A stretch of DNA of 64,000 nucleotides, from NCBI GenBank assembly GCA_020831965.1, contig JAFIFP010000009.1, positions 62,001 to 126,000 of the forward strand, written 5' to 3'. The translations under genes were made by a program, and so were the position numbers. The notes under the pieces are model-generated. The model had not been told where the DNA came from. It saw nothing but the letters and a program-made list of their open reading frames with translations, and did no database searches. This DNA is from Idiomarina sp. (GTDB taxonomy: Bacteria > Pseudomonadota > Gammaproteobacteria > Enterobacterales > Alteromonadaceae). This document shows, in pieces, positions 1 through 64,000 of the stretch; position 1 is the stretch's first letter; each line of letters begins with the position of its first letter.

Positions 1-541
1 GTTATGTGGACTGTTTGCCCTGGGGCTTGCGGCGCCTGCTTCTGCTCAAAGCCTGCAACTGAGATCGGTCAACGATAACTTATCACCGCCTTTTCGCATG
101 CAGCTACAAACCTCCATCTACACGACTCATTTTAACCCGAAACCTGAACACAATAATCATCAGCGTTTACTGGGTGTTGAATGGTATGGCGACTATTTCG
201 AGTCGGCAGAATGGCAGCGATACTCTAATCATCTTGGCCGGGCGATGCCCCTACTCGGTGGTGCGTGGTTCCACAATTCATTTGATCAGAAAACAATTTA
301 CCTCTACGGCGGGGTTCGGCAGGACCTGCGTCAGTTCCGCAATGCTCAACTCTACGGCAAAATCACAGTCGGGCTGATTCACGGTTATCGGGGTGACTAT
401 CAACATAAAATTCCATTCAATCAGATTGGTATCGCGCCAGCAGCCATCCCTATGATTGGGCTACAAACCGACTCGGCACATATTGAAATGACGCTGTTTG
501 GCATCTCTGGCCTTATGTTCACTGTGGGCTACTCATTTTAG
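1..541 (+). CDS. Small outer-membrane beta-barrel protein, 5' end cut by the window edge
   Basis: The reading frame is open from base 2, so the true start lies outside the window. The first visible residues are a hydrophobic stretch ending in APASAQS, which looks like the end of a Sec signal peptide cleaved after ASA. The mature part, about 160 residues, is rich in aromatic and alternating polar/hydrophobic residues and ends in GYSF. A terminal Phe after a beta strand is the usual signal for outer-membrane barrel insertion. A segment containing IPFNQIGIAPAAIPMIG resembles short conserved barrel proteins of marine gammaproteobacteria. Cargo or enzyme activity cannot be read from the sequence. 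The outer-membrane location is inference, moderately sure. Confidence 0.6.
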   Translation, partial: LCGLFALGLAAPASAQSLQLRSVNDNLSPPFRMQLQTSIYTTHFNPKPEHNNHQRLLGVEWYGDYFESAEWQRYSNHLGRAMPLLGGAWFHNSFDQKTIYLYGGVRQDLRQFRNAQLYGKITVGLIHGYRGDYQHKIPFNQIGIAPAAIPMIGLQTDSAHIEMTLFGISGLMFTVGYSF

Positions 542-685
542 TTCTTTAAAATGAGTCAATTACGTGCGGCCTAAAGTCGTCATTGCGTAAAGTCGAGACA
601 TAGCATTTCTGGCACCCGCAGTTTCATTCATACTTCTCTGTTCAGCAGGACGCTGAGTACATTTTTTATGTTGCAGGAGCCAAGG

Positions 686-1378
686 ATGAACGCAACCAAT
701 CAACTCACTCAACCGGCCTATACCGGCCTCCTAAATACGCTTGCGCGCGCAAGCATCGCCGCCCTATTGATCGATGGACAAGGCCGCGTTACCCAGTGGA
801 ACGCTTGCTGCAAACCTCGATATCCTGAACGATCAGAGAAATGCTGGGCGGACTTCTGTTTTCACGCAAAAAGCCGTTTCCCAGAACATGGCAGCGCGGC
901 CATCCTACTGTCGGAACAAGAACATGTGAGAGCGGGCTATGTCATTATTACCCGGCTTTTAGAACAACCGCCGGGCATTCTGCTGGTCATGCACGTTGAA
1001 CAACTCTGGGCAGACAATGATCGACTCGGTTTTGTTATTTACCATGCAGAGACACAGCGTTGCTTTTGGTCAGCCCACGCCGCTGAATTGCATGAAGAAG
1101 GAGAAGAGCAATCGCGCTTCCACGTGCGCGAATTTTTGCAGTGGTATGAGCCGGCCCAGAGAGACCGGCTGCTTTATGCCATGATGGCCTGTGAAGAGAC
1201 ACAGCAACCGCAACAAGTCAGTCTACGTATCGCTCATTCAGGCAAGCGTATTCGTTACTTATGGCTCACCTTGCCTGTGAATGGCAAGCCTCTTACCTGT
1301 GGTTTTATTCGGGCTTTGCAGCCTTATCCGGCGCATCATCGGCCCCATCTGAATCATTCTCAAGCAATTGCGGGTTGA
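686..1378 (+). CDS. PAS-like sensory protein of unknown function
   Basis: A 230-residue soluble protein. I chose ATG 686 over the in-frame ATG at 668 because AGGAG lies 7 bases before 686 and nothing similar precedes 668. Residues about 15-45 (IAALLIDGQGRVTQWNACC) read like the first strands of a PAS fold. A second region around 105-215 with FVIYHAETQRCFWSAHAAEL and KRIRYLWLTL could be a second, weaker PAS unit. No kinase, GGDEF, EAL or helix-turn-helix domain is attached, so an output partner must act in trans if it is a sensor. Its last 74 bases overlap the 3' end of rmuC on the other strand. Assignment rests on pattern similarity only. Confidence 0.55.
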   Translation: MNATNQLTQPAYTGLLNTLARASIAALLIDGQGRVTQWNACCKPRYPERSEKCWADFCFHAKSRFPEHGSAAILLSEQEHVRAGYVIITRLLEQPPGILLVMHVEQLWADNDRLGFVIYHAETQRCFWSAHAAELHEEGEEQSRFHVREFLQWYEPAQRDRLLYAMMACEETQQPQQVSLRIAHSGKRIRYLWLTLPVNGKPLTCGFIRALQPYPAHHRPHLNHSQAIAG

Positions 1379-2573
1379 TCTGCTTCGCGGGCTGAACCCC
1401 CAGCTCGCGAAATTTCTCGACGCGACTAATAAGATTTCCGCGCCCGGTAGACAGCTTGTTCATCGCCAAGTCAAAATACTTGCGAGTGGCATCAATGGCA
1501 TTATCAATCTTCTGCAAGTCTTCAAGAAAACCAGCAAACTTATCGTATAACTTGCCTGCATCTGCAGCGATCTTTTGCGCATTCTGATTCTGCTGTTCAT
1601 ATTGCCAAATGTTACGCACCGTCCGTAACGCTACCAATAAGTTCGTTGGACTCACGAGCATAATGTTTTGATCCAAGGCCAAACGGATCAATTCTGGCTC
1701 ACGATCCACTGCCAATAAGAACGCGGGTTCAATCGGTACGAACAGCAACACGTAATCTAGCGTTTTCACGCCTTCAAGCTGTTGATAATTCTTCTTACCC
1801 AGCTCCCGAATATGATTACGCAATGAGGTCACATGCTCATTTAAAGCACGGTCACGCGCCTCTGGGTCATCGAGGTTGAAATATCGCTCGTATGCCGAAA
1901 GTGAGACCTTCGCATCAATGATGATGTCGCGTCCTTCGGGTAAGTGAACAATCACGTCGGGGCGATAACGTTGACCATCGTCACTGCGTCGCTGACCTTG
2001 GAGCTCGTACTCGTGACCGGCTCGAAGACCCGATTGTTCGAGGATCCGCTCAAGCACAACTTCGCCCCATGCGCCCTGTTGCTTAGTGTCCCCCTTGAGA
2101 GCCTTAGTGAGGGCTTCCGCTTCTGCCGACATTTGCTTATTGAGCTCTTTCAGCCCCATAATTTCTCGTTGTAACGTGGCACGTTGGCGACCTTCATCGG
2201 CATACTGTTGACCAATTTGATGACGAAACGCCTCGAGCTGCTGTTTCAGTGGATCAAGTGTGGCCGCCAGATGCTTCTGATTAGTCGTCTCGATTTGCTG
2301 AGATTTTTGCTCGAAGATACGTTGCGCCAGTACCTCGAACTCTTTCTGAAGTCGCGTTTCGCTTGCTTCCAAGGTGCGTAATTTATCTTCTAGATGATTA
2401 CGCTCTTGCTCCTGAAGAGCCTTTACCTTGTCTAGTTCTGCTTGTCCGCGCAACGCAGATTCACGCCACTCACTCAAGGTACGCAATTGCGACCAAGCGA
2501 AGCCTGCAGCAGCACACGCGGCAAGCCAGCCAAACACGGCGAGAACGCCACTTAAGCTCATCAGCTCACTCAT
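1305..2573 (-). CDS. rmuC: DNA recombination protein RmuC
   Basis: 422 residues. An N-terminal membrane helix (about 8-28) is followed by a long coiled coil (about 35-165) and the conserved RmuC domain (about 170-380). That domain contains RPDVIVHL and DIIIDAKVSL, the acidic and lysine positions of a PD-(D/E)XK nuclease-like core. In E. coli rmuC limits recombination at inverted repeats; the exact reaction is unsettled. The tail after about 395 is acidic and low complexity. ATG overlaps the TGA of the upstream fumarase gene (ATGA, 4 bases), so the two are probably translationally coupled. The 3' end overlaps the convergent PAS-like gene. Confidence 0.93.
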   Translation of the reverse strand: MSELMSLSGVLAVFGWLAACAAAGFAWSQLRTLSEWRESALRGQAELDKVKALQEQERNHLEDKLRTLEASETRLQKEFEVLAQRIFEQKSQQIETTNQKHLAATLDPLKQQLEAFRHQIGQQYADEGRQRATLQREIMGLKELNKQMSAEAEALTKALKGDTKQQGAWGEVVLERILEQSGLRAGHEYELQGQRRSDDGQRYRPDVIVHLPEGRDIIIDAKVSLSAYERYFNLDDPEARDRALNEHVTSLRNHIRELGKKNYQQLEGVKTLDYVLLFVPIEPAFLLAVDREPELIRLALDQNIMLVSPTNLLVALRTVRNIWQYEQQNQNAQKIAADAGKLYDKFAGFLEDLQKIDNAIDATRKYFDLAMNKLSTGRGNLISRVEKFRELGVQPAKQINPQLLENDSDGADDAPDKAAKPE

Positions 2574-4093
2574 GACTTGAGTGCCGCATCAAGTTCTGCA
2601 ATTTTGGCAGACCAAATTGCAGGGCCCGCCGTATGCGCGTTATTACCTTCACTATCAACAGCGACTGTGACGGGCATATCTTCCACTTCGAACTCGTAAA
2701 TGGCTTCCATACCGAGGTCATCGAAGGCGACAACTTCTGCTTTTTTGATTGCTTTCGCAACAAGATAAGCAGCGCCGCCAACGGCCATCAAATAAACCGC
2801 TTTATGCTTGGCAATACTCGCCACTGTCTGAGGGCCGCGCTCGGCTTTTCCTATCATGCCGAGAATGCCAGTTTGCTCCAGCATTAGATCGGTAAACTTG
2901 TCCATCCGAGTTGCTGTTGTCGGCCCGGCTGGGCCCACCACTTCGTCTCCCACTGGATCCACGGGACCTACGTAGTAAATAAAGCGATTCTTAAAGTCGA
3001 CCGGTAGTGGCTCACCACGATCGATAAAGTCTTTAATACGCTTATGCGCGGCATCACGCCCAGTCAGCATTTTGCCCGACAACAACACGGTTTCACCCAT
3101 TTTCCATTCTGCAATATCAGCGGCAGTCAAGGTGTCTAGGTTGACGCGGCGTGCTTGGTCACCCACTTCAAACGTGATAGCTGGCCAATCTTCTAGCTTC
3201 GGCGCTTCAAGTTTAGCTGGACCACTGCCATCTAAGTGGAAGTGGACATGGCGAGTGGCAGCACAATTCGGAATCATCGTGACAGGCTTCGAAGCCGCAT
3301 GAGTTGGCATCGACTTAATTTTGACGTCGACCACAGTGGTCAAGCCACCCAGGCCTTGCGCGCCAATACCTAACTTATTCACGCGCTCGCAGATTTCTAG
3401 ACGCAACGCTTCTTCGGCATTCTCGGGGCCACGCGCGATGAGCTCTTGAATATCGACCGGGTCCATTAAAGATTCTTTTGCAAGCACCGCGGACTTCTCT
3501 GCAGTACCGCCAATCCCAATTCCTAACATTCCTGGTGGACACCAGCCCGCACCCATTTTGGGCAGCGTTTCTACAACCCAATCGGCAATCGAATCACTCG
3601 GATTCAACATGACCATTTTAGTTTTGTTTTCCGACCCACCACCTTTTGCGGCGATCATCACTTCCACATGATGACCGGGCACCATATCAATGTGCACGAC
3701 AGCTGGCGTGTTATCTTTCGTATTTTTTCGGGTTCCCGCAGGATCGGCAACAATAGACGCGCGCAGCGGATTATCTGCATTGGTATAAGCGCGGCGCGTC
3801 CCTTCATCGACCATTTCTTGAACCGTGAGGTCAGTTTTGTCCCACTGCACGTCCATACCGATCTTCACGAAACAAGTCACAATGCCAGTGTCTTGACACA
3901 AAGGGCGATGCCCTTGTGCTGACATACGTGAATTCACCAGCATTTGCGCGATAGCACTCTTCGCAGCCTCGCTTTGCTCACGCTCATGGGCTTCGGCTAG
4001 CGCATTCACAAAATCTAAGGGGTGATAATAAGAAATAAACTGCAATGCATCTTCGATGCTATCAATGAAATCTTGCTGTCGGATTACGGCCAT
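2570..4093 (-). CDS. fumA: Class I fumarate hydratase (4Fe-4S)
   Basis: 507 residues, the usual length for the single-chain, oxygen-sensitive class I fumarase that interconverts fumarate and malate in the TCA cycle. The three cysteines expected to hold the 4Fe-4S cluster are visible: C66 in HRPLCQDTG, C185 in GWCPPGM and C277 in IPNCAATRH. The N-terminal alpha domain (about 1-290) and C-terminal beta domain (about 320-500, with GPAGPTTATRMD) are both complete. The gene is divergent from pabB, leaving 106 bases for both promoters, and overlaps rmuC downstream. It could equally be named fumB; the sequence alone does not separate the isozymes. Confidence 0.95.
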   Translation of the reverse strand: MAVIRQQDFIDSIEDALQFISYYHPLDFVNALAEAHEREQSEAAKSAIAQMLVNSRMSAQGHRPLCQDTGIVTCFVKIGMDVQWDKTDLTVQEMVDEGTRRAYTNADNPLRASIVADPAGTRKNTKDNTPAVVHIDMVPGHHVEVMIAAKGGGSENKTKMVMLNPSDSIADWVVETLPKMGAGWCPPGMLGIGIGGTAEKSAVLAKESLMDPVDIQELIARGPENAEEALRLEICERVNKLGIGAQGLGGLTTVVDVKIKSMPTHAASKPVTMIPNCAATRHVHFHLDGSGPAKLEAPKLEDWPAITFEVGDQARRVNLDTLTAADIAEWKMGETVLLSGKMLTGRDAAHKRIKDFIDRGEPLPVDFKNRFIYYVGPVDPVGDEVVGPAGPTTATRMDKFTDLMLEQTGILGMIGKAERGPQTVASIAKHKAVYLMAVGGAAYLVAKAIKKAEVVAFDDLGMEAIYEFEVEDMPVTVAVDSEGNNAHTAGPAIWSAKIAELDAALKS

Positions 4094-4199
4094 CAGAAAC
4101 CTCTAACATGCGATAGGAAGTGCACTTTACAAGTGCCGAAAAACGAGGGCTATGATAACCTCTTATGCCATATCCCGCCAGTAACGAACTCTGGAACTG

Positions 4200-5657
4200 A
4201 TGTCAGATAGAATGCCAAAAACGAGAACTACGGCCGAAACCCAGAAGCTCACACTCTATGCTTTGGATTACGCCCAATGGTGCGACACTGAAGCGCTCTT
4301 CGCTCCCTTTGCGAATGAGCCTTGGGCCATGCTGCTTGATTCAGCAGCAGCCGAGCACCCAGACAGCCGCTTCGATATTTTGGTACGCCGTCCGGTTCGC
4401 ACGGTCATGCTTCATGCAGACTCCTTAACTGTGACCCCGCCATTATCTGCGGCACATAGGTTAGATACACCACTTGATCTGTTTGCCACGCTGGCACTCG
4501 CTACTGCCCAGGTTCCAGAAGTACACCCGGAAGTTACAGCGACTCTCCCCTTTGTGGGTGGCTCCGTCGGCTATTTGGGATACGACGTTGCCCGCACGAT
4601 TGAACGCCTACCTACTCTTGCAGTTCAGGAAACGGAGATTGCCGATGCGGCGTTTGGCATCTATCACGATGCCCTCATCATCGACCATCGCACCCAACAA
4701 GCTTTTATTCTCTGTCCTGCCGAACGAACACGAGAGGCGGCGATAGGCTTTTGGCAATCCGAACCACGCGCAGTGCCTTTGCCCTTTCGGATGAAAGAAG
4801 CGTGGCAAAGTAATCTCACACCCGGCACTTACGCAGAAAGAATTCAACGTATTCATGAGTATTTAAAGGCCGGTGATTGTTATCAAATTAATCTCGCGCA
4901 ACGCTTTACAGCGCAGTATGAAGGGGATATTTGGCAAGCATATCAACGACTCCGACACGCCAATCGAGCGCCCTTCTCAGCATTTTTGAATACGCCCGAA
5001 ACCAGTGTGCTCAGCGTCTCACCCGAGCGTTTTCTGGCAGTGAGTCATGAGGGCCTCGTAGAAACTCGACCTATAAAAGGTACATCGGTGCGAAGTCATG
5101 ATCCGCTTGAAGACCAAGCTGCCGCAGAGCGGCTTAAGCACTCAGAAAAAGACCAAGCGGAAAATCTTATGATTGTGGACTTACTACGCAATGATATGAG
5201 TCGTGTCTGTAGCCCCGGTTCTGTCTCCGTGCCTGAACTCTTTAAGCTCGAGAGCTTCTCGGCTGTGCATCATTTAGTGAGTACCGTACGTGGACGCCTG
5301 CAAGCCGACCGATCGGCTTTTGATTTAATGCGCGCCGCATTTCCGGGCGGCTCTATTACTGGCGCACCCAAAGTACGTGCCATGGAAATTATTGAAGAAC
5401 TCGAACCCCACCGTCGTTCAGTGTATTGCGGCAGCATCGCCTACTTCAGTCGAGATGGTCAAAGCGACAGCAGCATCACCATTCGTACCCTTTGCAGTGT
5501 TGAGGATCGCCTCTATTGCTGGGCTGGTGGAGGGATCGTTATCGACTCGGTCGACCAAGCGGAATACCAAGAAACACTGGATAAGGTTCGACGTATTCTT
5601 CCTGTGCTAGCGGCGAATGAACCAGCCACTGACTCATTGGATGTTTCAGATGTTTGA
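4200..5657 (+). CDS. pabB: Aminodeoxychorismate synthase component I
   Basis: 485 residues with the chorismate-binding fold. It carries PIKGT (near residue 290), where the lysine is the nucleophile typical of PabB; anthranilate synthase has PIAGT there, as the trpE later in this window does. Other conserved blocks are DLLRNDMSRVC and GGSITGAPKVRAMEIIEELE. With a glutamine amidotransferase subunit it converts chorismate to 4-amino-4-deoxychorismate for folate. No pabA lies next to it; the trpG at 54.8 kb may serve both enzymes, as in some bacteria (inference). Two in-frame ATGs (4200 and 4212) are possible starts. The 3' end overlaps the next gene. Confidence 0.93.
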   Translation: MSDRMPKTRTTAETQKLTLYALDYAQWCDTEALFAPFANEPWAMLLDSAAAEHPDSRFDILVRRPVRTVMLHADSLTVTPPLSAAHRLDTPLDLFATLALATAQVPEVHPEVTATLPFVGGSVGYLGYDVARTIERLPTLAVQETEIADAAFGIYHDALIIDHRTQQAFILCPAERTREAAIGFWQSEPRAVPLPFRMKEAWQSNLTPGTYAERIQRIHEYLKAGDCYQINLAQRFTAQYEGDIWQAYQRLRHANRAPFSAFLNTPETSVLSVSPERFLAVSHEGLVETRPIKGTSVRSHDPLEDQAAAERLKHSEKDQAENLMIVDLLRNDMSRVCSPGSVSVPELFKLESFSAVHHLVSTVRGRLQADRSAFDLMRAAFPGGSITGAPKVRAMEIIEELEPHRRSVYCGSIAYFSRDGQSDSSITIRTLCSVEDRLYCWAGGGIVIDSVDQAEYQETLDKVRRILPVLAANEPATDSLDVSDV

Positions 5658-6243
5658 TCGCGCAAGCTTCCTTCGTCAGTTTCAGTTGTCCACGCCCACT
5701 CCCGTTGAATGGCCGAATCATACTTGGCGGCCATCCGCAGTGTTAGTTGCACTGCGTGAGACACACCAAGGACTTGAGTTTGTGCTGACTCGGCGGACGG
5801 CTCATATGCGCCACCATGCCCATCAAGTGTGTTTTCCTGGTGGCCGGGAGGACGAGGAGGATACCTCGCTCGTCCAAACCGCCATTCGCGAAGCCCATGA
5901 AGAGCTTGGTATTCCCGAGTCCGCTATTGAAGTCATTGGGCAGTTACCGCCGCAACCTGTACTCACACGTTTTATGATTCAGCCTTTTGTGGGCTTCGTT
6001 GATCCTCGCGTAAACTTTGAATTACAAGCGACAGAAGTGGCAGAAGTGCTGTGCGTACCCGCGGCGTATGCGTTAAATCAAGCAAATCATTTGCAGTTTC
6101 GTCGTGACCACTCAGTCTATCCGATTGTTCATTTTATCCCTTGGCAAGGCCAACTGATTTGGGGCGCCACCGCTGCCATTATTCGGCGACTCGCCGACCA
6201 AATGAATCCGCAATCAAAATCTCTGTACCGACCAGTCTTCTGA
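5650..6243 (+). CDS. nudL: Nudix CoA pyrophosphatase
   Basis: About 197 residues. The Nudix signature is visible as FPGG followed by REAHEELGI, and the flanking VIGQLPPQPVLTRFMIQPFVG matches the NudL/YeaB branch, which hydrolyses CoA to phosphopantetheine and 3',5'-ADP. The box departs from the textbook spacing at the first glutamate, as is usual in this branch. The start is uncertain: ATG 5650 is chosen because homologues begin close to FLRQF, but 5641 and 5617 are in frame and no start has a good Shine-Dalgarno. It overlaps the end of pabB by 8 bases, an arrangement common for pabB-nudL. Confidence 0.88.
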   Translation: MFDRASFLRQFQLSTPTPVEWPNHTWRPSAVLVALRETHQGLEFVLTRRTAHMRHHAHQVCFPGGREDEEDTSLVQTAIREAHEELGIPESAIEVIGQLPPQPVLTRFMIQPFVGFVDPRVNFELQATEVAEVLCVPAAYALNQANHLQFRRDHSVYPIVHFIPWQGQLIWGATAAIIRRLADQMNPQSKSLYRPVF

Positions 6244-6291
6244 CACTTGCGCTTCAGCGCGATAATCCCCACACTACGGACATGATAAGCA

Positions 6292-7683
6292 ATGAGTATA
6301 AATCCCATGATTAGTGTCTTCGATATCTACAAGGTCGGTATCGGTCCCTCAAGTTCACACACGGTTGGACCCATGCGAGCCGCGCGTGAATTCCTTCTCG
6401 CCTACATTAACCAAGGTGGTGACCTGAACGAGGTCAATCGCATTGAAGTCGAACTATTTGGCTCATTGGGACAAACGGGAAAAGGACATGGAACTGGCAA
6501 AGCGGTTATTTTAGGACTTGCTGGCACGTCGCCAGAAAGCTGCGATACAACACAGGTTGACGCATTCTTAGCCGAAGTAGACCGTACCGAGCAACTCAAA
6601 CTGTTGGGTGAAGTTAGCGTTCCGTTTCCGCGAGCCGGAGCTATTGTTTTCCATCGTAGAAAAACCATGCCCAAGCACGCCAATGCGATGGAATTGCGGA
6701 TCTACCGCGATGACAAAGTCTTATACAAAGATTTGTACTACTCGATCGGTGGTGGCTTCATCGTCCGTGATTCCGAGTTTGACGACACGCTGGAAGAAGC
6801 CATCGAACAAAGTAATAAACCGATTCCCTACCCCTTTGATAGCGCCGCTGACTTGCTGCGTATCTGCAAAGAGCACGGCCTTCGTATCAGCTCACTGATG
6901 ATGGCCAATGAAAAAGTGTTTCGTAGTGAAGATGACATTCGTAAGGGCCTTGTGCATATTTGGCAAACTATGCGGCAGTGTATCGACGTCGGCATTAAGT
7001 CCGAGGGAATTTTACCCGGTGGTTTGAAGGTAAGACGTCGCGCGCCTGGGCTCTATCAACGGCTCAAGAATGAGCGCACCTCTGACCCAATGCAGGCACT
7101 TGATTGGGTGAGTTTGTTTGCTCTCGCGGTCAATGAAGAGAATGCCGCAGGTGGTCGTGTTGTTACCGCGCCAACCAATGGAGCGGCTGGTATCGTGCCA
7201 GCTGTAATGCGCTATGCAGATAAGTTCATTGAGCCGCTCGACGAAGATACGATTTGCCGATTCCTCCTGACCTCAGCCGCCATTGGTATTTTGTATAAGA
7301 AAAACGCCTCTATTTCAGGTGCTGAAGTAGGCTGTCAAGGCGAAGTAGGCGTTGCCTGCTCCATGGCTGCCGGCGCGCTCGCTGAGCTTATGGGTGGCGA
7401 TGTGTCGCATGTTGAGAATGCCGCGGAAATTGGTATGGAGCACAACTTAGGTCTCACCTGCGACCCTGTCGGCGGGCTTGTGCAAGTGCCCTGTATTGAA
7501 CGCAATGCAATGGGTGCAGTAAAAGCCATCAACGCTGCTCGACTCGCAATTCGCGGCTCGGGCGACCACAAGGTGTCCCTCGACAAGGTCATTAAAACCA
7601 TGTGGGACACTGGCAATGATATGAAAACCAAATACAAGGAAACTGCGCGCGGTGGACTTGCGGTGAATATTATCGAGTGTTGA
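6292..7683 (+). CDS. sdaA: L-serine ammonia-lyase (Fe-S)
   Basis: 463 residues, typical of single-chain bacterial L-serine dehydratases, which deaminate serine to pyruvate and ammonia. The N-terminal half starts with [21 protein letters not shown], the substrate/ASB-domain signature. The C-terminal half has the cluster-binding cysteines: [11 protein letters not shown], then LTCDPVGG and VQVPCIERN. It follows nudL by 48 bases and may be cotranscribed with it. In an organism living on amino acids this would be a main pyruvate source (inference). A 12-bp hairpin after the stop separates it from the convergent cysB. Confidence 0.96.
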
Positions 7684-7700
7684 TCAAATAGTTGTATAGC

Positions 7701-8728
<1,028 letters not shown>

Positions 8729-8743
8729 TTATTACTTAATCAT

Positions 8744-9478
8744 ATGAGAGTGTCAGTATCTATGCCTTCTGTCAAACGAAAAGAGACGAGTCCCGAAGGG
8801 TTAGGTCTCGATTTTGCTACCGTCCTCGCGGCGAGTGTTCACGATATGAAGAACTCGCTCTTTCTGTTGCAACAAGCGATAGAGCAAGTTGCCGAAGAGG
8901 TAGAAAAACCTCAACCTCGCCGACGATTAGCCGATATTCATTATGAAACCCAGCGACTCAATACAGGATTGATGCAATTGCTGAGTCTGTTCCGGCATGA
9001 CCAGCAAGCACTGCCGATTAATCGGGAAGAGCATTTTCTCGATGAACTAGGTGACGATATTGTTGCTGCGAACCAATTCTATGCACAGCATCACAATGTT
9101 GAGCTGAGCTTTGAGGCAGCCGACGACGCATCATGGTTCTTTGACCAAAACTTAATAGTCATGCTGCTCAACGATGTGGTGATTAACGCCTTGCGCTATG
9201 CGAAGACGCAGGTGATGGTTCATTTAGGGATTGATGCAATTACTGATGAAATGGTCGTTGAGGTGCACGATGACGGGCAAGGTTATCCGCAGTCCATGAT
9301 TGACTCACTGCGAGCCGGCCCTGGCGCCATGGAATTAAGGTCCGGTCGGACTGGACTTGGATTGTATTTTTCGCACTTGATTGCAGAAGCGCATCAGGCG
9401 GGCAAACGAGCGGGCAGTATAACGCTCAGTAATGACAGTAAATTGGGAGGTAGCCTTTTCACGCTTAGGCTACCTTAA
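8744..9478 (+). CDS. Soluble sensor histidine kinase
   Basis: About 244 residues, with no membrane segment or recognisable sensor domain. The dimerisation/phosphoacceptor block is SVHDMKNSLFLLQQAIE (His near residue 36). The ATPase part has an N box (LLNDVVINALRYA), a G1 box (DDGQGYP) and a G2 box (GRTGLGLYFSHLI). There is no adjacent response regulator; the nearest receivers are the CrsR-like and two-receiver proteins 1.2-3.3 kb downstream, so a functional link is only a suggestion. ATG 8744 and ATG 8762 are both possible; neither has a strong Shine-Dalgarno. It is divergent from cysB. Confidence 0.85.
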   Translation: MRVSVSMPSVKRKETSPEGLGLDFATVLAASVHDMKNSLFLLQQAIEQVAEEVEKPQPRRRLADIHYETQRLNTGLMQLLSLFRHDQQALPINREEHFLDELGDDIVAANQFYAQHHNVELSFEAADDASWFFDQNLIVMLLNDVVINALRYAKTQVMVHLGIDAITDEMVVEVHDDGQGYPQSMIDSLRAGPGAMELRSGRTGLGLYFSHLIAEAHQAGKRAGSITLSNDSKLGGSLFTLRLP

Positions 9479-9532
9479 GCGGCTCAAGTCAGGTAGAGTT
9501 AGCGATAGAACAAGGACATAACGAAACCAAAT

Positions 9533-10288
9533 ATGCTCCCTATTATACTCTTAATTTTTGCATTGATTGCCCTTGCGATTGGCGTCAATGCAATTCAGCA
9601 ACACAAACAGCGCACGGAAATCGAGCGCCGTACTCAGGTTTTGCGGTATCGTAATGTGCTCGACGAGACTGAAGATCTGATTGCCATTGCCAGCGACTTC
9701 CCCGTAGGTCGTCCACTGCTTCACGTTCTGCGCGTCCGTGCTCGCGATGCACTGAAACTCCTATGTAACGTTCAACCGAAATCAAATGACCTGAAAGTCC
9801 GGCTCGAGGAATACGAGCAAGCAGTCAAAAGCCACAACCCCGAAGACAAAGGGCTCATTTCAGAGTCATTTAGTGTACCGGAGCAAGACAAGCAGATTGT
9901 CCTGATGATTCAAGCACTACGTAAGCTTCGCCGCGCACTGCGCGCAGAGCATGGACGTAATCGCGTCGATAGCCATACCTTCCATGAAGAAGAACGCCGA
10001 ATCGAGAAGGTACAGTTACGTATTAGTGTCGAAAGCCTCATGCGGCGTGGTGAAAGTGCCAAGAAAACGGGCATGCTCGGTTCCGCGCGGCAGTACTTAG
10101 AGAAGGCACAAAGAACGCTCAACGAGGCCTCGTTCACGGATGAGTACATTACCGACCGTTTAGACAATATAAAAACCCAACTTGAAGAAATCACCGAGTC
10201 TCTGCGCGATGCGAACGCGTCCGATGCCAAACGGAAAAACAAAACCAGTGACTTGGATGAACTGTTTCAACCGAAGAAGAAGTGGTAG
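9533..10288 (+). CDS. Membrane-anchored coiled-coil protein of unknown function
   Basis: 251 residues. One hydrophobic helix (about 2-19) at the N terminus is followed by a highly charged, mostly helical cytoplasmic region with coiled-coil character between about 85 and 235, ending in the lysine-rich FQPKKKW. No catalytic motif is visible. It lies 54 bases after the soluble kinase and 6 bases before yciH on the same strand, so the three are likely an operon. It might scaffold or localise a partner at the membrane, but nothing in the sequence proves it. Confidence 0.7.
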   Translation: MLPIILLIFALIALAIGVNAIQQHKQRTEIERRTQVLRYRNVLDETEDLIAIASDFPVGRPLLHVLRVRARDALKLLCNVQPKSNDLKVRLEEYEQAVKSHNPEDKGLISESFSVPEQDKQIVLMIQALRKLRRALRAEHGRNRVDSHTFHEEERRIEKVQLRISVESLMRRGESAKKTGMLGSARQYLEKAQRTLNEASFTDEYITDRLDNIKTQLEEITESLRDANASDAKRKNKTSDLDELFQPKKKW

Positions 10289-10294
10289 TTTTCT

Positions 10295-10633
10295 ATGAGT
10301 TTACGTGCTCAGCTCAGCCAGCTGGTTTACAGCACTGAACAAGGGCGAATAGAACCCGAAGACGAAGACGAAGAAAAACGTGCGCCAGAAGGCGACGGAA
10401 TTATTCGTATACGCCTTGAAACCAAAGGTCGAAAAGGTAAAGGTGTCACTACCATTCATGGTCTCGAAGGCTCTGAAGTGGAGTTAAAAGCTATTGCGAA
10501 AGAATTAAAGAAACGCTGCAGTGTGGGTGGCAGTCTTAAAGACTTCGTTATTGAGATCCAAGGGGACCAACGTACGCAGTGCAAACAATGGCTCGAGCAG
10601 CAAGGTTATAAGGTGAAATTGGCGGGAGGCTAA
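10295..10633 (+). CDS. yciH: SUI1/eIF1-like translation factor YciH
   Basis: 112 residues. The SUI1 domain (about 36-110) contains GRKGKGVTTIHGL and a basic stretch ending LKKRCSVGGSLKD, the conserved surface that contacts the ribosome in eIF1. E. coli YciH is reported as a stress-related inhibitor of translation initiation. The first 35 residues are acidic (EPEDEDEEKR). It sits 6 bases behind the coiled-coil gene, and its stop overlaps the convergent CrsR-like gene by 4 bases. Confidence 0.93.
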   Translation: MSLRAQLSQLVYSTEQGRIEPEDEDEEKRAPEGDGIIRIRLETKGRKGKGVTTIHGLEGSEVELKAIAKELKKRCSVGGSLKDFVIEIQGDQRTQCKQWLEQQGYKVKLAGG

Positions 10634-12297
10634 TGAGTCATCTCAGTTACCGAATTGAACGCATATACAAAACGAATACAACGTCCTTCATCTTCCCAGT
10701 GAACAGATTCCGCTAGTTCTTGCACTAAGCTCAACCCGCGCCCGAAACTGAACTCGCCATCGCGCTGCGCTACTTGACTCGGGTTAAAACCCTCACCGGA
10801 GTCTTTTACCGTGACATAAAGGCGACTCTCAGCAGGCACGTATTCCATCTCAATCCGTACCGCCCCCTCCGACAGCTCAGCCAAACGCCGGTCACGCTCA
10901 TGATAATAACGCTCAAACCCGTCAAAAGACTGTTTAAGACTTGAATCCATCCGCAATAACCCATGATCGATTGCATTGTTATAGGTTTCGGAAAGCAAGG
11001 TAAATAACGCGAAACTATGGGGCTTAAAGCCCTCAATTGGCGACAGCGCCCGCAGTAAACGAGCCACGGGGTCATGCTTGCGAACTTCTTCTCCACGCAA
11101 CTCAGTACTTACTGAAAATGGCATAGTCGACAACGCTTCGCTGTCTTCGACTTGCTTCAGACCTGTTGGAACGCATTCCAGCACAGCCAGAGTAATGTCA
11201 TCGCGCTGCTGTACATGCTCCACTAAGCTTCTTACAAAGGCAGACGCTTTTGAAAAGTCCCAACCATGGTCGGCCAATATCTCTAATACCCCTTGACTGG
11301 TAAGCATTTTGCCTTCGGTCGGCTCAAGCTCTGACAAACCATCGGTAAGCAGCACCACGCGGCTCCCAAAAGGCACGGAAAGCGAGTCAATGCCAGCATC
11401 AAATACCTCGGGCTCCAGAATACCAAGAGCTACATGCTGGGGCTGCAACTCCATCACATACCCGCCATCAGGAGCAATCAATGAAGGGGGCGTCATGCCA
11501 CCGTTCCAATAACTAATGCGCTCACCTGATGAGGACAGTTCGAGCAGAATTGCGGCACAAAACATGTCCTCAGGGAGTAATTGAGTGAGTCGCTTGTTCA
11601 TCTCACGAACAATCTCGCTTACCGGTGCGCCATGCGCCGTCATAGCATAGAAAGTTTGCGAAGCGGGAAGCGTACCAATCGCAGCTGCCAGACCGTGTCC
11701 CGTAAAGTCGCCCATAAAGATATACAAATTGCCAAGAGGCCCCCGCGCAGTCAGGAGTACATCACCATTAAATACCGACAGAGGCATAAATAGCGTATTT
11801 AGGTGTGGATAATCTGACAGGTCCCGATCGAGTGCATTTCTGAAAATATGCCGCACAATACGATATTCGCGTTCCATCCGACTGCTGTGGTAAGCCAGAC
11901 TGCGGTTCTTCTCTTCAAGACTCTGGCTGAGTTTGCGAGTTCGCATGTGAGCCTTAAGCTTGGCACTCAAGACAACGGGGTCGAAAGGTTTACTGATAAA
12001 GTCATCGCCACCCGACTCTAAGCACCGGAGTAAGGTTCGTTTATCATCTAACGCAGTTATGAAGAGAATCGGCAAATGCACTTGGCCTGCCAACTCTTTC
12101 AACACAGGAGCAACCTCACCCCCCTTTTTGCCCGGCATAAGGACGTCCAAAAGCACGATGTCCGGAGCAAAGTCTGGGAAGATTTCAATCGCTTGCTGAG
12201 CATTATTAACAGTTAATACACGGTAACCGAATTCGGTCACCATTTGACTTAACTGTTGGCGATTAACCGCCTGGTCATCGACAATCAGAACGCGCAC
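10630..12297 (-). CDS. CrsR/HsbR-type response regulator with PP2C phosphatase and anti-sigma kinase domains
   Basis: 555 residues in three domains. A receiver (1-120) has D7/D8, phosphoacceptor D51 and K103. A SpoIIE/PP2C-like phosphatase (about 160-370) has GDFTGHGLAAA and VLLTDGLSE. A C-terminal GHKL kinase domain (about 420-550) has the N box SETYNNAIDHG and the G1 box VKDSGEGFNP. This architecture is that of Shewanella CrsR and Pseudomonas HsbR, which phosphorylate and dephosphorylate an anti-sigma antagonist and so control a sigma factor (RpoS in Shewanella). The adjacent STAS gene, 5 bases upstream in the same operon, is the expected substrate. The family role is known; the target here is inferred. 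Confidence 0.9.
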   Translation of the reverse strand: MRVLIVDDQAVNRQQLSQMVTEFGYRVLTVNNAQQAIEIFPDFAPDIVLLDVLMPGKKGGEVAPVLKELAGQVHLPILFITALDDKRTLLRCLESGGDDFISKPFDPVVLSAKLKAHMRTRKLSQSLEEKNRSLAYHSSRMEREYRIVRHIFRNALDRDLSDYPHLNTLFMPLSVFNGDVLLTARGPLGNLYIFMGDFTGHGLAAAIGTLPASQTFYAMTAHGAPVSEIVREMNKRLTQLLPEDMFCAAILLELSSSGERISYWNGGMTPPSLIAPDGGYVMELQPQHVALGILEPEVFDAGIDSLSVPFGSRVVLLTDGLSELEPTEGKMLTSQGVLEILADHGWDFSKASAFVRSLVEHVQQRDDITLAVLECVPTGLKQVEDSEALSTMPFSVSTELRGEEVRKHDPVARLLRALSPIEGFKPHSFALFTLLSETYNNAIDHGLLRMDSSLKQSFDGFERYYHERDRRLAELSEGAVRIEMEYVPAESRLYVTVKDSGEGFNPSQVAQRDGEFSFGRGLSLVQELAESVHWEDEGRCIRFVYAFNSVTEMTH

Positions 12298-12302
12298 GAG
12301 GC

Positions 12303-12608
12303 TTAATCAATTTGGAATAGCTTATCGAAACGAGAAATATCCAGAATTTTACGGATCTCAGGACGACAGTTAATCAACTGAATAGTACGTGGATTGCCAC
12401 TCAAAGATTTGCGCATATTAAGAAGCATGCCGAGAGCTGCACTATCGATATACTCCGTTTCTCGGAAATCAACAACCACGGTCACCGGTTCATCACCAAG
12501 CTCAGAATAAGACTGACGAAATTCCTGCACCATGCTGAAGTCAAACTTCCCTTTCACCCGAATAATAAATTGCTGACGGTCACTTGAGTATTCTGTATAT
12601 AGATTCAT
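12303..12608 (-). CDS. CrsA-type STAS anti-sigma factor antagonist
   Basis: 101 residues from ATG 12608. An upstream in-frame GTG (12632) has no Shine-Dalgarno. The STAS fold is clear, with YIDSAALGML carrying the serine (S56) that is phosphorylated in SpoIIAA/CrsA-like proteins. When unphosphorylated such proteins sequester an anti-sigma factor. The gene lies 5 bases upstream of the phosphatase/kinase gene, making a classic two-gene partner-switching module. No separate anti-sigma gene is in the window; in CrsR-type proteins the C-terminal kinase domain itself can fill that role. Confidence 0.9.
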   Translation of the reverse strand: MNLYTEYSSDRQQFIIRVKGKFDFSMVQEFRQSYSELGDEPVTVVVDFRETEYIDSAALGMLLNMRKSLSGNPRTIQLINCRPEIRKILDISRFDKLFQID

Positions 12609-12750
12609 TTGCTTAAACACCTGTAAACCCACGTATTGTTTAGACTATCCCTTTCTTTTCGAGGACGCCACCCGAAACCGGCAAAGACTTGTCAAACTCT
12701 GACGTTTACCATACTCTGAAACAAAGATTTCCCCAGGAGTATAATCGTTT

Positions 12751-13551
12751 ATGGCTGCCTTGACTGCGGATCAGCTGTCCATTTTGCTTGTAGAGCCCTC
12801 AGAAGTTCAGCGTAAAGTCATCATGCGCCACCTGAATGATGCTGGCATCACACGCGTCGAGTCGGCTGGCAGTATCACTGAAGCCAAGACATTGTTGCCG
12901 TCATTACAACCCGATTTAGTCACCAGTGCCATGTACTTTTCTGATGGCGAGGCCATGGATTTACTGAGCTTTATTCAAGCACACGGCTCCCTGAAAGATA
13001 CGATGTTCATGCTCGTGTCCAGCGAACACAAACGCAGTCAACTCGAACAATTCCAGCAGGCCGGCTGTATCGCTATTCTACCAAAGCCATTCATGCCGGT
13101 GCATTTACAGCGGGCAATTAATGCGACACTTGATTTAATTGCCCCCGACGCCTTCCTTCTCGATACTTTTGATGTGGAAGACCTTCGTGTCCTACTGGTA
13201 GACGACAGCAATCTGTCTCGTCATTACCTACGTCGCGTTTTTGAGAGTATTGGCGTGCATCATATTGTTGAAGCGGCAGACGGAAAAGCCGGAGTGGAAG
13301 CCTTAGAAGGCCAAGAGTTTGATTTAATTTGTACCGATTATCACATGCCAGAAATGGATGGACGCGAACTCGCCGAAACGGTGCGAATGCAGCCCATTCA
13401 CGCACATATCCCAATCCTGATGGTCTCTGCCCGGGCGAACGAGCTGCAACTGACGCAAATCGAACAAGCGGGTATTAACGCTCTGACCGACAAGCCTTTC
13501 CAACCGGAAGTGCTCAAACGTACGCTTAAACAGTTACTTGACGTAGACTAA
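12751..13551 (+). CDS. Two-receiver response regulator, first receiver degenerate
   Basis: 266 residues made of two receiver domains and no output domain. Receiver 1 (about 10-130) keeps a lysine (ILPKPF) but has lost the acid pair (E15-P16) and has no aspartate at the acceptor position (DLVTSAMYF). Receiver 2 (about 145-265) is intact: D151/D152, D196 in CTDYHMPEMDG, and a lysine in TDKPF. It is divergent from the STAS gene, and AGGAG precedes its start. The protein probably works by phosphorylation-controlled binding; the first receiver may be a dimerisation or docking surface (inference). Confidence 0.88.
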   Translation: MAALTADQLSILLVEPSEVQRKVIMRHLNDAGITRVESAGSITEAKTLLPSLQPDLVTSAMYFSDGEAMDLLSFIQAHGSLKDTMFMLVSSEHKRSQLEQFQQAGCIAILPKPFMPVHLQRAINATLDLIAPDAFLLDTFDVEDLRVLLVDDSNLSRHYLRRVFESIGVHHIVEAADGKAGVEALEGQEFDLICTDYHMPEMDGRELAETVRMQPIHAHIPILMVSARANELQLTQIEQAGINALTDKPFQPEVLKRTLKQLLDVD

Positions 13552-13566
13552 CAAGGCTGGCATCAA

Positions 13567-13593
13567 TAAAAAAGGGACCTGCAGGTCCCTTTT
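13567..13593. terminator. Bidirectional intrinsic terminator
   Basis: The stem GGGACCTGCAGGTCCC (13574-13589) is flanked by an A tract on the left and a T tract on the right, so it can stop transcription from both convergent genes. Confidence 0.88.
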
Positions 13594-13611
13594 CTCATTC
13601 AAAAGTAGCCA

Positions 13612-14898
13612 TTAGCGAGCAACTCGCTCCCGATACTTCTCATACAACTGTCGCTGACGGTTACTCAGGTCAACTTCACGACCATCAATGAACATATGAT
13701 TAATACGTTGACCCAACTGGTCCATCACATCACCTTGTGAAACGATCACCGTTGCTCGTTTACCAACCTCAAGCGAACCCATCCGATCATCCACACCCAT
13801 GATTTTTGCAGGCCCCAGAGTTAAGGCAGCGATAGCGTCCTCTTGGCTCAAACCAAAAGCAACCGCATTACCGGCGCCAAAAGCAAGGTTACGCGTATCC
13901 CAATAGCCTGGATAAGCAATAGCAAAGGTCACACCAGCTTCTGCCAATTTGGCAGGCGTTGTGAACGCCGTGTCATAGGCATCGTCGATCCGCGTTGGCA
14001 GACCATAAGGTGCGCCAAAGATCACTGGAATTTCCTCTGCTGCTAGACGCTCAGCAATCATCCAGCTATCACGGCCGCCGACAAAGACAATGTCAAAACC
14101 ATACTGGCGGTTGAAGTCCAATGCCTGCTCGAACTGCCGACGATCATCAGCATGCACAAACAGCTTTAAATCACCGGTGAATAAACCACGCATAGCTTCC
14201 CAGCGCTGATCGACTCGCGTTTGGGTACCCGCATCGCGACCTTTGTGATACGCCTCAGCGAGTGCAAAGGTTTCTGCCAGTTGTTCAAGCTGACGCGCAT
14301 TCGCCCGACGTTGTTCCGTCGGCGAGCGTTGCTCCCACCACGCGTTGTTCAAGCCAGCACGCGGCCAGCTCAAGTGCAAACCTACGGGACCTTGTTCTAA
14401 GGCATCTTGCCAATGCCAACCATCGAGGTTGAGCAGGCTTGACCGTCCGCGCAAAAACGGACCTTGCGGTACGATTTGCGCGTGGGTAATACCGTTATAG
14501 CGAACGGTCGGAATAATTTCCGAGTCAGCATTGAAGGCATGATGCGCCAAAACCTCTGGCGTAATGTTGCCAACTTCGTTGGTATCTACCGTTGGGCGCG
14601 CTTGCGACAACTCAACCAAACCAAGCGTGGTATCGAGCGCAATCAACCCCGGATACACGTGCTGACCGGCGATATTGATGACTCGAGTCCCCTCTGGGAT
14701 GTCTAAGTCACGACCAATACCAGCAATCTCACCGTTTACCAATAGAATGTCGGCTTCAGGCATAATACCCCGAGTGACGGTGTGTAATGTGCCACCTTGC
14801 AGCAACACGGCTTCACTTGGTGCACTTCCTGGCGTGACATTATGTGCTTGAACTGGCGCCACGAGCACTAAAGTTAGAACTAAAGCAAACCATTTCAT
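13612..14898 (-). CDS. Exported amidohydrolase-like protein, metal-binding motif eroded
   Basis: 428 residues from ATG 14898. It has a Sec signal peptide (MKWFALVLTLVLVAPVQAHN, cleaved near AQA). The amidohydrolase frame is recognisable: a beta-sandwich part with ADILLVNGEIAGIG, then YPGLIALD, and near the C terminus the family's closing segment GSLEVGKRATVIVSQGD. The first metal-binding motif HxH, expected right after YPGLI, is replaced by ALDTTLG, so hydrolysis is doubtful. The start ATG shares one base with the TAA of the large amidohydrolase upstream (TAATG), implying coupled translation and perhaps a complex. Substrate unknown. Confidence 0.85.
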   Translation of the reverse strand: MKWFALVLTLVLVAPVQAHNVTPGSAPSEAVLLQGGTLHTVTRGIMPEADILLVNGEIAGIGRDLDIPEGTRVINIAGQHVYPGLIALDTTLGLVELSQARPTVDTNEVGNITPEVLAHHAFNADSEIIPTVRYNGITHAQIVPQGPFLRGRSSLLNLDGWHWQDALEQGPVGLHLSWPRAGLNNAWWEQRSPTEQRRANARQLEQLAETFALAEAYHKGRDAGTQTRVDQRWEAMRGLFTGDLKLFVHADDRRQFEQALDFNRQYGFDIVFVGGRDSWMIAERLAAEEIPVIFGAPYGLPTRIDDAYDTAFTTPAKLAEAGVTFAIAYPGYWDTRNLAFGAGNAVAFGLSQEDAIAALTLGPAKIMGVDDRMGSLEVGKRATVIVSQGDVMDQLGQRINHMFIDGREVDLSNRQRQLYEKYRERVAR

Positions 14899-17800
14899 TA
14901 GTGTGCTCCTCCATGATGATGGTGGTGCGAATGAATACCTTCGAGGTGGAAGTGACCATGCCATACGTCATGGTTGTCTTCACAATGCCACGTTGGCTGC
15001 TGCTGGCGGAAGCCACCACGCGCGCCACGTTGCGCCTCAGTACCCGCGGCCAGAACTTTCTCAATCAGCGCCTGACGCTCCTGAGCGATTTGCTCCCGAC
15101 GCGCTAAGTCCTCTGAACGATCAAAGTACTTACGACCTTCAATCCAAGTTTGTTGCACTTGGGCATAGGCTGAAAGCGGGTGTGCGTTCCAAATGACCAA
15201 ATCCGCATGTTTACCAGCAGTAATGCTGCCCACATACTCATCGATTTCGAGTTGCTTGGCAGGATAAAGTGTGACCATCTTCAATGCGTCATGCTCGTCC
15301 ATGCCACAGTAGCGTACTGACTTCGCAGCTTCGGTATTGAGACGACGCTGAAGGTCATTACTGTCCGAGTTAATACTGGTCAGAACACCCTGCTCCATCA
15401 TCAAGCACATGTTGTGCGGAATCGCATCGTAGGCTTCATACTTAAATGCCCACCAGTCTGCAAAGCTTGACGCTCGCGCGCCATGAGCAGCCATCTCTTC
15501 AGCAACTTTGTAACCTTCCAGAATGTGCGTGAAAGTATGAATTTTAAAGCCGAGCTCTTCTGCTACATCCATCAACGCCAAAACTTCGGACGCTACGTAG
15601 GAATGCACGTGCGTGAAGCGTTGATTGTTAACGATCTCAGAGAGTGCTTCCAGACGATAATTGGTCCGCGGCGGCGCCGTACGACGACGATCTGCACGAC
15701 TCAGGCGTGCATAATCTTGCTTCGCTTGTTCGTACTCTTTCGCAGCTTGGAAGTAGTCACGCATAATCGCCGCAACACCCATCCGAGTTTGCGGATAGCG
15801 AATTGTGTTCAAGTCACCCCAGTTACTTTGTTTCACGTTCTCACCCAGCGCCATCTTGATGGTGGGCGGTGTTTCCGCGAACTTCAGTCCCTCAGCGCCC
15901 TGACCCCAGCGCAATTTAATCGCTTGGCCTTGCCCCCCAATAGGGTTGGCTGAACCATGAAGTAAATGCGCAATGGTGGTGCCGCCGGCGAGCGAACGAT
16001 AAATGTGAATATCATCTGGATTCACCACGTCACCAATCCGCGTTTCCGAAGTGACTGCTTCAGTGCCTTCATTCACGCCTTGAGAAATGGCGATATGCGA
16101 GTGCTCATCAATAATTCCTGGCGTGACATGCATGCCCGTGGCGTCAATCACCGTATATCCACGTGGGGTATTCAGGTTACGGCCAACGCGCTGAATCAAG
16201 CCATTACGCACAAGGATGTCTGCGTCTTCGAGGATACCTTGGTCGTCACCCGTCCACACAGTTGCATTCCGAATATGCAGATTAAGCTGCTCTGGCTGCG
16301 ATGGAATACCAAAGCCAAGATTCGGGAATGTCAGTTGCCCAATATATTCTGGCGTGCCTGCCCGACGACGCTCAGTAGCCTCTGCTGCTTCTGGTTCCGC
16401 TCGTGAAGCTGTCAACTCGTAGAGCTGACTCGAAGAGTCTTGCGCCCGTCCAGAGAAACTGGTCAAGCTGTCATGTTGCATGCTGAAACGATGCACACCA
16501 TCAATCCCAAAAGCAGATAAGTCAGCGGCAAAATGAATAACATCGTCATCTTGGCTAACATGGTGCAAGTTCACTGACGTGTCCTCATGGCTCAAGCTAC
16601 CTTGCATGCGAGCATCGCCGCGTAAGGTCAATTTCAAATCAAGGCCACGTACATTCAGTTCATACTCGCCAGCAAACTTAGTCGGGTTCATTGCCTTCAG
16701 GCTATTTTCTTTGCCTTGCAGCCAAACCGACACGATTTCACCGTCAGTAAACAAATCGCCTCGAGACACCACGAGATCCGCGCGATAACCTGCTGCGATG
16801 CGACCCGACTGATCCGCTACCCCTGCCATCTCAGCAGGTACAGTAGTCAATGCAGCAAGCGCACGCTGAGGACTTAAGCCATGGTCAATCGCTTTGCGAA
16901 TGTTCGGCCAAAAATCACTGCGGCTCGACATACCGTGTAACGTAAAGGCAAAATCGACGCCCGCATTTGCCAATGCAGCAGGGTTACCGGGCGCGCGCTC
17001 CCAATGACGCAAGTCAGCCAAGCGCACATCGAGTTCAGCAAACTGCACTGTCACGTCTGGGGCGGCTGGAAAATTCAGAGGTAAGATAATCTTGGCACCT
17101 GAGGCACGCACTTCATCCAAACGCGTATATTCAAAGCCAGAGCCAACCACAGTCAAAGGCACTGAGAACTCACCAAACACGCGCGTTGCGCGCAGCAGGT
17201 TTTGCTCGTCAGAGGCTTCAAAGATGACGCCGGTATCGGCAAGTCCGCGCAGCGCTTCCAGTGCTGCGTTAAACTCCACGGCAGCGCCTTCATATTGGCG
17301 ACCACGCGCTTCGCTATACCAAGCGGTGTCAGAGAGTGTTTGGCGAATCAGGGCAATACTGCCCATCAGCGAGTTCGGGTATTGCTGAGTCGAGCTACCC
17401 TTGTCAAAAGACGCAAAATGTCGGGTCAACGGCTGATAAATAATGTCGTTGGCCACGCGATCGGCGAGCGACACTGTTGTGCCACGACCACGGAAAATAC
17501 CGTCAAAGCGTGCCGATTGAACCGTAGTAAAGCCGTGTTCAATGTAGCCGCGCGCATTGCCCGTATTTGCCGAAACAGTTTCGTACCAACGCTTTTCCGC
17601 ATGAATGGCGGCATTGCTGGCATTACCACCCTGGCGCTCGTTCGAGTACTGGGGAGGGGTGCTGCGACCACGAGGTCCTGCACGTCCCGGTGCTTCAACA
17701 GCGTAGTTGCTGTATGGGTCAACGAATCCTGGATAGATGGTATAGCCTGTCGCGTCGATAACGCGCGCTCCAGCAGGTGCGCGATTGTTGCGCTCAACTG

Positions 17801-18005
17801 AACGAATCAGACCATTTTCGATAACCAGTGTGGCGTTCTCGATGCGTGTTCCTGGTTCTGTGACCAAGGTTGCGTTGGTTAACGCAACGAGCGTCGGCGT
17901 GCGATCATGTAACCCCTGTACTGGGGTTGTTTGATCGGCCAGCGCAAACAAACTCGCCGTGGCCGCTAATGCGCCAAAGCCGAGCAGTGCTCCCGTCCGC
18001 TTCAT
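14898..18005 (-). CDS. Exported double-domain amidohydrolase with histidine-rich tail
   Basis: 1035 residues. The signal peptide spans about 1-24 (GFGALAATASLFALADQ). An N-terminal amidohydrolase-like half (about 40-430) has YPGFVDPYSNYAVE where HxH is expected, so it lacks the first metal ligands. A middle segment (about 440-565) is beta-rich. The C-terminal half (about 575-980) keeps TPGIIDEHSHIA with the HxH pair, later histidines (HVHSYVASEV, HTFTHILEG) and SINSDSND, the metal-binding Asp region, so it looks catalytically competent. The last 29 residues contain 12 histidines and one cysteine, a likely metal-binding tail. Probably periplasmic. The family acts on cyclic amides or dipeptides; the substrate is not known here. 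Confidence 0.88.
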   Translation of the reverse strand: MKRTGALLGFGALAATASLFALADQTTPVQGLHDRTPTLVALTNATLVTEPGTRIENATLVIENGLIRSVERNNRAPAGARVIDATGYTIYPGFVDPYSNYAVEAPGRAGPRGRSTPPQYSNERQGGNASNAAIHAEKRWYETVSANTGNARGYIEHGFTTVQSARFDGIFRGRGTTVSLADRVANDIIYQPLTRHFASFDKGSSTQQYPNSLMGSIALIRQTLSDTAWYSEARGRQYEGAAVEFNAALEALRGLADTGVIFEASDEQNLLRATRVFGEFSVPLTVVGSGFEYTRLDEVRASGAKIILPLNFPAAPDVTVQFAELDVRLADLRHWERAPGNPAALANAGVDFAFTLHGMSSRSDFWPNIRKAIDHGLSPQRALAALTTVPAEMAGVADQSGRIAAGYRADLVVSRGDLFTDGEIVSVWLQGKENSLKAMNPTKFAGEYELNVRGLDLKLTLRGDARMQGSLSHEDTSVNLHHVSQDDDVIHFAADLSAFGIDGVHRFSMQHDSLTSFSGRAQDSSSQLYELTASRAEPEAAEATERRRAGTPEYIGQLTFPNLGFGIPSQPEQLNLHIRNATVWTGDDQGILEDADILVRNGLIQRVGRNLNTPRGYTVIDATGMHVTPGIIDEHSHIAISQGVNEGTEAVTSETRIGDVVNPDDIHIYRSLAGGTTIAHLLHGSANPIGGQGQAIKLRWGQGAEGLKFAETPPTIKMALGENVKQSNWGDLNTIRYPQTRMGVAAIMRDYFQAAKEYEQAKQDYARLSRADRRRTAPPRTNYRLEALSEIVNNQRFTHVHSYVASEVLALMDVAEELGFKIHTFTHILEGYKVAEEMAAHGARASSFADWWAFKYEAYDAIPHNMCLMMEQGVLTSINSDSNDLQRRLNTEAAKSVRYCGMDEHDALKMVTLYPAKQLEIDEYVGSITAGKHADLVIWNAHPLSAYAQVQQTWIEGRKYFDRSEDLARREQIAQERQALIEKVLAAGTEAQRGARGGFRQQQPTWHCEDNHDVWHGHFHLEGIHSHHHHHGGAH

Positions 18006-18212
18006 GCTTCTTCCTCATACTTGTAAGTGTGTGTGCGAATGTATTCCGCTTTTATTTTGACTCTTCATTACACTCGGAACCACCATGAGGTGCAATGGCG
18101 CTCCGATGAAAGGCTGTTTCAAGGCGACCAAATCATACTTAAAAATCTGTTTTCTGAATTATTGAGTATACTGTTCAAATAACTAAAATTCGAAACAACT
18201 CAAGGAGTTCAC
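18006..18212. promoter_or_regulatory. Divergent promoter region, amidohydrolases and cytochrome c'
   Basis: 207 bases. For the minus-strand gene, a TACATT box (coding strand) is followed directly by a CA repeat (18027-18035), the same arrangement seen before both TonB receptors. For the plus-strand cytochrome, TATACT at 18167-18172 is a possible -10, but no good -35 accompanies it. AAGGAG precedes ATG 18213. No known operator was recognised. Confidence 0.4.
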
Positions 18213-18683
18213 ATGACACTCTCGCGCACCCTGTGTTTTATTGCAACGCTCTCTCTCTGTTTAAGCCTATTGAACACAGCGCAAGCAAATCCATTTACAG
18301 ACGCAGAAGATGCGGTGAAGTATCGTCAGCAGGCACTTTCCATGATGCGGGATAACTTTGGCATTATGAGCGCTATGGCGCGTGGAGACCGCGACTACGA
18401 CGCAGAGCAGTTTAAACAACGTGCCAAAGCCGTCTATCACTTGAGTTATATTCCATGGGATGCGTTTCAAGGTGTGGGTGAACGCGTAACAGAAAATAGT
18501 GATGCACTACCCGTAATTTGGGAAAACTGGAGTGACTTCGAGTCGCGCATTTCTAACTTTCAACAAGCAGTACAGGAACTTGTTGAAGCTGCGGATTCTG
18601 GCAACATGCGAGAGATTCGTCCGAAGTTTATGACCGTCGCACGGAATTGCCAGCAGTGCCATCAAGGCTATCGCGCCGACTGA
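18213..18683 (+). CDS. Cytochrome c' (c-556 type)
   Basis: 156 residues. The signal peptide ends near AQA (25). The mature protein is a predicted four-helix bundle with the single haem motif CQQCH (C146, C149, H150) close to the C terminus, as in cytochrome c'. These periplasmic proteins carry electrons or bind NO. Its TGA overlaps the ATG of the following cytochrome b561 (TGATG), a pairing common for c'/b561 and consistent with b561 passing quinol electrons to the periplasm. Strong AAGGAG before the start. Confidence 0.93.
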   Translation: MTLSRTLCFIATLSLCLSLLNTAQANPFTDAEDAVKYRQQALSMMRDNFGIMSAMARGDRDYDAEQFKQRAKAVYHLSYIPWDAFQGVGERVTENSDALPVIWENWSDFESRISNFQQAVQELVEAADSGNMREIRPKFMTVARNCQQCHQGYRAD

Positions 18684-19315
18684 TGAAAGTTCAGGTGTGG
18701 GACGGCTTCATTCGTGGGTTTCACTGGCTACTGCTAGTGACCTTCGCTGGGCTCTGGTACACGGGCGGCAATATCGACTTCATCGATCAACATGAGCTGC
18801 TGGGGCTATTCATGCTTGCGCTCCTCCTGACACGAATCATGTGGGGATTTGTCGGCAGCGAATCTGCGCGCTTTTCAACCTTCGTTAAAGGCCCTGTAAG
18901 CGTGTGGCGCTATTTACGCGACAAATCAGCAACTACTCCGTTGACCCACAACCCCATCGGCGCCTGGTCCGTTATAGCCCTACTGACACTACTTCTGGCG
19001 CAAGCCTTGACAGGATTATTCACGGACGATGCCATTTTTTACCAAGGTCCACTCGCGAGTTGGGTGGATAATGATGTGAATCGGCTACTCACTCGCTATC
19101 ACAAGCAGATCATCGATGGCATTCTGATACTGGTGGCAATCCATATTGTAGCGATTTTCGTCTATCGAATTCGTGGCACCGCGCTGACATGGACGATGGT
19201 GTCTGGTAAGCGGCAAACGAGCGAGCCATTGGCGCAACCTAAACTGGTTCATGGCGCATGGGGATATGGGCTACTCGCTGTGAATTGTTTATGGATTTAT
19301 CTGTGGCTTGGCTAA
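18683..19315 (+). CDS. Cytochrome b561-family membrane protein
   Basis: 210 residues from ATG 18683, which overlaps the preceding stop codon. There are four main hydrophobic segments (about 8-26, 36-55, 90-110, 145-165) plus a C-terminal one. Histidines suited to ligating haem b occur in RGFHWLL, DQHELLG, RYHKQIIDG and AIHIVAIF. It likely oxidises quinol in the inner membrane and reduces the adjacent periplasmic cytochrome c'. The physiological acceptor is not shown. Confidence 0.9.
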   Translation: MKVQVWDGFIRGFHWLLLVTFAGLWYTGGNIDFIDQHELLGLFMLALLLTRIMWGFVGSESARFSTFVKGPVSVWRYLRDKSATTPLTHNPIGAWSVIALLTLLLAQALTGLFTDDAIFYQGPLASWVDNDVNRLLTRYHKQIIDGILILVAIHIVAIFVYRIRGTALTWTMVSGKRQTSEPLAQPKLVHGAWGYGLLAVNCLWIYLWLG

Positions 19316-19410
19316 TTCCTCGGCAATCCGCACCTCATCACCTAGAAATTGTGACCGGGTATGATAGTCTGTGAGCATTACAGTGAATTGATCTGAAGCG
19401 AGCCCTTGCT

Positions 19411-19848
19411 ATGGCGACCATTCTTATTGCCGACGATGACTTTATTAGCTTAGAAGTTTTAAAGGCCATGCTCGGACAGTATCCTGTCACCTTGCTGACC
19501 GCCATCAATGGTGCGGAAGCACTGGAGCTCGCGCAACAGCACCAACCTGATTTACTTATTCTTGATTATGAAATGCCAGACTATACTGGCGCGGAAGTGT
19601 GCGCGATGCTGCGTGGCCAGATTGACGATGGCATACCAACTTTCGCGAATACACCAATTGTGGCCCTGACCGGCCATCAAAGCCCGAATGAACTTAACCG
19701 CTGTCGAGATGCCGGTATGAATCAAACGCTGCACAAGCCGGTTGCGCCAGACGCACTAAAACAGCTCATTGAACAGTACTTGCCTGCGCTCCAGCCATCG
19801 TTGGCTTACTATATTTATCGAAACAAGCCTCGACAAACCAACTCGTAA
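19411..19848 (+). CDS. Stand-alone receiver (CheY-like) response regulator
   Basis: 145 residues with one complete receiver: D8-D10, phosphoacceptor D52 in LILDYEMPDYTG, T87 in ALTGHQ and K109 in LHKPVAP. The last 20 or so residues extend past the domain and have no recognisable output. No kinase is adjacent. The final 34 bases overlap the 3' end of the convergent DnaJ-like gene. Confidence 0.88.
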   Translation: MATILIADDDFISLEVLKAMLGQYPVTLLTAINGAEALELAQQHQPDLLILDYEMPDYTGAEVCAMLRGQIDDGIPTFANTPIVALTGHQSPNELNRCRDAGMNQTLHKPVAPDALKQLIEQYLPALQPSLAYYIYRNKPRQTNS

Positions 19849-20429
19849 GCTTCTTGAAGCTGCTGCATCTGGCCGACGTCTCCGCCCTTGTCAGGGTGAC
19901 AACGGTGTACCATTAGGCGATATTGGCGTTTCACCTCAATCAGTGTTGGTTCCGAAGTCTCGCATTCAAGTGTATGTAGAGCCTTTTCGATATCCTCAGT
20001 TAAAACAGATTGCCGCATAGGCCCCCGAGCATAACGACGCCAAAACTGATTCAAGAGCGCCTCTACACCTGACTCCGACATACCCTCACAGTTGGACCAG
20101 TTGAGATAATAGTCGCGCAGCGGATCTTGGGGTTGCACCTCTGCTCCGGCACTCTTTTCAGCCGCTTCATATGGATGACAAAAAATACAGAGAGGTTCTA
20201 TCTGTAATTGCCCTACCCGTTGCGTCAGCCATTCATCTTGCAAACTGTATAAACAATGGAACACAAGAAAGTGAGTTTGAAACAAAGATAAATCAGAGCG
20301 CAAGGCATCAGCTTGTAATAGCGGCTCATCACCCGCTTGCAGTAATTGAATTAAATCAAACTCTTTCATAGGTGATGTTTGCTGCAACAGGATCTCGCCA
20401 ATAGCTTCCCGCACGTGCTCTATAGTCAT
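19815..20429 (-). CDS. DnaJ-related protein with C-terminal J domain
   Basis: 204 residues. The N-terminal region (about 1-120) matches the 'DnaJ-related' type found with J domains in gammaproteobacteria. A short C-terminal J domain (about 140-204) keeps the essential HPD (178-180, in HRCHPDKGGD). There is no Gly/Phe region or zinc finger, so it is not DnaJ itself; it probably stimulates DnaK on a specific client. AAAGGAG precedes the start. Convergent overlap with the receiver gene. Confidence 0.9.
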   Translation of the reverse strand: MTIEHVREAIGEILLQQTSPMKEFDLIQLLQAGDEPLLQADALRSDLSLFQTHFLVFHCLYSLQDEWLTQRVGQLQIEPLCIFCHPYEAAEKSAGAEVQPQDPLRDYYLNWSNCEGMSESGVEALLNQFWRRYARGPMRQSVLTEDIEKALHTLECETSEPTLIEVKRQYRLMVHRCHPDKGGDVGQMQQLQEAYELVCRGLFR

Positions 20430-20463
20430 CGTTACTCCTTTCGTTCTGAACTTTCAGCCTAAC

Positions 20464-20498
20464 AAAAAAAAACACCAGCCGAAAAGGCTGGTGTTTTT
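20464..20498 (-). terminator. Intrinsic terminator of the first TonB receptor
   Basis: A 10-bp stem (20471-20480 with 20486-20495) and GAAAA-side loop, extended by A/T pairs and followed on the minus strand by a long U tract. It lies 19 bases beyond the receptor stop. Confidence 0.92.
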
Positions 20499-20516
20499 AT
20501 CTAGCTGAAGTGTTTC

Positions 20517-23459
20517 TTAGAACGAGTAGTTCAAGTTCAAGAATGCACGACGGCCCAAGTTATCGAACTGTGAGTACAGTGCCGAATTACCTACGTTACG
20601 AAGACCTGACGCAGGGCTCACCAAAGGTGGCTTCTTGTCAAAGATGTTCGCAATACCCGCAGTCACGTCGAAATCGCTGAAGCGATAGTTCACTGACGCA
20701 GTATGGTAAACAGTCGTTGGTGCAGATGCACGGAAGAACACATCAGTTCCCCGATAAACTGTTTGATTGCCGTTGGTGTAAGTGTCGTAGTTATCCGTCT
20801 TCTCATAGTAACGAATCGCGTAGTTAAAGCCCCAGTTATCGCGGCTCAACGACGTATTCAAAGTACCAGAGTGCTTCGGATTACCAACACGACCAATTGG
20901 GTCAACAGCAGTGCTGTCTGGGAACTGCTTGAACGAACGCTCTAGCTGAACCGTGTGGTCTAAACGGACACGTACGAAACCAAATGGAGTATCGTTCGCG
21001 AAGGTTGCACGGAAGTCAGCACCACGCACGAACTGACGCGCTACGTTCACGTAACCACCGCGAACAGTGTTGATACCCCAGTTCCCGTCCTCAGTGCCAT
21101 CGTTACGATCGATCTGATCACAGAACGGCTCGTTCTCGAAGTCTTCAGACGAATAACACAAGTTTAGGATCTGAACACCACCAACGTTAGAAACCTGGTT
21201 AGTGATTTCAACTTCATAATAGTCAGCAGAAGCTGCCCAGACGTTGTCAGAGCTAGTCCAAACTAAACCAACACCTTTAGAGGTTGAGGTTTCCGCTTGC
21301 AAGACACCCGCACCACCACCGGTGATCGCTGTAGCTGAACCGAAGTTGTTCGCATAATCGCTAGGTACACCCGCTGCTGCACAGTTCTGAGCAACGATTG
21401 GGTTCAACGTACCTTCGTCTTCACGCGCGCCCCAGTTAAAGCAAGGATCGCTTTGCTGGTTGAAGAACGACGATTGATTCTCTAGATAAAGTTCGAACAA
21501 CGCCGGAGCACGGAACGAAGTACCTTGTGAGGCACGAACCTGGAAACCGCCGCCGATACGCCAGTTTAAGCTCGCCCGATACGTCGTATCACTACCGTAA
21601 GCATTTACGTCGGTATAGCGCGCAGATGCGGTAAAATCGAGTACCTCAACGAAGGGCAGGTCACGCAGTAAAGGAACGTTCGCTTCACCGTAGACCGCGC
21701 GTGTGGTTGAACGCCCAGCAGTAATACCAGCAGACGTCATACCCCACGAGTTGCCCAAGCGAGTCATTTCACCCGGAGTGTCCTGAATTTGATCCGTTTG
21801 GTAAGCGACACCGGCCGCGATTGCGACAGTACCTGCTGGGAGATCGAACACGTCACCTGTGATGTACGCATCGAAGGTATCTTGCTTATAGATGGTACGA
21901 CCTGTTTCAGAATCGAATAGGAAGTCTTTAGTTCCTTGCGTATGATTACCACGAAGGTACTCAGGGTCAAAGAAAGGTACTTCGTAACAAGGGCGACCTG
22001 AAATTGGACTGAATTCGCCTACACAAGGATCGCCCCAGAGTGCATCAGACGCCATTACTAAGGCATCGTCTAAGATAATTTTCTGGAAGTACTCACCACG
22101 GTTTAAGCTGCGCTGGAATGAGGCATCCCAATTCCAGAAGCCAATTGAACCTTCTACACCGATCACTGCACGGGTGTAATCTACAGTAGTAGTACCACCC
22201 GAGTGGTCTGTGACCGTGGTTGGATCGAGGAATACGTCACCATCCCAACCCGGTACAATTCCAAACCATGCTGGAATGAAGGGTTCCCAGAATTGGCGAT
22301 AGCCATTGGTTTTCGTCTCACGTTGACTATGCATCAACTCGAAATAGGCATTAGTCGTGTGCGTCAGATCGTAATCACCTTGAGTGTAGATTGACCAGAT
22401 CGTTGTTTCTGGGATCATGGTCGCCAAATCTTGGAACGGGTGGCTTGCGTCTAACCAACCATCAGACTCAAAATCGAATCCTACTGGGTACCAGCCCTCT
22501 GGAGTTTGAATGTCACCCGGATTTACAGGGGTATAACCTGCACGACCAGCAGCCGCATGGGCGCCGTCATAATCGAATGAATTGATTAGCGCAGTGTAGT
22601 TTCCTGCACCCGCATTCCATAACCACATACCATAAGGTAAGTCGTTACAGTGAAACTCACCGGTACGTGGATCGATTGGATCGGCACGCTCGCCGCTTGC
22701 CGCGTCGAATAAGTAACGCTGGCGGCACTCAAAATGTTCACGGTCACCACGAGCTAACTCTGATTGATGCTTGTAGTCAGCAACAATACGGAATGAACCG
22801 CGGTCAAAAGTAGTACCCCAAGTACCGTTAATGCCATAGCTTTCCCCGCCTGATTCGAACGGCTGGTTAACGTTGACATTGATGCTCGACTCGTCACCAC
22901 GCTTAGTGATGATGTTAATTACACCAGCAACAGCATCAGAACCATAAAGAGAAGATGCACCCTCTTTCATGATTTCAACACGCTCTACCGCTGAAATTGG
23001 AATGGCGTTCATATCGAACGCAGCAACCTGACCACGCGTACCTGCAGGTCCAGCGCGACGACCATTCAACAATACGAGAGTACGGTTTGCACCTAAACCA
23101 CGCATTGAAATGGATTCAGCACCTGTACCACCTTCGGTAACCGCACCTACGGAGATTGCTGCTGTTAACTGGTTAGAACCAGAAGCGACGGTTGCTGTAC
23201 GCAGTAACTCACCGAGTGAGTTAATACCTTGTTCAGTGGCAAGCTCTGCACTGATTACGTCGATTGGCGTTGCATTATCAATTGCATCGGTACGAATACG
23301 CGAACCAACCACCTGAACGCGCTCAACGCGCTGTTCTTGGACCTGCTCTTCTTCGTCATTCTCTTGCGCTGTAGCAGTACCAGTGACTGCTAACGCAGAG
23401 GCACCACCAAATGCTAATGCAAGGCGAATCGACTTGTTTAAACTATTGCTAGCAAACAT
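20517..23459 (-). CDS. TonB-dependent outer-membrane receptor, paralogue 1
   Basis: 980 residues from ATG 23459, preceded by GGGAGA. The upstream in-frame start at 23498 lacks such a site. The signal peptide (about 1-31) is nearly identical to that of paralogue 2. The plug domain (about 50-180) has VERVQVVGSRIRTD, MRGLGANRTLVLLNGRR and YGSDAVAGVINIITK. The barrel ends RRAFLNLNYSF with a terminal Phe. The TonB box is not obvious; the short acidic stretch after the signal peptide may contain it. Such 'Oar-like' receptors in marine bacteria take up peptides, glycans or siderophores; no Fur box was seen, so iron is not specially indicated. Substrate unknown. Confidence 0.93.
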   Translation of the reverse strand: MFASNSLNKSIRLALAFGGASALAVTGTATAQENDEEEQVQEQRVERVQVVGSRIRTDAIDNATPIDVISAELATEQGINSLGELLRTATVASGSNQLTAAISVGAVTEGGTGAESISMRGLGANRTLVLLNGRRAGPAGTRGQVAAFDMNAIPISAVERVEIMKEGASSLYGSDAVAGVINIITKRGDESSINVNVNQPFESGGESYGINGTWGTTFDRGSFRIVADYKHQSELARGDREHFECRQRYLFDAASGERADPIDPRTGEFHCNDLPYGMWLWNAGAGNYTALINSFDYDGAHAAAGRAGYTPVNPGDIQTPEGWYPVGFDFESDGWLDASHPFQDLATMIPETTIWSIYTQGDYDLTHTTNAYFELMHSQRETKTNGYRQFWEPFIPAWFGIVPGWDGDVFLDPTTVTDHSGGTTTVDYTRAVIGVEGSIGFWNWDASFQRSLNRGEYFQKIILDDALVMASDALWGDPCVGEFSPISGRPCYEVPFFDPEYLRGNHTQGTKDFLFDSETGRTIYKQDTFDAYITGDVFDLPAGTVAIAAGVAYQTDQIQDTPGEMTRLGNSWGMTSAGITAGRSTTRAVYGEANVPLLRDLPFVEVLDFTASARYTDVNAYGSDTTYRASLNWRIGGGFQVRASQGTSFRAPALFELYLENQSSFFNQQSDPCFNWGAREDEGTLNPIVAQNCAAAGVPSDYANNFGSATAITGGGAGVLQAETSTSKGVGLVWTSSDNVWAASADYYEVEITNQVSNVGGVQILNLCYSSEDFENEPFCDQIDRNDGTEDGNWGINTVRGGYVNVARQFVRGADFRATFANDTPFGFVRVRLDHTVQLERSFKQFPDSTAVDPIGRVGNPKHSGTLNTSLSRDNWGFNYAIRYYEKTDNYDTYTNGNQTVYRGTDVFFRASAPTTVYHTASVNYRFSDFDVTAGIANIFDKKPPLVSPASGLRNVGNSALYSQFDNLGRRAFLNLNYSF

Positions 23460-23573
23460 AGATGTCTCCCTGAAACGACGGAACTGCTGTGTGAACATGC
23501 GTCCGTCTCTATTTTTTTACGTGTGTGTGATTTGTAAAGCATTCGAAAAATATATGTTCTGTTTTTATTGTGA

Positions 23574-23599
23574 CATGACATGACAGCAGTCATGTCATG
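23574..23599. repeat. Perfect inverted repeat, possible operator
   Basis: Arms CATGACATGAC and GTCATGTCATG (11 bp each) are separated by AGCA. It sits 115-140 bases upstream of the receptor 1 start and just upstream of the proposed -10. No counterpart was found before receptor 2. It could be a regulator binding site; as RNA it would form a hairpin without a U tract, so a terminator is unlikely. Confidence 0.7.
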
Positions 23600-23671
23600 G
23601 AAACCCGCTCCGTGGTGCACCAACAAAACATTCCTATCAACCTCTCAATACTAAACGTCTGAACTTAAAAT

Positions 23672-23689
23672 TCCATCATTTTTTAACAT
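23672..23689 (-). repeat. 18-bp element shared by both TonB receptor upstream regions (copy 1)
   Basis: The sequence ATGTTAAAAAATGATGGA on the coding strand is identical to 26958-26975. It lies 213 bases before the start of receptor 1. A 9-mer TAGGAATGT (23628-23636) follows it downstream on the same strand, and a looser 20-mer (23731-23750) lies upstream. Confidence 0.7.
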
Positions 23690-23763
23690 GAGAGTGGGCA
23701 TTTACATGGGAAATGGGCAATAGGTTGTATAACTTCGGCAAATAACGTAGTGATTTTGTGAAC

Positions 23764-23796
23764 AAAAAAGCACCAACCCTTGCGGGTTGGTGCTTT
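23764..23796 (-). terminator. Intrinsic terminator of the second TonB receptor
   Basis: A 13-bp stem (23767-23779 with 23784-23796) and 4-base loop, followed by a U tract on the minus strand, 36 bases past the receptor 2 stop. Confidence 0.92.
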
Positions 23797-23831
23797 CATT
23801 CTAACTTTCTTTAACGTTTCTTAATGCTTAA

Positions 23832-26777
23832 TTAGAAGCTATAAGTTGCGTTCAAGAATGCACGACGACCTAGGAGGTCGTATTGTGATGCGAACAACAG
23901 AGTGTTACCGGCAGTGTTAACCGCTGCTGGTGAACCCTGAGGTGGGATGCGATCGAACAAGTTCGATACACCAAACGTCAGGTCGATGTTGTCAAACACT
24001 GTAGTGTTTGCAGACAGTGAGTGCATGAAGTAAGTCGGCGCATGCGCTACGAAGCGGAACGTACCACCACCATCATTTGGACGGCTGGTGATGCGGTTTC
24101 CATTTAAGAAACCATCGTAGTTCGATACTGCGCTAACATACTGAATATTCCAGTTGAAGCGCCAGTTATCACGCTGCAAGCTGGTGTTTAAGTTACCAGA
24201 ATGCTTCGGAGAGCCGATGCGACCAGTGAATACAAACTTGTCACTGTCAGCAAACGTTTTGTTGTAGCGCTCAATCGTCGCAGTGTGGTTCAAGCGAACA
24301 CGTAACAGACCCACTGGAGTTTCTTCAGTATAAGTTGCTACTAAGTCAACACCACGAATGCCCTGCTCCGCTACGTTCAAGTAACCACCGCGAACTTCTT
24401 GTACACCCCAGTCATCATCAATACCGGTACGGCGAGTGATCTGACGACAGAACGGCTCGTTCTCGATACCAACTTCAGTGGTATAACACTGGTTCAGTAC
24501 AGTCGCGCCACCAATGTTCGAGATTTGGCCTTCAATGATTACGTCATAGTAATCGATTGAACCCGCAAAGCGATTCATTGGGCTGGTGTAAACTAAGCCA
24601 ATACCTTTAGAAACTGACGTTTCTGCATCAAGCTGGCCAACACCACCACCCGTGATAGAGGTGATTGAACCACCTACTGGTGCGATGTAAGACTCAGGCA
24701 CGCCTGCTGCTTGACAGTTTTGCTGGATCAGAGGGTTATTTGATTCAACCCAATTCACACATGGATCGCTGTTCTGACCTAAGAAGCCTGTTTGCTGCTG
24801 AAGATAAAGTTCGAACAGTGCTGGTGCACGGAACGAAGTACCTTGTGAAGCACGGACACGGAAACCACCGCCTACGTTCCAGTTAATGCTTGCCTTGTAT
24901 GTTGAACCACTTCCGTAAGCACTTACTTCGGTGTAACGAGCTGACGCCGTCAAGTCAAACGACTCTGCGAAAGGCAAATCACGTAATACCGGAATTACCA
25001 CCTCACCATAGACAGCGCGAGTCGTTGCTCGGCCTGCAGTAATACCTGCTGAGGTCAGACCCCAAGAGTTACCAGTGCGTGAGTTGATACCAGGAGTATC
25101 TTGTAATTCGTCAGTTTGATAAGACACACCCACTGCCGTTGCTACAGTACCTGCTGGCAAGTCGAACAAGTCACCAGTGATGTATGCATCAAAGGTATCT
25201 TGCTTGTAGATGGTTTTACCTTTATCAGAAGCCTGAACGAAATCACGGAATCCTTGCGAGAAATCACCACGCAAGAAGTCTGGACTCCACCATGGCTCTT
25301 CCACACACGCACGGCCAGAGATTGGTGAAGTTTCACCAGCACAGTCGCCTGCACCTAAGGCCCACAAGTGATACATGCGGAATGAATCAGCAAGGTAGAT
25401 ATCTTGCTCGTAAGTACCACGGTTCAGTGAACGTTGGAACGACGCGTCCCAGTTCCAAAAACCGAGCGAACCTTCGAGGCCAATAACACCACGAGTGTAA
25501 TCAACAACAGTTTCGCTGCTGAAGTGATTAGTCAATGCAACGTACTGAACTGTTGCAGAACCTTCCCAGCCAGGAATGTTGTTGATTGGAATCTGAGCTG
25601 GTAAGCCAGGGTGCGATGGGAAGATCTGACGCACGCTGTCTGCGTTAGTTGTACGCTGTGAGTGCATGAACTCACCGTACAATGAAATCGTATTCGTAAG
25701 GTCGTAGTCACCTTGTGTATACACAGACATCACACGGCTTTCTGGAATCATGGACTGCGCACGATGACGATCACTTGATCCATCGAACCAACCATCAGTT
25801 TCGTAGTCGCGACCTGACCAGAACCAGCCTGCAGGTGCTGTGTCAACTAGCGGGTGATCACCTTCGATTGGCGGGAAACCAAATCCATCATAATCGAACT
25901 GGAAGCGTCCGCCCTGACCCGAGAACAAGCCGAAGCCCGCTGCGTTACAGTGTGGTTCACCAGTACGAGGATCGATTGGATCCGCACGCTCGCCAGTTTC
26001 GAAATCAAACCAGTAGCGGCTGTTACATGCAAAATGGCTACGATCGCCGCGCTTCAGACCAGTGTTGTGGTTGTAGTCAGCAACAACACGGAATGAACCG
26101 CGATCAAATGTGGTACCCCAAGTACCATTGACTCGGAAGGTTTCCCCGCCTGAATCAAATGGTTGGCTAGCACTTACGTTGATGCTTGATTCATCGCCAC
26201 GCTTAGTGATGATGTTAATTACACCAGCAACCGCGTCCGAACCGTACAGTGAAGATGCACCATCTTTCAGGATTTCTACACGCTCAACGGCAGAAACTGG
26301 CAATGCGTTCATATCGAATGCAGCAACCTGACCACGCGTACCCGCAGGACCGGCACGACGGCCGTTCAAGAGCACGAGTGTACGGTTAGCACCCAAACCA
26401 CGCATAGAGATTGATTCAGCACCTGAACCACCGGCTGTTACGAAGCCGACAGAATAAGCAGAAATCAGCTGGTCAGAGCCAGACGCAATAGTTGAAGTAC
26501 GGAGCAATTCACCTAGAGTGTTTAGGCCCTGTTCGGTAGCAAGCTCAGTACTGATAATGTCGATTGGAGCGGCGCTATCAAGGCCGTCCGTACGAATCCG
26601 TGAACCAACGACCTGAACCCGCTCAACGCGCTGCTCTGTACGGGCCTCTGATTCTTCTTCTTCGTTGTTGCTTTGTTGTTGTTGCGCGCTTACGGCTCCA
26701 GCAAAGGCTAGAGCAGAAGCTCCGCCGAATGCTAACGCAAGGCGAATCGATCTGTTTAAACTATTACTAGCAAACAT
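23832..26777 (-). CDS. TonB-dependent outer-membrane receptor, paralogue 2
   Basis: 981 residues, preceded by GGGGAGA. Same order as paralogue 1: signal peptide (about 1-32), acidic linker, plug (about 55-185, with VERVQVVGSRIRTD and LVLLNGRRAGPAGTRG), then barrel ending RRAFLNATYSF. The two proteins are within one residue of the same length. They are nearly identical through the plug and the start of the barrel and diverge in the predicted external loops, the pattern expected after tandem duplication with change of ligand. A separate terminator and upstream region suggest independent transcription. Substrate unknown. Confidence 0.93.
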   Translation of the reverse strand: MFASNSLNRSIRLALAFGGASALAFAGAVSAQQQQSNNEEEESEARTEQRVERVQVVGSRIRTDGLDSAAPIDIISTELATEQGLNTLGELLRTSTIASGSDQLISAYSVGFVTAGGSGAESISMRGLGANRTLVLLNGRRAGPAGTRGQVAAFDMNALPVSAVERVEILKDGASSLYGSDAVAGVINIITKRGDESSINVSASQPFDSGGETFRVNGTWGTTFDRGSFRVVADYNHNTGLKRGDRSHFACNSRYWFDFETGERADPIDPRTGEPHCNAAGFGLFSGQGGRFQFDYDGFGFPPIEGDHPLVDTAPAGWFWSGRDYETDGWFDGSSDRHRAQSMIPESRVMSVYTQGDYDLTNTISLYGEFMHSQRTTNADSVRQIFPSHPGLPAQIPINNIPGWEGSATVQYVALTNHFSSETVVDYTRGVIGLEGSLGFWNWDASFQRSLNRGTYEQDIYLADSFRMYHLWALGAGDCAGETSPISGRACVEEPWWSPDFLRGDFSQGFRDFVQASDKGKTIYKQDTFDAYITGDLFDLPAGTVATAVGVSYQTDELQDTPGINSRTGNSWGLTSAGITAGRATTRAVYGEVVIPVLRDLPFAESFDLTASARYTEVSAYGSGSTYKASINWNVGGGFRVRASQGTSFRAPALFELYLQQQTGFLGQNSDPCVNWVESNNPLIQQNCQAAGVPESYIAPVGGSITSITGGGVGQLDAETSVSKGIGLVYTSPMNRFAGSIDYYDVIIEGQISNIGGATVLNQCYTTEVGIENEPFCRQITRRTGIDDDWGVQEVRGGYLNVAEQGIRGVDLVATYTEETPVGLLRVRLNHTATIERYNKTFADSDKFVFTGRIGSPKHSGNLNTSLQRDNWRFNWNIQYVSAVSNYDGFLNGNRITSRPNDGGGTFRFVAHAPTYFMHSLSANTTVFDNIDLTFGVSNLFDRIPPQGSPAAVNTAGNTLLFASQYDLLGRRAFLNATYSF

Positions 26778-27048
26778 AGATTTCTCCCCAGAACCACGGA
26801 AGTCTGGTGGCTACGCCCCATCTCCCGTTTACTTAGTTTAATGTGTGTGCTTCTAAAACCGGACCAAAATTGAGGGGTTTCCATCGATTTTGTTTACCTC
26901 TTAACAACTTCGGCCAATCCGTAGAGCAATTTCATAATAAATACATTCCTACAAAAATCCATCATTTTTTAACATTAAATCAGGATTAGCTTCATCAAAT
27001 GTTCACGAATATGAGTAGTTTGTAGCAATATCTATACACAACAGGCAT
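26778..27048 (-). promoter_or_regulatory. Upstream region of TonB receptor 2
   Basis: About 270 bases without a gene. It contains the shared 18-mer (26958-26975), the 9-mer TAGGAATGT (26943-26951), a variant of the shared 20-mer (26906-26924) and a CA repeat (26843-26850) about 66 bases before the ATG, directly after a TAGAA-type box. The order of the shared elements differs from that before receptor 1. No Fur-like or CRP-like palindrome was recognised. Confidence 0.5.
26958..26975 (-). repeat. 18-bp element shared by both TonB receptor upstream regions (copy 2)
   Basis: Identical to 23672-23689 and 181 bases before the start of receptor 2. The 9-mer TAGGAATGT follows 6 bases further on, against 35 bases at copy 1. 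Confidence 0.7.
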
Positions 27049-27076
27049 AAAAAAACCCGGCCGAAGCCGGGTTTTT
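27049..27076 (-). terminator. Intrinsic terminator of the rpsP-rplS operon
   Basis: An 11-bp stem (27051-27061 with 27066-27076), CGAA loop and U tract on the minus strand, 20 bases after the rplS stop. Confidence 0.94.
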
Positions 27077-27095
27077 AGTATCGGAGAACTGCTGT

Positions 27096-27455
27096 TTAGC
27101 CCAGCTTTTCTTTGATACGCGCTGATTTTCCGCTGCGCTCGCGCAGGTAGTAGAGCTTCGCACGACGAACTGCACCACGACGCTTCACAGTAATACTGTC
27201 GATCAGTGGGCTGTGCGTTTGGAAAGTACGCTCAACACCTTCACCGCTAGAAATTTTACGAACCGTGAATGCACTGTGCAGACCACGGTTACGCTTACGA
27301 ATGACCACGCCTTCAAAAGCCTGGACTCGCTCGCGGTTACCTTCTTTAACTTTAACGTTGACGATAACGGTATCACCCGGAGCAAACTCCGGAAGATTGC
27401 CTTTCAGCTGCTCGTTTTCGAGTTCCAGCAGAATAGACTTGTTTACTTTTGCCAT
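27096..27455 (-). CDS. rplS: 50S ribosomal protein L19
   Basis: 119 residues, the standard length. It contains [29 protein letters not shown] and [16 protein letters not shown], hallmarks of bL19, which sits at the 30S-50S interface. Last gene of the conserved rpsP-rimM-trmD-rplS operon; a strong terminator follows. GGAGGAG lies upstream of the start. Confidence 0.98.
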
Positions 27456-27495
27456 TTGTATTTCTCCTCCTAGTTAAACCACCCGACCAGCGTTG

Positions 27496-28260
27496 TTACT
27501 TTCCGGCTTCTTTTACGAAGTTTTTGAGTAACGCAGACTGCTCGTCAGTCAGAGCTAGGCTGTTTAATAAATCCGGTCGCCGTTGCCAGGTCCGTATCAG
27601 GGACTGCTGTAACCGCCACCGCCTAATTTCTTCATGGTGCCCGCTTAACAACACAGCGGGGACTTCTTTGCCATCGAGAACTTCAGGACGTGTATAGTGC
27701 GGACAATCCAATAATCCTTCGGCAAATGAATCTTCTGCCGCTGAATCTGCATGCCCGAGTACACCCGGTACCTGTCTTGCCAACGTGTCAATAAGAACCA
27801 TCGCAGGCAACTCACCTCCAGAGAGGACAAAGTCACCGATTGACCATTCTTCATCGATATCACTTTCAATTACACGTTCATCAATGCCTTCGTAGCGCCC
27901 TGCAACCAAAACGAATGACTCGTACTGGCTTAGCTCTGCAACACCCTGATGATTCAATTTTCGACCTTGCGGTGAAAGGTAAATCACTCGAGGCACCACA
28001 CCACTTGCTGCGGTAACTGCATGCTTAGCGTCTGCAATTGCGGCGCGAAGCGGCGCAACCATCATCAGCATACCAGGACCGCCACCATAGGGCCGGTCAT
28101 CCACCGTTCGGTGTTTGTCCGTCGTGTAATCACGAGGATTCCACGCACTCACGTTCAACAAACCATCTTGCACTGCCCGGCGCGTGACACCGAAATCCGT
28201 AATTGCGTTAAGCATTTCCGGAAATAAACTAACCACGCCAACCGTAAGTTTGCTTGCCAT
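27496..28260 (-). CDS. trmD: tRNA (guanine37-N1)-methyltransferase
   Basis: 254 residues. The SPOUT domain has VVSLFPEM at the start, YGGGPGMLM, and the knot region [37 protein letters not shown] that binds S-adenosylmethionine. The C-terminal segment has [11 protein letters not shown] and [13 protein letters not shown]. It methylates G37 next to the anticodon and prevents +1 frameshifting. The start ATG shares its A with the rimM stop (TGATG). Confidence 0.97.
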
Positions 28261-28802
28261 CAGAAATCAGCAGGCCAATCAACAGTAATGACTCGCGATG
28301 CCGTATCTACCTTCACAATATATTGCGACTGCAAAAACGGAATCAGACGTTCGCGCTTACCAAAAGCGTCTTTGCTATTTGCCGTGACGACCAATACGTC
28401 GTTCGCCACAGTTGAGAGCAAATGACTGACTACACCCATGTCATACCCTTCGGTATTCAACACACGCATACCCGTCAAATCACGCCAATAAAACTCATTC
28501 TCTTCCAGCTCCGGTAATTGATCCACCGGAATAGCAATGTCCATACCCGTTAACTGCGCTGCAGCATCCCGGTCTTCAACACCACTAAATTTGGCCACCA
28601 AGCTTTTGTTATGCCAACGCCATTGGCTGACTTCAGCTTGTTGCCATTGACTATCCCGGCCAATAAACCAGGGTCCATAGTCAAAAATGCCTGCAGCTTC
28701 TTCTGTGTAACTTGTGATGCGAACCCAGCCTTTGATGCCGTATACGGCGCCGATAGAACCGAGAACTACACGCTCACTTTGCTCTACATCAATTGAAGCC
28801 AT
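28260..28802 (-). CDS. rimM: 16S rRNA processing protein RimM
   Basis: 180 residues. The N-terminal beta-barrel domain (about 12-95) begins [19 protein letters not shown], and the C-terminal PRC-barrel (about 100-178) has [12 protein letters not shown] and [14 protein letters not shown]. It assists 30S head maturation by binding S19. It lies 16 bases after rpsP and overlaps trmD by one base. Confidence 0.96.
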
Positions 28803-28818
28803 GACGTTATCGTCAACC

Positions 28819-29070
28819 TCAGGCTGCAGTTTTAGCAGCGTCTTTTACCAGTTTTGCAACGCGATCAGAGAGCTGTGCGCCCTGTCCGACCCAATGCTCA
28901 ACGCGGTTTAAATCAACGCGTAGTTTTTCTTCCTGGCCACGAGCCAGTGGGTTAAAGAAGCCGACGTTCTCGATGAAACGACCGTCACGGGCGTTTCGGC
29001 TGTCGGCAACAACCATCTGGTAGAATGGACGCTTTTTCGCGCCACCCCGTTGTAAACGAATGGTTACCAT
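28819..29070 (-). CDS. rpsP: 30S ribosomal protein S16
   Basis: 83 residues, with [21 protein letters not shown] and [10 protein letters not shown], diagnostic for bS16. First gene of the operon; GAGG lies 7 bases before the start. The AT-rich region above it (to about 29110) probably holds the operon promoter. Confidence 0.98.
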
Positions 29071-29280
29071 TACCGTCCTCTAATTTATTTCAATGTTTTT
29101 CAACGTTAATAGAAAGTTCCCGACCTAAGTCAGGAAGCCGCATAATTCTACGGATTTTTACTCAGAATGCAAGGAGAATCGGGAAGCAGACACGAGTCTT
29201 TCGTTTGTTCCCTACTGCAGCTCTACTCGACCTGGGCTATGGTCTAACGATTTAGGCTGGAGGCCTATCAAAGGTATTGC

Positions 29281-29307
29281 TATGGTATTCGCCATTCCTG
29301 CCGATAA
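29281..29307 (+). promoter_or_regulatory. Sigma-28 (FliA)-like promoter of the chemoreceptor gene
   Basis: GCCGATAA (29300-29307) is an exact match to the sigma-28 -10 element. It is preceded by exactly 11 bases and TATGGTAT (29281-29288), 5 of 8 matches to TAAAGTTT. It lies 48 bases before the chemoreceptor ATG. The rest of the region between rpsP and this gene (29071-29354) shows only the rpsP leader and a small TAGGC/GCCTA inverted repeat near 29252-29267. Confidence 0.75.
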
Positions 29308-29354
29308 CTCAGAGCAGAATTGAGATAATAATAACAAAATGGAAGTTTAATATC

Positions 29355-31244
29355 ATGCTCTCAACACTTCGCTTTACGCACAAAGTGACTCTCGCATCCG
29401 CACTGATATTAGTGGTTATTCTAGGTGCATTCACGCTCGTTAATAATCGCATTATGGCAACACAGACCGAGCAGAAACTCGAAGCGATGCTGAGTGAAGT
29501 ATCCCGCTCGGTCGCTCTCAACATTGCCAATTGGCTGACCGGCAAGCAAGACATTGTGAGTGCGGCTGCAAGCATGTTCGATAGTACGAGTAATGAAACT
29601 GCACAGATTCAACAACTTCGTCTCGCACAACGGTCCGGTGATTTTAAGAATGTTTACTTCGGCCTTGCCGATGGACGCTTTATTCTGGACGACCCCAGTA
29701 TTCAGCTTCCCGCTGATTTTGATGCGCGCCAGCGCCCTTGGTATCAACTGGGAGTTGAGCGCCGCACGACGAGTTTTACTCGTCCTTATGTGGATGCCAG
29801 TACTAATGAACTCACTCTTTCTGTCGTCGTCCCAATGACAGACGGTCGCGACCTGATCGGGATTGCCGGGGGTGACCTGTCACTGCAGCATATTAGTGAC
29901 ATCATTAACGGAATTGATTTTGTCGGCTTGGGAAACGCCTTTCTTACAGACAGTAGCGGCCATATTCTCAGTCATCCCCAAGCGCAGTTTAATGACCGAC
30001 CACTTGCCGACTATCTAGGTCAGGCAATACAACCTGAACAACGCTTTCGTGAGTTACAAATTCAAAATCGTCAAAGTATTATCTACTTTGTTCCCATCGA
30101 AGGTATCGACAGCGCCGAATGGTACGTCGGCGTCGTTGTTGACCGGGATCAAGCCTATGCCGCAGTAACCGCATTCGGCTGGACCGCCCTCATTTCCATG
30201 GTGTTAGGTATTATTGTCACCGTTTTGGCGATCCAATGGCTGCTGAAACTCCTGATGGCACCGATAGAGCGCTTGAACCACGCACTGCATGACATTGCCG
30301 AAGGTGAAGGCGATTTGACTCAGCGGGTCAAAGTTGAAGGAAATGATGAGTTCTCTGAGCTCTCAAGTTATGTGAACCAGTTTATTGAGCGTATTCATCA
30401 CTCCATTAGTGAAGTAAATCAAGCTTGTCTTCAAGTGGAAGACATTATTAATGCGCTCGAGGGTATCACTCATAAAACGATGGATCTCTCGGCTACACAG
30501 AATACCAGCACACAAAGCGTTGCTTCGGCAGTGAGCGAACTCACCGAGGCAGCACGAGAGATTGCCCGTAATGCTGCCGAAGCCGCAGAGCGTACAACGT
30601 CTGCAACCGCGCAATCAGGTGAGAGTCAGCACGCCTTGCAACAGAACGTCGACAATATTCAGCGACTCGAACGTGAAATGGCTGATTCAGAACAAACAAT
30701 TCAAAACCTTGATCAAAATAGCCAAAACATCAGTCGGGTGCTTGAGGTGATTATCGGTGTCAGTGAACAAACCAACCTGCTCGCACTAAATGCTGCTATT
30801 GAGGCCGCACGCGCTGGGGAAGCGGGCCGAGGCTTTGCAGTGGTTGCGGACGAAGTCCGCAGCCTCGCCCAGCGCACTCAAACTTCTGCAGATGAAATCT
30901 CCGTCATGGTTGAGCAGCTACAAAAAGGCTCTAAAGACGTCGTGCAGGTGATGGAGTCTAGCCGTGAGCGCACCAATGCAAGCGTAGCCAGCGCGGAAAG
31001 TGCAGGCGAACTGATGCTCAGCGTCAATCGTATTATTGCGGAAATCGACGATGAGAACCGAGCGGTTGCTGAAGCGACGGATAAACAAACCTCAGTGATT
31101 AGTGGGCTTGATCAAGAGGTGCACAACATCAGTGGCATGAATCAGGAAAGTTTAGAGAATTTAAAGCAGGCGCAATCAGCTTGTATAGAACTAAAAGAAC
31201 AATTCGATCGCCTGGAAGTAATGGTGCAACGATTCAAGGTTTAA
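29355..31244 (+). CDS. Methyl-accepting chemotaxis protein with periplasmic Cache domain
   Basis: 629 residues from ATG 29355; the in-frame start at 29277 lies inside the promoter. It has a first membrane helix (about 11-30), a periplasmic double-Cache sensor (about 35-270) with [13 protein letters not shown] and GGDLSLQHI, a second helix (about 275-297), HAMP (about 300-350) and a signalling domain with [30 protein letters not shown] split around the conserved hairpin tip. Cache receptors of this type often bind amino acids or organic acids, but the ligand cannot be read here. No C-terminal CheR-docking pentapeptide is visible. A strong terminator follows. Confidence 0.95.
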
Positions 31245-31263
31245 GTTCTGTGGTTTTAAACAA

Positions 31264-31301
31264 CAAGGGCGGCGATTCTACTCGAAGAATCACCGCCCTT
31301 T
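31264..31301. terminator. Bidirectional terminator between chemoreceptor and ffh
   Basis: A stem of about 13 bp (GGGCGG-GATTCT with AGAATC-CCGCCC and one C/A mismatch) with flanking AA and TTTT, between convergent genes. Confidence 0.85.
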
Positions 31302-31315
31302 TCTATTCTCTTCCG

Positions 31316-31335
31316 TTCTGTTCTGTTCTGTTCTG
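31316..31335. repeat. Short tandem repeat (TTCTG)4
   Basis: Four perfect copies of TTCTG between the terminator and the ffh stop. Intergenic, so copy-number change would not alter a protein. Confidence 0.85.
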
Positions 31336-31350
31336 CAACAGGCTATTGAG

Positions 31351-32715
31351 TTATCGTCCGGGAAACATTCCCGGCGGCAACTTGCCCCCCATTTGGCGCA
31401 TCATTTTAGCCATGCCGCCACCTTTCATCTTCTTCATCATTTTCTGCATTTGCGTAAACTGCTTGAGCAGACGATTCACGTCTTGCACTTGCACACCAGA
31501 CCCTGACGCGATTCTGCGCTTGCGTGAACCTTTAATAATGTCCGGATGCTCCCGCTCTTGGCGTGTCATGGAGCTGATGATGGCTTCCATCCGCAGAGTG
31601 GCTTTGTCGTCCATTTGACCTTGCAGCTGCCCAGCCATCTGTCCCATACCTGGCAATTTATTCATGAGCCCCATCATCCCGCCCATGTCACGCATCTGCG
31701 CCAACTGGTCGCGGAAGTCTTCAAGACTAAACTTGCCACTTTTCATCACTTTCTGAGCGACCTTGGCAGCTTTCTCTTGATCGACCTTTGCCTCCACCTC
31801 TTCGATAAGTGACAAGACGTCACCCATGCCTAAGATTCGGCTGGCAATACGGTCCGGGTGAAACGCCTCGAGAGCGTCATTTTTCTCGCCAACCCCGAGG
31901 AACTTAATAGGTTTGCCAGTAATATGGCGAATGGAAAGTGCCGCACCACCCCGCGCGTCACCATCCACCTTGGTGAGAATGACACCTGTCAGTGGCAATG
32001 CCTCATTGAATGCTTGTGCTGTATTCGCAGCATCTTGGCCCGTCATTGCATCGACAACAAACAATGTTTCTATGGGCTGAATGGCAGCGTGCAGCGCCTG
32101 GATCTCAGCCATCATCTCCTGGTCAATCGCGAGCCGACCTGCCGTATCCACTAGCACTACATCGATGAATTTCTTACGCGCATAAGCAATGGCAGCTTCA
32201 GCAATAGCGACTGGCTTTTGGTCGGTCGATGACGGGAAAAACTCTACGTCAACTTCTTCGGCTAAACGCTGCAACTGTGCGATCGCCGCAGGGCGATACA
32301 CGTCGGCACTCACCACCAGTACTTTCTTTTTCTGCTTCTCTTTTAAATGCCGCGCGAGCTTACCAACGCTGGTGGTTTTACCTGCACCTTGTAAACCCGC
32401 CATCAAAATCACCGCCGGAGGCTGAGTCGCAAGACTCAATGGGACGTTCGCTTCCCCCATTGCTTGCTCAAGCTCAGTGCGGACAATTTTCACAAAGACT
32501 TGGCCGGGGTTAAGGTTTTTATTCACCTCGACGCCCAACGCTCGCTCTTTCACTTGCGCGATAAAGGTTTTGACGACCGGCAATGCGACGTCTGCTTCCA
32601 GTAGCGCCATGCGAACTTCGCGTAACGTATCTTTAATATTGTCTTCTGTTAGGCGCCCACGACCACTGATATTTCGGAGGCTTTGGGTCAGGCGATCACT
32701 CAGGTTCTCAAACAT
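31351..32715 (-). CDS. ffh: Signal recognition particle protein Ffh
   Basis: 454 residues. The N domain is followed by the GTPase G domain (about 90-295) with the P loop GLQGAGKTTSVGKLA, DTAGRL and TKVDGDARGG. The methionine-rich M domain (about 325-450) binds 4.5S RNA and signal sequences and ends GGKLPPGMFPGR. The start is taken as ATG 32715; a GTG directly upstream (32718) is too close to the AGGAAG site. Divergent from ypjD, the usual gammaproteobacterial order. Confidence 0.97.
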   Translation of the reverse strand: MFENLSDRLTQSLRNISGRGRLTEDNIKDTLREVRMALLEADVALPVVKTFIAQVKERALGVEVNKNLNPGQVFVKIVRTELEQAMGEANVPLSLATQPPAVILMAGLQGAGKTTSVGKLARHLKEKQKKKVLVVSADVYRPAAIAQLQRLAEEVDVEFFPSSTDQKPVAIAEAAIAYARKKFIDVVLVDTAGRLAIDQEMMAEIQALHAAIQPIETLFVVDAMTGQDAANTAQAFNEALPLTGVILTKVDGDARGGAALSIRHITGKPIKFLGVGEKNDALEAFHPDRIASRILGMGDVLSLIEEVEAKVDQEKAAKVAQKVMKSGKFSLEDFRDQLAQMRDMGGMMGLMNKLPGMGQMAGQLQGQMDDKATLRMEAIISSMTRQEREHPDIIKGSRKRRIASGSGVQVQDVNRLLKQFTQMQKMMKKMKGGGMAKMMRQMGGKLPPGMFPGR

Positions 32716-32843
32716 CACTTCTTCCTGTGCGCAAAGTTTGCGATAGTATACTCAAAATCAGTTGGGTTTGGCGATGCAACACCTTATACTGGCGCCAATT
32801 AGCCCGCAAATGCGAATCATTCTCAACAGGAGAGCGCACACCT

Positions 32844-33638
32844 ATGGTGATACAGCTACTTTCTATTCTCTGTATCTTGGCTTACGTTGCAGGGATTGCG
32901 TTCCTGAATCGTCGCATCACAGCTCCTGAGACATATGCACGCCGGTTGTGGATTTCAAATGTTGGCGCCGTTATTTTACATGGAGCCTTAATCGCGTTAC
33001 TTGTTAACCAAGCCGGTCTTGCACAATTAAACTTCTTATTGGTCTTAACCATTATCGCTTGGCTGCTTGGTGTATTCTCGGTTGTCCGCGGCACTCAGCT
33101 TGCGAGTTTAATGCTGCGCCCGGCTATTTTCGGCTTTGGTTTACTCAGTATTTTACTGGTCTACTTAATGCAAGCCCCCGCCACCACCACTGGCGTAATG
33201 ACACCCGGGCTATTGATTCACATTATTCTTTCATTGCTTGCCTTTAGCTTGCTCGCGCTCGCCGCACTCTATGCGGGACAGATCCTCTATCTAAACCGAG
33301 TACTGAAGGGCCGCTCAGCGAAAGCGCTCGACGCCAGTTTGCCGCCCTTAATGGCCGTCGAGCAGTATTTTTTCCGACTCCTGACGGCTGGCACCATCAT
33401 GCTGACTCTGGCGATTATTGCCGGACTCCTCTTCGTCGATGGCATGTTTGCCAAAGGGCAAATTCATAAAACTATTCTCTCACTATTAGCCTGGTTCGGT
33501 TTTGGCAGCATTGTCATTGCACATTTTACTCGAGGCTTACGCGGGCGTTTAGCAGTTGTTTTAACGCTAGTAGCCGCGGGCCTGCTCACGCTCGCCTATT
33601 TCGGCAGCCGTTTTGCACGGGATGTTCTCTTGTCATAA
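32844..33638 (+). CDS. ypjD: Inner-membrane protein YpjD (cytochrome c assembly/CcsA-like)
   Basis: 264 residues from ATG 32844, preceded by CAGGAGAG; the longer frame starting at 32727 would begin in the ffh promoter. About eight hydrophobic helices. It belongs to the CcsA/CcmF-like family, but the tryptophan-rich haem-handling motif is not obvious, so a haem role is uncertain. Conserved histidines occur in VILHGALIA, LLIHIILSL, QIHKTILSL and IAHFTRG. Its position between ffh and corB is conserved in many gammaproteobacteria. Confidence 0.85.
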   Translation: MVIQLLSILCILAYVAGIAFLNRRITAPETYARRLWISNVGAVILHGALIALLVNQAGLAQLNFLLVLTIIAWLLGVFSVVRGTQLASLMLRPAIFGFGLLSILLVYLMQAPATTTGVMTPGLLIHIILSLLAFSLLALAALYAGQILYLNRVLKGRSAKALDASLPPLMAVEQYFFRLLTAGTIMLTLAIIAGLLFVDGMFAKGQIHKTILSLLAWFGFGSIVIAHFTRGLRGRLAVVLTLVAAGLLTLAYFGSRFARDVLLS

Positions 33639-33709
33639 TCGCATTGATCCTTGACATCCGTGGCTACGGCCCTAAATTAGTAACCTCGAATTAGCGACAG
33701 GGTTTACCT

Positions 33710-35002
33710 TTGGACGACATATCTATCGGTGCGTTATTCACCGCGCTTGGCATTCTTCTGCTGATCTCCGCCTATTTCTCGGGCTCCGAAACGGGCATGA
33801 TGTCCCTCAATCGCTACAAGCTGCGACACTTAGCGCAAAGCGGGCATCGTGGTGCAAAACGCGTCGCCTCCCTACTTGAGCGCCCTGATCGTTTGATTGG
33901 CTTGATCCTGATTGGTAACAACCTAGTAAACATTGCCGCCTCAGCGATTGCGACCATTATTGGTATTCGCCTTTTCGGTGACTATGGCATCGTGATTGCG
34001 ACTATTAGCCTCACGCTTATCATCCTCATTTTCGCCGAAGTAACACCAAAAACTATTGCGGCTCTGCATCCTGAACGTGTGTCTTATCCGAGTTCGGTCA
34101 TTCTCTATCCACTACTCAAAATCATGTATCCAGTTGTCGCGGTGGTAAATTTCATTACTAACAACATGATGCGACTGATGGGTATTAACCCTAAAGCTGC
34201 AGGCCGAGACACTCTTACGGCAGAAGAGCTGCGCACAGTAGTACATGAAGCTGGTTCACTGATTCCTTCGCGTCACCAAGACATGTTGCTTAGTATTCTT
34301 GACCTTGAAAAGGTCACGGTAGACGACATTATGATTCCGCGTAACGACATCGTTGCGCTGGATATTAACGACGACTGGCCTGTGATTACGCGCCAATTAA
34401 TGAATATGCAACATACCTTGGTACTGCTATATCGAGGAGAAATTGATGACGCGATTGGATTCCTGCATGCCCGCGATATGATGCGGCTCATTACGCGTTA
34501 TCAAGCCGAAGCGGATAAGCCGTCACTGGTGCGAGCGGCGCGTGACATCTACTTTATTCCTGAAAGCACACCGCTGAGTGTCCAGCTGATTAAGTTCCAG
34601 CAGAATAAGGAGCGTATTGGCTTAGTGGTGGACGAATACGGAGATATCCAAGGCTTAGTCACTCTTGAAGATATTTTGGAAGAAATCGTTGGCGACTTTA
34701 CCACGACGATCACCGGCCAAACGAGCGATCACTTCGTCAAGCAAGACGACGGTAGTGTGTTGGTCGAAGGAACGGTGAACTTACGCGAGCTGAACAAAGA
34801 ATTAAAGCTCAGCTTCCCAACCGATGGCCCAAAAACACTCAATGGGCTTATTACGGAAATTGTTGGGGATATACCTGAACACCCACTTTGCCTGAGAATC
34901 GGTACACAAGCAGTGGAAGTTGTTGAAGTGTCGGACAGTGTGATTAAAACCGTCCGAATTCTGCCAAAAACAAAAGCGAAAAAAGCAAAGGCGCAACGTT
35001 AG
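33710..35002 (+). CDS. corB: CNNM/CorB-type transporter with CBS pair
   Basis: 430 residues starting at TTG 33710 (ACAGGG 8 bases upstream); the first ATG, about 28 codons later, would cut the first membrane helix, so TTG is preferred. DUF21 membrane domain (about 1-180) with AYFSGSETGMMSLNRYKLRHLA and FAEVTPKTIAAL, then a CBS pair (about 200-330) with MIPRNDIVALD and DEYGDIQGLVTLEDILEEIVGDF in two blocks, then a CorC/HlyC domain (about 345-420). Family members export or regulate Mg2+ (and Co2+). The tail is lysine rich. Confidence 0.9.
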   Translation: MDDISIGALFTALGILLLISAYFSGSETGMMSLNRYKLRHLAQSGHRGAKRVASLLERPDRLIGLILIGNNLVNIAASAIATIIGIRLFGDYGIVIATISLTLIILIFAEVTPKTIAALHPERVSYPSSVILYPLLKIMYPVVAVVNFITNNMMRLMGINPKAAGRDTLTAEELRTVVHEAGSLIPSRHQDMLLSILDLEKVTVDDIMIPRNDIVALDINDDWPVITRQLMNMQHTLVLLYRGEIDDAIGFLHARDMMRLITRYQAEADKPSLVRAARDIYFIPESTPLSVQLIKFQQNKERIGLVVDEYGDIQGLVTLEDILEEIVGDFTTTITGQTSDHFVKQDDGSVLVEGTVNLRELNKELKLSFPTDGPKTLNGLITEIVGDIPEHPLCLRIGTQAVEVVEVSDSVIKTVRILPKTKAKKAKAQR

Positions 35003-35014
35003 TCGCGCCTTTTA
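34987..35014 (+). terminator. Terminator overlapping the corB stop codon
   Basis: AAAGGCGC (34987-34994) pairs with GCGCCTTT (35005-35012) over a 10-base loop and runs into TTTT. The stop codon lies in the loop region. Confidence 0.75.
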
Positions 35015-35064
35015 CCGGTCAAACAGTCTTTTCAGCACTGTGAGTTAGGTACTTCGAGTCAAAC

Positions 35065-35691
35065 TCAACCGAAGAGTAAACGACGGAACCATCCTCGATT
35101 CAATCGACGTTCGCATCCACGTAATTGCTGCGCGTACCGGTCAGAGCGCTCATCCACACGGCGCGCAACTTGCACCAGCCACTGCTTCTGATTGTACGTT
35201 TGACGCTGATAACCGCCCCATCCTTCGTGATAATTCAAGTACTGGGCGTAAGCGTCCCACTTAGATACACGGTTAATACGATGAGTTTTATCCATGTACC
35301 AGCCCATAAAATCGATCGCATCACCAAAGTTATCGCGACGTGCACGGCGATTTCCTGTCTCACGAACATAATCGTCCCAGGTCATTGTCTTCGCTTGCGC
35401 GTAGCCATAGGCGTCACTGACCCGCCCCCATGGAATAAAACCCAACACATAGCGTCTAGGTGGCTGAGCACGGGCGCGAAACGAGCTTTCTTGATACATC
35501 ATCGCCATGGGCACATGAATCGGCACATCCCACTTACGGTTCATCCGCTTCGCGTCACGCCACCAATCTCGTCGTTCTTCGAAAATATTACAAATATTCT
35601 CTGGATCTCGAGGTGGTGAAGTCGTGCATCCGCTCAATAAAATCGTGGCCGACAGCGCGATTCCAATAAAAAGTGTATTTTTTTTCATCAT
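35065..35691 (-). CDS. Lipoprotein of lytic transglycosylase (SLT) type
   Basis: About 208 residues from ATG 35691 (35688 also possible). A lysine-rich start and hydrophobic stretch end in the lipobox LLSGC, so the protein is lipid-anchored. The lysozyme-like region has MAMMYQESSFRARA, whose glutamate fits the catalytic Glu of SLT domains, then DAYGYAQAKTMTWDDYV and YLNYHEGWGGYQRQTY. It probably cleaves peptidoglycan glycan strands. Similar proteins are annotated as 'transglycosylase SLT domain lipoprotein' in related bacteria. Very basic C terminus. Confidence 0.85.
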   Translation of the reverse strand: MMKKNTLFIGIALSATILLSGCTTSPPRDPENICNIFEERRDWWRDAKRMNRKWDVPIHVPMAMMYQESSFRARAQPPRRYVLGFIPWGRVSDAYGYAQAKTMTWDDYVRETGNRRARRDNFGDAIDFMGWYMDKTHRINRVSKWDAYAQYLNYHEGWGGYQRQTYNQKQWLVQVARRVDERSDRYAQQLRGCERRLNRGWFRRLLFG

Positions 35692-35768
35692 TTTTTTGAA
35701 CCTTTTCAATGTCGCTCGCTCTGACTTAATGTCACGTAGTTCTTGACACCGAAATCCCCTGGAACATC

Positions 35769-37436
35769 TTAACTACCTTGCGCGCCCTTTTCGGCGCGCG
35801 TTTTTTTTTCTTGCGCTCGAATTTCTTGCGCTCGAATAAAGTACTGCTCGATAAATTCTGCGAAGGACCCCGTGTCGGCCGCTTCGATTGCTGCTTTCTT
35901 CTCTCGTGACGCCTGTGCCATCTGTTCAAAGTCCGCCACTGTGTAAAACTCAAAGTCCGAGTTCAACATTTGTGTACGGTACTGCTCAGCGAGGCGCATG
36001 CCCGGATGAATACCTTCCGAACTCGCCCGCGCATAGACAGTCGCAACTTTACCTGACAAGGTTTGCTCTGGATCGTCAATGGCGGGCTCTAAGCTCGCCA
36101 GCGCATCAGCATAAGCCGTCGCCCCAGAGGTTTCATCCAGTACTTCAGCCAGAGGCTGTAAACGACTGAATAGAACTCGTAATCGTTCCACCACCGAAGC
36201 GGTGCCTTGCTCATCTGTCAGCATCAAGCCTGGCTGACGTCCTCGCAACACCACTTCATTCACTACGCGCTCTGTCGCTACCTGTGCTTCAATATCCAAT
36301 TCTGGACTTGGGGACAACAAGCACTCGAGTAACAAGAGGTCTACGAAGCGCATTTGTTCTGCTGTAATACCAACGTCACTGAATGGATTAACGTCCAAGG
36401 CTCTCACTTCAATATACTCCACACCGCCACGTTCCAACGCCTGAGTGGGAGTCTCACCAGAGCGTGCAATCTGTTTTGGACGCACTGGCGAGTAAAATTC
36501 ATTTTCAATCTGCAAGATATTACTATTCAGTTGCTTCCACTGGTCGCCGTCGCGCACACCTATTTGGGCGAAACGTTTCGACGGCGTAAAGACCGCACGG
36601 CGCAAACCTATCACGTACTCATCAAGCGAATTATAGGTAATACCAAGGTCTGCTTGTTCACGATTGGTATAGCCTAAATCACTCATCCGCAATGACGTAG
36701 CATAGGGAAGACCCACCAGTCCGCGTCCCATGTCTTGCAATCCCAGATCTACGTCAGTGTGCCGCAAGAACGAACTGCACAATAAAGGCGATGCACCAAA
36801 GAAGTATGGAATCACCCATGCGCGACGTTTAAAATTACGAATCAGTCCGAAATATCGCGCAGAGCGATAATCCGCCGTATTGCGATCGCCATCTAAGCCT
36901 GCGAGTACAGGCCAAAGGTCATCTGCGACTGAAAGATTGTAGTGCACGCCAGCAATGGTTTGCATTACAGCGCCATAACGATGGGTCAAACCTTGGCGAT
37001 AGACTTGCTTCATGGTCCCCACATGAGAGGTTCCATATTGCGCAATACGAATATCACTCACATCATTGACGTAGCATGGCATGCTGAGTGGCCATAACCG
37101 CTCATCGCCTAGAGCGCGATAGGTCACCCGGTGCACATCACGCAATTGTGCCAAGGTTTCCTGTACCGAGCGAGACACGGGTGTGATAAATTCAAGTAAA
37201 GCTTCGGCATAATCCGTGGTGATCAGCGGGTGAGTTAATGTCGACCCAAGCGTCTGCTCTGGGTGCAGGGTAGTAGCTAATCGCCCTTGCGGCGTAATTC
37301 GCAGTGCTTCTCGCTCGATACCACGCTGCAAACCACGCAAGGCCTCACGCAATTTCGGCTCGTGTAAAAATGCGTCTGAAAGGTAGCGCTGCGTAGGCAG
37401 GTGCTTGGAAAGCTGCTTTGACACGTGATTTGACAA
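35769..37436 (-). CDS. gshA: Glutamate-cysteine ligase
   Basis: About 555 residues. It makes gamma-glutamylcysteine, the first step of glutathione synthesis. LQRGIEREALRI, TTDYAEALLEFITP, QTIAGVHYNLS and GGVEYIEVRALDVNPF are signature blocks of the proteobacterial GshA type. The start is uncertain: TTG 37436 (used here) or GTG 37424; further upstream the frame runs into the divergent kinase gene. The protein is longer than E. coli GshA (518). The C-terminal tail holds a duplicated IRAQE and then a lysine run encoded by nine A residues, which could be a sequencing or slippage site; an opposite-strand terminator overlaps it. Confidence 0.93.
   Translation of the reverse strand: MSNHVSKQLSKHLPTQRYLSDAFLHEPKLREALRGLQRGIEREALRITPQGRLATTLHPEQTLGSTLTHPLITTDYAEALLEFITPVSRSVQETLAQLRDVHRVTYRALGDERLWPLSMPCYVNDVSDIRIAQYGTSHVGTMKQVYRQGLTHRYGAVMQTIAGVHYNLSVADDLWPVLAGLDGDRNTADYRSARYFGLIRNFKRRAWVIPYFFGASPLLCSSFLRHTDVDLGLQDMGRGLVGLPYATSLRMSDLGYTNREQADLGITYNSLDEYVIGLRRAVFTPSKRFAQIGVRDGDQWKQLNSNILQIENEFYSPVRPKQIARSGETPTQALERGGVEYIEVRALDVNPFSDVGITAEQMRFVDLLLLECLLSPSPELDIEAQVATERVVNEVVLRGRQPGLMLTDEQGTASVVERLRVLFSRLQPLAEVLDETSGATAYADALASLEPAIDDPEQTLSGKVATVYARASSEGIHPGMRLAEQYRTQMLNSDFEFYTVADFEQMAQASREKKAAIEAADTGSFAEFIEQYFIRAQEIRAQEKKTRAEKGAQGS
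35780..35809 (+). terminator. Plus-strand terminator-like hairpin inside the 3' end of gshA
   Basis: GCGCGCC (35780-35786) pairs with GGCGCGC (35793-35799) over 6 bases, then G and nine T residues. It is a textbook intrinsic terminator in the plus direction, yet the only gene here is gshA on the minus strand. It may stop antisense transcripts, or be chance. Confidence 0.6.
35808..35837. repeat. 15-bp tandem duplication in gshA
   Basis: Two exact, adjacent copies of TTCTTGCGCTCGAAT (35808-35822 and 35823-35837), encoding a repeated IRAQE near the C terminus of GshA. In frame, so the protein is only lengthened by five residues. Confidence 0.9.
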
Positions 37437-37517
37437 CCTAACGCCCCGAACATTCTCTGTTATGATGCCGCGTAGTTTGCCACAGTCGCTAAGAAAATAC
37501 ATCGCAAGGAGTCGCTC

Positions 37518-40184
37518 TTGAGCCAAACATCGCGTCCAAAAGTGTGGACCTTACTACAACACGGCTTTTGGCTATTTAATGCTTTGGGCCTCATTGCTGT
37601 GTTTATCTTGCCACGCACCACAGCTGCCACACTGCTTGTAGTCCTTTTGCTGGTCTCGCTTCTCTATGGTTGGCGCACTTGGTATGGGCGCCGCGAAAGT
37701 ACGGTGCATACGGCTACCGCATCTCCAGCATTCTTCGCTCCCGGTAGTACCCAATTACTCCAGCAAGTTTTTAACGATCTCCCCAATCGAGTTTACTGGC
37801 GTGACAAAGATCTTCGTTTTCTTGGCGCCAATCAAGCCTTCTTAAAAGACATTGGTCTTACTCGCCCAGAAGAACTCATTGGCAAACGCGATGAAGACAT
37901 TACGGCACTATCCAACACTCCTGACTTGCTCGAGCGGGATCGCATGACCTTCGAGCAACGACTAGCCAACTGTAATCGCGAGTTGGTTTTACAGTTCGGC
38001 GAGCACTCAGACAATCCGTCCGTCGACATTAATGAGCAACGCTGGGTCGAGCATTCCTGCGTACCGCTTTACGACGAGTTCGGCGATATTATTGGAGTTC
38101 TGGGTAGTTACTATGACATCTCAGGAATTAAAGCGGCCTCAGAGCAAATGGCTCGCGCGAAAGAAGCGGCAGAACGCGCCAAAGAAGACGCAGAGCAAGC
38201 GAACCAATCCAAGAGTGATTTTCTTGCCAACATGAGCCACGAAATCCGCACGCCAATTAACGCGATTGTTGGCATGGCAAACCTCACCATGAAAACCGAG
38301 CTGTCCGACAAACAGAAACGCTATATCAAAGTCATTGATAGCTCATCCAAAGCCTTGCTCGGTGTCATTAACGACATTCTTGATTTTTCGAAGATCGAAG
38401 CAAATAAGCTAACAATTGAGAGAATTCCCTTTGATCTTGATGAAGTTCTAGGAACTTTGGCAGATATGTTTGCGTATAAAGCATACGACAAAGATCTCGA
38501 GTTCATTATTAACTTACCTTCGAATATCCCAACCATGCTGATTGGCGACCCCATGCGCCTGAGTCAAGTCCTGATTAACCTCGTCAGTAATGCGATTAAG
38601 TTTACTGAAGAAGGTGAGATTAATGTGACCTGTACTTTGCTTGAGCAAACCGCCGAGAAAATCTATCTGAGAATTTCTGTTACCGACACAGGAATTGGGA
38701 TGGATGAAGAGCAACGTGCCAATTTATTCCAAGCATTTACCCAAGCCGATAGTTCAACCACTCGCAAGTTTGGCGGCACAGGACTGGGCCTAACGATCTC
38801 GCGCCGTTTGATTACTCTGATGCAAGGTGACATTGGGGTCACAAGCTCCCTTGGCCAAGGCTCAACATTTTATATTGAGTTAGCATTGCCACTGCAGTCG
38901 GCTCAAGACATTTCCCATCATCAACTATTACTGGAAAAGCTCGCAGGTACGCGCATTCTTGCTGTCGATGACAATCTGAGTACCCGCGAAATGCTCTATG
39001 AAACCCTGCAGTCGTACGGCATGGACGTGAAAACTGCACGGAACGGCGAGCAAGCTCTCGAATTTATCGAAGATGCGGACTCCTCGGGACATCCTTACCA
39101 GGTGGTACTTGTGGATTGGCGTTTACCGGGTATGGACGGCTTAACTCTGGTTGAACGTGTGCAACAACAAATTGCCGAGGAAGAGCGACCGCAGATGATC
39201 CTCGCGACCGGATATTATGCCGAGGAATTGGCTGAGAAAGCCAAACAGGTCGGTGCCTACGATTTTATTACCAAGCCCTATACGACCGCCACCTTGGCCC
39301 GCGTTATCTCGTCGGCTGTGTACCGCACACGTCACCATCAAACCGACGAAAATCAGCATCATGAGCAGGTTAATGAAGCCCTACAGCATGCGCCGCTGCT
39401 CGTTGTAGAAGACAATGAGATCAATCAGCATGTGGCACGAGAAATGCTCCAGAACCATGGCTTCATTGTTGATATTGCCAATCACGGTGCAGAAGCTGTC
39501 GCTATGGTGCAAGAAAAGCGCTATGCCATAGTGTTAATGGATATCCAAATGCCTATCATGGACGGTTATAAAGCCGCAGAAACTATTCGCCAACAATACA
39601 GCTACCAACAACTGCCGATTCTTGCGATGACAGCGAATGCCATGAGCGGTGACGTTGAAAAGTCTCTTGCAGCAGGTATGCAAGGACATATTCCAAAACC
39701 TATTGATGAGCTTCTGTTGTTAGATCAAATTAACAAATGGGCCGTACCCGGCCCTTATGAGAAACTCTTAACAACCGCCACTGAGCAAACTGCGACACCA
39801 ACGAATAGACGTTATCCACAAGTCAAAGGTGTCGACTTTGAGAGTGCGTTGGCGCGTTTGAACCACAATGCGGAACTCTATGTTCGGTTAGTGAATCAAC
39901 TCGTTTCACAGTATCGTCAAAGCGCGCTGAAGGCCTCCGACTTCATTTCAAAAGGTAAGTATGATGAAGCAAAGCGCTATTTTCATACGCTCAAAGGTGC
40001 GTCCGCTAATTTAGGACTGACCGTACTCACTAAAAAGGCAGCTATTCTCGAGAAGGCTGTTGGTGAAGGCGACACGGGAACTATGGCGGATCAAATTATG
40101 GGAATTGAAGGGCTACTTGATCACGCAGAACAAGCCGCGCAGGACTTATCAATTGCGCACACTGAGGAGAAACCGAACACATGA
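37518..40184 (+). CDS. Hybrid sensor histidine kinase with two receivers and Hpt domain
   Basis: 888 residues starting at TTG 37518, with AAGGAG 7 bases before it. Two membrane helices (about 15-31, 37-52) with almost no periplasmic loop. PAS domain (about 78-205), short coiled coil, HisKA with H241 (MSHEIRTPINAI), ATPase with QVLINLVSNAIKFTEEG and GTGLGLTISRRLI, receiver 1 (from about 475, VLVDWRLPGMDG), receiver 2 (from about 625, VLMDIQMPIMDG) and C-terminal Hpt with HTLKGASANLG. This is a complete BarA/ArcB-like phosphorelay in one chain, with no output gene nearby. The small membrane-protein gene at its 3' end overlaps it by 4 bases. Confidence 0.94.
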   Translation: MSQTSRPKVWTLLQHGFWLFNALGLIAVFILPRTTAATLLVVLLLVSLLYGWRTWYGRRESTVHTATASPAFFAPGSTQLLQQVFNDLPNRVYWRDKDLRFLGANQAFLKDIGLTRPEELIGKRDEDITALSNTPDLLERDRMTFEQRLANCNRELVLQFGEHSDNPSVDINEQRWVEHSCVPLYDEFGDIIGVLGSYYDISGIKAASEQMARAKEAAERAKEDAEQANQSKSDFLANMSHEIRTPINAIVGMANLTMKTELSDKQKRYIKVIDSSSKALLGVINDILDFSKIEANKLTIERIPFDLDEVLGTLADMFAYKAYDKDLEFIINLPSNIPTMLIGDPMRLSQVLINLVSNAIKFTEEGEINVTCTLLEQTAEKIYLRISVTDTGIGMDEEQRANLFQAFTQADSSTTRKFGGTGLGLTISRRLITLMQGDIGVTSSLGQGSTFYIELALPLQSAQDISHHQLLLEKLAGTRILAVDDNLSTREMLYETLQSYGMDVKTARNGEQALEFIEDADSSGHPYQVVLVDWRLPGMDGLTLVERVQQQIAEEERPQMILATGYYAEELAEKAKQVGAYDFITKPYTTATLARVISSAVYRTRHHQTDENQHHEQVNEALQHAPLLVVEDNEINQHVAREMLQNHGFIVDIANHGAEAVAMVQEKRYAIVLMDIQMPIMDGYKAAETIRQQYSYQQLPILAMTANAMSGDVEKSLAAGMQGHIPKPIDELLLLDQINKWAVPGPYEKLLTTATEQTATPTNRRYPQVKGVDFESALARLNHNAELYVRLVNQLVSQYRQSALKASDFISKGKYDEAKRYFHTLKGASANLGLTVLTKKAAILEKAVGEGDTGTMADQIMGIEGLLDHAEQAAQDLSIAHTEEKPNT

Positions 40185-40354
40185 TTCGATTACTATTCTT
40201 AATTCCATTGGGACTCTGCTTACTCTGGACACTCTATCTGCAGTTGAATGGCTATAAATTGCAAGATGGGAAGAAAGGTTATATTTACATTTTGATTGTG
40301 AGTGCAGTGATTGCACTCTTTTACACCTTGATGTGGTGGCTCACTAACCGTTGA
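40181..40354 (+). CDS. Small two-helix membrane protein, 57 residues
   Basis: ATG 40181 overlaps the TGA of the hybrid kinase (ATGA), with a GGAG about 11 bases upstream. The protein starts MIRLLFLIPLGLCLLW and has two hydrophobic helices (about 2-20 and 34-53) joined by a short polar turn with YKLQDGKKGYIYI; it ends WWLTNR. Codon use resembles its neighbours. No family could be named. The overlap suggests coupled synthesis, and the protein could act on the kinase in the membrane, but that is inference. Confidence 0.72.
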   Translation: MIRLLFLIPLGLCLLWTLYLQLNGYKLQDGKKGYIYILIVSAVIALFYTLMWWLTNR

Positions 40355-40373
40355 ATCGAGTCGGCATCTAACC

Positions 40374-40401
40374 GAAGGGCCAATCGTCGGACTGGCCCTT
40401 C
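40374..40401. terminator. Hairpin between convergent genes
   Basis: GAAGGGCCA (40374-40382) pairs with TGGCCCTTC (40393-40401) over a 10-base loop. No U tract on either side, so termination is likely but weakly supported. Confidence 0.6.
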
Positions 40402-40414
40402 AAGTCCATTCAGG

Positions 40415-41545
40415 CTAACCCACTAAGGCCAATAAAACCCCCGCTGCAACGGCAGAACCAAGCACACCCGCGACGTTCGGTCCCATCGCATGCATCAATA
40501 AAAAGTTCTGCGAGTCAGCTGCCAAGCCTTCTTTATTGACAACTCGCGCTGCCATGGGAACTGCCGATACTCCAGCGGCGCCAATCAGTGGATTAATGGG
40601 TGTCTTACTCACAAGATTCATTAACTTCGCCATCAGAATGCCGGCGGCCGTGCCAAAGACAAAAGCCAACGCCCCCAACACTAAGATCCCCAAGGTTTCT
40701 AAAGTTAGGAATGAGCCTGCGCTTAGCTGCGCACCAACCGCTAATCCAAGGAATATTGTCACCAAGTTAATGAGCTCGTTTTGAGCCGTTTTACTTAAGC
40801 GGTCAACGACGCCGCTCTCACGCATCAAGTTACCTAAACAGAACATTCCTACCAGCGGCGCAGCAGTCGGAAGCAGAAGCGCTGTAAGCAACAACACCAT
40901 CAGCGGAAACAAAATCCGAGCTCGCTTTGACACAGGCTTCAATTGTGTCATACGAATGGTACGTTCTTTCTTCGTGGTCAGTAAGCGCATCACCGGCGGC
41001 TGCAAAATAGGCACTAACGCCATGTAAGAATAGGCCGCCACCGCGATCGCACCGAGCAGTTCAGGAGCTATTTGGGACGATAAATAGATGGCCGTAGGGC
41101 CGTCAGCGCCACCAATAATGGCAATCGCGGCCGCTTGTTCAAGAGTAAAGTTCAAACCCGGTACCGCGTTCAGTGCAATCGCGCCAATGAGCGTCGCAAA
41201 AATACCAAACTGCGCTGCGGCGCCTAACAACAGCATGCGTGGATTGGCAAGCAGTGCACTAAAATCAGTTAATGCGCCAACTCCAAGAAAAATAAGTAAG
41301 GGAAATACCCCCGTACCAATTCCAACCTCGTAAAGCACATAAAGCAGCCCGCCAGGATCATTTAACCCTGCGAGTGGAATATTCGTGAGCACTGCACCAA
41401 AGCCGATAGGCAATAGTAAAAGAGGCTCAAATTTGTGGACTATAGCTAAGTAGACCAGCCCTAACCCAACGGAGATCATGAGCAACATGCCCCAGGTTAG
41501 CGACCCTACACCCGTGGTTTGCCAAAGCGTTAGCAAGGTTTCCAC
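40415..41545 (-). CDS. oadB: Na+-pumping oxaloacetate decarboxylase, beta subunit
   Basis: 376 residues, with a GTG start (41545) and AGGAG 7 bases before it. Nine or more membrane helices. The conserved pore segment [42 protein letters not shown] (split here around ADGPTAIYL and [10 protein letters not shown]) carries the Asp and Tyr implicated in Na+ transport. A second conserved block is [18 protein letters not shown]. It decarboxylates carboxybiotin and exports Na+. Third gene of oadGAB. Confidence 0.96.
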
Positions 41546-41546
41546 G

Positions 41547-43352
41547 TTACACTCCTTTTAACGTCAACATGGGGTCACCAGAGCTGACACTAGCCCCTTC
41601 CGCTACCTTAATCTCATCGACCACACCCGCAAATTCGCTCCGTACCTCAGTTTCCATTTTCATCGCTTCGAGAATAAACACGACATCGCCAGACTCCACT
41701 TGCTCACCCGGCTTCACATTCACTTTCCACACATTGCCAGATAGAGGAGCGGAGATGGTCTTACTTTCACCGGAGGCGTCTGCATTATTATCTTGCTTAG
41801 GAGTCGTTTGAGAGCCGTCTTTTACCGCCGACTTGCCCGCCTCTTTGACACTGCTTAAGCTGCCGTCAGGCCCCACCTCAACGCTAAACATTTGGCCGTC
41901 AACGCGCACGTCAAAGCGTTCGGATTGACCTGGCGACAAAGGCGCTATTGGCTCTTCTGGTGCTTCCCCTGGCGCTGGTTCAAATGCGTCAGGATTATTG
42001 CGGTTCTGAAGAAACTTCAAGCCAATCTGTGGAAACAGGGCATAGGTTAAAACATCATCCACTTCATCTTTCGCTAAAGTGATCTTCTCTGCCTTCGCTT
42101 TCTTCTTCAGTTCTTTCGTTAATGCTTTGAACTCATCCTCTAAAAGATCGGCAGGACGACAGGTAATCGGCTCCTCACCTTTTAGAACTCGCTTTTGAAG
42201 TTCGGTATTCATGGGTGCCGCAGTCGCACCATACTCGCCTTTCAACACGCCCGCCGTTTCACGAGAGATCGACTTGTAGCGCTCTCCTGTGAGAACGTTC
42301 AATACGGCTTGGGTACCAACAATCTGTGACGTAGGAGTAACCAAGGGAATGAAACCAAGGTCCTCTCGCACTTTAGGAATTTCCTTCAGTACTTCATCAA
42401 ACTTGTCGAGTGCTCCTTGTTCGCGCAATTGATTTTCCATATTCGTTAACATTCCACCCGGCACTTGAGCGAGCAGAATACGCGCATCAATACCTTTCAG
42501 TGAGCCTTCAAACTGGGCATATTTCTTACGCACATCACGAAAGTGTGTTGCAATTCCTTCGAGCGCCTCGAGCGCAATACCTGTATCGCGCTCTGTACCC
42601 TCCACCATGGCGACTATGGTTTCAGTGGCTGAATGGCCATAGGTCATACTCATGGGCGAGATTGCGGTGTCGAGCATATCAATGCCCGCGTCAATTGCCT
42701 TCATGTAAGTCGCAGTACTCAATCCGGTTGTTGCATGGCATTGCATTGCAATAGGAATGGACACTCGTCGCTTGAGGCCAGAAATCAATTCATGAGCCTC
42801 ATAAGGACGCAGTAAACCCGCCATGTCCTTAATACAAATGGAGTGACACCCGAGACTTTCGAGCTCTTCTGCCATATCAAGCCATTTCTCTAAGGTATGC
42901 ACTGGACTGACGGTGTAGGACATGGTGCCTTGGGCATGACCATCATTCGCTATAGTCGCTTCGATGGCGGTCTTCAAATTTCGTACATCATTCATCGCAT
43001 CGAAAATACGAAACACTTCGATGCCATTTACGCGCGCACGCTCAACAAACTTTTTCACCACGTCGTCTGCATAGTGGCGATAACCTAGCAGGTTTTGCCC
43101 TCGCAATAACATTTGCTGAGGTGTATTCGGCATAACCTTCTTCAATTCTCTGAGTCGTTCCCAAGGATCTTCGCCGAGATAACGAATACAGGTATCAAAA
43201 GTCGCCCCACCCCAGCTTTCCATCGACCAATAACCGACTTTATCAAGTGCCTCGGCAACAGGGAGCATGTCTTCAAGCCGCACACGAGTTGCAAGCAGCG
43301 ACTGATGCGCGTCTCGTAGGACTAATTCGGTAATCTTTAAAGGTTGTGTCAT
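41547..43352 (-). CDS. oadA: Oxaloacetate decarboxylase, alpha (biotin) subunit
   Basis: 601 residues. Carboxyltransferase domain (about 1-260) with [12 protein letters not shown] and metal-site QCHATTGLS, conserved carboxylase domain (about 290-470), a Ser/Pro/Asp-rich linker, and a biotinyl domain at the C terminus with EAMKME, whose lysine takes the biotin. It transfers CO2 from oxaloacetate to biotin, giving pyruvate. ATG overlaps the oadG TGA by 4 bases; oadB follows after 1 base. Confidence 0.96.
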
Positions 43353-43624
43353 TTCTTCTCTCCCTGGTTCGACTGAGTGCGCCCTGAGCCGTGTTTCTGA
43401 CGATACTGAGACACAGCAACGCTCATCGCAGCCATGCGCGCAGCGTACTGTTTTGCCGACTCGGAGTCCGCCGAAGCTTTGGCTTTCGAGGCTTCATCAG
43501 TCGCGGCCTCTGGACAGAGACGAACCAATAGCAGCGTCAATAATGTGAGAACAATCAGAAATAGGAATACTACGCCAAGACCAGCCAGCATAAGTTCCAG
43601 AGCGTCAAAGAGTTGGTCACTCAT
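43349..43624 (-). CDS. oadG: Oxaloacetate decarboxylase, gamma subunit
   Basis: About 91 residues from ATG 43624 (43633 also possible). One membrane helix (about 9-32, LMLAGLGVVFLFLIVLTLL) and a charged cytoplasmic tail, the normal plan for OadG, which assembles the alpha and beta subunits. The usual zinc-binding histidine-rich tip is reduced to a single His in RQKHGSG. Position before oadA supports the call. Confidence 0.88.
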   Translation of the reverse strand: MSDQLFDALELMLAGLGVVFLFLIVLTLLTLLLVRLCPEAATDEASKAKASADSESAKQYAARMAAMSVAVSQYRQKHGSGRTQSNQGEKK

Positions 43625-43782
43625 GTTTTGCATCCATCCGTGCCCATCAGAACGCAATGAGCGCGTTCTTCGATGTCCTGATAGTAAGTAAAACACCAGT
43701 GTAATGAAAGCACAGAAATAAGCGAGTCTAACGACCGTTATATTCGCCTAAGATTATGAATAATTGGGATAAACAGAAGAAA

Positions 43783-43859
43783 TGGCGCGCTCGGGAGGAC
43801 TCGAACCTCCAACCGCCTGGTTCGTAGCCAGGTACTCTATCCAGTTGAGCTACGAGCGC
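43783..43859 (-). tRNA. tRNA-Arg (anticodon ACG), copy 2 in transcript order
   Basis: 77 bases with encoded CCA. The acceptor stem GCGCTCG/CGAGCGC pairs fully; the anticodon loop CTACGAA gives ACG, read as ICG after deamination, for CGU/CGC/CGA. It differs from the neighbouring copy by three bases (D arm, variable region, T loop). Confidence 0.97.
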
Positions 43860-43892
43860 ATCGCATTTAGGTATTACTGGTGATTAAAGAAA

Positions 43893-43969
43893 TGGCGCGC
43901 TCGGGAGGATTCGAACCTCCGACCGCCTGGTTCGTAGCCAGGTACTCTATCCAGCTGAGCTACGAGCGC
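43893..43969 (-). tRNA. tRNA-Arg (anticodon ACG), copy 1 in transcript order
   Basis: 77 bases with encoded CCA and a complete cloverleaf; anticodon ACG. 33 bases separate it from the next copy, whose spacer begins with the same kind of AT-rich linker. Confidence 0.97.
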
Positions 43970-43993
43970 ACACTAAATTCTTCAATCATTAAC

Positions 43994-44086
43994 TGGCGGT
44001 GAGGGAGGGATTCGAACCCTCGATAGGGCTATAAACCCTATACTCCCTTAGCAGGGGAGCGCCTTCAGCCGCTCGGCCACCTCACC
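43994..44086 (-). tRNA. tRNA-Ser (anticodon GCT)
   Basis: 93 bases with encoded CCA. The long variable arm (stem ATAGGG/CCCTAT) is typical of class II tRNA-Ser. The anticodon loop CTGCTAA gives GCU, for AGC/AGU codons. First in the three-tRNA transcript. Confidence 0.97.
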
Positions 44087-44103
44087 GCATGTTGTGGGCG
44101 TGA

Positions 44104-44131
44104 ATGATAGCGATTTGGCAGAGCATGTCAA
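44104..44131 (-). promoter_or_regulatory. Promoter of the tRNA-Ser-Arg-Arg transcript
   Basis: On the minus strand TTGACA (44126-44131) and TATCAT (44104-44109) are 16 bases apart, ending 17 bases before the mature tRNA-Ser 5' end. Confidence 0.78.
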
Positions 44132-44214
44132 CGATTTTTCTGAGAAGTCCGTTCAAGTGAGGGATATTTAGCCAAACCTAGGGATGGTCGAATGATTTTC
44201 CAACGATTTACAGA

Positions 44215-44242
44215 CATAAATAAAATCCGGCTTCGTGCCGGC
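44215..44242 (-). terminator. Intrinsic terminator of csrA
   Basis: Stem CCGGC/GCCGG around ACGAA, followed on the minus strand by ATTTTATTTAT, 18 bases after the csrA stop. Confidence 0.78.
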
Positions 44243-44259
44243 TCTTATTACGTACGAAT

Positions 44260-44448
44260 TCATTCAGACTCGGGAGTGCCGTCTTTCTCCTGTTGAATTC
44301 GCATGTAGATCTCTTCCCGATGCACAGAGACATCCTTGGGCGCATTGACTCCAATACGCACTTGGTTTCCCTTCACACCCAGAACAGTCACGGTGACTTC
44401 ATCACCGATCATGAGTGTTTCACCAACCCGGCGGGTTAAGATTAGCAT
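44260..44448 (-). CDS. csrA: Carbon storage regulator CsrA
   Basis: 62 residues beginning [27 protein letters not shown], with [18 protein letters not shown], the RNA-binding surface including the conserved Arg near position 44. It binds GGA motifs in mRNA leaders and controls central metabolism, motility and biofilm. Upstream of it, 44449-44722 contains its promoter region and no convincing gene. alaS-csrA adjacency is typical for gammaproteobacteria. Confidence 0.98.
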
Positions 44449-44722
44449 TTAGTTTGCTCCTTCAATACCGATTCCAAGTAGGCTTAAAACGGTCCTGTTC
44501 GCCGCTCTACTGCGCCCGCATAGTATCAATCCTGCGAGGAATGACACTATAACAGACCTCATAAGGTTGTATGTAGGCCTTTCGTCATAACTGTCAAAAA
44601 ATATTATGTGCGCTCGATTCGGCCTCTTACTTGAGGCTATTATGAGCATAGCATATGGATTAACGCGTGACGCTTACGAACCGTTTTCCGGATATAAAAA
44701 CCAAAAAACGCACTGTAAGCTC

Positions 44723-47329
44723 TTATGCTAATCGTTCTGCTAACCAAGCCGGTACTGCCGCGAGAGCACCATCAAGCTTCGCGGGCTCACTTCCTCCGGC
44801 TTGAGCCATATCGGGACGACCGCCCCCTTTACCACCTACCTGTTTTGCAACAAAGTTCACTAATTCACCCGCTTTCACACGTGTAGTCAGTGATTTTGTT
44901 ACGCCAACAATTAGACTGACCTTGCTGTCATCGCGAATCGCTAAAACCACAATACCCTCTTGTAAGCGGTTCTTGATGTCATCAACCATGTCGCGCAACC
45001 CTTTCGGATCACCACCCGGAATTTCCGCGATGATCGCTTTAACGCCTTCAATAAGCTGCGCGGAACTTAATAGTTCAGCTCCTGCATGCACTGACAATTG
45101 ACGTTGAAGCTCTGCCGCGTCTTTCTCAAGCTGCTTTTGTTTTTCAAGTACTTGCTCTATACGCTCAACCACGCCAGCTTGATCACTCTTCACGAGATTC
45201 GCTATGCGACGAAGTTGATTTTGTTGTTCCAAAGTATAAGAAAGCGCTTTGGCCCCTGTGAAGGCTTCAATCCGCCGCACTCCCGACGCAATACCTGCCT
45301 CGCTCACAATACGGAAGAGGCCAATGTCACCAGTACGCTGCACGTGGGTGCCACCACAAAGCTCCATCGAGTAAGAACCCATGCGAATCACACGCACTTC
45401 ATCGTCATATTTCTCACCGAATAACGCCATTGCGCCAGCCGCTTTTGCCTGCTCAATTGGCATCACGGAAGCTTCGAGTGCCCAGTTTTGAATAATTTGC
45501 TCATTCACTTGGCGCTCAAGTGTTTGCAATTCTGCAGCGGTAACCGCTTGAGGATGTGAAAAGTCGAATCGTAACCGCTCTTCATCCACTAACGAGCCTT
45601 TCTGATTCACATGCTCACCAAGCAAGTTACGTAAGGCAGCATGAATCAAATGAGTCGCCGAGTGATTCCGGCGGATCGCCTGACGGCGTTCCTCATTGAC
45701 CCGTGCTTCAACCGAGTCACCTACTTTCAACGCCAACACTGATAATCCTTGGTGGCCAATCGCCTTGCCAATAAACTGAGTATCAGTCACCATAAATGCG
45801 TTATCACCTTGCTGATGCAGCTCGCCGGTGTCGCCCACTTGCCCACCACTTTCTGCATAGAAAGGTGTCGCCGCGAGAACAATAGTGGCTTGCGTGTTAG
45901 GTGCAATGGCGTCAACAGCAGCACCATCCACGAAAATTTCTTTAATAACGCCGGTATCGGCATGTCTGTCATACCCACGAAACTCGGTAACCACTGCAGA
46001 AGTAAGTTGGGCGTTGTAATCGACTCCGAACTGAGAAGCTTGTTGCGCACGCTGTCGCTGTTCTGCCATTGCAGCGTCAAAGCCCGCTTGATCCACACTC
46101 ATACCCCGTTCGCGCGCAATGTCCGCAGTGAGGTCATAGGGAAAGCCATAAGTGTCATAGAGTTTAAAAGCCACGTCACCCGCTAGCACGTCACCTTCTT
46201 TTAAATCGGCCATCGCGTCTTCTAGCAAACTCAATCCACGCTGCACCGTGCGCGCAAATTGCTCTTCTTCTTGCTGAAGTGCTTTAACGATGGTCTTTTC
46301 TGCGCGGGCAAGCTCTGGATAAGCTTCTCCCATCAAACGCACGAGTTCGCTTACCAGCTTGTGGAAAAAGGGCTCCGAAGCACCTAATTTATGCCCGTGA
46401 CGGACCGCCCGACGGATAATCCGGCGCAACACATAGCCGCGCCCTTCATTCGAAGGTAACACGCCGTCAGTAATTAGAAACGAGCATGACCGGATATGGT
46501 CAGCAATCACTCGCAGCGACTGCGCAGTCAAGTCATCTGTATCGAGAATTTTAGCTGTCCGTTTAATCAGTGCTTGAAAAGTATCGGTTTCATAGTTCGA
46601 GTGCACGTGCTGCATCACTGCTGCAATACGCTCCAGCCCCATACCCGTATCGACCGAAGGTTTTGGCAACGGATCGAGGGTGCCGTCCTTCTGACGATTG
46701 AACTGCATAAAGACCAAGTTCCAAATTTCGATGTAGCGATCGCCGTCTTCTTCAGGAGTCCCTGGAGGTCCGCCCCACACATCAGGACCATGGTCGTAGA
46801 AAATTTCCGAACAAGGACCGCAAGGCCCCGTGTCACCCATTTGCCAGAAGTTATCTTTTGCGCCAATACGACTGATCCGCGCTTCGGGCACGCCCATTTC
46901 TTTGGCCCAGATGTCATATGCTTCATCGTCTTCTTCAAAAACTGTTACCCATAACTTCTCTTTGGGCAGTTTGAGTTCTTCAGTTAAAAACTGCCACGCA
47001 TACTGAATCGCCTCGCGCTTAAAATAATCGCCAAAGCTGAAGTTACCTAGCATCTCGAAAAAGGTATGGTGGCGCGCTGTGTAGCCTACATTCTCCAAAT
47101 CGTTATGTTTACCACCGGCACGAACACAACGTTGTGAACTCGTCGCTCGACTGTATCCACGATCTTCAACGCCCAAAAAGACATCCTTAAAGGGCACCAT
47201 GCCTGCATTGGTGAACAATAAGGTGGCGTCATTACCTGGAATCAATGAGCTGCTAGGAACAATTTCATGTCCCCGTTGGGCAAAAAACTGCAAAAATGCA
47301 GAACGAATGTCGGCGCTTGTCATACTCAT
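44723..47329 (-). CDS. alaS: Alanyl-tRNA synthetase
   Basis: 868 residues from ATG 47329 (47323 possible); the longer frame to 47395 lacks a Shine-Dalgarno. The catalytic domain starts [25 protein letters not shown] and has [32 protein letters not shown] in two blocks. The editing domain has the zinc-type [11 protein letters not shown] and [10 protein letters not shown]. The C-Ala domain ends [12 protein letters not shown]. Complete. Downstream of recX by 108 bases. Confidence 0.97.
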
Positions 47330-47437
47330 GAAATGCTTTCCTGCCAAAAAATTAATGTTTCCACTAGGTGTTTTCGCTAATGGAATAAGATTCAAAAAAT
47401 CGCTTTAAACTGGTTAAAATGCTATCACGAAAGAACG

Positions 47438-47941
47438 CTATAAAACAGCGTCCCACGGGTCTGGAACGTCGTTTTCACACTGGCTCATTGCCGCCCGAAT
47501 GTGGTCACCTAGAAAACCTCTTGAGGCAAGAAATCGCTGACGCCGTGCGTACTCTTTGCGGTCAGAACCCGCTGGACGTTTAAACCGTCGCTGCAAACAC
47601 TCCACTGCAAGCGCAAACCAATCAATCTCCGCCTCAGCCAGAACACGCTCTATTAGTTCGTTCTGAACCCCTCGTTGGTTCAGCTCGGAACGAATTTTCA
47701 GGGGCCCTTGCGACTGCAGCACCCGTTGACGTACAAAACTCTCACAAAAACGTTGCTCTGATTGCCATTCCCGCGCTTGTAGCGCATCCAGCACTCGGTT
47801 TGTCGCTTCTGCATCAAAACCCTTTTGAGTAAGCTTGCGGAACAGCTCTGTACGGCTGTGCTCGCGACGGCTCAATAGATGAACGGCACGCGCCTCGATA
47901 AGACTTTCATCCACCGCATCTTCCAGGTTCTTATTGTTCAC
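47438..47941 (-). CDS. recX: RecA regulator RecX
   Basis: 167 residues from GTG 47941, which overlaps the TGA of the preceding gene (GTGA). Three helical repeats: ARAVHLLSRREHSRTELFRKL, then RQRVLQSQGPLKIRSELNQRG, then the C-terminal ARRQRFLASRGFLGDHIRAAM. RecX caps RecA filaments. In most relatives recX follows recA directly; no recA is in this window and an agmatine-deiminase-family gene takes that place. Confidence 0.92.
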   Translation of the reverse strand: MNNKNLEDAVDESLIEARAVHLLSRREHSRTELFRKLTQKGFDAEATNRVLDALQAREWQSEQRFCESFVRQRVLQSQGPLKIRSELNQRGVQNELIERVLAEAEIDWFALAVECLQRRFKRPAGSDRKEYARRQRFLASRGFLGDHIRAAMSQCENDVPDPWDAVL

Positions 47942-48999
47942 AGAGCTGGCTCCACCCAACTCGCACAATGCCAAGCCCCACCGCCGACTAACAAGTTCCT
48001 CGCAGGAGCCAAGATCACCTCGTACTCTGGTAACGCGCGTTGTATTGCTGAGCGAGCAAGTTCATCCGTATCTAAAGCAAAAGCTGGCACAATAATCAGG
48101 CGCATGTCTTGCAGATTAAGCCGCAGAAAGTTCAAATAGCTCGCCATTAAACTCATGCCGGCAATCCGGCGGCGAATGCCAGCGCGAGCCTCAATGCTCG
48201 CGGCCTCATCACGACTCAGATTCGGCATTTCTGGTAAGGGAATTTCAACGATTTCGAAGCCTTTACCCTGAATATTCTTCGAGGCTCGCAAATACTCAGC
48301 CACGCGGCGACAGGTCGAATAATCTGGATGTGAAGGAGACTCCGGCATGACTACCGCGATAGTCGTGGGGGTAAGAAAACAAGCGAGGTTATCCACATGT
48401 CCCCCCGTCTCGTCTGCATTAAGTTTCCCGGGCAGCCAGAGTACCTGTTCAATACCCAATGCATTACTCAGCTGGGCGGCTAAACCGCGAGCGCTGAGCT
48501 CGCTGTTGCCCGGTCGAAAAAGGATACTACCGGCACAGGCCAAAGCCGTGCCTGCACCATCAGTTTGCAAGGCACCACCTTCAAGTACCGCGCCAAAGGG
48601 CTCAACCTGATAGTCTAAATGCTCAGTCAACCATTCGCGCGCCTGCTCATCACGCGCAGCTTGATCATCAATACCGCCCCAGCTATCGAAAGCAAAGGTT
48701 TTGACCGTGCCGTCACTACAGATAAAAGGCGCACAATCTCGCAGCCATATGTCACCAAAATCGACGGCATGCACAGTCACCGACTGCAGCTGTTCGGAGG
48801 CCAGCAAGTCAGTCACTTTCTCTGCGTCTTGAGGCACGCACTGCAATTGCACAGGAATAGCACGCGTGCACAACTGCTTCATCAGGCTCAACAGCTCTGT
48901 TTGCGCATTCTGTCCATGATTCGGCCAAATATCAGAGCGGCTCGGCCATCGCAACCAAACCGCTCGTGCCTGTTGCCACTCAGGTAGCCATTGGCTCAT
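47938..48999 (-). CDS. Agmatine deiminase / peptidyl-arginine deiminase family protein
   Basis: 353 residues. The family's catalytic landmarks are present: [34 protein letters not shown] (His) and the nucleophile C345 in [10 protein letters not shown]. Family members convert agmatine to N-carbamoylputrescine and ammonia, feeding putrescine synthesis. It is shorter and less conserved than typical AguA, so the true substrate may differ. It overlaps rluB upstream (ATGA) and recX downstream (GTGA), so it is embedded in a housekeeping operon. No putrescine carbamoyl enzyme is adjacent. Confidence 0.87.
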
Positions 49000-49826
49000 G
49001 AACGTGCCTTGCGAGTTGCTTTACGGGCACGACGTAACTGACGATCTTGATCATCTTTCGAAATAACCGGCGCGGAATCGAGCTTTGGCAGTTCAACGAG
49101 ATTGCGTAAATAATTCACGCCACCCAAGTCCAACTCCATCCAGCCACCTTGCACTAAGCCTTTGGGTAAATGCTGCTCACCCATACGAATTCGAATCAGC
49201 CGGCTTACCGTTAAGCCCTGGGAATCCCACATTCGGCGAACTTCACGGTTCCGTCCTTCCGTCAGCACCACATGGAACCATTGATTCGTGCCTTCGCCGC
49301 CCTGGCGCTTAATACGCGTAAATTTCGCTGGCCCATCTTCCAGCTGCACACCTTGGCGTAGGCGTTGAATGTGTGCGTCATTTACTTCACCAAATACGCG
49401 AACTGCATACTCTCGCTCAACCTCATATTTCGGATGCATCAAGCGATTCGCAAGCTCTCCGTCAGTCGTAAATAACAGTAAGCCCGAGGTGTTAATATCA
49501 AGCCGACCAATGGCAATCCAACGCGCACCTTTCAAGCGTGGTAAACGGTCATACACTGTAGGTCGCCCTTCCGGATCTTTACGAGTGACAAGCTCACCTT
49601 CAGGCTTATGGTATGCCAACACACGACAAGCGATACTGTCTTCACTTTGTACGCTCACGCGGTGTCCATCAACACGAATATCAGCGTCGGCGGTAACACG
49701 CTCGCCAAGGTGCGCCACATGGTCATTCACACGAATGCGCCCAGCGCTGATCATAGTTTCTATCTCTCGGCGCGAGCCGACGCCAGAACGCGCTAAAATT
49801 TTCTGTAGTTTCTCTGAATTGCTCAC
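48996..49826 (-). CDS. rluB: 23S rRNA pseudouridine synthase B
   Basis: 276 residues, GTG start with AGAGG 8 bases before it. N-terminal S4 domain ([23 protein letters not shown] in two parts) and a RsuA-type catalytic domain with [14 protein letters not shown], where Asp is the catalytic residue. It modifies U2605 in the peptidyl-transferase region. The basic tail [12 protein letters not shown] is typical of RluB. 3 bases after scpB. Confidence 0.94.
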
Positions 49827-49829
49827 AAG

Positions 49830-50390
49830 TTATACCTCTTCTGTGTCACGCTCCCGCGTGTCTGTCTCAGTCGGCTGTCCAAGAGCAGGAATATCTGCCA
49901 CCGATTGAATTGAAAAATAGTTCAAAAACTCTTTGGTCGTTGCATACAAAGCTGGACGACCCGGTACTTCTTTATGCCCAACAACTTTTACCCAACCACG
50001 CTCCTGCAAAGTTTTCATAATCTGTGTACTCACGGAAACACCGCGCACCGCTTCGATTTCACCGCGTGTTACCGGCTGCTGCCAAGCAATCAGCGCCAAT
50101 GTTTCAAGCAGTGCGGCAGAATAGCGCGGGGCTCGTTCGGACCACATAGACGCGAGTGCTGGCCCAAGTTCAGCACGCGTCTGAAAACGAAAACCGGAAG
50201 CCACTTCGTTAAGTTGCACACCTCTTTCTTTATAATCGTCTTGCAACTGATCGAGAACTTGGCGCAGGCGGGGCTTGTTAAGAGAAAAATTCGCCAAAAC
50301 ACCCGTCAAAAGTTGGTCGAGCGTGACCGGATCCTCGGCAGCAAAAATAGCGGCCTCAACCAGCTGTTTTAGTTGTTTATCGGTAATCAT
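49830..50390 (-). CDS. scpB: Segregation and condensation protein B
   Basis: 186 residues with two winged-helix domains: KQLKQLVEAAIFAAEDPVTLDQL at the start, then PRYSAALLETLALIAWQQPVTRGEIEAVRGV in two blocks. It pairs with ScpA in the SMC-type condensin that organises the chromosome. ATG overlaps the scpA stop by 4 bases. Acidic tail. Confidence 0.96.
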   Translation of the reverse strand: MITDKQLKQLVEAAIFAAEDPVTLDQLLTGVLANFSLNKPRLRQVLDQLQDDYKERGVQLNEVASGFRFQTRAELGPALASMWSERAPRYSAALLETLALIAWQQPVTRGEIEAVRGVSVSTQIMKTLQERGWVKVVGHKEVPGRPALYATTKEFLNYFSIQSVADIPALGQPTETDTRERDTEEV

Positions 50391-51259
50391 GCAACGCCCT
50401 CTTCCAACACTCTCTCGGCACCTGCTCGAGTGACATAAATCACGGAATAAGCCTCGGCTTGCGTCAGTACAATCAGGCCCTCTTTATTAAGTTCGAGAAC
50501 CGCTAGGAAACTCACAACGACCCCCGCTTTACCCTCAGCAGGCTCAAATAAGCTAACGAAGTCACAGCGCTCAACTTGGCTGAGTCGCTCCAAAATTGCA
50601 CTCATACGTTCTCTAGTTGACAGGGCCTCGCGCTGAATATGATGGTGCGCTTGCACCCGCACCAGTTGCATGACGCGTGAAAGCGCGAGACTAAGATCCG
50701 CAAGCGACACTTCAGGGGGTGTTTGCCCAGCGATATCGCGCGCATCCGTCGCGGCACTCGCGATAAAATAATCTCGGTCTTGTTGCGGCTGCTCGTCTAA
50801 CTGACGTGCACCCTCGCGAATCACTTCGTACTCACGCAAACGACGGATTAATTCCGCTCGAGGGTCCTCTTCGTCATCTTCTTCCGACGGTGGCTTAGGC
50901 AGAAGTAAGCGACTCTTAATCTCAGCGAGAATTGCCGCCATCACCAAATAGTCTGCGGCAAGCTCTAAATGCAATTCACGCATGAGCTCCACGTATGCCA
51001 TGTACTGGCGGGTAATGTCTAAGATAGGAAGATCAAGAATATCCATTTTCTGCCGCCGAATAAGATAAAGCAGCAAGTCCATCGGCCCGGAAAAGGCTTC
51101 TAGCATTAATTCGAGTGCTTCAGGCGGGATATAGAGGTCGTCTGGCCTTTCTAACACCGGTTCACCGCGCACAAAGCCGAGCGGCAGAGAATGCTGTTCT
51201 TGCAAACTCTGTTCTGCTGCTAAATCTCTCTGTTCTAACGTTTCTAGCGATGAATTCAC
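50387..51259 (-). CDS. scpA: Segregation and condensation protein A (kleisin)
   Basis: 290 residues with a GTG start (51259, GGGAA upstream). The kleisin core begins AFSGPMDLLLYLIRRQKMDILDLPI, then YLVMAAILAEIKSRLLLP, with an acidic segment EEDDEEDPRAEL. The N-terminal 45 residues are an extension before the core. It bridges an SMC dimer; no smc gene is in the window. Confidence 0.95.
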   Translation of the reverse strand: MNSSLETLEQRDLAAEQSLQEQHSLPLGFVRGEPVLERPDDLYIPPEALELMLEAFSGPMDLLLYLIRRQKMDILDLPILDITRQYMAYVELMRELHLELAADYLVMAAILAEIKSRLLLPKPPSEEDDEEDPRAELIRRLREYEVIREGARQLDEQPQQDRDYFIASAATDARDIAGQTPPEVSLADLSLALSRVMQLVRVQAHHHIQREALSTRERMSAILERLSQVERCDFVSLFEPAEGKAGVVVSFLAVLELNKEGLIVLTQAEAYSVIYVTRAGAERVLEEGVA

Positions 51260-51301
51260 GGTGCTTTCCCAAGCAAGTGTTTGATAACGCGCAGACCCGA
51301 A

Positions 51302-51922
51302 TCACTCAAACGGGCTCGGATCCCCTTGGCCAACTCTCAATACCACCATATCGCCTTCCGCCATATCCACTACTGTCGTTGGCTTTTCACCAATCCGCCC
51401 ACCGTCGATAATAACATCAACGAGATGATCAAGATGGTCACGAATCTCTTCGGGGTCTGCCTCGGCAAAGTCATTGCCCGGCAACAATAATGTGGTCGAC
51501 ATGAGAGGCTCGCGCAACTCTTCTAACAATGCTTGCGCAATTGCGTGGTCTGGTACCCGTAAGCCAATTGTTTTCCGCTTCGGATTCAAAAGGCGCTTAG
51601 GCACTTCCTTGGTTCCCTTCAACACAAAAGTGTAAGGTCCCGGTGTGTTATTTTTTAACACCCGAAAGGCTTGGTTATCCACACGCGCATAAACTGACAA
51701 CTCCGATAGATCGCGGCACATCAGGGTAAAGTTGTGATCTTTGCCGATCTCTCGAATGCGACAAATGCGTTGTACCGCGTCCTTGTTCGCCAGTTGGCAG
51801 CCAATCGCGTAGCCAGAGTCCGTCGGATAGACAACAACCGCACCGCCGCGAATCAGTCGCGCGGCTTGCTGAATCAAACGCTGTTGTGGATTCTCTGGAT
51901 GTATTTCAAAGTAATCACTCAT
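51302..51922 (-). CDS. yciO: YciO/Sua5/YrdC-family protein
   Basis: 206 residues. The YrdC-like fold has GGAVVVYPTDSGYAIGC, RKTIGLRVPDH and PLMSTTLLLPG. The family includes the threonylcarbamoyl-AMP synthase for tRNA t6A; YciO is the paralogue lacking the C-terminal Sua5 domain and its cellular job is less settled. It overlaps rnm by 4 bases. Neighbourhood rnm-yciO beside the trp operon is conserved with enterobacteria. Confidence 0.92.
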   Translation of the reverse strand: MSDYFEIHPENPQQRLIQQAARLIRGGAVVVYPTDSGYAIGCQLANKDAVQRICRIREIGKDHNFTLMCRDLSELSVYARVDNQAFRVLKNNTPGPYTFVLKGTKEVPKRLLNPKRKTIGLRVPDHAIAQALLEELREPLMSTTLLLPGNDFAEADPEEIRDHLDHLVDVIIDGGRIGEKPTTVVDMAEGDMVVLRVGQGDPSPFE

Positions 51923-52830
51923 GCACTGCTCTTCCCTGCTTGCTCTTCGTTTTTCTCGTTCTGCTCATTCACAATCTGCCAATCTTGCCACACAGGTTCA
52001 AGTCCATCGGGTAATTTGAGATTTCTCCCTAATTCACGCCACTTGCCTGGTCGGTGGAAATCTGAACCTACTGACGCTTTTAATCCATAGTGACGCGCAA
52101 GTTCAGCAAGCTGGTGGCGTTGTGCCGGCGCCTGTTGACCTGAGCACACCTCAAGTGCGGTGCCGCCCGCCTGCACGTAACTTTCAATCAGCCGTTTCAG
52201 CCACTTGGTGCTCAGTTGATAAGCCAAGGGGTGTGCCAACGAAGAGGTTCCACCCGCAGCAGTAATAGCTTCAATCGCTTCTTCTAGAGTGCACCATTCC
52301 GTAGGCACGTAAGCACAGCAGCCTTTACCAAGGTAACGACGAAATGCTTGCTCAATAGTCGGCGCGTAATGAAACTTCGTCAGCAACTCAGCAAAGTGAG
52401 CACGAGTGACTACGCCTTCGGTATTGAAATCGGGCAAGTGTTCAGGTTGCACACCATTTTTAATCAAGCGTTCTGCAATAGCCAAAGCCCGTTCTCGGCG
52501 CTTCGCCTGTTGTGTTGCCACGCGTTCTCGCATGGCTGGATGTTCAGGGTCGAAATTCCACCCCAAAACATGAATCTCGAACCCTTGCCAGCGACAGCTG
52601 AATTCCACCCCCGAGATAATCTCTGGCCGGTGACCGCTGAGTTGCTCTGCAGCGGCCCGCGCGAGTGCGAATGCTGCGGTGGAATCGTGATCGGTAATCG
52701 CCAGCCAATCGAGCTGCATTTGACAAGCCCGCAATACAAGAAATTCCGGCGTTAAACTGCCGTCGGACAGAACGCTGTGGCAATGCAAATCAATGCGCGG
52801 TTGCGCTGTTTCAGTGGTCATTTGTGTCAT
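51919..52830 (-). CDS. rnm: PHP-domain 5'-3' exoribonuclease (RNase AM, former TrpH/YciV)
   Basis: 303 residues. PHP metal motifs DLHCHSVLSDG, WLAITDHDST, GVEFSC, SLAHPLAY and VGSDFHRPG give the full trinuclear metal set. The E. coli protein matures the 5' ends of 5S and other rRNAs and can act on 3',5'-bisphosphates. It is divergent from trp and shares the 52831-52979 promoter region. ATG 52830 is used; 52821 is also in frame. Confidence 0.93.
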   Translation of the reverse strand: MTQMTTETAQPRIDLHCHSVLSDGSLTPEFLVLRACQMQLDWLAITDHDSTAAFALARAAAEQLSGHRPEIISGVEFSCRWQGFEIHVLGWNFDPEHPAMRERVATQQAKRRERALAIAERLIKNGVQPEHLPDFNTEGVVTRAHFAELLTKFHYAPTIEQAFRRYLGKGCCAYVPTEWCTLEEAIEAITAAGGTSSLAHPLAYQLSTKWLKRLIESYVQAGGTALEVCSGQQAPAQRHQLAELARHYGLKASVGSDFHRPGKWRELGRNLKLPDGLEPVWQDWQIVNEQNEKNEEQAGKSSA

Positions 52831-52905
52831 GGGCTCATGGTACGCTTTTTAGCCGCTGAAAACACGCCACAAACCGCAAAATGTGAACTTTTTCGTGGGT
52901 TGGAG

Positions 52906-52934
52906 TTGACAGCATCTCGCGATATCGGTACTTT
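52906..52934 (+). promoter_or_regulatory. Promoter of the trp operon
   Basis: TTGACA (52906-52911), 17 bases, TACTTT (52929-52934). Transcription would begin near 52941, about 40 bases before the leader peptide. No good match to the TrpR operator was seen in or around it, so regulation may rest mainly on attenuation. Confidence 0.75.
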
Positions 52935-52979
52935 CCACCTATACAACTGACAGATAAACACGCATTGAGCATTGAGCAC

Positions 52980-53060
52980 ATGACAACAGCACAGCAATTC
53001 AATACACATTGGTGGTGGCATTCGCATTCAGCGGGTGGCATTTTGCTGTGCGTGAGCTAA
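52980..53060 (+). CDS. trpL: trp leader peptide, 26 residues
   Basis: ATG 52980 to TAA 53060. The peptide reads MTTAQQFNTHWWWHSHSAGG followed by ILLCVS; codons 11-13 (53010-53018) are three consecutive TGG. Position between the trp promoter and an intrinsic terminator, immediately before trpE, makes this a leader peptide for ribosome-mediated attenuation. Shine-Dalgarno is weak (a GAG before the ATG). Too short for standard gene finding. Confidence 0.92.
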   Translation: MTTAQQFNTHWWWHSHSAGGILLCVS

Positions 53061-53122
53061 TCAGAAAGTAATTAGCGAACACAGAGAATACCAAGAGCCC
53101 GCTTCCCGAAGCGGGCTTTTTT
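52989..53122 (+). promoter_or_regulatory. trp attenuator, competing RNA structures
   Basis: Segment 1 GCACAGCAA (52989-52997) pairs perfectly with TTGCTGTGC (53043-53051), enclosing the Trp codons (pause structure). CTGTG and GCTAAT (53046-53061) can instead pair with ATTAGC and CACAG (53071-53084). AGCGGG (53030-53035) can pair with CCCGCT (53098-53103), which would break the terminator stem. A ribosome stalled on the Trp codons frees 53030 onward and favours the anti-terminator; one that reaches the stop masks it and lets the terminator form. Pairings were read by eye; energies were not computed. Confidence 0.78.
53096..53122 (+). terminator. trp attenuator terminator
   Basis: AGCCCGCTT (53096-53104) pairs with AAGCGGGCT (53109-53117) over a 4-base loop, followed by TTTTTT. 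It ends 47 bases before the trpE ATG. Confidence 0.93.
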
Positions 53123-53169
53123 GTTTCGGGAAGCACACCGTCTAAGACTAAAAAACGAGACTGATTGGG

Positions 53170-54780
53170 ATGACTGAACAAAAGACATTAGAAAGTATAC
53201 AACTTTGCGAGGTGTTGCCCATTGTGCTCTCCACACCTTACCACCAGGATCCATTAGAAACCTTTGCAGGCCTTCGTTCTATTGAGGGTGAGCACTTGCT
53301 CTTGGAGTCTGCGGAAATTGATTCGCGCCAGCATTTAAAGAGTTTGATGCTAATTGACGCAAGCCTGCGTTTTGTTTGTCGCGGACAACAGGTCACAATT
53401 ACCGCGTTAAGTGACAATGGGCAGATACTGCTGAACTGGCTCGAAGCTGAACTTGTCGATTCTGCCAATCTCAAGGTGCAGCGCACAACAACAAGTTTAG
53501 AGCTTGATTTTCCGCTGCCAGACGCAACCTTAAACGAGAGTGAACGGTTACAATCCATCGCTAATGTCGAGCCTCTTCGCCTGATTCAGCAGCGTTTACA
53601 GACATTACGGGAACATCCATTTGCCGTGTTCCTTGGTGGTGTGTTTGCTTATGATCTATTGGCAACATTTGAGCAACTACCCGACATTGCCGAAGGCGAG
53701 AATGATTGTCCGGATTACCAATTTTATTTAGCTGAAACCTTGTTGGTAATTGATCACCAAGCGCAACAAGCCGAGCTAATCGGCACCTTACCCGGCGGTG
53801 AGAACTGCCAAGCCCGCTATGAACAGCTTTGTCGACGATTAGGTGAAGTTGTCAGCCGTATGCAACTACCTGGATTTACGCAAACAGCAGTGCGCACGAA
53901 TCAAACAACCGCTAAGAACGTACAAGCAACACCCTCTGATAAAGAGTTCCTCAGCATCGTTGAACACATGAAGCAGTCCATCGCGGCCGGTGACATTTTT
54001 CAAGTCGTGCCCTCAAGGCGATTCACCGTCGATTGTGCCAACGCACTCGCAAGCTATGCCGAGCTCAAACGAGCCAATCCAAGTCCCTACATGTTCTACC
54101 TACAAACTCCGGAATTTCAGTTATTTGGCGCCTCACCAGAGTCCGCTTTGAAATATACCGCCAGTAATCGCCATGTGGAGCTTTATCCCATTGCCGGCAC
54201 GCGCAGTCGTGCTCGCGCTGCCGATGGCACCATCCTGAAGGATCAGGACTCGCGGGTAGAACTTGAACTTCGAACTGACACCAAGGAGCTTGCCGAGCAC
54301 ATGATGTTGGTCGATCTTGCACGCAACGATTTAGCCCGTATCGGCGTGACGGGCAGCCGCTATGTCGCGGACTTGCTCAAGGTAGACCGCTACTCCCATG
54401 TCATGCACCTCGTGTCCCGGGTCGTAGCAACACTGAAACCTGAATTAGATGCGCTTGATGCTTACCGTGCCTGCATGAATATGGGCACCTTAGTCGGCGC
54501 ACCAAAAATCAGCGCCGCTCGGCTCATTCGTGGCGCAGAGCAACAGCGTCGTGGCAGTTACGGCGGTGCCGTAGGCTATTTGCGCGGCAACGGTGACATG
54601 GATACCTGCATCGTGATTCGTGCAGCCTATGTGAAGAATGGTCAGGCAATTATTCAAGCCGGTGCAGGGGTCGTGTTTGACTCCGATCCGCAATTGGAAC
54701 TTCGAGAAACAGAACAGAAGGCTCAGGCGGTCATTCACGCCATCCTAACTGCAAACGAGCATGAGGAAGCACGTCGATGA
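53170..54780 (+). CDS. trpE: Anthranilate synthase component I
   Basis: 536 residues. Chorismate-binding domain with PIAGTRSRARAADG, LVDLARNDLARIG, and GTLVGAPKISAARLI. The N-terminal region with the LLESAEID segment matches the tryptophan feedback site (LLES). It converts chorismate and ammonia (from TrpG) to anthranilate. The stop overlaps trpG by 4 bases. First structural gene after the attenuator. Confidence 0.97.
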   Translation: MTEQKTLESIQLCEVLPIVLSTPYHQDPLETFAGLRSIEGEHLLLESAEIDSRQHLKSLMLIDASLRFVCRGQQVTITALSDNGQILLNWLEAELVDSANLKVQRTTTSLELDFPLPDATLNESERLQSIANVEPLRLIQQRLQTLREHPFAVFLGGVFAYDLLATFEQLPDIAEGENDCPDYQFYLAETLLVIDHQAQQAELIGTLPGGENCQARYEQLCRRLGEVVSRMQLPGFTQTAVRTNQTTAKNVQATPSDKEFLSIVEHMKQSIAAGDIFQVVPSRRFTVDCANALASYAELKRANPSPYMFYLQTPEFQLFGASPESALKYTASNRHVELYPIAGTRSRARAADGTILKDQDSRVELELRTDTKELAEHMMLVDLARNDLARIGVTGSRYVADLLKVDRYSHVMHLVSRVVATLKPELDALDAYRACMNMGTLVGAPKISAARLIRGAEQQRRGSYGGAVGYLRGNGDMDTCIVIRAAYVKNGQAIIQAGAGVVFDSDPQLELRETEQKAQAVIHAILTANEHEEARR

Positions 54781-55412
54781 AAACACCACAGCAACCCCTC
54801 GGCACATTAGTCATGCTCGATAACCAAGACAGCTTCACCTATAACTTGGTCGACGAGCTTGCCCAGCTCGGCTATACCCTCGAGGTGTATCGCAACACCG
54901 TACCGTTGAACACTTTGACCGAGCGCTTAGCAACGCTAACACAACAAGGGTCTGTTCAGGTTGTCCTCTCACCAGGTCCGGGGCACCCCCGTGAAGCCGG
55001 CATACTGATGCCACTGATTGAACATTGCGCCGGTCGCTATCCAATGCTTGGCATCTGTCTCGGTTTTCAGGCCTTGGTGGAGCACTTCGGTGGAAATGTG
55101 GGCCGCTGTGCTGAAACTGTCCATGGCAAAGCAGCGGCGATTAGCCATACTGAACATCCCGTATTTGGCTCAATTCCGAGTCCCCTCACTGTGGCGCGTT
55201 ATCATTCGTTACAGGCGCTGGAGGTCCCAGAGGATTTAGAGGTTGTTGCCGAGATTCGAGGGATCCCAATGGCGGTCTGTCACCGTACTCTACCCTGTGT
55301 TGGTTTTCAGTTTCATCCAGAATCCATTATGACGATTGCCGGAACCACCTTATTGAAGGCAACCACAGACTATCTTTCGGCCTTTGCTACCAAGGAGACA
55401 CTCCATGCGTGA
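54777..55412 (+). CDS. trpG: Anthranilate synthase component II (glutamine amidotransferase)
   Basis: 211 residues of class I amidotransferase: LDNQDSFTYNLVD, the nucleophile C94 in LGICLGFQAL and the His-Glu pair in FQFHPESIMT. Unfused to TrpD, unlike in E. coli. It may also supply ammonia to PabB, since no pabA is beside pabB (inference). ATG overlaps trpE; trpD starts inside its end. Confidence 0.96.
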   Translation: MKTPQQPLGTLVMLDNQDSFTYNLVDELAQLGYTLEVYRNTVPLNTLTERLATLTQQGSVQVVLSPGPGHPREAGILMPLIEHCAGRYPMLGICLGFQALVEHFGGNVGRCAETVHGKAAAISHTEHPVFGSIPSPLTVARYHSLQALEVPEDLEVVAEIRGIPMAVCHRTLPCVGFQFHPESIMTIAGTTLLKATTDYLSAFATKETLHA

Positions 55413-56409
55413 ACTCGCTGCCGTATTGAGCGGTGCTTATCTAAGTCAGGATGAGACGGCTAAGTTATTTAATCATTTGATTGCCGGGCAACTCACTGAT
55501 GCTCAAATCGCTGGTTTACTCATTGCAATGAAGATTCGGGGCGAGTTGCCTGTTGAAATTGCCGGCGCCGCAAGCGCTCTGCGTGCAGCGGCTAAACCAT
55601 TCCCGCGCCCTACAGGCTTGCTTGCGGATACCTGTGGTACTGGCGGTGATGGTAGCAATACAATCAATATTTCAACGGCTGCGGCCCTCGTTGCCGCAAG
55701 CATGCAAATGCCTGTGGCCAAACACGGTAATCGAAGTGTTTCTTCGCGCTCAGGTTCTGCGGACGTATTAGAAGTCCTTGGTGTGCCGCTCGAGGGGGCA
55801 CCGGAGGATAACCGCGCACTCCTCGATCGCTTCGGTTTTTGTTTTCTGTTTGCGCCGCATTATCACCCAGGCGTTCGTTATGCCATGCCGGCGCGTCAAG
55901 AGCTGAAGACACGCACCCTCTTCAATTTGCTCGGCCCATTGATTAACCCTGCGCGGCCAGATATTCAATTGCTCGGTGTTTACGATCCGGTCTTGTGTCG
56001 TCCGGTCGCAGAGACATTACATCTGTTAGGTTGCGAGCGCGCGATGGTGGTTCATGGCAGCGGCCTCGATGAACTTGCTTTGCACGATGTGACTCAAGTA
56101 ACCGAGATTCGCGATGGTGAAGTGCATAGCTACGAGCTGACCCCAGAAAGTTTCGGATTACCCCGTACGGATTTAGAGGCACTTCGAGGTGGCGATGCTG
56201 AACGCAATGCCCGCTTACTAAAAGCTGTCTTTGGCGGTAAGGGTGATATAGCGCACCGCCATGCCATTGCGATGAATGTCGCAGCCATTCTTTACATGGC
56301 TAATCGAGGTGCAACGCTGCGTGAATGCACAGAGCAAGTGCTAGAACATCTGACTACCGACAAAGCGCTTCAACACCTCGAATCGATGCAACGGGAGTTC
56401 CTATTATGA
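55405..56409 (+). CDS. trpD: Anthranilate phosphoribosyltransferase
   Basis: 334 residues from ATG 55405 with AAGGAGA upstream; the in-frame start at 55384 lies inside trpG. Signature DTCGTGGDGSNTINIST (PRPP site), KHGNRSVSSRSGSADVLE and NLLGPLINPA. It joins anthranilate with PRPP. Overlaps trpG by 8 bases and trpCF by 4. Confidence 0.96.
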   Translation: MRELAAVLSGAYLSQDETAKLFNHLIAGQLTDAQIAGLLIAMKIRGELPVEIAGAASALRAAAKPFPRPTGLLADTCGTGGDGSNTINISTAAALVAASMQMPVAKHGNRSVSSRSGSADVLEVLGVPLEGAPEDNRALLDRFGFCFLFAPHYHPGVRYAMPARQELKTRTLFNLLGPLINPARPDIQLLGVYDPVLCRPVAETLHLLGCERAMVVHGSGLDELALHDVTQVTEIRDGEVHSYELTPESFGLPRTDLEALRGGDAERNARLLKAVFGGKGDIAHRHAIAMNVAAILYMANRGATLRECTEQVLEHLTTDKALQHLESMQREFLL

Positions 56410-57833
56410 GTGAAGTTCTCGCTGCCATTGTGGCACAGCGCAAAACACGTCTGGCGGAGCTCGAGCAACAGCTTCCCAGTACTGTCGTTATGGCACATGC
56501 AAAAGCATTAGTTGGCGCTCGTCCACATCGCTCTCTGGCGGCACACGTACGAGCGGGCAATCCGGGCTTTATCCTTGAGTGCAAAAAGGCCTCTCCATCT
56601 AAAGGTCTTATTCGTGCCGACTTTGATCCTGTGGCTATTGCGAAGACTTATCAGCCTTACGCTGCAGCCATTTCGGTACTTACCGAGCCGGACTACTTTC
56701 AAGGCAGCTTTGCGTATTTGCAGGCGGTGAGCCAGCAAGTGCAGGTGCCGGTACTATGTAAGGACTTCATTTTCAGTGAGTATCAAGTCGCCCTCGCCCG
56801 CTACTATGGCGCTGATGCGATTTTGCTCATGTTATCGGTGGTTTCCGATACTGAATACCAGCGTCTCGCGCTGCTCGCGGAAGCATTAGAGCTCGAGATC
56901 CTGACAGAAGTCAGTGACGAAGCAGAGATGAAGCGAGCCGCAGCCTTGGGTGCCAAGATTATTGGGATTAATCATCGCGATTTACGCGATTTATCCATCG
57001 ATCTGCAACGCAGTGAAGCCCTCGCACCCTTGGCGCCGAAAGATGCATTACTCATCGCAGAATCAGGACTCAGCGAGCATCGTACGATTCGAGAGCTCGC
57101 ACGAACTGTCGATGGTTTCCTCATTGGCAGCCATTTAACCGGGCAAACCAGCATCGACCAAGCTTGCCGTCAGCTTATCTTTGGTGAGCACAAGGTCTGT
57201 GGCTTAACACACCCCGACGATGCGATTACAGCTGCGGCCAGCGGTGCGCTCTATGGCGGTTTAATCTTCGCTAAGCGCTCACCGCGAGCAGTCGACCGCA
57301 CGCAGGCTGCAATTATTCAAGAGGCAGCTTCATTGCGTTATGTAGGAGTCTTCACCGCTGACGAAAGTTTAGAGGACATTCTACGACTGCAACGTGAGCT
57401 GAATTTGCATGCGGTACAGCTGCATGACTTTGATCCCAACGACTCAGCAACTCGCGAGCGCTTGCTGCAATTGAAAGAAGCCTTGCCCCCTAAAGTCGGG
57501 GTTTGGTTTGCCTTTTCAATGACAGAACAGCTTGAGCACCTGCCTGAGCTTCCCGTTGACCGCTTTGTCCTCGACCATGGTGCAGGCGGGACGGGAAAAA
57601 CCTTTGATTGGAGTGTTATTCCAACTCACGGGCGCGAGCAGTGTTTGCTCGCCGGTGGTATTGGCCCAGACCAAGTCGCTGAAGCATTGCAGCTCGGCTG
57701 CTTGGGGCTCGACATGAATTCAAAACTTGAATCACAACGTGCACAAAAAGACCCCGCGAAAATTTCACTCGCGATGACTCGCATTCGACAGTATGGCCGC
57801 AATCGCCGGTCTGATCAGGAGCATTTATCATGA
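56406..57833 (+). CDS. trpCF: Bifunctional indole-3-glycerol-phosphate synthase / PRA isomerase
   Basis: 475 residues from ATG 56406 (overlaps trpD stop). IGPS barrel (about 1-255) with [23 protein letters not shown] and [13 protein letters not shown] isomerase barrel (about 256-470) begins [11 protein letters not shown] and has [13 protein letters not shown] and [14 protein letters not shown]. The fused order trpC-trpF is as in enterobacteria. Both active sites appear complete. Confidence 0.96.
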
Positions 57834-59023
57834 CGCAGTACTCTCCTTACTTTGGTGAATTTGGTGGCCAATTTGTGCCAGAAATTCTGCTACCCGCCCT
57901 CGATCAATTGGAGCAGGCCTTCCTGGATGCTCAACAAGATCCTGAGTTTCAGGCCGAGTTTAAAGGCTTATTGTCCACCTATTTAGGTCGGCCAACGCCT
58001 CTGACTTTGTGTCGAAATCTGACCGAAGGCAGCCCCGTGAAGCTATATCTCAAGCGCGAAGATTTGCTACATGGCGGCGCGCACAAGACGAATCAGGTGT
58101 TAGGCCAAGCGCTACTCGCTAAGCGCATGGGAAAGAAGCGCATCATTGCTGAAACCGGTGCGGGACAACACGGCACAGCGACCGCTCTTGCCTGCGCACT
58201 ATTAGGACTCGAGTGCATTATTTACATGGGTAAGAAAGACGCCGAGCGTCAGCAGCCCAACGTATTTCGTATGGAGTTAATGGGAGCAAAAGTAATCGCC
58301 GTAGACTCGGGCAGCGGCACCTTGAAAGACGCCGTCAACGAAGCCATGCGTGATTGGACTGCCAGCTATCCCACCACTCACTATCTACTCGGCACCGCGG
58401 CCGGTCCGCACCCTTTCCCGACTATAGTGCGTGAGTTCCACCGCATGATTGGTGCAGAAGCGAAAGAACAGATTCTTGCTGCCGAAGGGCGTCTACCTGA
58501 TGAAGTCATTGCGTGCGTCGGCGGTGGCTCAAATGCCATCGGTATGTTCGCAGAATTTATCGACGAGCCAAGTGTGCGCCTAACCGGTGTTGAGCCGGCG
58601 GGTCATGGTATCGACTCTGGCGAGCATGGTGCTACCTTAAGTGCAGGCCATCCCGGCGTACTCCATGGCTGCCGTTCATACTTAATGCAAGACGACGAAG
58701 GACAAGTTGAAGAGTCCTACTCCGTATCTGCCGGGCTCGACTACCCGGGAGTTGGTCCTCAGCATGCATATCTCAGCAGTATCGGTCGCGCTGAATATAC
58801 CAGCGTCACAGACGACGAAGCACTTGCGGCATTTCGTGTGCTATCCGAAAAAGAAGGCATCATTCCGGCACTCGAGCCAGCCCACGCACTCGCGTATGCA
58901 CTAAAACGCATTGAGACCGCCACCAAACCAGAGATTCTGGTATTAAATTTATCTGGACGAGGCGACAAGGATATCGACCATGTACGCCGTGTGTTCGCGA
59001 GTCAGCAAGGAGGCCAATCATGA
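57830..59023 (+). CDS. trpB: Tryptophan synthase beta subunit
   Basis: 397 residues. The PLP lysine is K86 in [25 protein letters not shown] and [12 protein letters not shown] (phosphate site) are intact. It joins indole and serine. ATG overlaps trpCF by 4 bases; the TGA overlaps trpA by 4. Confidence 0.98.
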
Positions 59024-59826
59024 GTCGCTATACCACCTGTTTCCAAGCGTTGCGTGACCGTAAGGAGGGGGCTTTCGTTCCTTTCGTTACCTTAGGTGAC
59101 CCGACTATTGCGCAAAGCGAACTGATCATCGATGCGTTGATTGCTGGCGGTGCAGACGCCCTCGAACTCGGCCTACCCTTTTCTGATCCGGTAGCCGATG
59201 GCCCGGTGATTCAAGCAGCAAATATTCGCGCGCTCAACAGCGGTACTAAAATTGCGCATTGCTTCGAGTTACTTGGACGTGTGCGTGCCAAGCACCCGAC
59301 CGTTCCTATCGGGCTGTTGGTGTACTGCAACTTGATTCACGCACAAGGAGTGAATGCCTTTTATCAACGTTGCGCAGAGGTTGGCGTAGACTCTGTGTTA
59401 GTCGCAGATGTCCCACTACGAGAGAGTGCTACTTATCGTCAGGCCGCCGATAACGCTGGTATTGAGGCTGTCTTTATCTGTCCGCCGGATGCGGGACCGA
59501 ACACTCTGAAACAAGTTGCTGAATTTAGCCAAGGCTATGTGTACTTGCTCAGTCGCGCGGGCGTCACAGGCGCAGATCAAGAGGTTCACTTACCTGCTGA
59601 AGCGCTGATTCAAGGACTTGCAGAGCATCATAGTGCTCCACCATTACTCGGGTTTGGCATCGCGAAGCCAGAACATGTTCGTAGTGCAATTCAAAGCGGG
59701 GCAATGGGTGCTATTAGTGGTTCAGCCATCGTTAGAATTATCGCTGAATTTCAACAGGACATGGATCGGCTCGTCAGCGAATTGACTCAGTTCGTACGCA
59801 GCATGAAAGAAGCGACCAAAGCTTAG
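59020..59826 (+). CDS. trpA: Tryptophan synthase alpha subunit
   Basis: 268 residues, a TIM barrel that cleaves indole-glycerol phosphate. Catalytic E49 ([13 protein letters not shown]) and D60 (DPVADGP) are present, with [13 protein letters not shown] for phosphate binding. Last gene of the operon; its stop overlaps the convergent 84-residue gene by 3 bases and no terminator hairpin is seen after it. Confidence 0.97.
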
Positions 59827-60077
59827 GCAAACACATTAATGACGCGGCCGCGCGACTGTATGTCGACTGCGGACCGCAAGTTCTGAATGGGAAACTTCAG
59901 TTGATCTGGACGGTTAATGGGCTGGTTGGACTTCAGATAGCTCGACACACGGCCTAGCTCACGGATAGGCGTTTTCCGTAGCGCATCCTGTTGTTGCAGT
60001 TGCGATTGAAACCGTGAGCGCTCTGAGAAAGTCGCGCTCGCGTCTCGCCATAAAGGTCCAGTTATCGGTTGTGCCAT
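59823..60077 (-). CDS. Small soluble protein of unknown function, 84 residues
   Basis: ATG 60077 with GAGAGG close before it. The sequence is polar, rich in Gln, Arg and Ser (SERSRFQSQLQQQDALRK) with a likely central helix; no signal peptide or membrane segment. No family recognised. It follows the AI-2E-family transporter by 25 bases, so the two may be cotranscribed, and its last bases overlap the end of trpA on the other strand. The good ribosome site argues that it is real. Confidence 0.6.
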   Translation of the reverse strand: MAQPITGPLWRDASATFSERSRFQSQLQQQDALRKTPIRELGRVSSYLKSNQPINRPDQLKFPIQNLRSAVDIQSRGRVINVFA

Positions 60078-60102
60078 AAGGCCTCTCCATCAACCTGTAA
60101 GA

Positions 60103-61302
60103 TTAATTATCTTTAGTTTTCTTGTGACTGACTGTGCTACTTTTTTCAGCCTTTTCCGCTGCGCTATTAGCTTGCGGTTTTGTTCTGTTCGATGCCTTAC
60201 GTTGCTGAGTCTTCTCGGCTTTTTTCTCCGCTTTTTCTTCGGGCGGTAATGCTTCTTCCGGGTGACGTATAACTTCGTCCCCTGCAAGTAAAATTGCCAC
60301 CCACCGTGTATCCGGCTTCTCTTGCAACGCAATTTTCACCATCATGGTCAAGGGTACTGAGAGCAACATCCCCACAGGGCCAAGTAACCAACCCCAGAAT
60401 ATCAACGATAAAAACACAACCAGCGTCGATAAGCCTAAGCGATGCCCCATTAATTTAGGCTCAATTAGATTGCCCATAATTAGGTTAACGGCCACAAACA
60501 GCAAAGCTACAGCACCAGCCATGGTTGGATGATACTGAATCAAGGCAAGCAGAACGGCAGGCACTGCCGCCAGAATAGAGCCAATGTTCGGAATGTAGTT
60601 CAATAAGAACGCGAGAACCGCCCACAAAACATAGTGATCGATGCCAAGCATCCAAAGCCCAATGCCGACCAAGCTCCCCGTCACTAAGCTAATGACCGTC
60701 TTGAGCGCCAAGTATTTATTGATCGACTGAACCAGAGCAGTGAGTGACGCTAACTGACTCTCAGATTTATCAAAGGCGAGAGCAATTTTCTTCGGCATGT
60801 TTGCCGCCTCACCCAAAATGAACATGACAATCAATAAAATCAGGAACGCATTCGTCATCACGCCCCCCAAACCCGCTAGCATGTTCATCATTAAACTCAT
60901 GATTCGGCCCGGGTCTAACTGGCTCAAGACTAACTCGCGATTGACCTGAATATTCATTGATTCAAGGACAGTAATAAGGCCTGACAGCTGCTCCGTTAAC
61001 CGAATGCGGTATTCCGGTAGCTTAATCGCGAAGTCGTTGACGGACTGCACAACAAGCCCAGCCAAAGCCATACCAGCAATAAATATCAGCAAGAAAACGG
61101 CGGCGACAGCCACCAAAGACGGCATGCCTTTGCTACGAAACCAAGTCAGCAAGGGTTGCACTATGACAGCAATGAAAATAGCTAAAAAAAGTGGGACTAC
61201 AATGACGCTGGCAGCTTTAACACCCGCTAGAACGATAATAACAGCGGCTGCCACCAAGAATAAGCGGCTAACCGATCCTAATGAATCCGTTTCACGTTCC
61301 AT
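60103..61302 (-). CDS. AI-2E/PerM-family membrane transporter
   Basis: 399 residues from ATG 61302 (AAGGA upstream; an earlier GTG at 61323 is weaker). About seven to eight membrane helices with the family blocks LVTGSLVGIGLWMLGI, LNYIPNIGSILAAVPAVLLAL and LLGPVGMLLSVPLTMMVK. The family was named for autoinducer-2 export, but many members do other jobs such as ion/H+ antiport, so the substrate is open. The last 45 residues are an unusual Lys/Ala/Glu-rich tail. Confidence 0.88.
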   Translation of the reverse strand: MERETDSLGSVSRLFLVAAAVIIVLAGVKAASVIVVPLFLAIFIAVIVQPLLTWFRSKGMPSLVAVAAVFLLIFIAGMALAGLVVQSVNDFAIKLPEYRIRLTEQLSGLITVLESMNIQVNRELVLSQLDPGRIMSLMMNMLAGLGGVMTNAFLILLIVMFILGEAANMPKKIALAFDKSESQLASLTALVQSINKYLALKTVISLVTGSLVGIGLWMLGIDHYVLWAVLAFLLNYIPNIGSILAAVPAVLLALIQYHPTMAGAVALLFVAVNLIMGNLIEPKLMGHRLGLSTLVVFLSLIFWGWLLGPVGMLLSVPLTMMVKIALQEKPDTRWVAILLAGDEVIRHPEEALPPEEKAEKKAEKTQQRKASNRTKPQANSAAEKAEKSSTVSHKKTKDN

Positions 61303-61451
61303 GATAGCAATTCCTTCAAACACAAAGGACGAACATACGTGATCTCAGAAATCCCTTCAAGCGGATCCAAATGTCGCACCGCCGCATATTTCATGGTTAA
61401 CTACTCAGTAACTCAAAAGCACACTGACACCAAATGACTAGGAGCAAACCC

Positions 61452-62345
61452 GTGAAGATACTTATCACCGGTGGTACAGGCCTTATTGGTTCAGCCTATA
61501 TTCATCGTTTTCACGAGCAACATCAGTTCACCGTGCTCACTCGCAGACCAGAACGCGCTAAACGTCAGCTCGGCGAGCAAGTGGCGGTAATCAACCGTCT
61601 CGCAACGCTCGAAAACCTCAATGACTTTGACGCGGTGATTAATCTTGCCGGCGAGCCTATCGCGGAGAAACGTTGGTCAAAAGCTCAGAAGAGTCGTATT
61701 GAGAAAAGTCGTTGGCAAACCACCGATGAACTCGTGACTCTCTTTGCCAAGTCAAGCAAACCTCCTGCGGTGTTCATCTCCGGTTCGGCTGTCGGCTACT
61801 ATGGTCGACAGGGCAATGAGCCCGTCACTGAGCGAGACTACATTGCGCATGACGAGTACAGTCACCAACTCTGTAAAACTTGGGAGGATAAAGCTCGGGC
61901 TGCAGAGGCGATGACACGCTTATGCATTCTCCGTACTGGAATCGTGCTATCTCCTGCAGGCGGCGCGCTGGAGCGCATGGTGCCACCCTTCCGCTTCGGT
62001 CTGGGTGGACCCATTGCCAGTGGTGAGCAAATGATGTCGTGGATTCATTTAGAGGATATGCTGCAGCTCATTGATTTCTTGCTACATAACACTGATTGCC
62101 AAGGGATTTTTAACGCGACCGCACCGCATCCTGTGAGTAATGCCGACTTCAGTCAAACACTAGCAACCACGCTCAAACGCCCTTGTGTGTTCCGAGTGCC
62201 CGGCTTTGTGCTAAAAATTGTCTTTGGAGAGATGGCCGACTTACTGCTGACAGGGCAAGCCGCATTTCCAAAACGATTACAAGAAGCGGGCTTCGAGTTC
62301 CGTTATCGAAACATCGAAGCCGCACTACAAGATGTTTTAAAATGA
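61452..62345 (+). CDS. yfcH: NAD(P)-dependent epimerase-like protein YfcH
   Basis: 297 residues from GTG 61452, preceded by TAGGAG at 7 bases; the upstream ATG 61434 has no such site, and homologues start at KILITGGTGLIG. Rossmann motif GGTGLIG at the N terminus, then NLAGEPIAEKRWS and SGSAVGYYG, typical of the TIGR01777/YfcH branch of extended SDRs. A C-terminal DUF1731-like segment has GFVLKIVFGEMADLLLTGQ. The reaction is not established; cell-division links have been proposed for related proteins. Confidence 0.87.
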   Translation: MKILITGGTGLIGSAYIHRFHEQHQFTVLTRRPERAKRQLGEQVAVINRLATLENLNDFDAVINLAGEPIAEKRWSKAQKSRIEKSRWQTTDELVTLFAKSSKPPAVFISGSAVGYYGRQGNEPVTERDYIAHDEYSHQLCKTWEDKARAAEAMTRLCILRTGIVLSPAGGALERMVPPFRFGLGGPIASGEQMMSWIHLEDMLQLIDFLLHNTDCQGIFNATAPHPVSNADFSQTLATTLKRPCVFRVPGFVLKIVFGEMADLLLTGQAAFPKRLQEAGFEFRYRNIEAALQDVLK

Positions 62346-62364
62346 CAGGTCTCAGTCTAAGACA

Positions 62365-64000
62365 TTAAGCGAGGCCTCTAATCAACTCCGCGGTGCGCTG
62401 AATCATCAGCCGCCGCGTTGTCATCCAGCCTAGTAATGCCACAATACTCGCACCGATCAGTGGTCCGAAAACCCAGAATCGCCAATGTAAAGTGGCGGGC
62501 ATATTGAAAACTTGCGTTTGCAAAATGAAGATCGTTAACTCCATTGCAATAGTCGCAATCAAGCCCGCTAGCGCGCCCAAGACAATAAACTCGTAGGTCA
62601 CAGCTTTAGCAAGCAAGCCACTGCGAGCACCCAAGGTACGCAAGATCACGAGCTCTTGCTCTCGCTCTTCAAGTGTCGCCTGCACCTGCGCAACCAGAAC
62701 TAAACCACCTGCAAGGATTACGAGTACCATCACGAATGTGATCGCCATCGACACATGACCAATCACCGATCGTACCTGCTGAATAATGTCGTCCACATCA
62801 ATCAAGGACGCTTGCGGGAAGTCACGGAATAATTGGTACAACTCACTTCGACGCTCAGGTGGCAGATAGAAACTCGAGATATAAGTAGCCGGCACGCCCT
62901 CCAAGCTCGATGGGTTAAAGATCATATAGAAATTCGGCTGCATGGTATTCCAGTCGACTTCGCGAATGTTTACCACAGGAACAGTGAATTCGTCAGCGCC
63001 GACACGGAACGTTAAGCGATCACCTAGTCCCACCCGAATGCGCTCAGCTACTTGCGACTCCACCGACACACCCGGCTCATCCCCATCAAACCAACGACCG
63101 GCAGTGAGGACATTCTCCGGCGGTAAGTCACGACGCCAGGTCAGCTGCAATTCACGGCCAAAACCTTCGCGGACATTGGTGTCATCGCGCTCTTCCTTGC
63201 TCACGGCGTCACGTACCGGGGTATCGTTAATCGCCATCAAGCGCCCCGGAATAATGGGGTAAAGATCCGTCGAACGAATATTCTCCCGTTCAAACATCTG
63301 GGTCATAGCGTCGACTTGTTCACCCGCGACGTTCACCACAAAGTAATTGGGCGCATCATCTGGAAGTTGGTTTTGCCAATCCTCCAGCAACTCGTTTCGC
63401 AGTGCGAGTACCAATAGAAAAAGCATCACCGCAGTCGAAAAACTCAGCATCTGTAAGCTATTCTCGCGCGAACGTCGCTGCATACCAGCCATGGCCAGTC
63501 GCCAGCTACTTCCAGCTTGCATACCCGCTTGGCGACTTGCGCGAATGAATAAGCGGCTGATCCCAAGTAACAAGAACATTGCTAAAATGCCGCCGGCAAA
63601 CAACGCTGCAGACAACAACCAGCTACGGCTGTACAACACCATTAAGCCGTATACGGTGCCGCCTGAAATAATCCAGTGCAGCGACCGTGCAAGATCACTT
63701 GCATCCAGCTCTCGACGCAACACTCGCAAAGGAGGAATACGCATTAAGCGCAAGAGCGGATACAAGCTAAACATTAACGCGCAGAGAAGGCCGGTTGCTG
63801 TCGCCAGGAACCAAGGACTGCCACTCGCAGCAGGTAACTCATACCCAAGGGCTGAACTTACATACCACACCACACCAGCTTGCAAGGCATAACCCAGCAA
63901 CAGCCCAGCGACAATACTAAAGCCCGTCAGGAGCAATAGATGCACGGTGAAAATCCGTCGCACTTGGCCTCGCGTTCCACCCAAGGTCTTCATAATGGCC
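62365..64000 (-). CDS. FtsX-like ABC transporter permease, N-terminal part outside the window
   Basis: The frame is open to the right edge; 545 codons of the C-terminal part are visible. The visible start reads AIMKTLGGTRGQVRRIF, a conserved intracellular motif of the MacB/LolC/YbbP family, not a true N terminus. A second such motif, VILRTLGARSGLLAKAV, lies near the C terminus, with eight or so membrane helices between. Two FtsX units and the length fit YbbP-type permeases, which pair with a YbbA-like ATPase. Function unknown; possibly lipoprotein or lysophospholipid handling. Confidence 0.85.
   Translation of the reverse strand, partial: AIMKTLGGTRGQVRRIFTVHLLLLTGFSIVAGLLLGYALQAGVVWYVSSALGYELPAASGSPWFLATATGLLCALMFSLYPLLRLMRIPPLRVLRRELDASDLARSLHWIISGGTVYGLMVLYSRSWLLSAALFAGGILAMFLLLGISRLFIRASRQAGMQAGSSWRLAMAGMQRRSRENSLQMLSFSTAVMLFLLVLALRNELLEDWQNQLPDDAPNYFVVNVAGEQVDAMTQMFERENIRSTDLYPIIPGRLMAINDTPVRDAVSKEERDDTNVREGFGRELQLTWRRDLPPENVLTAGRWFDGDEPGVSVESQVAERIRVGLGDRLTFRVGADEFTVPVVNIREVDWNTMQPNFYMIFNPSSLEGVPATYISSFYLPPERRSELYQLFRDFPQASLIDVDDIIQQVRSVIGHVSMAITFVMVLVILAGGLVLVAQVQATLEEREQELVILRTLGARSGLLAKAVTYEFIVLGALAGLIATIAMELTIFILQTQVFNMPATLHWRFWVFGPLIGASIVALLGWMTTRRLMIQRTAELIRGLA

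Follow-up and report, generated by a model that had tools for sequence, protein, structure and literature searches.

Tandem receptor genes and their relatives

The window, the whole stretch of 64,000 nucleotides that was analysed, contains two tandem genes for TonB-dependent receptors. Receptor 1 (R1, 20517..23459) comprises 980 amino acids counted from the ATG at 23459, and Receptor 2 (R2, 23832..26777) comprises 981. These genes and the features mapped around them lie on the minus strand. Both proteins contain a Plug domain (PF07715) and a β-barrel domain (PF00593) above the Pfam cut-off. A longer open reading frame for R1 begins at 23498. An inverted repeat followed by a T-run (23770..23793), read by eye, was taken to be the R2 terminator and to bound the R1 promoter region on its upstream side; it is absent from the output of the terminator scan before R1. 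A similar repeat with a T-run (27056..27071), also read by eye, follows the upstream reading frame 27096–27455, which we take to encode ribosomal protein L19, and served to bound the R2 promoter region in the same way. The scan before R2 returned a different terminator-like site instead (27059–27042). Silent sites of the two receptor genes are near saturation, with 159 of 326 four-fold sites identical (48.8%, against 39.9% expected at saturation).

A contig search with the alignment as query yielded at least 33 loci related to the receptors; an earlier contig scan had found no relative. In a tree of the receptors, R2 groups with the b/c genes of other genomes (98/94) and this group joins G011_b (100/100), while R1 groups with the "a" genes (92/95). 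Judged from this tree, R1 and R2 are old paralogues whose clades split before these species. The same tandem pair or triplet layout is found in five Aliidiomarina-type genomes (G001, G002, G003, G005 and G011).

An 18-mer private to the pair

A sequence-only reading of the window had described three blocks upstream of both genes, an 18-mer, a 9-mer and a looser element, and had interpreted them as binding sites that selection had preserved, in a changed order, after the duplication. All three blocks are present where that reading had placed them. The 18-mer (ATGTTAAAAAATGATGGA on the coding strand) is identical at 23672..23689 before R1 and 26958..26975 before R2. Its block score is 20; in 2000 dinucleotide shuffles the score averaged 8.4 and never exceeded 14. 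Among the three blocks, the 18-mer alone is clearly beyond chance.

Allowing up to three mismatches on either strand, the 18-mer occurs at two places in the genome, those before R1 and R2. In the 350 nt upstream of 40 related receptor genes it has at least four mismatches in every case (40/40), with start codons chosen by rule, so that some of these stretches (e.g. at L068_8242, L069_8253, L071_4931 and L092_4952) begin at an upstream in-frame ATG. It thus neither recurs at other receptors of the genome nor is conserved upstream of the orthologues examined, as the operator of a regulon should be. Among 395 genomes, eight one-mismatch matches were found outside the source genome, compared to seven for a backwards control. 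A genome-wide or family-wide regulon was rejected on the uniqueness in the genome together with these background-level counts. The tandem receptors of the Aliidiomarina-type genomes, similar in layout, differ in their upstream regions, which hold no 18-mer within two mismatches and carry other promoter-like blocks; nine tandem pairs of other genomes reach best upstream match scores of 17–26, compared to 41 for R1 and R2.

R1 and R2, being old paralogues, fall into different clades with genes of other species, so the 18-mer is no plain leftover of the duplication. With silent sites near saturation and the surrounding DNA eroded, identity at all 18 positions suggests that the block was constrained or copied later and did not survive passively. 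Of the 18-mer, the initial 11 letters also occur before the R2-type gene L070_5000 (G002_b) and, on the opposite strand, upstream of L068_1646 and L069_1644, so part of it may predate the copying proposed below.

Candidate promoters at the 18-mer

A -10-like hexamer is located 36 nt from the 18-mer start in both upstream regions: TAGTAT (23648..23653) before R1 and TATTAT (26934..26939) before R2, matching TATAAT at four and five of six positions, respectively. In 5000 shuffles such an equal offset had a P of 0.0074, the offset test being post hoc. Over the 30 nt that follow the 18-mer, the two regions share 13 identities (P = 0.058).

The sigma-70 core promoter with an UP element is a textbook promoter class. 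Both genes resemble it in an A-tract just upstream of the -35-like position and in a -10-like hexamer at a spacing of 16–17 nt. They differ from it in their poor -35 hexamers (TGGATT/ATGGAT in R2, ATGGAA in R1) and in that a strict consensus scan makes no call at the 18-mer; its calls were two promoters elsewhere before R1 and none before R2. With a promoter matrix, the TATTAT promoter is the best-scoring one in the R2 region, and six other hexamer pairs outscore the pair at the 18-mer in R1. The 18-mer patch probably marks candidate promoters of both genes. A sigma-28-like reading of GCCGAAGTT, considered by eye, is among the rejected ones.

The 9-mer, the looser element and their order

The 9-mer TAGGAATGT is located downstream of the -10-like hexamer before R1 (23628..23636) and between the 18-mer and the hexamer before R2 (26943..26951). 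It has a third copy in the window at 40843 and eight copies in the genome. The looser element, CTACGTTATTTGCCGAAGTT before R1 (23731..23750) and CTACGGATTGGCCGAAGTT before R2 (26906..26924), is a match of 20 to 19 nt with one gap that is found nowhere else in the genome. The literal order on the coding strand is as had been described, with looser element, 18-mer and 9-mer before R1 and 18-mer, 9-mer and looser element before R2.

In an unmasked ranking of blocks the core of the looser element, the SD region and the 9-mer (ranks 2–4) also look unusual for their rank (P = 0.0075, 0.0085 and 0). With the 18-mer and the SD region cut out before shuffling, the 9-mer-level score was reached in 25.7% of 3000 shuffles (P = 0.26); for the looser element, the score of its ungapped 13-nt core was reached in 7.4% of them. 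The score of the gapped 20-nt element was reached in 3.7% of 3000 shuffles. The 9-mer is indistinguishable from chance, and the looser element is borderline (P = 0.04–0.07).

With the 18-mer masked, neither block stands clearly above chance, which leaves the rearranged order without solid support; rearranged binding sites were rejected as an explanation for this reason. The supported parts (18-mer, -10-like hexamer, SD/start region) are collinear, and the block that is out of order is the borderline one. The suggestion of selection rather than leftover homology is partly supported, for the 18-mer, where constraint or later copying is favoured over passive survival. The sequence-only reading had named random occurrence throughout the genome and absence upstream of orthologous receptors as signs against it. 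The former is seen for neither the 18-mer nor the looser element, both unique to the pair, and the 9-mer has its eight copies; the latter was found for the 18-mer in all related receptors examined. Together with the age of the two clades, this absence argues against retention since the duplication.

Erosion and probable exchange at the 5' end

Between the terminators and the 18-mer, R1 and R2 are 39.7% identical, which corresponds to chance (42 of 60 letter shuffles were as high). From the 18-mer to position -30 they are 50.3% identical, above all 60 shuffles (mean 43.9%, maximum 50%). Weak, collinear residual homology begins at the 18-mer, continues in the direction of the start codon and ends before reaching it.

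By sequence comparison, a shared start region extends from -30 to codon 16 (R1, 23412..23489; R2, 26730..26807). Before the ATG, 21 of 30 positions are identical. The first 30 coding nucleotides are 90% identical between R1 and R2, compared to at most 73% between R1 and the "a" genes and at most 60% between R2 and the "b/c" genes. This start sequence was found only at R1 and R2; the start of a third related receptor, on contig C14, is the ordinary MYTNSKL.

Sites private to R1 and R2 are concentrated at the 5' end, with 11 of 40 within the first 150 of 2877 sites (P = 3e-6, for a cluster picked once the data had been seen), and columns 1860–2040 hold a second cluster. Paralogues closer to each other than to orthologues, against the gene tree, are the mark of gene conversion. 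R1 and R2 show it in coding columns 0–60 and 150–180 but not in columns 60–150, where their identity is below the orthologue maxima, so the 5' resemblance is not continuous. In the sister genomes G005 and G001, sites private to the "a" and the "b" or "c" copies are likewise enriched in the first 180 columns (P = 0.0007–0.017), with no enrichment there in G003 (0/6) or G002 (1/12). The coding alignment of R1 and R2 holds nine exact runs of 15–35 nt. Most of them sit where orthologues are also alike (mostly 0.7–0.95 identity); the run at 2062–2078 is an exception for R1, with 0.56–0.69 identity to its orthologues.

Proposed origin and role of the 18-mer

Based on these comparisons we tentatively read the 18-mer as a core-promoter patch (UP/-35 region) specific to the pair, marking the border of a 5' segment that would have been exchanged and later eroded. 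It would form the upstream edge of a homologous segment comprising promoter, leader and the start of the signal peptide, private to R1 and R2 in this lineage. Gene conversion or unequal exchange most likely carried it from one tandem gene to the other at a time later than the split of the receptor clades. Apart from its constrained parts, the 18-mer and the SD/start region, the segment would then have decayed to approximately 50% identity. The 18-mer itself may provide the A-tract/UP element and the -35 part of a sigma-70-type promoter, with the -10-like hexamer at equal offset. Two separate short conversions, or convergence, are alternatives to a single segment copy.

A possible, though less probable, function of the 18-mer is that of an operator or other binding site for a regulator dedicated to R1 and R2, as in the sequence-only reading minus the rearrangement. 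Identity over 18 bases despite near-saturated silent sites and uniqueness to the pair would fit such a site. However, the 18-mer is not palindromic by eye, it is found neither at another receptor of the genome nor upstream of the related receptors, its distances to the 9-mer and the looser element differ between the genes, and the equal -10 offset suits a core promoter better.

Only slightly less probable is that the 18-mer is functionless, either a recent short neutral conversion tract or the chance survivor of a larger one. The nine exact coding runs and the private sites at columns 1860–2040 suggest exchange elsewhere too, but most of those runs coincide with similarity among orthologues. 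The 18-mer is also flanked by chance-level identity upstream and by 50% identity downstream, and conversion tracts are usually longer than 18 nt.

Less probable still is a newly evolved, lineage-specific operator of the pair's regulator that is kept identical by repeated exchange of the 5' ends, such that promoter, leader and signal peptide co-evolve and the gene bodies diverge. That all three blocks are separate sites kept in changed order is very improbable: all are present and the looser element is unique to the pair, but the 9-mer is at chance level and on different sides of the -10-like hexamer, the supported parts are collinear and the related receptors have no 18-mer. Equally doubtful is a role in 5' untranslated RNA, e.g. 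as a small-RNA target: leaders of TonB receptors are known targets and a leader position is conceivable if transcription begins further up, but neither genome strand holds another near-copy or complement (up to three mismatches), no Rfam family exceeds its gathering score in 23300–27150 (six weaker matches, E up to 1), and the leader folds are unremarkable (z = -1.67 and -1.78).

On the preferred reading of a copied promoter patch, the finding is fairly ordinary: one promoter patch shared, and probably copied, between R1 and R2. It would be a small, clear case in which a promoter and the start of the signal peptide stay shared between tandem outer-membrane receptors with diverging bodies, and it cautions that short matches between two AT-rich upstream regions are easily misread as reordered binding sites. 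Concerted evolution of prokaryotic paralogues is described in PMC6053082. R1 and R2 resemble it in a patch where paralogues of one genome are closer than orthologues, and differ in that the patch is confined to parts of the 5' end, with one upstream patch and a weaker mid-gene cluster; the remainder of both genes tracks the orthologues.

Upstream elements of other tandem receptors

The best upstream match between G003_a and G002_a is a promoter-like block, TTGATC-18-TATTAT/TAATAT. R2 and G002_b share TAATGTTAAAAAA, a match equalled in five of 400 shuffles; being the best of 11 comparisons of R1 or R2 with orthologues, it is weak. A TGTTAA...TTAACA dyad, the left half of which resembles the 18-mer, was seen in G002_b and G003_b. 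As an operator it is among the rejected readings; R1 and R2 do not belong to the regions that carry it. At gaps of 4–18 the dyad is present in four of 43 upstream regions (shuffle mean 0.16, maximum 2), two with a gap of 6 and two, from the sister genomes G005 and G001, with a gap of 15.

Shared blocks upstream of the receptor pair

The source genome (2.67 Mb, 14 contigs) contains two tandem TonB-dependent receptor genes on the minus strand, R2 (23832–26777) and, downstream of it, R1 (20517–23459), both with Plug and barrel domains. A sequence-only reading had placed three blocks before each gene: an identical 18-mer (23672–23689 before R1, 26958–26975 before R2), the 9-mer TAGGAATGT (23628–23636 and 26943–26951) and a looser element (23731–23750 and 26906–26924). 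We confirmed these positions. The blocks had been interpreted as binding sites under selection, retained in a rearranged order after duplication.

We compared the two upstream regions, each running from the terminator to the ATG (304 and 271 nt). The 18-mer with its flank scored 20 versus a maximum of 14 in 2000 dinucleotide shuffles, and at up to three mismatches the source genome has just the R1 and R2 sites. Once the 18-mer and the SD region had been removed, the score of the looser element was matched in 7.4% of 3000 shuffles without a gap and in 3.7% of shuffles with it; its exact gapped pattern is again confined in this genome to the two sites. A 9-mer-like score arose in 25.7% of 3000 shuffles after the same removal, and the genome holds eight copies of the 9-mer. 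Shuffle scores and genome counts thus leave the 18-mer as one firm shared element and the looser element as borderline, while the 9-mer is explained by chance. As a control we took nine tandem pairs, each within one genome of another species; their best upstream matches scored 17–26 versus 41 for R1–R2. None of 400 shuffles was as good as the R1–R2 match; the corresponding numbers were 3 for G005_b/G005_c and 21 for G002_a/G002_b (receptor genes of two other genomes of the genus), and 65–341 for the remaining seven pairs.

The supposed change of order was not well supported. On the coding strand both genes show the same succession of 18-mer, −10-like hexamer, SD and start codon. The 9-mer lies between the 18-mer and the −10 in R2 and past the −10 in R1, and the sole block out of order is the looser element, itself borderline against chance. 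A collinear alignment accommodates the supported parts without rearrangement, with extra sequence in R1. Inside this extra sequence we observed a perfect inverted repeat, ATGACATGAC-AGCA-GTCATGTCAT (23575–23598). It occurs at one place in the source genome at up to three mismatches and is therefore missing before R2; it is a possible candidate for an operator or a leader hairpin.

Age of the duplication

The R1 and R2 proteins are 63.6% identical, and their 4-fold sites are 48.8% identical versus 39.9% at saturation. A 20-receptor tree places R2 beside the b/c genes from four further genomes (98/94; 100/100 with G011_b) and R1 beside the 'a' genes (92/95). Because the two fall into separate cross-genome groups, the duplication predates these species.

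The 18-mer was not found within 350 nt upstream of any of 40 related receptor genes (from 33 loci among the matches listed), where the best site on either strand had four mismatches in one gene, five in three and six to eight in 36. Of 17 genomes in the genus, five, including the source genome, match it at up to two mismatches; the four others have one match each (G009 and G010 at one common site), none at a receptor among the matches listed. Nine of 395 family genomes, again including the source genome, have a match at up to one mismatch, and a backwards control was similar in size. The first 11 letters precede three R2-type genes, on the coding strand in L070_5000 and on the opposite strand in L068_1646 and L069_1644, so part of the 18-mer could be an older element.

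A shared 5′ end and its proposed exchange

R1 and R2 share the unusual start MFASNSLN. Of 15 further related genes in the genus, 11 start with MFTN or MYTN and four otherwise (G013 was left out, its start not being found); a third related receptor of the source genome starts with MYTNSKL. The start DNA common to R1 and R2 occurs at these two genes only, at up to three mismatches. Over the first 30 coding nucleotides R1 and R2 are 90% identical, with at most 73% between R1 and the 'a' genes and at most 60% between R2 and the 'b/c' genes. R1–R2 identity is also highest in coding columns 30–60 and 150–180; in columns 60–150 it does not lead over the orthologues. From column 180 onward the orthologues are equally near or nearer in most windows, except at 1800–2000 and, on one side only, at 1600–1800 and 2400–2600.

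At 40 private sites R1 and R2 share a state found in none of the 11 genes compared; 11 of these sites fall in the first 150 of 2877 columns (P = 3e-6, for a region picked after viewing the data and with G011_a left out). A second group of 10 lies at columns 1860–2040. Private sites show weak 5′ enrichment in G005 and G001 (P 0.0007–0.017) and none in G003 and G002.

Upstream identity from the terminator to the 18-mer is 39.7%, a chance value that 42 of 60 letter shuffles equalled or exceeded. From the 18-mer to −30 it is 50.3%, slightly above chance, and none of 60 shuffles was as high (maximum 50%). This places the 18-mer at what is probably the upstream limit of a remnant common 5′ segment.

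Promoter reading

The most economical reading of the 18-mer region is a core promoter. An A-tract/UP element and a −35 would lie inside the 18-mer and at its end, followed by the −10. The −10-like hexamers TAGTAT (R1) and TATTAT (R2) have an identical 36-nt offset from the 18-mer (P = 0.0074). Scored with a promoter matrix, the putative 18-mer-associated promoter ranks best before R2 and only seventh before R1; a strict consensus scan made no call at the 18-mer of either gene. The best upstream match of G003_a and G002_a is likewise a promoter-like block (TTGATC-18-TATTAT/TAATAT), which supports the analogy. Promoter patches and concerted evolution are already known phenomena, so the R1/R2 case would be a new example of both; in the portions available to us of the literature on Idiomarina TonB-dependent receptors, paralogue upstream regions and gene conversion, and concerted evolution, we found nothing on this pair.

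SD element and leader hairpin

No element near these receptors is shared more widely than (C)CAGGGAG at the SD (window 23460–23489 and 26778–26807; loci L033–L038, L068–L100 and L140–L162); R2 has TGGGGAG at this position. CAGGGA is present in 28 of 43 upstream regions (58 minus 15 duplicates from same or near-identical genomes, removed before counting) versus a shuffle mean of 1.3. The pattern CCAGGGAGN{4,9}ATG occurs at 77 places in 17 genomes versus 5 for the backwards control. Related receptor starts account for at least 26 of the 77 CCAGGGAG..ATG places across the genus; a scripted comparison covered 34 of the 77, and 43 were set aside on inspection of the list. The element has the look of a CsrA-type CANGGA site but may be a plain strong SD.

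A small stem-loop of variable sequence abuts CAGGGAG in 14 of 30 distinct leaders versus 6.4 expected from shuffles, 13 of them R2-type and one G005_a (sites include G005_c, G001_b, G001_c, G003_b and G002_b in L033–L036, and L072, L073, L078, L093, L094 and L157–L159). The four loci searched gave no Rfam family; the stem-loop is possibly a conserved leader RNA.

Other receptors

The leader of the third related receptor of the source genome (L063, G000:C14:77000–82500, start C14:78780) contains CCAGGGAG and, by eye, a like stem-loop at about 1745–1773. Codon 214 of its gene is an in-frame TAG, reflecting a broken gene, a sequencing error or recoding. The related receptor of G016 (L042, contig C22) matches as two pieces in separate ORFs and is perhaps a decaying gene. 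Upstream of other receptors of the source genome we noted AT-rich dyads, which we take to resemble a Zur-type box in L064 (C12) and Fur-type boxes in L058 (C7) and L059 (C8).
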